Shown: positions 1-64,000 of the stretch, piece after piece | Layout: the number at the start of each line of letters is the position of its first letter | How positions within the stretch are numbered: position 1 is the first letter of the stretch | From: Galaxea fascicularis | Taxonomy: Eukaryota; Cnidaria; Anthozoa; Scleractinia; Euphylliidae | Reading direction: 5' to 3' | DNA length: 64,000 bases | NCBI GenBank assembly: GCA_948470475.1 | Contig: OX419345.1 | Location: 16,222,670 to 16,286,669 of the forward strand | Position numbers and translations under genes: made by a program | Notes under the pieces: model-generated | The model's input: only the letters and a program-made list of their open reading frames with translations | What the model was told of the DNA's origin: nothing | Databases searched by the model: none

Positions 1-377
1 GGTTTAAACCTGCGATCTTCTGCACGGAAGTTCGATGCACTGCCAACTGAATCAACTGGTTGGCGGTCACTTTATGCCAGTTGTCTTTTGACGGAGACTA
101 GCTTCTAAACCAGGGGAGAAATGTCATAGTGGCCCATCCTATTGAAACCTTCAGTACCCATACTACAACTCAGCCCTTTCCTACATGAGGTTCTTTAATT
201 GAAGTCACCGCATTTGCAGCAAGTCGATTATGTTAACTCAACTCAGCATTTTATTAGTGATGTTAATGGTGTAATGTGCCTGTGAGAAAGATGATATGCT
301 AGTGGCTTCGCAATATTTTCAAGTTTGCATGTAGTGTATTGACTACGAAGTAAAATAACTTTTGTCTTTCTTTGTAG

Positions 378-738
378 CTCACCCCAGACACGAATTTCGT
401 GTTGGATAAACATCCAAGATTCCCAAATATTGTTATTGGTGCTGGCTTTTCCGGTGAGTACTTTAATTCTATTACAGAGTTGAATGATTTCATTGTGATT
501 CCATCATTATTCTACTTCAGTAGCAAGCACTGAAAAAAAAACTGCCGTGACGTAAGATAACTATTTTAGAGGAGTCTCTACTATTCAATACACAGATGAA
601 ATTGAAACTGCTGTAGTAATAATAATAAAATACTACTTACAGGACAGAAAGGCCCATTATGGATCAGGTAAACACAACTGTTGCATGGTGACGTCTAATA
701 AAGGAATGGACAATGTCTAGCGTGCGTCCATCCAATTC

Positions 739-777
<39 letters not shown>

Positions 778-824
778 ATGCTCGAGGCGCAGCCGAGAGC
801 ATCTCTAGCTACCTAAGTGCTCTC

Positions 825-860
<36 letters not shown>

Positions 861-2285
861 ACCGGCTAGACATTGTCCATTGCTTTTATAACATAGCGAG
901 ACATTTTTCGCGCTGAAAAGTCGCTTCTTCTGTCTTTTTCTCTTAACCGCGCGGGTGCATACTAAAAATAGAATGACTTGTTTTTCAAAAACACATTTAC
1001 TTTTACACGCTTACATCTGCGAGTGACAAAATAAGTGTATCAAAATACCACACATAGGCCTTCCAGCTTAAAATATTTAGTTAAGATGTCAAGGAAAAAG
1101 TTTCTTTAAAATCACCATTCAAAATGATGCATGCTTTAAAACATCTTGGGTCTTACGAGTCATTTTGAAGGGCTCGCCGGAGAGACCACGACTTGCACAT
1201 TTTGAATCGTGCAGTTGCTGAAAATGGAGTCGAAATTACACGACAATTTGAAACTCACTCTTGATCGTAGAAACATACCAGTTAGTGTTTTTCTTGGTCT
1301 TGTTTATCTTCGAATATTTTTTCGTAATCCCGCTCGGATAAATTTGCGAAGCAGTTGTTTTCACTGGTAGCACTTTCGCTTTGTTGATCTTTAGACACTT
1401 CCGATACTTCTGCAACCATTTCAGACACGTTTTTTAGGTCTTCAAAGTCATAGAAACACCCTACCTCAGATGCTGGGTTGACCAGCCATTATAATATCTA
1501 ACGTTAAGTTAAAAAAGCTGTGAAAAAAGTTTTGCTGGCAAGAAATTTCATTGACACTGACGTCAGCCTTAACCATCTCTATGAACCATCCGTTTCTTTT
1601 TCATAAAATATTAGCCAATAAGAGCGCGCGTTAGAATGTAGCTATGTTATAAACCGTCTTGTACAATGTTACAGGCAGTTCTTGCACCCTACCCAAGATC
1701 CTTGTCTAGTCGCCATAAATGATCGATTGATTGAACCACAGGGGTGAAGTGCAGTCACTGTAGTTATATCCAGGGCGAGTACTAGATTGAGTACGAGTAC
1801 GAGTACGAATTTCTAATTTCAAACCAGTCACCTCCCCTGAACCCTAACTCTTTCTTGTTACTTACCAGTAGATCAAGAGATTGTAGAAATAAGATTAGTG
1901 TCACTAGTGATCATCTAAAGCACGCGAACAGGATTTGAAAAGTCGTACTCGTGCTCAAATCTAAAGGTCCCTATTGTCGGCATTCCATGCCTCAGGCTGC
2001 ATTGGTACCTGGAGAATAACCTCTGGCATCCATTGTACTGACTAATTACAGAAAGCCAGTTAACTGAAAGAAGAGCTGTAGTAAGAATGTGTTTCAACAT
2101 TTACCTTTTTACTGAAATGTTGTTTCTTTGTCATTTTTATATTCTCAGCACATGGATTTAAGCTCGCTCCCGTCAGTGGAAAAATTCTTGCACAGCTGGC
2201 TTTAGGCGAACGACAATCCTACGACTTGTCACCGTTTAGGATTTCAAGATTCTCAACGACTGGACAGCAGAAAGCCTCGCTATAA
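378..2285 (+). CDS. PIPOX: Peroxisomal sarcosine oxidase, C-terminal two exons (5' part outside window)
   Basis: Exons 378..453 (after tttgtag, before gtgagt) and 2149..2285 (after attctcag, stop TAA 2283..2285) join in phase 1 to give about 71 C-terminal residues. The first exon reads [13 protein letters not shown] then [10 protein letters not shown]; the second reads [13 protein letters not shown] and [11 protein letters not shown]. This is the C-terminal FAD/substrate region of the monomeric sarcosine oxidase / PIPOX family, flavoenzymes that demethylate sarcosine (also oxidising pipecolate) to give H2O2 in peroxisomes. The Lys of HGFK corresponds to the lysine that contacts the substrate carboxylate in bacterial monomeric sarcosine oxidase. 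The usual GFSGHGFK reads GFSAHGFK here, because codon G|CA spans the intron. The protein ends KASL, a weak PTS1-like tail (animal orthologues usually end in a clearer [SA][KH]L tripeptide). Earlier exons lie left of the window. The 1.7-kb intron carries a fold-back element. Confidence 0.93.
698..890. mobile_element. Fold-back (MITE-like) element in PIPOX intron
   Basis: Two arms of roughly 80 bp are inverted copies: AATGGACAATGTCTAG at 705 returns as CTAGACATTGTCCATT ending at 881. GTGCGTCCATCCAATTCGG in the left arm and CCGAATTGGATGGACGCAC in the right arm also pair. The pairing can be extended weakly to about 698 and 890. No coding capacity. No clear target-site duplication was found. Confidence 0.75.
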
Positions 2286-2339
2286 ATGACTTTCATGAAA
2301 GAAATTCTGAAAACGATGATAATGATGATGATTCTCTGG

Positions 2340-2942
2340 TGAAACCTCATTTTTAGTTGATTACTGTAACGTTGTTTGGGGTAACTGTGTTAAAACTCTT
2401 GCCAATAAACTCCAAAAGCTACACTGAAACCGTACTGCTAGAGTCCTGACCTCCGCTGCCTTTGGCTAGTATTGAATACCTTTTTCAAGTGTTCAATTGG
2501 AGAAAGCTTGAATCTCAGCGCTAGATACAAAAAGCTTGCATAGTGTATAAATCTCTAAGTGGACTCGCTCCTGATTATCTTCGATCTAGATTTGTCGAGT
2601 GTAGCACAGTTACTGGCTATTCTCTTCGTAACACTGAAGATAAACTTGTTGTTCCCCTTCTCCGCGCGAATTTTCTAAAGAACTGTTTTAGTTATAGTGG
2701 TGCGGTGTTATGGAACAGTTTACCAACTTACTTGCGGCAGGCAGGATCTCTAGCATCTTTCCATGCTGGCTGCATCGCCTTCTTTTAATGTAATTGCTTG
2801 ATCAAACACGGCTCTCATGTAAAGCAGTTTACTTAATTGTAGTTTTAGATAGTTTATATTGCGAATTTTGTAACAAGTGTTTTTATAACTAGTACCTGGT
2901 GTAACCGATGAGAGTACACGTGGATAAATAAAGTTAATTGAT
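2340..2942 (+). mobile_element. 5'-truncated LINE remnant (RT C-terminal region)
   Basis: A decayed reverse-transcriptase C-terminus can be read across frames (NVVWGNCVKTLANKLQKLH, then the open stretch 2543..2788 containing KSLSGLAPDYLRSRF and GAVLWNSLPTYLR). This wording is typical of the thumb/connection tail of CR1/L2-like LINEs. It is followed by a short 3' tail with AATAAA and then a GAT microsatellite, the usual 3' end of such elements. Frameshifts and stops upstream of 2543 show that it is dead. Confidence 0.8.
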
Positions 2943-3160
2943 TTGATGATGATGATGAGGAGGAGAAGGGGGAAAAGGAGGGAGTGAGTTGACGATGAGG
3001 ATGGGCATGAGGATGATGATGATGAGGAGGGGGTGAGTTGATGATGATGGGCATGAGGATGACGCAAATGATAATAATGAGGAGGAGGGAAAAAGGTGGG
3101 GAGTGAGTTGACGATGACGACGGGCATGAGATGCCGAGAATGATGATGATGATGATGAAT
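2943..3160. repeat. GATGAG-rich minisatellite/microsatellite
   Basis: GATGATGAGGAGG-like units with interspersed GTTGACGATGAGGATGGGCATGAG blocks, directly after the LINE 3' end. The long open frames on the minus strand here (poly-His/Ser/Ile) are products of the repeat, not genes. The stretch 3161-3930 holds nothing recognisable. Confidence 0.9.
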
Positions 3161-3934
3161 TTTTTTGTAAATTTATATGGAGCCATGAATTTGAAGATGT
3201 TGACAATATACTACCATTAGGAGCCTTGAAATAATGTTCCAAAAGTGTTAATTGTAGAGTATGGTAAAATAAAGAGTGAAGAACGTCTAAGGTTCCTTTT
3301 AATTAGTTGGTTGTACTACACGTCCTTTGTCTTATGCTGTCTGTAGCTTTGTCACGTTATATCACGTTACTGTTTTTGCGTTACTCGCATTTGATTGTCA
3401 TGTAATCCCATATTCCCGGATGACCGCGTGCTTCGGCGTATATAATAAATTGTGTTTCAATGTGGACGTCTTGCTTCTTTTGCTCTCTGCATAACAGTTT
3501 GACATTGGATTCATACGCGAAATAGTGAGAAAATGAGTGATGCTTGTTCCACATGGGTCTCATTTTGCGCATGTCCTCATCTTCAAAACCTGCGATCGGC
3601 ATTCTCTTTTTTTTTTCTTTGGTGAGGAGGGGAGAGGATTGGGTCCACAAGCGTGAAAGCGGATATACCTTATGAAGCGAATGCTAAAATTGGGCCTGGT
3701 CACAGGACTCGAACTAAGTTGTAGAAGGATGCGAATTAACTTGACCAAAGAACACTTTTACATTTTAGAGATAGAATACTTTTACCAAGGTGGAGCAAGC
3801 ACTGCAGACACAAACCGGATGTGTTTCTTGAAATCCTTGGGCCAGGAACCCATCATGAAATTTATATGACGAAGGATGTTGGTCAAACTTGTCAACCGCT
3901 CGTTCCCAGATTGCTGCCTAAAGTTCTTTGAATC

Positions 3935-3978
3935 CAAGATGGCGGCCTGGAGTTCAACTCACATGTCTTGACAAAATG
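3935..3978 (+). promoter_or_regulatory. YY1-type motif / 10-codon uORF at MRPS23 5' end
   Basis: CCAAGATGGCGGCC at 3934-3947 matches the well-known YY1 initiator motif (AAGATGGCGGC) common near transcription starts of animal ribosomal and mitochondrial-protein genes. Its ATG (3939) also opens a 10-residue frame ending TGA at 3969..3971, four bases before the MRPS23 start ATG at 3976. It is therefore either a core promoter element lying just upstream of, or at, the mRNA start, or a true uORF allowing reinitiation. The sequence alone cannot say which. Confidence 0.6.
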
Positions 3979-5572
3979 CCGGGGGCAAGGCACTTGCGAG
4001 GCACTGTTGCTTCACGGTAACACATTCCTGTTGAATTTTGTAATGATAGTATTTCAGGGTTTTGTTAAGGGAGTGGTAATCCTGTTGTTAGTACTATCGG
4101 ACTTCTTCGTTTGTTAGTTACAAACCTACCCTGCGAGCAGTCTCCTTCGATCTTCCTAGAAAAATCGGGAAGATCGAACGATACTCTGCTTGCAGGGTAT
4201 TACAGGGTATTGCAGGGTATTATTTTCACTCGTACTTTCAGTTCATAAGCCGTGAATTCTTATGATATTTCTGCAAAAACTTGACAAAATCCCGTCATAG
4301 ATGTGTGATCATGATTTAAAACGCTTATGAGTAGCAACGACCCTAGGCACTCCCAATTAATCGTGCAAAGACAGGGTTCTCAATCAATGGAACCTTGAAC
4401 AGCTGTTGCTGTGCTATTTTCAGCTGTATATGGTCAAGGCTGGGGCAGATCCAGGATTTCGAAAAGGGGGCTTGAACAAATTGGTTACCGAAGGCAGACC
4501 CATCTTGAAATTTAAGCCCTCGGAAATGCGATTTTCCAGCGTTTTGAGGGATGATGGTGGACGGTTTAGGGGGTTCCACCGAACCACTCGAACCATCCCT
4601 GGATCCGCCTTAGTGAGGGCCAAGTAACTTGGGCCCTTTTAGCAAAGTACTTTTGCATTTGAAATCCCCTCCACCCCCCCCCCCCCCTACTCATGTCCAC
4701 TGTTCCACACACAATACATGAAACAGTGGGCATGGTGATACCAAATATTGGGCAATATGCTTTGTGGAATGTGAAAGTTTCTACATTTCCCCACTAAGAC
4801 TCAAGTTGGAAAGTGGGGAGGGGGGGTGTTTTGGGTTAAGAGTTCAACAGAAAACCCTGGAAGGTGAGGTGAGGTGTTTTTTGGTACTAATCTCAAATGC
4901 AGCCTTCCATATTTTTTATTCAACTTTTGTTTTGGACCATTGACACAGCTAGAAAGACTACCTAAAAATTAATATATACAAGATTGAGATTCACGTCTTG
5001 CAAAATAGCAACAACATGGGAATTTTACAGGTGCTTGCTTGCTAGGGGGTAAGTTTGTGCCCACCAACATTCAAATTGATATCTGCACAATTTCCTGACT
5101 TTGGGAAGCTATAACATTTTTTTATTTTAAGATATTACTCCCCAAACTTAGCTTTTTATTTACTAATATTTAGGTTCTCTTTCCAATGCAATATAGTTTA
5201 ACATATTTTAATTATGTGGTCAATATCAAAAGCTGAGTCTGTTAAGAGCTCAAAGTTGAAAATATTTTCCTCTGCTTTACACATATAGTGTTCGTAATCT
5301 CCTTCGTGGTGGAGCCATCACAAAAGCATGGAAACCTTTGTGGTTTCCAGTTGTGGAGGCCTTTCCTCCTTTGGTGGACACTAAGGTGAACAGAAGAGCA
5401 GAGGCAGGAAGAATGCAGAAGATAATATACCCTGAAGATAGGTTTCGAAAGTACGGTTTGCTTTCTTTATTCTATATCTTTAACTCTTTAAACCCAAAAT
5501 TAAATACTGTGTTTTATTTCTCATTTGTTGCCCTTACACATAGTGACAAGAGGTTGTTAAAATTTCAAGCAA

Positions 5573-5604
<32 letters not shown>

Positions 5605-8600
5605 GTGATCATGTGACTACTCTGCTTTATAAAGTATTGAAGCTGATCACTCTTATGGTTTAAAGGGTTTTTTAAAATACCCTGGTTTACAAATGCAAAT
5701 ACATTAATCCAAGCAGAAATATGAAGATGTGAGACTAGGTTATACAGAAGGGTTAGGCCTAAATACAAACAGGGGATTAGGGTTGGCATAGTGGCAAAAT
5801 CACCTTCTTCCTCCATTGACCTAGGACATAGTCTAGCTCTTCTGTGGGTTGAGTTGGTTGCAAGCTCTTGTCCTTGCTTGGAGAGGTTTTCCACTGGATA
5901 CTTAAGTTTTCCCATCCTCAATAACCACAGGCGGCCCAGACGTTGTTTGTGATTTAGATACGTGACAGTATTGCGCCATTTAAGAGAATGTATGAAAATG
6001 GTTCAAAAATCGCTCTAAATTCAACTTGTAGTCAAGGATTTAAATAAAAGAAGCTATTACCTTAGTCTGCGCTTGTGTTATTTTGAAGTCTTTGTGGCAG
6101 CTGAGTCATTCTAAAGTCGTTCTAAAGCCATTTTGACGATTTAAACTTTTCCAAGTTTGCTTAGTTCCAGTAAAGAGAAATGAAAGGCTGGCGACATGGT
6201 CGGCCGACGGTTTGCACTCAAAGCTCCATAAATTCCACTAAAATGCTCGGAGCTCGCCAAAATTGCCTCACAGCAGCCGTCGATAATTCTTCTTTCTAGT
6301 TGCTTCGCCTTGGATTCCAAGGTTTATCTTATCTGCCCGAAAAACGCTCCTTTTCGAGGGCTGGCTGCCCATTTTTGCTTTGTGGAGATCCGTAACGATC
6401 CGTAATCTTGGCCATGGATTTCAAAATTGTTGGCTTAGCGACCCCTCCGTCACGACAAAGTCGCCCTCAACCGTAGGGAGGCACAGCTCAATTTGCTGTA
6501 TGCAAATTGAACCGTATCAGGGTCCCTTGTGTCTTCCAAATTTAGACAACATCGCCTAACCGGCTCCACCAATAGTAAAGGCAAAGTTGGCTGCACGATT
6601 GAACTACGTTACGTGACTTTAGCGCTTAAAAGCACTGTTTCATTGAGCGATTTTAGCACTCAGAAGAAGTGTTATATTGAGCACTTTTTGCCCTAAAGAA
6701 AAGCACTGTTTCTGAGCGATTTGAGCGCTTAAAAGCACTGTTTTATTGAGTGATTTTAGTGCTTAAAAACAGTTTTGCTGAGACCAACTGAGCGATTTTA
6801 GCGCTGACAAGCACTGTTTTGCTGGGCAGAAATGGGAATGCCAAAATGTCTGAAAATTAATTCCACTAGAAAGTGCTCTCGAGTAGAACTGACCAACGAA
6901 CAACACCTGGACAACAACAACGTGCAACTGTCTTGTTAGTACGGTAAAAATTAGCGCTGAACAATTATAAAAATAAAACGGCCAGTATATTTGACTAGTA
7001 TTACTTCTCTGCAAGCGGTGAGTTTCCCACTGCTTCCGGTGTAATTTCCCCAGGGACCCTGGTACCGTTCAATTTGCATACAACAAATTGACCTGTGCCT
7101 CCCTACGGTTGAGGGCGACTTTGTCGTGATGGAGGGGTCGCTAAGCCAACGATTTTGAAATCCGTGGCCAAGATAACTCGTTATGGATCTCGACAAAGCA
7201 AAAATGGGCAGCCAGCGCTCGAAAAGGAGCGTTTTTCGGGCGGATAAGATAAACCTTGGAATCCGAGGCAAAGCAACTAGAAAGAAGAATTATCGACGGC
7301 TGCCGTGAGGCAATTTTGGCGAGCTCCGAGCATTTTAGTGGAATTTATGGAGCTTTGAGTGCAAACCGTCGGCCGACCATGTCGCCAGCCTTTCGTTTCT
7401 CTTTACTGGCAAGCAAACTTGGAAAAGTTTAAATCGTCAAAATGGCTTTAGAACGACTTTAGAACGACTCAGCTGCCACAAAGACTTCAAAATAACACAA
7501 ATACAGACTGAGGTAAGCTTCTTTTATTTAAATCCTTGACTACAAGTTGAATTTAGAGCGATTTTTGAACCATTTTCATACATTCTCTTAAATGGCGCAA
7601 TACTGTCACGTATGTAAATCACAAACAACGTCTGGGCCGCCTGTGCAATAACCAACATTTTCAAATTACAATACTCTGAATGATCTTTTCCCATGATAAC
7701 ACCATGCATGCCAAATACCTCTGATTTATTGTATTTTATTTATCTTGTGTTATTTTATGCATGAAGCTAGTGTGCATGCATATGACTTTGTCATAGCTAC
7801 ATTGTATAGCGTATGTCATACCTTTGTTAAGCAATAGTTTGACGAGTTGTATGTTTTGTCATTTAGGCAGTTTTATGAGAGATTTCAAACAAAGCAACCA
7901 CTTTATCTTTGGGGTGGCCAAAGTTCTTCTCATTGTGACAGGTAGGAGTGCAGCGACACTTACATACTCGGGCTGCCACTTAGTTTCTTTCCATGGTTGT
8001 TTGTGAACCAGCATCCCAAATGGTCATATTTAGGGTTCTTCTGAGTAGTAAAACTGTAGGATTACATCCTCAGTCTCTAATGTTAGAGTCACCTTGTATA
8101 AAATAAGAAACAGCACCATAGGGAAGTATAATGTACACTGTACTTCTCAGTAGCTTTTGTTTGAATGGTCGTACATTAAAATTTATATTAACAGTAATCA
8201 ACAGCACCTGGCCATATGCAACACACAAATAAAATGTTGTACACAAAGTACTAGTAATAAATAGCACCACAGGGAGATCAAGAACAATATTTCATTCAAA
8301 TAGTCACACTTTAGGAGTGTACTGTATGGTGTGGTTCAATTTTATCCTTGTTTTAAATCTTATTTCCTCTGTTTTGGGGTATGGTAATGTATGATAATGA
8401 GTTTAAAGCAAAGGAAAATAAAATTTAAACCAAGGATAAAATTGAACTACAACATATTCACAGGGACATGGCATCTTTTCATGGATGAACAATGATTAAG
8501 TGTCCGTTAGAATGTATATTCTCCACACTGTTCTACATACATTTTCTATGGTAATGATGAGGAGAATTTGTGAAACAATCAAGACCTTTGTCACTTGTTG

Positions 8601-9838
8601 ATCGCTTCCATTAATTTTCTCACAAACTTTGTTTGGTGTAGCAGTGTTAGTATAAGGAGAAATTACACCTTTGCCAAACAGACTTGCAAGTAGACGCAAG
8701 TTGAAAACTTGGGTCTACTTGTGACTCTGTTTGTCCAGGGCTTGTGTGCCCTTACATTGACTTGCGATGACTTGTGCTCACTTTGGTTTGGATCAAATTT
8801 GCACACAAGTCTACGCAAGTTTTTCACTGTTTGGCCACCCATCCCAAGTCAATGCAAATTTAGTGATGTCCTTTCATTGTTACAGCAGCCTATTAGCCAA
8901 TGAAATAAAGGATACAAGGTTACATTTTGGGCACGTAGGACTAGACCTATAGCTTTGAAACGAGGTTTTTGCGACTTGCATGTACTTGCGAGGAAACTTG
9001 CGAGTCTGTTTGGCCACCCAACGCAAGTTCAGCTTGCGGCTACTTGCAACTACTTGTGAGTCTGTTTTGCCAGGCCTTTAGGAGTTAAAGGGTTAGTGCC
9101 ATGGACTTATAAGGCAGGTTTGGTGCCAAGCCAATACTTAATACAATGAAACTGTTATTTGAAACTGGTGATTGTAAATGCTTACTGTTTGTTTACAGGT
9201 TTGTACATACTTGTATGCAGCTTGTGCAGGAAGGTATGAATGATGAGGAAGCTATTGAAAAGGCTGCCAACACTCTGGAATTTAACCAGACGTTTGCACG
9301 TCGAGGTGAAGAAACCGAACATGTAAGTACCTAAAAAACCTGCTGCTTGTTCAATTTGACAGTTGCTGTCGTTACATCTAGTACTGATTGATCAGATTCT
9401 TATTGAAGTGTATTCCATTGGTTTGTCAGGAGCATGAAACCTGGGCAAAGTTCTTCTGAACTTCAGTTTCCTGTTGGTCAGCACAATAGATGCAGGGGTT
9501 TCAATAATTTTTTTTTCAATATTGTTTTAAAAATAGAGGTTATTGATTATGAGCAGTGGGAGTTCAATGTTTTGGGACTATTGTTTTCAGTCTTGGTATT
9601 TGAAAAGTGATCAGAAGCTCTAATTTAGATCATTGCTCTCCTTGAACTTTAAGAACAGTTGATCCTCTCCTGGTTTAAAAAGAAAGGGTAATTTAGTTTT
9701 CATCCTTTTTATCAATAGGATGATTGGAGTGATGACATGATACTCGATGTTCCCTATAAAGATGCAGATGACAAATTTGATTTCCCAGCTGTCGACGACA
9801 TGCTAGTTGGTGATTCTGACTATTCAGATATGCGATAA
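3976..9838 (+). CDS. MRPS23: Mitochondrial ribosomal protein S23 (small subunit)
   Basis: Five exons: 3976..4016, 5289..5450, 7867..7941, 9199..9322 and 9719..9838 (stop TAA). All have GT-AG borders and matching phases; they total 522 nt, 173 aa (human protein about 190 aa). The N-terminus reads MPGARHLRGTVASRVRNLLRGG and aligns with the vertebrate start region. KPLWFPVVEAFPPL and IIYPEDRFRKQFY are the conserved core; exon 4 gives the helix RFVHTCMQLVQEGMNDEEAI. The C-terminal exon is short, very acidic and lineage-specific. The product is a structural protein of the mitoribosome 28S subunit in the matrix. The start was chosen because exon 1 gives an in-phase junction (CG|T) and family similarity. 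AATAAA at 9849-9854 is a likely polyadenylation signal. Intron 1 holds short hairpin elements, intron 2 a 1.7-kb transposon. Confidence 0.95.
4127..4199. mobile_element. 73-bp hairpin repeat in MRPS23 intron 1
   Basis: TACCCTGCGAGCAG at 4127 pairs with CTGCTTGCAGGGTA ending at 4199, and CTTCGATCTTCC pairs with GGAAGATCGAACG inside. The arms are separated by a short AT-rich loop. Confidence 0.65.
4443..4610. mobile_element. Possible MITE with GGATCC-type inverted ends
   Basis: GGGCAGATCCAGGA near 4444 faces TCCCTGGATCCGCC ending near 4609, imperfect inverted ends of about 13 bp. A second element with similar ends (GGCGCGGATC) lies at 15223-15426. No coding content. A poly-C run follows at about 4673-4687. 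Confidence 0.4.
5573..5604. repeat. (ATT)n microsatellite
   Basis: About ten uninterrupted ATT units in MRPS23 intron 2, just after the exon ending 5450. The flanks (CTTTAAACCC near 5486, GGTTTAAAGGG near 5658) resemble the ends of the MITE family at 24824 and 39583, so it may sit inside a decayed copy. Confidence 0.85.
5919..7652. mobile_element. Non-autonomous DNA transposon with ~600-bp inverted arms
   Basis: The element occupies 5926..7645 (1,720 bp). It starts CACAGGCGGCCCAGACG and ends CGTCTGGGCCGCCTGTG. The left arm (to about 6525) and right arm (from about 7050) are near-complete reverse complements with scattered substitutions. It is flanked by the direct 7-bp duplication CAATAAC at 5919-5925 and 7646-7652. 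The centre (6600-6830) contains repeated units around GAGCGATTTTAGCGCTTAAAAGCACTGTTTT. There is no transposase frame. It lies within MRPS23 intron 2. Superfamily is unclear: a 7-bp duplication with CA...TG ends and very long arms fits neither hAT (8 bp) nor Mutator (9-10 bp) exactly. Confidence 0.88.
8334..8447. mobile_element. 114-bp MITE
   Basis: Perfect 17-bp inverted ends, GTTCAATTTTATCCTTG and CAAGGATAAAATTGAAC, with further pairing inside (AAATCTTATTTCCTC against GAAAATAAAATTT). MRPS23 intron 3. Confidence 0.8.
8671..9077. mobile_element. Possible MITE with CTTGCAAGTAG-type ends
   Basis: GCCAAACAGACTTGCAAGTAG at 8673 and CTACTTGTGAGTCTGTTTTG near 9050-9069 are imperfect inverse copies. 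ACTTGCG/ACTTGCAA words recur throughout the interior on both strands. MRPS23 intron 3. Confidence 0.5.
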
Positions 9839-11447
9839 TAAATATTTAAATAAACCAAAGCAAATGGAAAGATTGTAGTTTGTCGTGTAAGCAAGGTCTG
9901 TGAAGAGTCAGATTGTCAAGGTTTTTCAAATTATAAAATGTGTACCATGCATAGGAACTTTGTGATAAGAATGTCAGAAGGGCCAAATTGTATTTTTTTG
10001 GATTAGTACACTTTTTACGACCCCATACAGTGTCGTAGTTCCTGTGTGTTGGTCAGGATCAATGAGTTCCGTGGACTGAGAAGTTGAACTGAATACCTAT
10101 GAATGGTTTGAGCTGTTGGTTAAGGCAAACTACCTAACACACCCGAAAAGCTCTTAATGTTCCTGAATTTAAGAAAAATAAACCCTTTGATAGCATGACT
10201 TACACAGCAACATCCTTCAAAATGCAACTTCAAAAACCATTTAGTTTTGCTCACGTTTACAACATTAACTCGTCACTAAATTCAAAGTAATGTTTTTGAA
10301 TTGACCAATATAGGAGCAGGTTTTGTAAGAAACCAATCAAAACAAAGTTCACTCCCGCAGGTCCGTAAAGGGATATAATAAATTACTGTCAAGTCAAAAG
10401 TTATAAAAGGTCACAATACTGTTGATATCCACTCAGCTCCTTACCCCTCATCAGTTTTGTGATAGTTGACGATGAAGTAGAGATTGTGACCTCTCAAGAC
10501 AAAAGTTTAACAACAATTTTAATATTATCCAGTTACTATTTTGGCTGTCATACTCTTGTATTTACAGTGTACATCTTACAGATAGTGTCTTATATAACTG
10601 AGCTCTCTAATAAAATATTTGCTCTTTGATTTGTGGAAGTTGAAAAAAAAAATACATTCTGTCATATTTAGAGTTGAATAGTTGCAAGGTTTTCTAAGTT
10701 TTACAGTTTCAAGTTTTTGTTTTTGGTGGGGCGACAGTGATGGTGTGTGGAGGTTACATAATACACTGTCATTTTGGTGGCAGTCTATTTAAGAATTAGC
10801 TCTTAATCTGGGGTTTTGGTAAAAGCTGAACCACTGAGAGCAAGGTATAGCCTGTTCCAAGTGTTGAGATAGTAAACAAGGCACAGTAATACCAGCAGAG
10901 TGAGGCAAAAATAGAGCAATGGAGGGGGGCTTAGGAGGGCACTTGCCTCTCCCCCCCCCCCCCCCAGTTCCTGCTCAATTTTCTGTGGTTGCTCCATCTT
11001 GCTCATGCCCCTTCTACTATCTGAGATCCCGGAACAGGCTAAGAGCAAGGTATCCTTTTTTGTATTGTCCTAGAGTTATCCAATGGCTGTTTAGCAATGA
11101 AATTGAAGATGTAACCTCTGGCTACTTTCTTTCAATTAATAACCAAGCAGTTATCCTTACATGCGATTTCACGTGATCTTTTGGTCAACATCTCGGTATA
11201 CATTGTATCCAGTCAGATTATGAATTTGGCTAAAAATTCCCTGACCAGTTTAACTTGCCAGTAAGCTGAAGTGTTCACTTCCCATGCTACAGTTGTAATA
11301 TTATTAGTCCTTAGATTATTTGTGTCTATATGTATATTTGTTATTGTTGGCTTGGGGGATCCATTGTTTTCAACTTTGCAGCATGCTGTTGCAATAATTG
11401 TTAACCATTCAACTGGTAAAATTTTCTTTCTGTGATGTGTTCTTGTG
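9839..11447. other. Intergenic region between convergent MRPS23 and RENBP
   Basis: Holds the 3' UTR of MRPS23 at the left and that of RENBP at the right. Apart from the MITE at 10848-11041 and a poly-C run near 10952-10966, no gene-like sequence is seen. Confidence 0.6.
10837..11052. mobile_element. 194-bp MITE with 11-bp target-site duplication
   Basis: The element 10848..11041 begins TAGCCTGTTCC and ends GGAACAGGCTA (perfect 11-bp inverted ends; CTATCTGAGATC near the right end echoes GTTGAGATAG at the left). The direct repeat AGAGCAAGGTA flanks it exactly at 10837-10847 and 11042-11052. A duplication of this length suggests a Mutator-like mobiliser. Confidence 0.88.
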
Positions 11448-14400
11448 CTAGTCAATGTATGTGCCATTGGTGAGGCCATTTGTCAAGCTGTCCTCTTCTA
11501 GTAACTCCTTCAGCATTTTAATGCACATGTGGAGGCAGCGTGGTACGTGAAAACAACCTGTGAAATATGAGAAACAGTTACTGTGCGCATGGCGTAAATC
11601 ACAACAAAAGCTGGTGTCAACCATAGAAGGCATTTTTCCAGATTGAAGCTTGATTGTTAAATTTGGCTTCATAGGCTCTTTGGACCATTCCACTGACTTG
11701 TACGGTAAATGTATACATATTATTACCTTTGAATGGTCCACCTTTGAACGTATGTGTAACTTCTCCTTTCTGATTGAGGTAACCAAACCACTCTCCATAC
11801 TTGGGATCAGAAAACTGGGCGTGGAAAGAATAGATACAGATATTATGTACAATTATTACTCCAAGTAATTCGCAAAAAGATCAGTGAAGTGCTTCAACGG
11901 ACTGTGGAGCGTTATTATCCTGAACGTCTTTAAGTGATTGTAAATGACGATCTTGAAATTTGGTGGGAGAACTTGTGGGGTGTTGCGTGGAAAACTGTCT
12001 ATAAATATTCCAGAAAACTAGAACAATGTTTTCTTTTTTCTTGTTTCCCTGGCATAGCATTGTTACATTTATCAACAATCACATGCAAAATTATGAATCA
12101 GTGTATTGCATGTATGGAGATATTTTGCAATACTGAAATCGTTAATAATTTGGTAATTTCGCATTTCCTGAACAAATGTCCCTGAAGATGCATAATAACT
12201 CGGCCTTGTGGCTGCATCGTTCGAGGCGAGCTTTTTTCTTAATTATAGCTATTTTTTTTCACTAAATTTTAAAATAAATTTAACCAAAACAAAATTATTG
12301 TTTACACGTTTGGAAGCGAAACAGAGAGGGACGGACTAGGAATTGAAGAACTTCCTGAGGGGGTCTGAAGAAATTTCCAGAGTATCAACGACCCCTTTTC
12401 AAGAGGGTTTACAATATTATTGAAGTCATACTCTGCGACCACTTACATGTGAGAATGTGTACTGGAACACAAGATCAAACTTCTCTATAAAGCGATCATC
12501 TCTGGTCTCCTTGTACGCCATAAGGAATGCTATAAGAGCCTCGGCATGCGGCCACCACAGTTTCATATTCCACTCCAGTTGGGTCGGAGAGTGACCATTG
12601 GCGTCCAGCATATAGATGATGCCGCCATACATATCATCCCATCCAATCTCAAATGACTGAACTATGAACTTATCTATGGCGATCCTTGCCAACTCGTAGT
12701 TCTGCTTTCTAGTGGCGTATTGGAGAAGGAACCATCCTGCTTCGATGGCGTGACCAGGATTGATGAGTCGCCCCTCGGCACCCTTTATTTCTTTGCCGTC
12801 GTCGGAGACTTTTTCCAGTACAACTCTTCCGCTTCTCTGAGAAAGAATTGGAGACCGATTGTGATGGGTAAACACAATAAATAGAAAAGGAAAAGAAAGG
12901 ACAGGAAAAATCTAGCTTACTAAAAAGAGAAAGGAAGAAAAGGAAATGGAAATTGAAAAAAATGTAAAGGAAAATATGGCAAACAAAACGCAGAAAGTAG
13001 AGAAAAGACAAAGAAAGAAAAATATATAGAATGCCCAAAAGGAAGTGACGCCGACGCAAGGTCCGTTACATTTCTATCGCGTTAACAGGTGGGTGATACC
13101 CTTCCATAGTCTTTCACTGGTAACGCGTAACAATTGACGAAAATGAACGACGTAAGGATTGAACTATTGAAATAAATGTTACTTTCAAAACTTGTACAAA
13201 ACATTGAATGTTAATAACGCATCCTTCAATATGGCATATTACTATGATTAATCTTGTTTGGTCGCAGTTGCCAAAGCATCGATAATACTGGGCGCATTAT
13301 ATTTACCTGCAGGTGTTTTAAAATCTGTTGCACTGCCCACTCTTCATCTTCACTGTACGTCTGATGAAGAGCCTTGTCATCCCGACAGACTTCATCAATC
13401 ACGTACAGCAGCATCATGGGTACTGCAATAGGATTTGCTTCTTCTTGACCTGACAGCTTGGGTCGACCCAACTGTGTGTCATCAATACGTGCCCAGTGAG
13501 TTACCATAGATAACATCTGAAGGGCTTCTTCCTGAAAAAGGTTACAGGTATTACACTAGCAGCTAAAACAAGGAAGTCAAAGAACAATAGAAGAAGGAGA
13601 AGACGATGATATTGTTCATGATGGTGGTGGTGGTGGTGATGATAATGATAATGATGATGATGATGATAATGATGATGATGATGATGATAATGACGATGAT
13701 TATGATGATAATGATGATGATAATGATGATGATTATGATTATGATAATGATGATGATGATGATTATGATATTGACGACGATGAGTATACCCTGAAAATGA
13801 CGCTTTTTTTGTTTATTTGCTTGGTTTTTCATAGGTGGTGATATCAACAACGTGAAAACAATGCACTTGCAAATTTATGAAAAAGTAAATAGGAGATGGT
13901 ATCATAACCTCTTTTTAAACCCCCACTACTCTGCTACTTCAAACCTATGTATTCGAGTAACTGTTCGTGCTAGAATTTATCACCGGAGAGGCTGTGAATG
14001 CCAGCTGTTCCACCCCTATTTACACACACAAAATCATAGTTAAGAGGGCATGTAATCCCAAACCAGAGGTACGTAAAAATGTACTACTCCGACGTAACAT
14101 TTCGCACCTTGTACTTGGACAGATTGCTCGCTCTCGCCAGTTCAGCCATTGCCAGAACATAGAAGCATTCAGTGAAGAGAGTTCTCTGAATCTTGATTGG
14201 CTGCCCGTCAGCTGTTACTTGAAAGTAACATCTGCCGTCTTCCGGCCTCTTTATATGGTTGAGAAGGAATTCACCCCCTAAAGGACCGAAAAATCAATAT
14301 TTGTGTGAAAGAGAAGTCATGTCGGTATTCCATCTTAGCATTAAGTTGCCAGGGTAGTGACAAGATGCGAATCGAGTAAGTGTCCTGGAGTCTTGATGGG

Positions 14401-17400
14401 ACTCATTAGATTTGAATGTATCCCTGGGGTGAGTGGGGTAAGTAGAATTGGCGTTAGGGGGCTAATTACCTACATGGGGGTTGCAAAAACACTATGGCAG
14501 AAAATAACCTAACCTCCTTGGGTTGCGTGTCTCTGTTTGTTTTTGTTTTCAAGATAAAGCGGTAGTAAAAATGAATTTCTCATTTCTCTGAATCAAGAGC
14601 ATAAAGAAAGCCCGTAGACTGCAAAATATTACGGCGAGCCTCGTTTGCACGTCTACCCTTTTCCCGCCAATCTGCCACGCTTGCTGTCGGGCGGTTGTTC
14701 TTAACTGGTTCGCCATCTTGATTCCTTCGATAGAAACTGTTCAGCGAGTTTACTTCGTCATTATTCAGCATTTCTCTTTTCAGTCAGCGGTAAGACTTTG
14801 TCAACTTTTCTCTTTTCTTTCTTTGTCCGATGGAATGGTAAATTACTTTCTTTCACATATTGAAATGACATGTTTCTATTTCTAGCGAGAGTTCGCTTCT
14901 TGGTAACAAACAGCGCTAGCTGTTGACATTGAAACTGCAATCCCTAGCCTACTGCAAAGACTTCCTTTATCTCGGGTAAGTGGATTGCAAAAACACTCAA
15001 CCTCTAAAGCCAGTAACGTTACGTTTGTTAGCACTATTTAACTACTTAAAAGCTCTTTTTCGTCGGTGAAAAGTTGCCACGTGCATTTGCACACGATCAA
15101 CTGAAAAACATGACTTGACATTACTTGCTATAATCAAAAGTGTGTTTTTAGCCAGTAGCGGCGTTGATTCAATTGACAAAATCTTCAGTGCACGTGTACT
15201 TTTAATCGTGGACTATAATATTAGGCGCGGATCTAGGAAAAATGTTGACCGATTTACTGCAAAACGAGCGCCGACGGCGCAAGCTCCTTGGGGGTTCGGG
15301 GAGATGCTCCCCCGGGAAATTTTGCCCATAAAAATATATACATATTTATTTTTTTTTCATGAAAATCCTGGCCGATTTTTCCGTAAAACGGTGGAAAACG
15401 GTGGAAACCGGTATGGATCCGCGCCTGAATATAATCGAAAGGTGGCCAGTATTACACAACATTGAAAATGAAACATGAAAAGAAAGTTTCTCTTCCTACC
15501 ACACTTTCGGCATAGTGCCAGTATTAAACTGTGCACTGATCTCTTTCTAGGTGCCTAATGCCTATTTGAAAGAGCTTCCGTCTTAAAAGCGAAGTACTGA
15601 AAATTCCTTGGTGGCACACTTGAAGATTTTAAAGTGTATGTCCTATATTCTTTGAAAAGTCTTACATCCCTGCATCCTCTTTATCGACAGTTAATCAGGT
15701 ATGTGCATCCGTAGTTCACATCCATCCATGCATGCCTTTTATTTTGACTTAAGTCAAAATGAAACAGCATCAATACGCATACTCTTTCTTGTTTCTCAAC
15801 AACAAGAAGGATGTTTGCTTTACAGTGGTATGATATGATACCACTGGCTGTACATGAATTCATGCATTTATACTAGTTATATAATGCTTTCTCTCGTGGT
15901 ATACCGTGAAATATCCCACCAGTGAATTGATTTTGCTGTATACACATGAACCTTTTTTTCACTTATCTATCCCGTGCCAAAAGACATGGGATAAACAGGA
16001 TGGTAGACGGAATGGGTTAAATGCTGCTAAGACAGTCGGGAAGGATTAGTGAACACAACCGGTTGCATACCGGAGAATATGCAACGGCTTTCTCGACTTC
16101 TGATTGGCCCTATTTTCTGAGCCATTGGATAAAATACTATATTAGCATTTTGTTACATGCTTAGAGTTTGTGGTAAAGAGGATTCCAATTCGGCCTCCTC
16201 AAATTGACTTTCTTATTATCCACCCCCACCCCCACCCCCACCCCCACCCCCACCCCCTTGAAAATTCCTAGATCCGACCCTGAGCGGTGATACTTTATGT
16301 TAACGGTTTATTAACACCAACTAAAATTACGTTAACAATCGTGCTTTTACTTGGTGAGGCTGTAAAAAAAAGCCAACTTGTGGAAAACGAAACAATGTGT
16401 TTGAATCACGCACATAAAGAGTAATTTAGACTGCAGCAGTCGGTTTTTCTTAAAATGGCTCTTTCTAGGTCCGAAGCGCCCGTGTGATTCTCAAAAACAT
16501 AAATACTGCTGCTTTGCAATCTAAGAACAATTAAGTAAGAGCAGTTTTCAATCGAGTGTGGAAAGTAAATTCCGTTTCCTTTGGTGTTGCATGTGTTTCC
16601 TCTGTGATTGGTCAGCAAAATCTACGCCTTGTTTTCAACCAAACAAAACCAAAACCAATCGCGAGTTGCACGCGCGCATTTTCCCGCGCGTGGCGCCTTC
16701 TGATTGGCTCATTGCATTATTTCGGTCTGTTGGGATTGGCTGGAGTAATTTCCGGCGTTTCGTTTTAGTTTTGCACTTGCTCTATTCAGTCTATATTCAG
16801 TGGTCTTGTTAATTGAACTACTTAAAAATACCTGATAATGCAGCTTTTAAGATTTTTACATTGCCGTATTTCACAGATTCGTTGTAAAGCTTGGAGTACA
16901 TCCACACCTACAAAAAAGAAACTGATTACTTAGCTTCATTTATGTCGTCTTATAATAAGTCAAAACACTGGCGCACCAGTACGTTTGCTGTATTTATAGT
17001 AGTACAGTATTAATAGTGTTTAGCTAATAAAGCTAAATATGTTCTTTTTACATAGCGCCATTTCTGCTTAAAATAAATAAACGCCCACTCTTTGTTTAAC
17101 ATGGAACCATTGAAATTATATCGTTAGACTTGAAATTATATATTAAACTTACAATGCGACGATGTAGTTGAAACAAAAGTAAAATAAACAGCTAAAACGG
17201 GTCAAGAAGGAATGTTTTAAAATGAGTTTTAGCTGTCTGCTACTTTAAAAGGTACTTACGGACCCTAATATACTCAGGTATATAACCTATTCCATACTGC
17301 CAATTACTACCTGCTGCATATGTGACTCGGGTGTTTAAGGGGTAAATGTTTCCCTGGTGTCCTCGGCTTACACCAAAGAACCAATACATTCAAATTCTAA

Positions 17401-20400
17401 TTTTATCAGTTACCGAATTTAGACCTTATGGGGCTTGTTTTCGGCGGAGTATTACGAATTACGATAAACGCAGTCTTCATTGTAGCCTTAGAAACACACC
17501 GTTGTATATTGTATTTGTATATTGGTAAGCATTCCATCCATGCTTGAGTTAGATAGAAAGGGTACACTTTGTCATATATGACTGATGTTGGTGTTAATAG
17601 TGACGTGAATGTACTGGAAGTGAATACCAAAATGCAAACCTGTTGTGTGTTATTCAGTAGTTATAGGGCGTGGTGTAATCGTAAGTCATGTCCACCACTA
17701 TATAGCGGGAAATGAAATTCCCTCCAAACAAACCTGTCTGCCTTCAAGCCAACCGTACTTTGAATCATCATAGACCGTACCATCTCTGGCAAGGCAGACG
17801 TAATAACCTCTGCAATCAAAACAAAGAAATTCGCCAATGAAGGTTCAAGTTTGAGGGGAAGTAAAGTATGAAAGTTTGTCGATTTTAAACATGGGTAGCG
17901 CACTTGTTAGAACTAAAAGTAAAAATAGTCAAGTCCTTGCCAAAGGCCAAAAAAAAAAAAAAGAAAAAAAACCAAACCCAACACGCCTATGCACAAATTT
18001 ACGACTGGTTTATGCTCCTCCTGTTTGGTGGACAGAATGAAGTCTTTTTAATTTCGCCGATCAGCTTATGGGGAACCAAAGCTTATGGGGATTAATGTTC
18101 TATATAGTCGATTTCACCTTTAGGAATTTTTAATTAGTTAATTAGTTAATATTGTCTACATTCTCAGGTCACGCTTGTATTGGACAACGGTTGCTTAACA
18201 AGGGAGGATGTTCTTAGCGCGTTTGGTACAAAAGCCATATTTTAGAGCTCTAAGCAATATCCCCTTTATCAGCACCATACGGTCCAATATTTATGCAACA
18301 AAACGCGTACAAACGAATCCTTTATCAGTTACTGAATATTGTTTTAATAGAGCACGCATTTCGCTTTTGAAGAATTAGAATAAGGGTCAATGCTGTAGAA
18401 GATTATTTATTAACCCATCAAACCGAAGGCAAACTGATTTTTTTTTCTGGAACTGTTTTTTTTTTCAAAATGGTAAGTAAAATACTTGCACACCATTTTC
18501 AATGTGAAACCGAGGTTTGACATTCACACACTTTGTGCATATCTGTGAATGCTACTTTACCAAGCCAGTGACTTTGTCCGGCATTATTACCGGTCAAACC
18601 CCGACAAGCTGATTTACCGTTATTGTATTTTTCTTTGATTTGACATCTGAATCGCCTAGAAGAGCTCACTAACAATTAATCTATCAGAAAGTTACGGATC
18701 TCTCGGGTAAATGAACTGTTTGGAAGACTCAAGGTGTTTGGATTTAATTATGAAGAAAAAACAGACTGTTCTTTCACCCGTGAAATGTCTCCTGGAAGTT
18801 ACGTAACATGGGGAAATCGTGATTACCAAAACTACGGGAACCAAGATAGGATAACAGCCTTTTCAAAACGAACATATCGAACTATTTTAGTTCGCACGGC
18901 TACGTCTAATAAACTGTCCATTTAGAAGGCTCCATAATTAGGCCAAAAATGTAAACGCCGAACCTTTGTTGTTCAACGGTTCAGTTAAAGCTTTTTAATT
19001 TATATTTTGTCCGTTGAGAATCCATTGCTATAACTCGCCAGAAAATAAGGAACAGCCAAACCTTAGTTGTAACTTCCACACAATAGAGAGAGACTTGTTC
19101 ATTTTAACTGCCAGCTGAGATGTCGGCAACACATGGAATAATTTAACAACGCGTAGTAAATTTTGAATCATGTTTAAAGGCAAACATCACGACTATGTAC
19201 CTTCACTCAACGCTTGGGAAATCATCCATAACATGCTATTAGCATGCATCACATTATAACTAGTCATAACTAGTTATTACCCTTTTGGATATCCACAAAA
19301 ATGAGAATAATTGCAAAACAAATAGCACAGTAAAGCATCGTTAAACAGCTTTCCGGAACTTGGACGCTTCATTTCAGCCCATAAGTTAGAACCACCTTGC
19401 ACGTCATACAAATCCTTGCAACAAGCTCGGTAGCTTCCTTTCATATGCTTAAAATGTAAGATTCAGTACATCTATATCAATAGGCCCAAAAGTTAAGAGC
19501 CAAAGGGATAGCATAAGAAATTAATCACAACAAGTGACTACTCTGCCGTTTTGGTTTGAATGGATGAATACTAAGATTTCATTCGCTGAGAAAGTCACAT
19601 CCGCTGATTAAAATCGGTTTGATTCTCGAGTCAGAGCGAAAGGTTTAATAAGGTTAATCGAACTGTTTGTTTTTCTTACCCATTTCTGACATCACGGGAG
19701 TTATCCAACCAAAAATTCACAGTTCTGTCAAGTTCTTCTTCCATTCGAGTCAAGTACTGCTCCAGCTGGTCTCGATAAACATCCATTTTTGCTGCACCGG
19801 TGCCACTGACAAGCTCTGCGAAATTAAATGATCGGAATAGATTAAATTCTTTTGTTTAACAATAATAACGTAACGGTTAAACAATTCCTACAATCATGAG
19901 AGTATGTTATCGTTGGGCAATCAAGCCTAGACGTCATGGTTCTGTTTTATGGTAACCCTTAATTTCGCTGTCAGAGGATAAAAGTTCGATTCATACATGT
20001 GGCAAATGTAATTCTACATTTTAGTCTGATCGCTGGGGACATCATTCAAGTGTGTCAATTTGACGTTCTTGTGGAACATTTAAAGGTTTTCTGTTTCTGG
20101 AGGTAGTGGTTGAAATCCTGAAATGTGACCATGCAGTCGAAAACCAACCTGACTTTCGTGTTAGGCTATTTAGTACGCCGTTTTACGAGGTGTTTAGTCC
20201 GTGGATAAAATCTATGCGTATGATTGCTAAAAATAGGAGCCACCCAAGCAGTGCTTTTTTTCTTGTGGTGCTGTTTATAGTATGCAATACAAGGTGGTTC
20301 TACTCTCTGACTTTGTCCATGAAACCTTGACCATTCTATTTTGCTACTTCCTTTCCAGCGGTGATGTGCGCTATGCGAAACAAGCGGTTCAAATTTATGC

Positions 20401-23400
20401 GTTTATGGAACGGCTCCTGTTAAGCAACCGTACAATAGACCTGTGAAGACTTTGACTCCCAAACGTGATTGGCATGTGACCTCTCCCTATAATACCAACA
20501 CTTTGTTAATCAGACAGGGGACGAGAAAAGACAAATTTAACAGCCAGAGAGTGTTCTTTTGATATAACCCCAAATTCTCTAAACTAATCTACAACGAACT
20601 GTATACGAGCTGGAAATTAAAGGAGAACATGATTAATAATCAGATCTTGAGAGTTGAAGGGTTAAGCACTGTATCTTGCGGCACAGCTCAGATATACTCT
20701 ATTTAGGAAAATGATATTGAGATATTCTCTAGTTTGGCCCCATAACACCACTCCTCTTAAGTTTGCTGTATCGGTACAAATCTCCAACCCTAACTGCATG
20801 CACAATTTAAATAGTTGGAATTTATCCAATCAATTATTCTCCAAATCAAATAAAAAAAGTTTAAACAACTTGTTCGGTCGTGGGAATAGGTCACTGTTTA
20901 ATAAACTCTTGTGGATTATTCCTGTTTCGGAAAACGCTAAAGTACTTTCCGATCCTCTCAAAGTTGTGGTCTCTAGCCACACACGACCGAGTTGTATGTT
21001 TTCAGTGTTGTCTTCCTGTACTGATTGTACATGTGCGATAAAATCAGCTTAATTCCATGTTCGATTCATTGTCAATTTTTCAGTTGAACAGTTTCCATGA
21101 GAATTTTATAACCAATAAATGTGGATAGAAAATAATGAAGTTATAATCTTGTGTGGATCTTGAGACAAAATTAAGTGTTTTTGAGAGAAAGCAGCATTTA
21201 TACATGCTGTATCTCTGAGTTACACTGTGATTTGTCATGACACCACAACTCAATATTATTTCCACTCTATATTTTGCTATGAACAAAAAAGTAGTGATAT
21301 TCAAACAAGTAGGGAAAAAAATGACGCCAAAAAACTCTTGAAGAATGACGTAGAACAAACGTCGAAAAAATGTGCTTGTTTACAGTAAGAACTGATGCAC
21401 TAAGCCAAATCTCGAGTGAACCGCGAAAAACTGTATTGATAATATGGTTAAGGAATGTAAACTGTTTTTCCGCTTTTCGAAACTCAGGATTTAAACAGCT
21501 TTAGAATTAAAGGAGCAAAGAAAACGTTGAACATCCACTTACGTGTCAAGGCGTGCAAGAAATTTGACTGATTATTCAAGCAAAAATTTGCCACCGTTTA
21601 GCTGTTCGAAACTGGGTAAAGAACGACGTACTTTGTCCATCTCTGACAAATTTCATCAGTTTGTGCTTGACTCAAACAATCCAGTAAATTCTAAATTGTT
21701 CCAAAATTGGCCTTTGCTTCAGGTTATCGCCAACTCCTACTGCCAAATACATCAGCTCGTTAACTGTGGTTGTATCAACAATTTCAACGCTTGAGGTGGT
21801 CGACTGAAAACATCTCACCAGCACACTTTAAGATAGTTTCATTAAAAGTATTACTGCCTTCTCTGACTTGGATTTGATAGCCCAGCACAGAAATATTGAC
21901 TCAACTGCATCGTTAACAACATCGTGGAGGAAACTGATTTCCTTGTGTACAACTTGTTATTCCCACATTCAGTGTCAAATTGCAGCAAGCCTAAAGGTCT
22001 ATATAAAAACGAGTGATGTATGACATACCTTGCTAAGGTCTTTAAATAGTCGATCAGTCAGAAACGAGAGCAAGTATACGGCCGTGACAGTGTTCTGTTC
22101 ACCTATCCAGTTACTTATCTCGGTGCGAGTTATGGAGGCAACGCCAGCGAAGTTGGATAAAGGGCGCGATAAAGCTTGATTATATTGAGCTCTTTCTGCA
22201 GGATGATATTAATATGAGCTTCTAATTTCGTAACATTACCAGTATCGCGTTAAATATGGTAATTTTAGCGTCGTCAACTGATGCCCAAAAGCTGTTTTTA
22301 GCATAAGGTGGGCAAGCAATTTGTAAACCTGATCCCGGGTCTGACTTACGCCCTATCAGGTGGAACGATAACTGAGAATCAGTGGAGCGCTCATTTTAAC
22401 AAGTTAGGGGCGCTTTCCTCCTTTCTTCAAAAAGATCAGAGAATCAAGAGTGTCCTGCCTACTTGGCGACTCGAACCCAGCATACGGGAGTAGTTGTCTT
22501 TTAAGCGAACGTCACAAAAGGGGATGGGAAACGAACCGCTGACTTACAATTGTACGACATAATTTTTAACAGGTTTCATTTGAATGGTCGCGCTAAATGC
22601 AAGCCATCTTGTATGGGAAACGAACCGAACCAAATGTCACTTTTTGGGGCTTAGTTCGCATACGTTAACGTAGTAAGGGCATCAAATCCTGAGCCACGAA
22701 TGTCCTTACTTTGAAGCATAAAAGCTCATAAACACTTAGCGACCTCAGCAAATATAGACCCACACTGAGCTCATGCCTAGATCCATAATCTCGTTAATTA
22801 AACTTAAGGGTAGTGCATCAAAATGATGCTTGCATGAAATCTAGTTGCAAGCCTGGACCTTCTACGTCATGAAATCAGTACTTGTCAAGTGCCTTCAATT
22901 ATTTCAACCAGTACTGATGCAATTTTAATTATTTAGCTCGACGAGCGGAGGGTGGTGTCCAGACAGGGAGGAGGAATCAGTCTTAAGTCCTAAGTCGGCC
23001 TGTTATGGACGGGTTGATGTTTCCTAATACCTACTTTATTTTACGACTCCGGCATTCACAGAACGTGTTTGACTCACTGGAATTTATGAAAAGACCAGTA
23101 TCAGTAGCTTTTTGGTCGTTGCTCGAGTAAATTAGTCACGTATGGCCCGTCACGTATTATTTAAGTTGACGACCTTATTTTTTGTTAGCCATCCGTTAAA
23201 AAACCGTAATATTTCTATACGGCGGCCATGTTGGTGTCCAACGCCGTGTAGAAATATTACGGTTTTTTTAACGGATGGCTAACAAAGAATAAGGTCGTCA
23301 ACTTAAATAATACGTGGCTAATTACTCGAGCAACGATCGAAGTGTAACTGTTTGTTTAGCATCAACATCTTGTGTGATCCCTTCTTGTGTCTTCGCAAAT

Positions 23401-24600
23401 CACATGGTTAAGCAAGCGGGGATAGGAGAAATTAGGGAGAAATTAGTTGATGGACACTGATGGATGTGCATCACTGGGTCTCGAACGGTTAATTCAACAT
23501 TGCTACAGGTGAATCCAAGAATAACTAAAAATTCGTGACAGAAATTGAAACACGCGCGTACCCTTGAAAAGATGATACCGAAGAAGGTTCTTTTAACTAC
23601 AGTAGCTCATGCATTGATAGACTTTATACATTTCCGCTTAAACAAGCCACTATGAGTCCGTTTGCTTTAAGGATAATTAAAAACAGAGAGAAAGGGAGAA
23701 AGAGACGGATTCCGGCGACAAAATAAGAGAGAGGAAGGAAAAAAGACGCATTCAAATACAACTCTTACATTAAACCTAAAGATCCCGCGTTCAAAAAATC
23801 TAGGAAGAATTACATTTACTCTTTCACGGTAGTTATGTGAACTCTCTTGACGGTTGTGTGTGCGTGTGTGTGTGTGTGTTTTTTTTTACGTTTACGAAAT
23901 GGGCATATGTATGATATTAGACCTTCGAGAGGAGCCTTCCCGGTGATATGAAACCGCCTTTAATATCCCAGTCCCATCCCCACCCGGGATCCCCATCCCC
24001 ATCCCCTCCACTGACCTGCTATTACCTCGTTTACCTCTCCGTGACCTCAGGTTATATCGCTTGTAACGTAAAGCTACGTAAGGAAGAGCTGTAATTCGAA
24101 CAGTCGTCCTTCACTTGACTTCTTGTTACACGAGTGCTTCTCAGGGCAGTTTCTTTCCCTTTTCGAAATGATTTCCACTTTTCTCCTTGCTTCTTCCCTG
24201 TCAAAAACCAGTTAATCAACGATGTTTCAACAGTGTCTTCGCTAATAAGAAGTAAGGTAAATTTTCCCATAAATGTTTGTATGACTTGGTAGCTGCAGGC
24301 TAGATAGTGTAAAATTGTGAAATGCTAAGCCAAACGAAAATGCTGGAAGTATAGATGACAAATTCTAAAAGAGCGAAGATTTTTCTTATCCATTGGCCGC
24401 CTTTTAATTTACCTGGGTATCTTGCCTGGGTGCATTTCTAATCACGTAAAATTCAGCGGGCATACAAAATTTTAGATGCGCCGATTAGGGAAGATAAATG
24501 GCCTTCGATGATTTGACCCTGGTCTGTAAAATGTTGTATCGTTAACATGCAATCACAGTTATGTATCTCGGCCATTACCTGGAACTATTGTCGGTGCCAT
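11448..24600 (-). CDS. RENBP: N-acylglucosamine 2-epimerase (renin-binding protein)
   Basis: Nine coding exons in transcript order: 24600..24579, 19815..19680, 17809..17734, 16907..16832, 14277..14108, 13531..13307, 12836..12447, 11814..11727, 11557..11448 (stop TAG). All phases agree: 1,293 nt, 430 aa (human 427). The enzyme interconverts GlcNAc and ManNAc in the cytosol, feeding sialic-acid/amino-sugar metabolism, with an (alpha/alpha)6-barrel. Family signatures are [73 protein letters not shown] and GCFHVPRC. His264 (in PGH) and Cys396/His398 (in GCFH) correspond to the catalytic His248, Cys380 and His382 of the mammalian enzyme, with identical 134-residue spacing. The 22-nt first coding exon is the least certain; a downstream ATG at 19786 ([11 protein letters not shown]) would shorten the N-terminus by 16 residues. 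Confidence 0.96.
13605..13795. repeat. GAT/ATG-type trinucleotide microsatellite
   Basis: About 190 bp of GATGATGATAATGATGATTATGAT-like units in the RENBP intron between exons 14108..14277 and 13307..13531. Poly-Met and poly-Ile frames here are artefacts. Confidence 0.95.
15223..15426. mobile_element. 204-bp MITE with GGCGCGGATC ends
   Basis: AGGCGCGGATC at 15223 and GATCCGCGCCT ending at 15426 are inverted ends. The interior includes GGGGGTTCGGGGAGATGCTCC and repeated GGTGGAAAACGG. Lies in a RENBP intron. Confidence 0.7.
16221..16258. repeat. (CCCCCA)n microsatellite
   Basis: Six consecutive CACCCC-type hexamers in a RENBP intron. Confidence 0.95.
23116..23336. mobile_element. ~220-bp fold-back element in RENBP first intron
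   Basis: Left arm from TCGTTGCTCGAGTAA (23116) through CGTAATATTTCTATACGGC; right arm GCCGTGTAGAAATATTACGG through TTACTCGAGCAACGA (23336). The left arm has a short extra segment (TATGGCCCGTCACG) absent from the right. The loop reads GGCCATGTTGGTGTCCAA, a word shared with the element near 47985. The rest of this 4.7-kb intron (19816-24578) holds only simple repeats such as (TG)n near 23862. Confidence 0.85.
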
Positions 24601-24823
24601 CTTGATCCTGTACTGCCTGTACGCGCTGGCTGAAGTCATGTGAGGTGAGACAACTGTGACCGTGTAACACTTGACGTAAAAACAATTTTGCGTGATTCTT
24701 GTGTGTCGTGGCTCTGGCTCTAACATGCTGCATGCTGGCAACATTTATAGGGACCTAGCTGATGACATTCAGGCCGATTTTCGTCGGTAAGGAAAATTGT
24801 ATCCTCGTACCAACTCTTCCAAC

Positions 24824-25021
24824 CTTAACCCTTAAAACCCTAAGATTGATCAACATCTAATTTCTCCTTGTAATATCAAAGCTTCACCAAACAGAGTGGT
24901 CACGAGAATTAGGGATAGGATCACTAATGATGAATTTGCTTGATACTTTAATTTCTCCCTACTATTTGTATGGGAAATGTTTAAGGGCAGCAAATGAGAT
25001 ATGATCTTAGGGTTTAAAGGG
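24824..25021. mobile_element. 198-bp MITE, CTTAACCCTTAAAACCC family
   Basis: CCCTTAAAACCCTAAGA at the left and TCTTAGGGTTTAAAGGG at the right are inverted ends. The interior CTAATTTCTCCTT is shared with the copy at 39583-39793. It lies upstream of RENBP. Apart from this element, 24601-25917 shows nothing gene-like. Confidence 0.8.
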
Positions 25022-25917
25022 CCAGAATAGTGTCATCGTAAATTAATGTACAACTGAACAAGCGAAAAAACATAAAGCACTGAAGTCAAACTAACACGCA
25101 GCCCCCATCTATCGCCTCAACTCGGGTGCTACTGACACTGGCTTTCGCACGTTTGAAAACAAACAGTTACACAATGTCTGTGGTCGGAGCAGTTCGTTTC
25201 GGTGGCACATCTGGAAGTCCATTACCGTTTCCGGCAGAAATTCGGGTTTATGGTGCTTAAAAGCTAGAGTTTCTTTGGCGAAAGGTCTCGTAATGATTCC
25301 GCGTGCACAGCAAAGTTAACGGTTTTCGAAGGAAAAAATTTTACTGTGATGCCAGAATTGCAAAGTAGGGCCAGTGAGCTACAAAAGTTTTGGAAAGCCA
25401 ACATCACCTTGGGAAATGTGGAGGAATAGCATTCCATCCCATAAGACTGCTATTGTAGCAGTCCCTTTCGGCCGGAGAGACTAGTACGCAAAAACAAAAC
25501 AAAACACGGAAAAGAGACTAAGGAGAAGCCTCTCTCTTGTCCCCCTCGATTGGTTTGTACCTGGGTTTTTCTTGCGCCCGCCTGACTATCTGGAGGTGTA
25601 AAGTTTGTGCGGCTTAAATTTTCAGATGAACAGTCCACACCGATTCAGGGCCTGTGCTAGTACGAGAGAAAAGGCTATTAACTTCCCTCTTCCTTTTAAG
25701 CCCTATTCTTCCCCTTCTGATCTTTTCCTTCACACCCAAATTACAATTAGCGACCTTAATCGCGACTGCAACACTTCTGTGCACTGATCATCAAAGTGCG
25801 TTTTTCCACGTGCTGGAGGTTCGGAACGTACTAACTTGGTCTTGATCTTCGGTTGTAATCTCGTCTTTCGTTCAGCATTTCCTCTTGGCCTTGGTGTTTC
25901 TTTTTAGTAAAATTGCT

Positions 25918-27395
25918 GATCAACCCTTGGACCACTATTATTTCTTCTTTACATAAATGATCTTCCTAACTCTTCAGACGTGCTTTACTTTCGACTTTTT
26001 GCTGATGATGCTAATATCTTCTATGCTACTAAAACATCAAAAGATCTTGAGGCAGTTATGAACTCAGAACTTGGGAAAGTAATTAACTATTGCAATCTCA
26101 ATAAGCTGTCTATTAACATGAGGAAAACAAACGTTATGATAAGAACATCTCCACAGAAGCCAGCTATACACAATATTAATATTTTAAACATTGAACGCAA
26201 AACTAGTATCAAATATTTAGGCATTTATTTAGATGAGCACTTGAACTGGAAAACTCAAATAGCACATGTACAGGGCAAATTGACTAAAAACCTTGGAATC
26301 CTCTACCAACTACGGAATTACCTGAACTTAAAGATGTTAAGACAATTGTATTATGCACTTATTTACCCTTATCTTAATTACGGTGCAATGTGTTGGGGCA
26401 ACAATTATCAGACTAATTTAAATAAGATATGTACTAAGCAAAATAAGTGTATACGTAGTATTTTTTTTGCAAACAAACATGAGCCCTCTTTACCATATTA
26501 TCAAATCTTTGTTCTAAAATTTGAAAACATTGTTAAATTCAAAGTCTGCTCACTGGCATTTAAATTATTTAACAATCCATCAACTGTTCCAGCAATCTTC
26601 CATAACGTTTTAACACCTAGAACAACTGTCCACTCTTATAACACCAGAAATTCCGCTAAGCTTAATTTTTACCGACCAAAAGTTAGAACTAACATAGGTA
26701 AATTTACTTTTAAGTACTCTGCTTCTGTCATGTGGGAAGCTGTCCCCTTGGCATTAAAAGAACTAAAAACATTTTATAAGTTTAAGAAACTTTATAAGGC
26801 CCACTTGATCTCTTGTCAATCAAATAATATATGCTCTGTTTAATGGTCAATTATATAGTATGTAACTATCTAATAATGATAATAGAATTAAAAATAATAA
26901 TAATTGTGCATGTCTGCTTATATTTTTGCCTCTGTGGTCGCTGCTGCTGCTGCTAATGATGATGTGTTGTTCTTTTCTTTTTGCTTTGCTTGTTGCTGTT
27001 GCTGTTATTGTTGGTTGTTTGTCTGTATGTTCCTTGTTTTTGTTTTGTTTTTTCCCCTTTTGCTAAGCTTCATTCTGTTTAGATTTCTCGCTTGGTTCAG
27101 TATACCTCTAACGTGTTCAATTTATATACATGTTATTTTTTTCTGTACATTAGTCCTAGGCTCTACAAACGTTTCCTATTATATCTCAGTTAAGCTCAGT
27201 GTCATTTCTTTGTTTACTTAAAAGTAGATGGTGGTCAACTAGAAAGCTTTCGCGGCTACTTTGACCACCATACACATTTTATAACCTGTTACTACTGTAA
27301 TTACTTATCAAATAATCATGTGTTGTAAATATACTTTTCTTCCTATGTTAATTTTATGTAAATAGTGTGAATAAAGGAACCTTGAACCTTGAACT
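25918..27395 (+). mobile_element. 5'-truncated LINE (CR1/L2/Rex-type) with partial reverse transcriptase
   Basis: An open frame from 25920 to the stop at 26843 starts inside the RT domain (STLGPLLFLLYINDLP) and runs through the catalytic FADD box (LFADDANIFYAT), KYLGIYLDEHLNWK and the thumb region ALIYPYLNYGAMCWG to the end of ORF2. The codon before the first Ser is TGA, marking the truncation. The 3' UTR runs to 27395 and ends in the short tandem CCTTGAACCTTGAAC. The RT frame has no stop or frameshift over 300 codons, so the insertion is fairly young. It lacks endonuclease and 5' RT motifs, so it is not autonomous. Confidence 0.9.
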
Positions 27396-27568
27396 GAAGG
27401 TTTTGGGCCTATCGGGGCATTTCCTGTAAGTCCCAGCTGTAAATACCATCTCACAAGGGAAGACTCGCTTCTGGCTGCGGGAAGACCTGGATCTGCTACC
27501 ACCAGCAAGTAAAATCTTCGAGACCAATAAGTAGGCAGCACTTAATTCAGTGCAAAGATGATCGTGAA

Positions 27569-28371
27569 TTAATTTGCATGAGATCTGATTATTCCCTTTG
27601 ACACAGCAGAGATGCCATCTATTGCAAGAAAATTGTGGGAATTTTTCGCAAGCTGTACCGAGGCAGCTTTTACAGCAGCTGTTTTGGTTAAGTAAAACAC
27701 AGTCTTTGCACCTGTTCTGCTTCGCCGTTTCTTTAAAGGCTTGTTTGATACTTACCTCTATCGCGTCTTCAAAAAGCGCCTTAGAAACAGTGTCGACAAC
27801 ATCACGGCCGCCAGAAGAAATAACCTTCATTCCAAAATCACGTGCCATCTTGTTAGCCGTCATCTTGGTACCCTCTTTCCACGCTTCTTCAACTGACTCG
27901 GTAACTACGCCTCTTGCAATTTCCTTTGAAACCTGCTGACCAAATTTTTTCTTCGCTTCTTTACCAGCTTCATAAGCTAATCCCTGTGCAGTTTTAATGG
28001 CAAAATCTTTCCCACCTTTTTCCACCGCTCCTTTTGCAATCTGTTTTGCAAACTCTTCACCAACTTTTTTTTGTTGCTTCCTTCTCGGCCTTCTTCGCCG
28101 TTTCTTTTGCAGTTTGAACGACAGCGTTCTTTGCACTTCCTTTCATTGCTTCTTGAACACAGCCTGAAAGCCCAAGCGTGCAAATTTCGGCTATGCCTGA
28201 CACAGTGTTAACTGCAGCTCCAACTACATCACCTTGGCTTAAATCACATAATGCTAGAGCGAAATCAAGAGCTGAGCTGCAACCAGGTAGTACAGTATTG
28301 ACTGCCATTTTTGCTCCCACCGTTAATCCCACTTTAGCTGTAAACTTTCCAGCGGCATAAACCGAGGCCAT
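27569..28371 (-). pseudogene. Unrecognised Ala/Lys-rich protein gene, frameshifted
   Basis: From ATG 28371 a frame runs to TGA at 28057. It has an N-terminal Gly/Ala-rich hydrophobic region (VGLTVGAKMAVNTVLPGC, then GDVVGAAVNTVSGIAEI, about residues 12-72) and a charged repeat TAKETAKKAEKEATKK. At an A8 run (plus strand near 28067-28074) the same composition carries on in another frame (GEEFAKQIAKGAVEKG and AGKEAKKKFGQQVSKEIARG) to about 27720. A second one-base shift there reaches a third frame of like character, ending TAA at 27569. GAG|gtaagtat near 27756 also resembles a splice donor. The helical Ala/Lys heptads recall LEA-like or coiled-coil proteins, but no family was recognised. Read as one gene with two frame breaks (about 265 codons): pseudogene, homopolymer sequencing errors, or slippage. 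Confidence 0.55.
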
Positions 28372-31300
28372 TTTTAATAGAAGTTATGGAAACTGAAAAC
28401 AGAATGAAGCCAGACAGCTGGTCAGTAAGTATTACGCTTTCTTACCAGGTTTGGGTGCAAGCGATCTTACCAGATGTCTTACAACAAATTCGCGGAGTTA
28501 TAAATAATAATTAAAATTAGCTCTTTTATCTAGTTTGATTCTACTTATGCAAAATCTTTTTATAGCTGTTACCTTTTCTTAGTGATTTAATAACGTTGGG
28601 AATCTACCGACGTTGTGGTAGCCGTTCAAGTCATGCAGTTTCGATTGCCAGTGCATTTCGTAATTACTAGGGAACAGTACTTTGAGGTGGAAGGTATCTA
28701 AAACAGAGCAATTCGTTTGTAGGGACGTGGTGTTGAGCCTGTGAATGCAAAACATATTCCTGGAACCCTACTGAGTAACAAAAAACTTTTTAGGAGTTTT
28801 CAAACCGACAGTCTTTTTGACCCGTGACAGTTCCTTTGTCGTATGAATTCGCGCCATGTCGGCAATACTTGAAATGTAGTAATTTTCATTCACAACAACT
28901 TTATACTTTGATGAATGTGTAACAATATTCCTGGTAGAATTGATATAAAGTTATTCACTTCTTTGTTTTGATCCCTCAATTTCAGTGCATTCAACTGAAC
29001 CTCTTGTTTGTTGCAGAAACCCGGATGCCGCGCACATATAATGTCCACTCTGACTATGGCTGAACGATGCGATTGAAAAGAATCACAAGTCACTTTTTAC
29101 CACTTTCTATCGAGCTCTAACAAACTTGAAGACTATCCGTCAGGGGCACCCAACGACAAGTTTCGGTAACTGAGTATCCGTTCGGTGGAGGGTAGTTCGC
29201 CTTAGGGTTTCGGCGTCGATGAGAGTGCACTCGGATTTTCGTAACTGAAACGTGGCTTAAAAGATTCACAATGGGGAAAATAATAGCCCCTCACGTTTAC
29301 GGAACTGGGTCATATTTGCTGTTTTTGGCCGTCAAAAAAAAGTTAGCTAACATTTTTGGAAAGCAAATAGTTCCCTAGAATGTTCGTGGAAAGTTCTCTT
29401 TATCCAGCAATATATTTAATGGAAACATCACTTCTCGAGTACAGTTGAATTAAGCCTTCTTCACATCGTACCGTCACAAAGCAAGGCTTTGCCCAGTGAA
29501 CACCTTACGTTACTATCTTAAGAGTACCAGAACCGGCTTGCGCCCAGTTAATCCATCGTCGCAACCAGATCCTCCGTTTATCTCCTACATCAAACTACAC
29601 AAACCGATCTCTTCAGATACCCTAGCTAGGGAAGTGATTGCGCTCAACACTTAAATACTGATTATTTTAAGGCTCACTTCATCCGCGGAGCCTGGATAAC
29701 TCAGTGCCACAGGAAAAACAGCAATGTTCCTTCGTGGCAGACTGGTTATGTGTTAGCACTTGTCAACTGTTTTACTACAAGCCTATATTCAAGCCCAATT
29801 ATTTTAGTCATGCTGTATTATAATAAATCGTTTCCTGTCCCCATGAACTTATTACTCTGGCTTGGTATAGTTTTGTCAGTAGCCTCTTTTTTAATACAAC
29901 CCTGTATTGAATTTCAATCATGGTCATGTTGTTATGTATTACAATTAAAGTGTTGTTCTATCATCGAAGTTTCTTTTATCCTGTTCGGTCATTGCCTTGA
30001 TACAAAGTTCCGAGGCACTGAACTCTATCTGAAGTATTCTCATAAATTTCTCACTTCTTTTGTTAATATAATTGCAATCATACTATCAAGCACCACGTCT
30101 CTTTCTACTTTAAAAGTTTTTAAAGCCTTTCCTTGGTCATTGAAGAGCTTAGACACTCAAAAGGCGCTACAAGCACCTCTAAGAATGTGTAAAGCAAGCT
30201 GGGATTGGTGGAAATTGATCGTAGGTGTAGTGACGTCAGGAACAAGATCTCGAATTAGGCACATCAGACGGAGATTATGAGGAGGGAATTTGGCGAGCAA
30301 CCTCGGTCCGTCTCAGAATTGGGATTGTAAAGTCTCAGCGGCTTGCTTGGTACGAAGGCAACTGCCCGCCCGTGATCTAGTGACCTACAGCGACATTTAC
30401 AGATGAGCAGCTGCAGATATTCAAGGGCAGACATAGAGCCAAATAACCCAAACGTACCTTATAGTGTTTGAAGCCTGTTTAACCTACGCTTTCCAGGTTG
30501 CCAGAGTATAAATGACTCACTCAGGAACAACACGGTAAAAGTAAAGGTCAGTCCAACTTGCTGAGGGATGACACTCGTTTTGGGCAGGAAAGGGCAAAAA
30601 TGATGACCATATTGAGTGACAGCAGTTTTAAATTCATACCTAACTAGCTGAAAATCCCAGGTGTGTGAATATCTGGGTTGGAGAGGACGAATGCTAAGCA
30701 TTCCATGGAGCTGAATCCCAAGATGGTGTTGGTTTACTAGGTAACCATTAACCTGGCAACAAGACGAGATAGCTGAGTTCGAGCTCATTTGTGTGTTCTC
30801 CGGATTGTTGTGCCTCTTAACTTGCCTTTGAGTTCTAATGTTATGAACAGAACTGGGGCAATGGGGTTGATGGCGCTGCTGTTTACCTTCTCTACTGTTG
30901 GCAAGCCAGCACCGTGCTAAGTGTAGTATATGGTTGAGACCAGCTTGAAAAGATGTGGCTGCCTGCAGCCAGTTATTGAACTACTTTATCAAATATTCAA
31001 AACCAACTTAAATACACGAGCTTAATTCGAATATGCTAATCCGTAACACTAAGCGACAGAATTGTGTCGTGGTTTCGTGGTGAACCATGCAACTTTCTTG
31101 ATCAGCTGGATTTGAAGGTGGTGAAAGTGTTGAGGGGACTGTCAAATGGCTGGAAGAGTAGACTCCAGGGTTCCAAGGAGGCTTGCTACTTTCGGAGTTG
31201 ATGATTATTAATTATTCACTAAAAATTTTAATTTTCTTAGACTTTCATCATTTCTACAAATCTGTTGTACGGCATCTGTTCATATCTGCTTTGCAAAATT

Positions 31301-34300
31301 TCAGATTCCATTTGTATAATTGTTAGTGCATTTCGTTGTGAATTTTCCAGTTCAGAGAGGTGATATCGAAGGTTTCTGAAAAAAGTGTTGGCCTTTTGTT
31401 TGCATGTAGGGTTGAAAAACTCGTTAGTGAACCTATAAAGGCAAAGTGTATTCCTGGAACTCTATTAAGTAAACAAGAAAACACGGTAATTTTTCTAGGA
31501 ATTCCCTAGCTAACAGACTTTTACTCGTAACAACTGCTTTGTGGTTGTCCACAATTTGCTGAACTATGGTAATTATTATTATTCACAAATCATCAAACTT
31601 TAAGCTATGTCTTCGCAGCGACCCATCAACTTCAGTGTATTCAACCCTGTTGTGTCCCGTAGAATATTATGCATCTAACTGTTAAGCTGAGTGGCGATAC
31701 GACTGAAAATAATCACGGGTACATTTTCGCAGTTGACCGTATTAGTCAGTGCTAAGACATTTCTAGTTTATTTAGCCTTTAAAATCTCGCGAAGTCTGGT
31801 CAAATACTGATCCTTGTTATACACAGTTTGGAAGCAATTTTTATCTCTACGAATTAAGGGCTTCACAACTTCTAACCTTTGAGCGATCGATGACGGAAGC
31901 TGAGAGAAAAAATCATGCAAACCATGTACGGTTCCTTGTAAAAATGAATAACTTCAGTTTGCTAATTAATTCTCTGAGCGACCAAGGCTTTGTCGTTACG
32001 TAACTGTTACGTAGTTCGAGCAATTCTAAAAGGAGCTCTTTACTTCCCAGTTCACTATGCTCGATGAGGTAAATTTTCTCTTCTTTCACGGTGCTCATCT
32101 CTTACTGATCTTCATGTGCGGATGTCTTGCTACTAACAACTAAAGGAGTGTTATGAGTCGCCATGACGAAGTCCTAGTGTCACCGATTTGAAAGTGCGTT
32201 TAGTTGAAGTCTTTTCTTTTGCACAGCAGTATTCTTTGCTCGAAATTAAGCCAATTCTACGACGCACTACATGAATAGATAAGACCATTGGGAAATCGTG
32301 TCAAGACTCCCCGTTAAGCAGTCAAAACTCGCTTATCGCAATATTTGGCTTTCTTAGTAACTTTTAGCTGCTGGCTTTCGATTTCGCAAACGCCATATAC
32401 GTCTTATTAAATTCTTTTACCACAGAGTTATGTAACCATTCCCAAAACGCACTCCTTTACTCCCCGTTCGCCATGCTCACTAGGTTCCATTTTTAATATG
32501 GTTCAAGATCATCTCTTGGTTATCTTTCGGGCACGAAAGCCCTCTTACTCAAGTTGCGTTCTGAATCAAACGCGACGGATCAGATAGAGATCATAAGCCT
32601 ACGACTTGAAAGTGCGTTTGAAGTTCTTCATTTCGCCGGCCAGCAAAGTGATTTCTTCGAAATTAAAGCAATAACACTGGCACACCACAAGAAGAGACGA
32701 GCCCTTTATCAGTTGGTAAATTGTGCAGAAATTAAAGAATCGTTTACCTTAATTAATTTCCTTGTTCTTCAGTGCCAAACTTCTCTTCCCTTCGATAAAC
32801 AAAGCAAACGCCTAGCATGGCCACACCTCAATGTTAGGGGTGTCCCTCTTAAACAGCCAGGGGCCCATGAGCCCGTGATCCAGTCAGTGATATTACAATA
32901 ACGCCTAATTTGGCTTCCCTTTTAGAAACCTCGAATGTTATTGGGTCTTCATAGGGTATAGGACATTGTTTTTTCAAACAATCCTGTGAGGTCTACGAAC
33001 GGTGCAGTCCACCCTCGTAGGATGACGTAAGTGATGGGCTCCTGCCAACCTCTTACGTCAGCTAAGTCAACAATAACTCTGATTCGTAGCGAGTGTGGTT
33101 CACGAGTGCATGGTAGCTCATCATAGTTGATGATAGGTAAATTTTGCGATGTCGATCATGTACTATTATCGACTAGCTAACATTCCCTTTCATCCTGCTC
33201 AAATGTCTGATGACAGTCGATGGTTTGACCAGGCGCGTGACGGTCGATGACAGTTTTATGGTCAGCTGTTTCCGCCCCAAATCGACGCGCTCAGTTGCCT
33301 GATACAAGACTGACAAGTTGCTCCAACAATTCCAGGGCAACGAAACATGCTACTTTTTTCAGTCACCGGGAAGTAATCATACCATGTTTGTAACTTTTCG
33401 CAGCGCTATTTTCACGCGGCAAGAGCCAGGCTCAAGAGACAAGCGAGCGTTACGCGAGCCGTTTGACCAACGTGTAACGACGCATTTTATAGGGGATGAA
33501 AAATCTTTGGAATTGTGGAAATACAAATTTCGGCAGCCCAAACAGCATTTCATTTGACGACTGCTGTGATGTTACAATAAAGTAAACACAGATCGTTAGT
33601 CGCTGCATTAAAATTTACAAATTTTGGGATGTGATGGATGCCACTCTGCCATTTCCATCATAAGAACGACAGACTTATGGAATAAGCCGGTGACCTGCCT
33701 GGGAAAGGGAGCGGACGGTGCCACCTTGGCGTGTGCCTTATTTTTACCACAGTGTGGAGACTTTACCAAGCCTCACCACTTTGGGAAACCACGACGAAGA
33801 ACCAGGCGTTTCCAAGGTTTATTGTTCTTAACCCACAGATGTTTAAAAATATAAAGATTTTTTTCATGGGATTCTGTTTCCTACAAAAACTCAGGTATAA
33901 CTGGTCTTTAAATTAACCTTCATAACCATTTTCAGGAAGTTACCAGTTGTCATTTCACAAAACACTCAATTGATATAGACGGTTACAAAACCCTCGGTAT
34001 ATACATCTAAAAAGTAACTAAACATTTTTTTACAAGCGCTGGATTAATGTTTCACTTGGTTTCACATAATTTACGATTTTTACAATGTAGAGATTGATTG
34101 ATCGTTACTCTACTAGCATTATATTATCATTCATATTACACCACGCCAGTGTTGATACTTGAAACCGACTCTTCTCGGCGCAAACCTATACATCATCTTT
34201 CAGTTGATAAATAAATCTCGCTTAGCTCATGTACAGTGCGGTCAGAATCCAAATAGTTTTGTCGTTTTATACATTTTTTTTACAGTTTCAATATTTTAAT

Positions 34301-34830
34301 ATTTTTTCTTTGTTTTGTACCCTTCATACCCCATACATTGAATGCGTGCTGTTAACAGCCGCTGGTTGAAGTAGAAATATAGAAATATGCACGTAGCTTA
34401 GTTTTCAGTACTACAAAAAATTCATTTAAATTTGTATTTCCCAAGGTGATGCGTGGAGCAAACCTGCAATGCAATTTGGCAAGCAACTTCAATAATTAAA
34501 ATATAAATAACGACTGTTCAATTTCTCTTCTTTCAAAGGATGCTCAAAGATTAGTTTTGGTCTTGTATGGCCTATTCCAAGATGAAAAATTCGAAAGAAT
34601 GAAAAACTGTTTCTAAATAGCCAGTCGCACAATTAAGCTATTTAAGCTTGTAATATGGGTACATCCTCTCAGAAATTGGAACCGAACCATCTCAACAAAA
34701 AGATAAGTTACTGTATTTTTGTTTGTTTTTTTCTGTTCTTTAAGTAAGTACATACCAATGCAGTCTGGTTAGCATTTTAAATGTCAAGCGAAGATTTTAG
34801 CACTTCATGAATATCAAATGATTTGTTCAC
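28372..34830. other. Gene-poor interval with old duplicated blocks
   Basis: No convincing exons were found. 28641-29095 and 31327-31740 are diverged direct copies (shared TATTCCTGGAACYCTA, AGTGCATTTCGT, AACCT blocks). 32030-32270 and 32445-32700 are also diverged direct copies (shared GACTTGAAAGTGCGTTT-type and CGAAATTAA words). Short open frames at 29750-30280, 31913-32098 and 32554-32901 show no family features. The right end (about 33900-34830) is probably BCAS3 3' UTR. Confidence 0.5.
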
Positions 34831-49465
<14,635 letters not shown>

Positions 49466-49872
49466 CGTTTAGAGCTATTAAAAGCTCTTCTGAATCTTCA
49501 GAAATGAAGATTAGTAAGCTTCGTAGCTTTTATACATGATTTTCTTCACATTTCCATCGCCGTTTCTTCATATCGTTCCTCAAAACATCGATTTCTGACG
49601 ATCACAACTCTGTTTTGGCGCCTCGTTACGTCAGAAAAAAACATTGTTTATTTTGCCTCGTTCTCAGTCTTTGGGCGCAACCTGGGTACAAAGAACAAAT
49701 CGACGACCTTGACAATGGTCGCTTACCATCGATTTTTTTTATTTAGATAAAGGATCGATAGCAAAAGTATCTTTGTATTGTTCTGCGGAACCAAGAGTGG
49801 AAACAAACTGAAACCATATCACGGCTAAATTGATTCCAGATTCCATGATTGATTCGCTACAACCTCCTGAGG

Positions 49873-50024
49873 CCCCGGTTGTTCAAAGGCTGAATAGCAC
49901 TATCCACCCGATAAATATCTATCCAGTGGATCGTGGAATTAGCTTTCCCAGTCTTCCCAATACTTATCCGCTGGATAGTGATTTATCCGGTGGATAGCGC
50001 TGTCCAACGTGTGAACAACCGGGG
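49873..50024. mobile_element. 152-bp MITE, CCCCGGTTGTTCA ends
   Basis: Perfect 13-bp inverted ends CCCCGGTTGTTCA and TGAACAACCGGGG. Internal GATAAATATCTATCCAGTGG and TATCCGCTGGATAGTG blocks repeat in both orientations. It sits about 400 bp upstream of the BCAS3 start codon. Confidence 0.85.
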
Positions 50025-50078
50025 ACTTATCAATCAAATCAATCAAAAACTTTAAACTTTGAACAACTTAGATTTTAT

Positions 50079-50113
50079 AGAAAAATTCACTGCCTGACGG
50101 GTGAATTCCACGT

Positions 50114-50190
<77 letters not shown>

Positions 50191-50225
50191 ACGTGGAATT
50201 CACCCGTCAGGCAGTGAATTTTTCT
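50079..50225. repeat. Perfect 72-bp-arm palindrome (3-nt loop)
   Basis: Left arm 50079-50150 and right arm 50154-50225 are exact reverse complements over all 72 bases, separated only by TTC. Arms begin AGAAAAATTCACTG and meet at GAATCGC-TTC-GCGATTC. Nothing else in the window folds so perfectly. It lies between BCAS3 (upstream side) and the basic orphan ORF (downstream side). Confidence 0.97.
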
Positions 50226-50724
50226 TGAATCGCATAGCCAAAGCCAGTCCCTGAGGGAAACCAAACGTTTTGTATTTTTGTGAGCCGCGCCAGTGCGCAA
50301 ACTGTGGAAACCTTTTCAAAGTCAGGTGTCAAGATCTAGCGAATAGGAAACAAGATATTTTTAGAATGAAAACCACTTTTATTTCAAACTCGTGGAGAAA
50401 GCAGTGCCTCACATTTTACAATCTTCAGCGAAAAAGATGAAAGTACAAAATAAGACAAAGACGAAGATTTTATAGAAAAAATCTTTCATTCAATGAATAT
50501 CTTGGATTTGCCTGCTACCATACAACCAGGCAAAATGTGGCGCCGACAATCAACAACTGAAACCGGCGTTCAAGCAAGAGGAAAACTTCAAGCGTCCGGT
50601 ATTAAAATCTGACAATATCTACAAAAAACTGGTACGTGCTTTACAGTTATAAAAATTGCATGCAAAATATATGATTAAGACTGGAATTTCTCAGTAAACT
50701 ACTACGAAAATAGCTTTGAAAAGC

Positions 50725-51084
50725 TTAGAACCAAGACTGCAAACGACGTACGGATGTACTTGTGCTCGTTTTAGTGTTTTTTGAAACCATGTTGTTCTTA
50801 AAAGAGACCAGTTTGTCATCTGTATAGGTAACAATGGTTTGGTTTTCCGGTATAAATGCTTGACTCTTCGGCATGGATACCTGCTTGGTTTTCTTTCGCG
50901 ACGCTTGTCTGGTTTTCCGCGGCAACAACTGTCGTTTGGCTTTCTTCCCTCGTCTCTGCAATTTTGTTTTTTTCTTCAATGCGTTTTCTCGTACTTTTTG
51001 AGTGAGTGGTTTCCTCAAATTTTCTAAAAATTTAGATTTCAATTCGAAATTTGGCAGACATTCATTTTCTGTAAATTCATCCAT
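50725..51084 (-). CDS. Small, strongly basic protein of unknown family
   Basis: An intronless frame of 119 codons from ATG 51084 (MDEFTENECLPNFEL) to TAA 50725. An acidic N-terminus is followed from about residue 35 by a dense basic stretch (ALKKKTKLQRRGKKAKRQLL, RKTRQASRKKTKQ) that looks like a nuclear or nucleolar localisation signal, then a Ser/Thr-rich tail ending VRRLQSWF. GAAATAAAAG (AATAAA on the minus strand) near 50372-50377 could be its polyadenylation signal, and CTGACGTGAGTCG just upstream resembles a CRE-like promoter site. A possible weak acceptor (tcacctcag) precedes the ATG, so an upstream exon is not excluded. The family was not recognised; low complexity makes chance similarity likely. 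Confidence 0.5.
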   Translation of the reverse strand: MDEFTENECLPNFELKSKFLENLRKPLTQKVRENALKKKTKLQRRGKKAKRQLLPRKTRQASRKKTKQVSMPKSQAFIPENQTIVTYTDDKLVSFKNNMVSKNTKTSTSTSVRRLQSWF

Positions 51085-51175
51085 TTCCACTGAGGTGATA
51101 TTTTTGTAGCACGAGTTGCATATTTGTTTTCACGACAGCAACAATTTCTACTCGCGACTCACGTCAGCAATATCT

Positions 51176-51207
<32 letters not shown>

Positions 51208-51211
51208 TCCT

Positions 51212-51242
<31 letters not shown>

Positions 51243-52968
51243 CCTTTAGCTATGCGATTCTACCATGAATTTTCGAAAAATCACGTAATACGTAAATTGA
51301 GACATTCTGAACAGAGTTGCTCGAAACCTAGGAGAGCTTCTGTGACAAGGCCATGCCAAACCGAGTTTTCTAGAGGTTTTATTGTGCATGAATCAGCTTG
51401 ATCATCATAGTTTGTGACGTCACGGCTTAAGAACTGTATTGCGGAGATTTTCGTCAAATTAAATTCAATGAACGACACACTGTGTAAGACAAGGTAGTCA
51501 CCAAAAAATTTTAAACGAAGTCCTATTCGTAAGAAAATCCGGTTTAAAGTGTTGACTAGTAACTACACCTCAGAGTTGAGGGACACAAACGAAATTATTG
51601 CTGTCCTTCCGAATCCAAATATCGAGTTTCATTTAAGGCCTCGCCTCATATCCACCCGGTTAGCATAAAATGCATTTGACAAAGATGGTTTTGCCGGGTG
51701 CCAGTCTGCATTTTATACAGTGACCGCCCACTTAACTGACTGAAAATGAAAAGACTGATCATGACTGCTCCCAGCAGTCTTAAGTGATCGCTGACCGCAT
51801 TTGAGCTGGCCGCCTACAGTAACCTTTACTTTCACTCTGAACTGAGTTAGACCTTCCCAGCATTTTCTCAGTTAGCCCTCCAATGACTTTATATTGAAGG
51901 CTGGGAATAATAGAAAGCAAACTGTTTGGATGACGAGCACGGGAATGTCAAAACAAGCCTAATAAAGGAAAAACCGATGGAGCTTGATATTGCTGGCCTA
52001 AAAATAAATTAAATTGATTTAGGTTAATTGATTGTTCAGTCGTAAATCATCCGTAAACAAACTCTGCCATGTAAAGTTTAAATGAAAAATCAAGTTTGGC
52101 TCAAGGGAATACCCTCATCTCTATTGCGTTCTCTTTCCCTTCCACTCCTATTCGATCGCCTCCACAACGAGTTTAACGAATTTTCGGAAGGTGAGCATGA
52201 ACGTACGAATAATTTAAACTAAAAATAAATAAAACACTGTGGTTTCTTACTAAGCTACTCGAGTGAAGATGGGCAACTGTTTTACTTTGTCTATGATTAT
52301 AATGGAGAAGCCCGGCGCGAGTTTCTCCAAACTCCCGAAACTGTTCGGGCGTACTTCAGGTGCCATAATTTTCTACGTATCTTTTCGAAAAACGAAGATA
52401 TTTCCAGGTATGAAATTTTGCAACAAATTTGTCCTTGTAACTTGAAATCATAGTTAAAGACTTGGTTTTCAGAATAAGTGGATCACAGCCTTAGAAATAG
52501 AAATGGCTTTTCGAATCTGAAAAGTTTTCAGAGCTTTCGAGAAACGGACCCCTTAACTCGTTTCATCAGATTATGAAAATGAAACCTCGTTCATGTGCCA
52601 TCGCTTCCAGTGTGAGCCAAGTTCCTCGAATTTAATTCTGTGGAATTTTAAATGCTTTCAACGACAATATTTTCACTAACTTATTAAGTTGAGCACGCCA
52701 GTCATACAAAGTTTAAAAGCAAGTTACGCGACTACGTTGAAGTACATCTGACTTAAAATGCTCCAGTTCAGTTCAGTTGCATTGATGAGTACGCGATCAT
52801 TAAACACAAACCCATCAAATACAAACAGCAGCATACTGTAACCGGAAGTTAACGATCTATAAGCACCGGGATACTTACAAGACAGATGTTCCTTTTTTTT
52901 TTGTCTTTTTTCGTACTCTAAGCTTGCCAGCGGTAGGAATAGGCATAGATTAAGCTGCAAACGTACTG

Positions 52969-53067
52969 GGCTCGATTTCCGCCTTTCGTGAACCCACAGT
53001 TCCTTGCCCCTTGTTGGTTGGGAAGAGGCCGACAACCCGGACTCCCAAAACGGCTGGAAATCGAGCC
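52969..53067. mobile_element. 99-bp element with perfect 12-bp inverted ends
   Basis: GGCTCGATTTCC at 52969 and GGAAATCGAGCC ending 53067. The interior contains CTTGCCCCTTGTTGGTTGGG. Confidence 0.65.
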
Positions 53068-54473
53068 TACAAACACACCTGACCTCACTATTTCCTGTTG
53101 CCTTGTGCATATAGTATCGTAAAGTGGTAACTATCACATCTCTTGCAGTTGCTTGTGCAAGTACAATCGTGTACAGTATTACGGCCTTAGTAAAACTATG
53201 AATTCATGAAACACGCAGACAAGCGAATCGACAGTCGAGAAAAAAATCTGTCACGAGGCTTTGCGCCCTAGTAAATCTGGTGAAAGTGTCGTTTGAGTTA
53301 CAAGTTAAAACCAACTACATTACAAAGTAACTCACCTGCCTCTCGCTAACTGTTGTCCTTTTTCAAAACATCACTTGAAACAGCAGTTCTTCGTTTCCGA
53401 CCAAGAGTTGTACAGTTAACAAGTCCATGCTCAAGCACAAGAATTTTTGTACTCGAAGTGATATTTATGATTCGTGGCCCACATAATGTTACGGTTACAT
53501 CAGATAGCTCAGCTTCCGGCCAAGTCGTCGAAACTGTACAAAGCGAGTTATGCGTTTACATAAAAAAACAATTTTCTACAGACGTTTTCAGTACCTTAGA
53601 ACGCGTCACGAATTCAACAGTTTAACAGTTTCCGGGAATTTTCATGTCATTGCGTACAAGGGCGAAAGTTGTTGACGTCACGAGAGACAGGTTTAACTTC
53701 GATCTGTGTGAGCATCTCATAGCGTTTAGCACCGTTGCAGGTCATTCAGTTTATGTGAATCAGCATCAAGCCTTAAATGACGAAAGTTTATTTTTTATGG
53801 AAAACTCGAATCACGTGAGTAAATTACATGATTTCCGGATGGTGGGGAAGCTCAGAGATAATAAACGAATATCGAACGTATCGGGCTGGAGAACCTGCAG
53901 ATAATTTTGTCAAGGCAGACCCCCTTGTCTTATCCTCTGTGGTTCTTCTGGCTTGCGATAGGTGTGTTTATTTCCGGCCATCAAAATTACGAGGCGCCTA
54001 GGTGCTTATTAACTATAATACTAACATTTGTTTGATACCATGATTTTTATATAGCGCTAAACCTCTAGTCTAGTAAACGTCCTAAGAGACTAGAGGGGTT
54101 GTTTGGGATTTGTGTTGTACAACTTGTTTATTTGGGTCATAGGCTTTGACTTCGTCAAGTGTACCAATGCTAGAATGGCTGTGTAACATTTAAGATTTTC
54201 CATAAATAAGGCAAAAGAAGCGCATTTAATTATCATCACGTCATCTAGCTATTTACAATTGTGCATCTATTAGGGTGGGTGGATCATACGACTGTCACAA
54301 GCAGAGGAAATCATGCAAGACTTGTGTCCATACGTACAAGTAACAAGTCTAAATTGAATAGAAGGTTATTTTTCATCGAATCTGTTAATACCCTTATATG
54401 TTCAAGGGCTTGCATGATCCCTCTCGCTAAGATAAGGGTTTTTTTTAGTTGCGTTCCAAGGTAAATGTATGGT

Positions 54474-54832
54474 TTTCTGCAGTTTCTCTTGGAAAATTCA
54501 TCGTAAACTTTTCCCATCACCCGGCAATTCTTGGTCACTGCACCCATTTTCCGACTCAAACTTCACACACGCTTAACCATGACACTTGGAAAGAAAGTTA
54601 TCATAAACTTACCACTTCCGAGGATCCGTTAACCAGAACTTAGACTCTAAGATAGAATCATAATTTACTTTAAATTTTTGAAGTGTTCAGTGATGAATTT
54701 TCTCTCGGTTTGCTTTTGAACCTGAAGCCTTTCTGCAGTTTCCCTTGGAAAATTAATCGTAAAGTTTTCGCACAGCCCCGTGCATTCTTGGTCACCGTAC
54801 CCATTTTCTGACTCAAACTTTACACGCGCTTA
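54474..54832. repeat. Direct duplication of a ~102-bp unit
   Basis: 54474-54575 and 54730-54832 are about 85-90% alike: both start TTTCTGCAGTTTC, contain TTGGAAAATT and CATTTTC-GACTCAAACTT blocks, and end CGCTTA. Confidence 0.85.
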
Positions 54833-55018
54833 TAGAATTTGTTTTCTAGAAGTAATATGCATTTATATCTAATGTGTGAGGGTGTGCGAAGTCGTTTCGA
54901 AACGCAATGTCATATCATTTTCTACATTTAATCCGCCGTTAGTTAACTTCAACTACCCGGCAGTGAACGAAAGTAAACTTCCATCTGAAGTATTAATTGG
55001 CGCAAAATAGTGTCAAAC

Positions 55019-58000
55019 TCATTTCCCAAGCTTTAACAATAACTTGGGGTGGTGTAAACTAATTAGAGTCCTCAGATCTTCAATAACCTCCTCCATGTTC
55101 GGCCTCCCGTCAGGCTCTTCCTTTACACAGTGCTGTACGAGCTCTCGAAAATGGCGGTTTATAATCTGGGCAATTTGCATTTTTCGCTCCTGTGGATCTG
55201 GTTCTTGCCTGATGCTCATTTCACACAGAAGTACCCCAAAACTGTAAACATCAACCTAATGACAGAAGTATTATAAATCAGTGTTATGTTAATACTTTAA
55301 GATGCCAGAAAATTAAGAGTTCACATCAAATAAAAACAATGCTGTTTAATTTTTCGATTTTAAAAAAGTTTCAGTTGAGTACGTTTTGGTCAGGAAAGTG
55401 GGTTACAATTCGAATATCTGGCTACTTAAATTCTTGATAATTGTTTAATGTTTGACAAGATATACAAATCTTTTTTTTTAACCCAGGCCACCAAAATGAG
55501 CGAGTTAAGAAATTTCCAAAACTCTTCAATTTCGTAAACATATTCATGTCTATCTTAGAAGTCAAATTTGATTTCAGGTTAATTTTGATTTAACCAAGCC
55601 TGAAATCAGTCAGAAGTAAAAGTTCACTTTGAGTCTATAAAGTTTGTGGATTGCCTACAGTTATTTTGGCCGAATTCGTGTTTTCATTGTTTGTTCTTGC
55701 TTTTCTATTTGTTTCAGTACCTGACTATCTTGTCATCCAACACGTACATGATGAGGACAGATAGTAACATCTATTGTTTAAGGTATATTTTAACATGTGG
55801 GTAAGATTTGAACTCTGTCAAGCATTCAATAGAATATAATAAGACATTTCGTTTGTTCTCGTGTTTGGTGAGCGATGTTTTGCGCGTTTGGACAGATGCT
55901 AAAAACATGTTTGCGCGCATCCGTGCTGAGTCCGATTCGTTTGATACGCTAAGTGTAGCGTCACGTGCTCGTTTCCTTCAAGATGGCGAGAGACGAGGAC
56001 GATTTAGTCCATCTTTCCCCAGAAAATGTTTAACATAATATTGAAGATTAGAAAAGGAAATAAAGATCTATTTGAAGAAAGCGCCTGTCTATGGGAGAAT
56101 GGATAAGCGTGACAAAGCTTATGAAAAAATTCAAGAAGAACTGGACATATTTTTTGCTTCTGGAGATTAATACTTGTTTTGATAAAACATTTTTAAAACA
56201 TGCTTTAGCACGGGTTATTGGAAAACATTTACCATTTGGACCGTCCTTTATACGCCAGAGGAAGCCTGTCATACCCATCTGTTCTTTGTAAGCGCGTGAT
56301 TTACTGTTGATCGGTATAATAAAGGCAATATTTTGCCTTTAGCGAGAGTCAACTAAGATACTAACCTTACAGCTAATTGGTTGAGGTGGGTCTTTAGTTA
56401 GGAGCTCTGGTGCACGGTACCGGACCTCATTTACCGAGCTCTTACGCACAAAATTCATGGTTTCATAGCCCGACACTTTTGCTCTCCATTGCTCGTTACG
56501 TTGCCATAGCAGCACTTTACCACTACTGATGTTATGGTGGATGATGGGCAAGGGCTTCTGATGCAGATAATTGAGTGCTTGGGCTACATCAAGAGAAATA
56601 ACAAACACGTCCTCTTCTGTGAGGCTAAGATGCACTCTTTGGTATTCAAGGTGCAGTCTTGTTTTCAAACTGCAGTCGTGCTCCATGAGCTCCGTTACGA
56701 ACAACGGAGGCTGATCATCAGCAGTCGCTCCAATAAACTCTAACAGACAAGGATGGTGACATTTTGAGGCAATGTCTGCTTGTCGCTCGAAGAACCCCCT
56801 TGTATCATCAGGCAGACGTACTGGGAGCATTTGTTTCACAGCGACATCACGACCACGGAATCGTCCCCGATATACTAGTCCCCAGGCTCCTTTCGAGAGC
56901 AGCAAACTTGTATCAAACTGAATTTCATCCCTATGAATGATCCAGTTGCGTGGATATTTTGTTTGCAACTGACTCTGAAATTGACTGACACCTTGTTCTC
57001 GCTGTTTTAATGGCTGCAGTAGTCTTTTTTGGCGTTCCGTCGTTGTTTCCAATTCCTTTTCTCTTCCTCGTAACAGACTTTCCTCTTGATGACCTCGTGG
57101 TTGTTGCTGCCTCAATAACTCTCTATGTCGATAAACTTCCTTTGTCGTTTCACTCTTTGTTTCGGATTCTCGTTTCACTCTATGTTTCCAAATCTTGCTC
57201 TCCAATTTTTGTTGCAGTTCATGAACTTGTTCTTGATATTCTATCAGCCGTATTTCACTTGCTTCCAGATCTTGTACTCTTGTTCGCAACTGACTTTGCA
57301 GTTCATTAACATGTTCTTGTTGTTGCTCGGATAGCTTTTGCTGCAGTTTATAAGGTAGTTTTTGTTCTTTTAATAGCTCTCCTTGTTCTTGATATTCTCT
57401 TACCCGTGTTTTTGTTGCTTCCAGATCTTGTTTTCTTGCTCCCAACCGAACGTGCAGTTCACGAACTTGTTCTTCATATTCTCTCAGCCGTCTTGCTGTT
57501 GCTTCCAGATCTTGCTCTCTTGTTTGCAACTGACTTTCCAGTTCATGGACATGTTCTTGTTCTTGTTCTGATAGCTGTTCTTGCAGTTCATAAATTTGTT
57601 GTTGTTTTTCTTTTAATAACCTTTCTTGTTCTTTTTGTTCTCTCGGCCGTTTTTTTGTTGTATCCAGATCTTGTTCTCTCGTTCGCAACTGACTCTGCAG
57701 TCGATGAACTTGTTCTTTATATTTTATGAGCAGGATTCTCGTTTCTATCAGATTGCGCTGATTTGCGTTGAATAGAATTTGTAGGTTATGATGAACTCGT
57801 TGCTGTTCTTTTAAGAGTTGTTCTTGTCCTTGATATTCGTTTAGTTCTTTCCTCGTTGTTTCCAATTCTTCTTTCATCGTTCGTAACTGACTTCGCAGTT
57901 CAGTGACGGGGATTTGTTCTTGTCGTAACAGTTCTCGTTCTTGACGTTCATCTAGTTGTTCCCTCATCGTTTCCGGTTGTTTATTCTCTGTTTCAAAGTG

Positions 58001-61000
58001 AATTTGTACTTTTGTAGCTGGGTTTTGTTCTTGTGTTAATTGTTCTTCTTGTCCTTGCTGTTCATTAATTTGTTTCTTTGTTAATTGTAGTTCATTTTCC
58101 TCTGTCTGCAACTGATTAAATCCACCAGGAGCTAGCGCCTTAGTGTCCGTTGAACCTTGAGAAAACATTTGAAGATTTCAATTGAAGTAAAAAAAAAAAA
58201 ACTACTTTTCTTTTAGTTTTTCTGGGGGAAGTACACAATATCCCTACGTCAATAGATGTTCTAAATTTTTAGGAAGGATTCTAGAAAAAATAATGAAACA
58301 CAGATCACACCAAATCCGATTTTAGGGACCCCTTTCGTTTACGGCTACTGACGTTTTACCATTTTCTTGATTTTAATCTTAGTGGGAACTTCTGCTAAGA
58401 CCTATACGAGAAATCCTTCCGTCAAGGATTGAGCTCCGTCCTTTGTTTTGCTTTTTTTTTGTTTTCAAATTTCCAATGCTACGTAAAAAGCTTGGTCGGT
58501 GATTTTGAGTTCACGTCATCGGAGTCTTCTAAAGAGGGAAGAAGCCTTCTCCATCGTCGGTGAGATTTGAACTCACTACCGTTGGATTTACCTGTATGGC
58601 CAAGTATAGTGCAGGACTAATATAAATAATCCTTCAATTTTGGCATGATCGAATTTTCTCCCTGACTGCTTTGCATTTTGCTTCTATCGTAGGGAAGCCC
58701 AGACGCTTAAAAACGAAGGGGCGTCCAGATAAAAACATATATTAATCAAACAACACACATGCAATACAGAATTTGTTTTAAAACTTCAGGAACCTCTTAC
58801 ATTTCACATCCGCATGTTGAGTCACTGGTTCAGGCTCCTCAACTAACTGGGTCTGAGTTTCATCAGTCGTTTGATCCTCGTCGCTCTCTGTGAATATCAA
58901 CACAAACCAACGATTTTGTCTCTGAAGAATTTTGATCATATCTGGTACTTTCTAGAGACCCATTGATAAATATTAGCAAGCTTACACAAGAAGTGTCCTG
59001 TCTTCCCCCTTCGAATTCCTCCCAAAGTAGAACCTCCCTTGATAACGTTGGCCAACAAAAAAAACCACTCTTTTCCGTATCTCCACCTTTATTGAAAGTG
59101 GTCAATGCTTGTCGCGCGCGGCTCCCAGTATCTTTATTTAATCTAAGGTTGGTAGGCATTTTGTTGACCTCCGCTTACCGCGTGTCATGGCACACATGCA
59201 TTTTTAACGATAATCCTTGAGACATCGGTCCCAACTGAACAATAGGGCGGAGTTTAAGCAGCGACTACCGCAACGGCAACGGCAACGGCAACGAGAACGC
59301 CACAAAACAACGGGTTTAATGAGCAAGCAGAATGAGTTTTTCAGTGCGTTAGGAAATTTGTACATCTCATCACCGTCCTCTGCTAAACAGCAACACGTGA
59401 AATGACCAGATTTACTGAAGTTTTGACGAGTGCACGTGAACACTTGGCGTTGAATTTTTCTATCTCTTTGTCAACTGTAACACCGTTCCCACCACTTCAT
59501 AGTTACAAGTTGAACTCGATGGAATAACCTCGAATTGGTTACAATGCCTCTGGTAAAAAATTCAAATGACTCTTCGTTGGCGTTGCCACAGTCTTTGCTA
59601 AACTCCCCAATAGCCCATTTTAAAGTTGTGTGTTCAGTGACCTGGCCTTTCAGTAGAAGCGAGGCTGGAGGTGACCTTATTTTGATACAAACCTCTGTCT
59701 TTCTCGCGTGCAAATGCAGACTAGTTAGCATAACAACATGATTTACATGAGGAAATCAGTGAGGTCTGCATCAAAACAAGGTCACCCCCAGCCTCGCTTT
59801 TACTCAAAGGCCAGGTCACTCTACACACAACTGTAAAATGGGCTATTAGTTGACGGCAAAAGAATATATGTACTGTATTAAAGAATGTCAAAGAAACACC
59901 TTCGCTTGCCGTGTACTCACGTGGAAAGCTTGTGAGAAACAGTTTGCAGGCCAGGTAGTCTACTATTCTGATAGTTGTCTGTAGCTTTACAGAAACCACG
60001 TGAAATTCCCTTTTAATGTCGTCTGTTAAAAGGCGTTTCTCGGCTTCTGCGTTTAGGTTTCCAGAACGATAATCTTTCCAAAGACCCTCGAGGACTTCTA
60101 GCGTTTTGCATTTGACTGTAACCCTTAAACTTCTCTCGGTCACATGTGCAACTTCTAAATCACGCGTTTTGGTTAAATAGCCATAAAGCGTCTTAGCCAG
60201 GTTGCCAAGTGTCCTAGTTGGGTTAACAAAGTTCGTTTTCATCTCATGCATAAGGCATTCTGGATCTCCCGATTTTCCCTCCTGAAAGATGGCACTCTTA
60301 AGTTTAAAATTCACTGGCAAAGAACCTAGAAAAAAGATATTTAAGCATCGTCTAGTTACGTTGGTCTTGAAATAATTGCACCTTACCAACGCAAGGTACG
60401 TAGTAGGTTCAAACTTCGGCCCAGATCATAAATCAGGTTCCTAACGCGGCTGGTAAGATAATTCTGGCTGTGTGGTCAAAATCTATCTTGAATTCACGTG
60501 ATGTTAAGCCACCACGATTAGCCTTGTCTCCTTTGCCTCCAAACGTAAAAGAACCTATACACATTGATTGCAAAGAGAAGGGAGCTTACTGAGTTCGCGC
60601 TGCTGTGGTCTATCCTCGCTTACAGTTAATGATGGCTACACAGAGGCTGGGCGAGTTGCTGACCACCAGCTCCCTGGGAAAGCTTCATGGCTTCATGGTT
60701 AGAGAAACCAACAGTCATAGTACACAACCAACAGAAATTGTATAAATATGCGATCATTTTAATGCCAGTTAAAATTTCCCGGGTCATGGCTTACGATCGA
60801 CGAAGCTCGTGTAGGAAATCGTGATTCCAGGCAATTGCAGTGGTTCGACTGAGATCAATTTATTTGATCTTTCTTATTGAATCAATTCCACTGTCTAAAA
60901 GTTATCCATGGAGACTTAATGATTTTTCGATTGTATTGCTTGCAATCCTCTGCGATGACACTATAGAAACACAACGCTACGAGATCATTTCCGTCATCGT

Positions 61001-61263
61001 ATTGCACGTTCTGAAGGAGGTCTGTGAAACCGTTTCATCAGTGCTCCAAGAGAAATTTGAAAGAGCAATAGCCGAACAGTCACAACGAATTTCACTGAGA
61101 TCACTACCCTCTTCCTTTAGCAGATGTAACAGCCCGAGGTCATAAAAATGAGATTTTAAAATTGAAAGGTATATACCTGAACGACGCTCGTCCATACCTT
61201 CAGGACCTTCAGTTTCTTGAGACGTCCTATGCTGTGTTGAGGACTGACATCCGATAGAGGCAT
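55019..61263 (-). CDS. TRADD-N-like domain, coiled-coil, pseudokinase protein
   Basis: Exons, transcript order: 61263..61177, 60325..59921, 58887..58801, 58155..56366, 55255..55019 (TGA). All borders are GT-AG with continuous phases. Exon 2 carries a TRADD-N-like (DED/DD-superfamily adaptor) signature: SLRVTVKCKTLEVLEGLWKD, YRSGNLN, LLTDDIKREF, TTIRIVDYLACKLFL. Exon 3 is an acidic linker. Exon 4 starts with about 390 residues of Glu/Gln-rich coiled coil in internal repeats (REQDLEATKxRLREYEEQV). The TKL/RIPK-like kinase N-lobe keeps a Gly-rich loop and VAVK lysine, but HRD reads HHN and DFG reads SGY; the last exon supplies DVYSFGVLLCEM and GRPNMEEVI. This is probably a non-catalytic signalling scaffold in innate immunity or cell death (inference). 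Exon 1 needs one base from an upstream exon. The best donor is inside the glycosyltransferase exon at 61654; alternatively translation starts at ATG 61195 (MDERRSG). Confidence 0.8.
59268..59298. repeat. (AACGGC)n short tandem repeat
   Basis: Four GGCAAC units (CAACGGCAACGGCAACGG) inside a repeat-like intronic stretch between the TRADD-N exon and the acidic linker exon. Confidence 0.85.
59609..59847. mobile_element. 239-bp fold-back MITE
   Basis: AATAGCCCATTTTAAAGTTG at 59609 pairs with CAACTGTAAAATGGGCTATT ending 59847. GTGACCTGGCCTTT, AAGCGAGGCTGG and GGTGACCTT recur inverted in the right arm, so the arms are about 95 bp. It lies between the TRADD-N exon and the linker exon. Confidence 0.9.
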
Positions 61264-61621
61264 CTATCCGGCAAAATGTAAATTAAGCAAGTTTGAAACG
61301 CCATTCATATATCAAATTGGGGATGACCACATCATTAGCCAGGGAGAGACAACTCTCTACAACAAGTCGTCTTCAAGCTAATCTCAAACTGAAAGGTGTT
61401 GATTTACCAAGCACTGATGAAAGGGAGATTATTGGCGAAGTTTGCCTGTTAATAATTAACATTTTAGGTGAATGTGAAGATATAAAATGATATATCTCAC
61501 TTTTTCCGGGTTATTTACTGAGGCTGCTTAAGATTTTTAAGGTAAGTTGGTCAGGAAACATCACACAGTACACTGGTCAAATAACCCGTGTAAAAACAGT
61601 ATAAATAGAAAAGTGACAAAG

Positions 61622-63420
61622 TCAAAGATCAAACTTAGAAGGAACATGCCCACCTTGAAACATTTTGACCATCTCTCTGATGACTTCCTTACTTTGTTTC
61701 TCCCAACTGTACTTCTTTTCGTAGAAATTGCGCAGTGCTTCAAATTCTTCAAGCCGCTGACTCCTGTCTTTGCCCTTGAGTTTCTTAATCATCTTTGCCC
61801 ATTCTTGGACTACTTGGGCATCGTCACAGGCGTCTCCTGAATCAATCACAAAATGTGAACCAAATGGAACTTTGATTAAAGCTTCTCCAAACCCTGTGTT
61901 TGGACTAACGAGGACTGGTAAACCGGCTGACAGGGCTTCAAGTCCTGTCACACCAAATCCGTCTGTCCGCGCAGGCATAACTGCTAAATCAACTTCGCAA
62001 AGCAACTCATTCAAACTTTCTCGGTTCTTCAACGTGCTTCTTACAGTCAGGTTCTTCGCTGATATCTTATACTCCAAAAATTTCATTTTTATATCATTTT
62101 CGTTTCCTTCCGCACCAACAAAGACAAGATGAGATTTACTTAATGCAGCAGCTTCTGCTGCATTAAGCTAGTGCAAGCTAGTACAGCTAGTGCAAGTGTA
62201 CTGTAGTATTGTACGATCTGTACTAGAATATGCTTGCCCTGTGTGGGCAGCTCTGCCTAAGTACTTAGATGACGCTATAGAATCTGTACAAAAAAGGGCC
62301 CTGCGCATCATTCTGCCGAACTGTCACTATGACGAAGCCCTAATTCAATCTGACATCACTGCCCTTTCCCAAAGAAGGGAAGAAGCTTGCATAAATTTTA
62401 TCAAGCGTGATTGCCGTTCGTCTCCTGTCCTTAAGCCATTAATTCCTCGCGTGTCAATTGACAGGCCGTACTGCCTCCGATCAGGCGAACGTGTTCCGGT
62501 GCGCTTTGTCCCCAAGACAAAGCGTTTCGCAGATTTCTGCACCATTAAGTATCAAGACCAGTTGTAATCCTTTTCTCTGTTATGTTTTCTCTGTTATTTG
62601 TGCTTTAATCATAGTTATATCATTATTTATCTGACTGTCTTTATACCGTAGTGTCTTGTGCTATTGTCACTGACCATCCTTGTAATTCAGCCTTTTAGGC
62701 TGCGAGAGGGATATCAATAAACTATTATTATTATTATTCTGCTGCAATGTCACATCCTTGCAATGAAAAATCTTTTTTGTCACCTCGGCCTCTAAGAAGA
62801 ACCCGGAACTTACTTCCCTCTCCAGGAACCTGATGAACTTTAGAAACGTCCTGCAAAATTCCAGGAGTAAACTCAAAGATCGTTTTTTTGCATGACCGAA
62901 GATAAGCGCGAAAATCCTCAGCCAACTTGGGTCCAACAGTGAGGACAAGGTCAGCTTCTTTGCAAAGCGCCACTTCGTCTACATGTTCCATTTTACTCTT
63001 CGAAAGTAAGTCAGGATCTTCCCTAAACATTCCAATTTCTTCTGAGTTTTTGTGAACAACCTGAATCCACTTACAATTGCGCTCATCCCTTATGGATTGC
63101 GCTTGGGGACCAAGGTCGACATCGTGACCAACAACAACGTCAATATGTAGATCAGTAGGTGGAGAGATAAGCCACTCAAGCTCATTCATGCCTGACCGCC
63201 GTTCTGCATTGATAAGATCAATATTGTGGGAAAGAGCTTCTTCCTTCTCCTTATCACTGCACTGAGGAACAAAGAAAGTCACATCTGCCTCGGCGCACTT
63301 CGCTAAGTTGATAGCCAGTTCTCTGTTGATAGTAGACAGTCCTCGTTTTCTTGAACTCCATTCATAGCCCAAAATAAGAACTTTCAATTTGCCTGGAAGT
63401 AGCACGGAGCCCGCTGCCAT
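61622..63420 (-). CDS. Glycosyltransferase family 4-like (GT-B) exon, interrupted by LINE insertion
   Basis: ATG 63420 (MAAGSVLLPGKLKVLILGYE; good Kozak context, in-frame TGA shortly upstream) opens 228 codons ending DIAAE, then TAA inside the inserted LINE. Beyond the insert the same frame resumes at 62152 (AAALSKSHLVFVGAEGNEND) and runs to TGA 61622. The first half is a Rossmann-like acceptor domain (RELAINLAKC, CKWIQVVHKNSEEIG, ADLVLTVGPKLAEDFRAYL, FTPGIL). The second half is a GT4 donor domain with MPARTDGFGVTGLEALSAGL, a D-x7-E version of the usual E-x7-E motif, and GLPVLVSPNTGFGEAL. Such domains transfer sugar from a nucleotide-sugar; substrate unknown. Deleting 584 bp (insert plus one target repeat) restores one frame. 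The donor CAAG|GTGGGC at 61654 is in phase with the TRADD-N-side exon at 61263, so this may be the N-terminal part of that protein. Confidence 0.85.
62153..62746 (+). mobile_element. Recent 5'-truncated LINE insertion with 10-bp TSD
   Basis: The insert 62163..62736 (574 bp) is flanked by the exact direct repeat TTCTGCTGCA at 62153-62162 and 62737-62746. It encodes an open RT C-terminal tail to TAA at 62567 (SIVRSVLEYACPVWAALPKY, ESVQKRALRIILP, VPVRFVPKTKRFADF), typical of CR1/L2-like LINEs. It ends in CAATAAACTATTATTATTATTA, a microsatellite 3' end. It is antisense to the host exon. Confidence 0.95.
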
Positions 63421-64000
63421 CACGATCCACTGATATCAGCTCTTGGTCAGCACCTGAGTCGTCTAATTTTCTCATCTAGTTGACAAAAAAATATCACAAC
63501 TTAGAACTAACAGGCCTAAGTGGAAGATGGCTGATCAATTAACTGGTGCAAATGGCTGTCAATCTGAAATTTACTTTCGACTTTGAGCCAAATATTCCCC
63601 CTGTGGTCTACGTACGTTACACAACAAAACATACAATACTTGGCACAAAATTCCACAGTTCTTCGTGCAGTATGAGTACAAAAAATTAATCAGTAATGAA
63701 AAAAATTGAAATGAAAACTACTTGAATAAAAAGCGTTATTTAAATTTTGTGGAAACAGTCCATTTATGGAGATCTAAAAGAGGATGAAAACATGAGAAAT
63801 ATAGTTTGTACACAAACACATACTACAACGAGAATTGTAGAAAAGGAGCTTCTCCCTGTCTGTCTGATAGGTGACTTCACGAAAACCAGACTCGTCTGCT
63901 ACACCCCACAGCAATGATTGACATACCGTTCTTTTCAGTTAGAGGACATAACGTTTGAACAATTCCAGTCTCTCGACGGACGTTTATACATCAAATCTAT
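63421..64000. other. Upstream region of the glycosyltransferase-like gene
   Basis: Probable 5' UTR and promoter. RC of 63470-63480 gives a possible acceptor (tcaactag), and a frame from 63464 (MRKLDDSGADQELIS) is open but out of phase with the glycosyltransferase ATG, so it could be a uORF or untranslated exon. No further recognisable gene to the window end. Confidence 0.4.

Follow-up and report, generated by a model that had tools for sequence, protein, structure and literature searches.

The window analysed here is a stretch of 64,000 nucleotides from the stony coral Galaxea fascicularis (assembly GCA_948470475.1, contig OX419345.1, positions 16,222,670 to 16,286,669 of the forward strand). 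Its part between 55019 and 63420 holds a series of exons on the minus strand, the first of which is interrupted by a mobile element:

62734..63420, minus strand: N-terminal half of the GT4-conflict glycosyltransferase (GT) exon, from ATG 63420 to a TAA carried by the insert (PF20706 at 2.3e-42, profile positions 3-219 of 385)
62163..62736, plus strand: LINE-like insert inside the GT exon, 5'-truncated and with a TAA-repeat tail, with the 10-bp TGCAGCAGAA on both flanks and copies elsewhere in the genome
61654..62162, minus strand: C-terminal half of the GT4-conflict exon, whose first bases are the second target-duplication copy (PF20706 at 6.6e-25, positions 232-384)
61177..61263, minus strand: linker exon (DASIGCQSST...), in phase 1 at both ends, containing the alternative start ATG 61195
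59921..60325, minus strand: TRADD-N exon (PF20694 at 1.4e-5; structural model with pLDDT 83 and a conserved serine)
58801..58887, minus strand: acidic linker exon, placed by a match in four homologues immediately after TRADD-N
56366..58155, minus strand: coiled-coil exon with most of a putative pseudokinase, placed by open frame and splice phase (PF07714; HHN and SGY motifs)
55019..55255, minus strand: last exon, with the end of the putative pseudokinase and the stop, placed by its frame and a phase-0 junction

The GT exon ends in phase 1 at a donor (CAAG/GTGGGC, last exon base 61654), and the first two bases of the exon at 61263-61177, which follows an acceptor (GGATAG/ATGCC), complete the interrupted codon. 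Both sites had been named in the original prediction, made from the letters of the window alone, and both are present. It had also claimed that the later junctions stay in frame, and this could be followed through exons 60325-59921, 58887-58801, 58155-56366 and 55255-55019 up to a TGA that ends at 55019. GT/AG splice sites are present at all later exons of the model; after the 61654/61263 junction three junctions are in phase 1 and the last one is in phase 0. The donor GTGGGC looks the weakest when compared with the donors of paralogues, and the pyrimidine tract of the acceptor at 61263 is poor. The insert aside, all exon frames are open. A possible separate start, ATG 58168, lies by the coil exon (frame NLQMFSQG). 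The exons downstream of the GT encode 868 aa, as needed for the roughly 1,262 aa originally predicted, but the 394-aa GT in that figure silently omits the insert at 62736-62163.

The glycosyltransferase, TRADD-N and kinase-like domains recognised earlier were all recovered with Pfam (PF20706, PF20694 and PF07714, respectively). The two GT halves, searched separately, matched the GT4-conflict profile PF20706 with 145.8 and 88.3 bits, against a curated cut-off of 26. The GT exon is, however, not the uninterrupted one that had been assumed: the frame that starts at ATG 63420 runs into a TAA (62736-62734), and the halves are parted by a transposable element of about 574 bases (62736-62163), on either side of which the frame is open. 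The element is bordered by a 10-bp target duplication (62746-62737 and 62162-62153), ends in a TAA-repeat tail and contains a plus-strand frame of 131 aa; a Pfam search with this frame gave no match, and by eye it resembles the terminal part of a non-LTR reverse transcriptase. In the 416.6 Mb, 170-contig assembly that was used for all own-genome searches, a search with 62200-62735 returned at least 40 copies, and 18 of the 40 listed (the window's included) were identical over 536 bp. Since many copies are identical, the insertion must be very recent, and it may be private to this haplotype. The target duplication, the simple-repeat tail and the many near-identical copies make the insert LINE-like, a putative non-LTR element.

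It is the C-terminal Rossmann half of the GT that the insertion cuts. With the element in place, the allele can probably no longer make the proposed protein, and the GT end is probably lost in this haplotype. As to transcription and products, we infer that what is made at present, if anything, would at best and most likely be a truncated GT or a GT-less protein of about 845 aa (TRADD-N, coil and pseudokinase) that starts at ATG 61195.

Before the insertion, both halves seem to have been under constraint. Compared with the paralogue at locus C5b, dN/dS was 0.30/1.18 (about 0.25) for the N-terminal half and 0.35/1.68 (about 0.21) for the C-terminal half; with one paralogue compared, values below one in both halves are a sign of past constraint. 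The GT may nevertheless have been dead already before it was interrupted, judging from two positions that we take to be active-site-like, the E-x7-E motif and the lysine of LKG after GRGD. The window has D-x7-E, with D found in 5/95 homologue instances, and a Q instead of the LKG lysine, which is K in 80/84 instances (the motif patterns matched 91/101 proteins for E-x7-E and 82/101 for GRGD..LKG, the rest being uncounted). An active GT is unlikely, because the LKG lysine and the first E of E-x7-E are both changed and the exon is interrupted; we regard the window GT as a relative by sequence and do not claim an active enzyme.

The TRADD-N exon, which supplies the death-adaptor domain, matched PF20694 (TRADD-like_N) with 25.2 bits, against a cut-off of 23.7, and only positions 25-56 of the 69 in the profile were covered. 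Of five AlphaFold2 models, the best had a mean pLDDT of 83.1 (the others 63.8 to 77.5) and shows the order strand-helix-strand-strand-helix-strand plus extra helices. A serine (S65), invariant in a 10-sequence alignment, lies between predicted strands 2 and 3 (56-62 and 66-72). The model fits the RRM-like fold with a conserved serine that is described for TRADD-N in PMC7159879. Fold searches with the model (Foldseek, VIA-align) gave ferredoxin-like folds and no clear relative, with no TRADD-N chain among the matches listed. When the TRADD-N exon was searched by sequence against solved structures, three weak, unrelated matches came up (best E 0.009, a viral envelope core), which we attribute to chance.

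The association of the GT with TRADD-N is repeated elsewhere in the genome of G. fascicularis. PF20706 gave 61 own-genome matches, several of which are pieces of one locus, and PF20694 gave 34 (E up to 10). Nine of these 34, the window's included, lie on the same strand as a GT4-conflict match and at most 4.1 kb downstream of it, where naive uniform scatter would predict 0.008 such pairs for 50 GT loci, a figure to be read with the tandem clusters in mind, owing to which the nine do not count as independent cases. Among the paired TRADD-N matches, four fall below the Pfam cut-off, yet match the window TRADD-N at E 2e-16 to 1e-34. In a comparison of 13 distinct other loci from the 61 matches (C9d and L001 unmatched; L007 and C5b being the same locus), the phase-1 donor of the GT exon aligned with that of the window in 12 and lay one codon further downstream in the remaining locus. 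Moreover, over nine loci, pairwise identity in a 150-aa part of the GT correlates with that in TRADD-N (r 0.81, reached in 0/5000 permutations), as expected if both parts were inherited together. The nearest paralogue differs slightly by part: for TRADD-N it is C5b (61%), for the C-terminal part of the GT it is C3a (57%), followed by C5b (55%). A pattern scan of the introns of seven paralogues (C9d lay outside the scan) gave no convincing counterpart of the linker exon, and the support for this exon therefore comes from proteins of other species and not from paralogues.

As a test of the join, the original prediction had proposed a search for homologues that carry both GT4 and TRADD-N, and such proteins were indeed found. 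A search with the C-terminal half of the GT plus TRADD-N returned 101 homologues, of which those named by organism are corals throughout, and 14 carry both Pfam domains, distributed over seven coral genera (Oculina 4, Stylophora 3, Acropora 3, and one each in Pocillopora, Orbicella, Montipora and Porites). Within a set of 211 proteins, the residues around the junction (MVKMFQ/DASIGCQSST) match MVNMTHDASVSCLSST of the Oculina proteins P0002 and P0003 (E 0.002), and the acidic exon past TRADD-N matches P0002-P0005 (E about 1e-7); in an alignment, the Oculina proteins hold both linker exons, in order. By a scripted count, the GT is followed by a short Cys linker of comparable kind in 10/101 proteins, 8 of which have both domains. 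Taken together, the pairs in the genome, the donor position, the joined homologues, the linker matches and the correlated identities make a gene consisting of GT4, linker, TRADD-N and acidic linker likely.

The remaining part encodes a coiled coil followed by a kinase-like domain (PF07714, 3.7e-27). Protein kinases depend for catalysis on the lysine of VAxK and on the aspartates of HRD and DFG. The window retains VAVK and has HHN and SGY at the places of HRD and DFG. In a count that covered 110 domains of relatives (107/110 proteins matched), both aspartate motifs were present in 100, at least one was absent in 10 and both were lost in two. The end looks catalytically dead, and we call it a pseudokinase because HHN and SGY replace motifs that most relatives keep. 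Its connection to TRADD-N is probable and rests on splice phase and analogy: the acceptor of the coil exon (58155) fits phase 1 after the acidic exon, and the layout has a precedent in P0113 of Oculina patagonica, a predicted protein with the order HEPN-TRADD-N-coil-kinase. Among the homologues, none showed the acidic-exon/coil junction, and none of the 14 GT4-TRADD-N proteins has a kinase domain. Likewise, Pfam found TRADD-N in one of the 110 kinase homologues and GT4 in none. GT4, TRADD-N and kinase were not found in one protein among the 101 GT/TRADD-N and 110 kinase homologues (lengths 0.55 to 1.75 times the 1,034-aa query and shared exact words; kinase search at E <=1e-20).

We consider it reasonably probable that the region is a single gene belonging to the GT4-TRADD-N immune family of corals, comprising GT4, linker, TRADD-N, acidic linker and probably coil and pseudokinase, with a GT exon recently interrupted by a LINE-like element. 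Our confidence is not higher because no counterpart of the linker exon turned up in the seven paralogues scanned and because the nearest GT and the nearest TRADD-N do not clearly belong to one paralogue. Two other placements of the gene boundaries have to be weighed. It could be that a GT4 gene ends at TGA 61622 and that a TRADD-N-coil-kinase gene starts at ATG 61195, as the GT frame does continue past the weak donor to this TGA, the ATG is in frame with the later exons and many GT4 proteins lack TRADD-N (87/101 homologues do not carry both domains). This pair of genes, already named as the competitor in the original prediction, fits worse than a single gene and is very unlikely: the donor position is common to 13 other loci, there are 14 joined homologues, the linker residues that match the Oculina proteins lie upstream of ATG 61195, nine adjacent pairs stand in the coral's own genome, and the similarities of the two parts are correlated. 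A split further down, after 58801, into a GT4-TRADD-N gene and a coil-pseudokinase gene that starts from ATG 58168 or from an unseen exon, seems unlikely rather than far-fetched. It would agree with the in-frame ATG right before the coil exon, with the frequency of coil-kinase proteins lacking TRADD-N (109/110 kinase homologues by Pfam) and with the want of a homologue that has the acidic-exon/coil junction. However, donor and acceptor are compatible in phase 1, P0113 unites TRADD-N, coil and kinase, and no stop or gene end was identified between the acidic and coil exons unless the splice is left unused. The claim of a single gene is thus favoured by paralogues and homologues, even if the insert probably prevents the protein proposed for it.

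Two further explanations concern the state of the locus. In-frame phase-1 splice sites flank the insert (intron starts at 62753, 62783 and 62813; exon starts at 62157, 62154 and 62151), so that the insert might be removed as an intron and a nearly complete GT still be produced. We hold this to be highly improbable, since each such pair would cost GT residues. Use of the most donor-like site (62813, GTAAGT) would delete the strand with GRGD, the remaining two are weak donors, the tract before the acceptors is poor, and the element arrived very recently. Alternatively, the whole locus could be a dying copy, in which the weak donor, the altered GT and kinase motifs and the insertion are all signs of decay. 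The combination of these deviations makes this a possibility of some weight, albeit not a probable one: the exon frames are open except at the insert, the GT halves were constrained relative to the paralogue, and relatives, too, include kinases that have lost catalysis (10/110 domains lack at least one motif).

The part of the architecture that joins GT4 to TRADD-N is less unusual than originally predicted. Kaur et al. 2021 (PMC8195603) described TRADD-N preceded by GT4 from cnidarians, cephalochordates and hemichordates, with LRRs following in cnidarians. The same paper gives more than 500 paralogues of GT4 for Acropora digitifera, notes retrotransposons close to GT4-TRADD-N genes, proposing that they reshape TRADD-N genes, and describes S/T/Y kinases that follow TRADD-N in a sponge, Amphimedon. 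The gene model for the window resembles these metazoan proteins (DEDD2-like clade) in its predicted order, with GT4 directly before TRADD-N in a cnidarian, and the family is, as here, expanded, with variable ends and nearby retrotransposons. It differs in what comes after TRADD-N, for which LRRs are named in the text of PMC8195603, whereas the gene model in the window is without LRRs by Pfam and has a coil, a pseudokinase and a recent insertion in the GT exon. Coral glycosyl-transferase-group-1 proteins with NACHT/LRR, TPR or ankyrin (PMC12314368, PMC8260672; in Acropora NACHT, LRR, TPR and ankyrin, PMC12314368) have the same coral-expanded kind of GT, and 'tradd' occurs 0 times in the main texts of these two papers. 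Cnidarian coil-kinase proteins (P0113, P0142 and P0143) share the window's kinase family and its order of coil and kinase, but such relatives mostly keep both catalytic aspartate motifs and the window copy has neither. Two proteins, P0053 (ENA) and P0081 (Montipora capricornis), have a GT4-conflict N-terminus and a kinase-like C-terminus, as in the window, and no TRADD-N match. The full GT4-TRADD-N-coil-kinase join had no match in the literature searched, although the supplementary architecture tables of PMC8195603 may contain one. The join of GT4 and TRADD-N is already known in corals; what is new, and what stands of the claim of an unusual architecture, is the combination with a pseudokinase end, together with the fresh insertion.

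From this anatomy the following functional steps can be proposed. The coil would gather copies of the protein, and the whole would be a switchable assembly in which TRADD-N could be the switch or adaptor, as was proposed in PMC8195603. The pseudokinase would act as a non-catalytic sensor or scaffold that binds a partner or a nucleotide, and GT4 would be the effector that glycosylates a target of invader or host. Coil and pseudokinase would fill the place of the LRRs, ankyrins, TPRs or STING of relatives. A more far-reaching scheme, a four-part immune adaptor in which GT4 and kinase are both non-catalytic sensors or decoys around a TRADD-N switch and in which a mobile retrotransposon toggles the sugar-transferase end between alleles of the population, is speculative and quite improbable.

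The gene would add a pseudokinase-ended variant to the coral GT4-TRADD-N immune proteins and would show that their ends are swappable, the modules being interchangeable through phase-1 introns. Automated gene models may split this gene or skip the insert. A very young retrotransposon that breaks such a gene would be a concrete case to set next to the reshaping of TRADD-N genes proposed in PMC8195603.

The family of transposable elements represented at 62200-62735 of the window, within the exon that encodes the GT4-conflict domain, was found in at least 18 identical copies of 536 bp each in the same genome, a number and identity that point to very recent activity of this family. The intron that follows the TRADD-N exon contains an inverted repeat that resembles a small DNA transposon, its arms being 83% complementary. 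This repeat and the neighbouring features in the window are:

12426-12911, GlcNAc 2-epimerase exon
25920-26843, reverse transcriptase
34831-35541, BCAS3 exon
37845-38366, BCAS3 exon
59609-59847, inverted repeat (arms of 107 nt, spacing 25 nt)

Other GT4-TRADD-N loci of the same genome (L017-L032) seem to have differing downstream ends, with ankyrin-like, LRR-like, ZU5-like and helicase/zinc-finger-like frames (read by eye among the frames listed, some stretches reading N). The domains listed for a predicted protein of Stylophora pistillata (P0001, named Stimulator of interferon genes protein in its source) are GT4, TRADD-N, PH and STING. The GT4-kinase-like protein P0053, of ENA source and with 154 member sequences, carries HRN and GDN as catalytic motifs of its kinase-like part (by-eye reading), and on these motifs it is a predicted second pseudokinase tied to GT4.

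Within the coil exon, related segments are repeated at 56959-57893 with a copy spacing of 84 to 216 nt, and the length of the coil may therefore differ among alleles.
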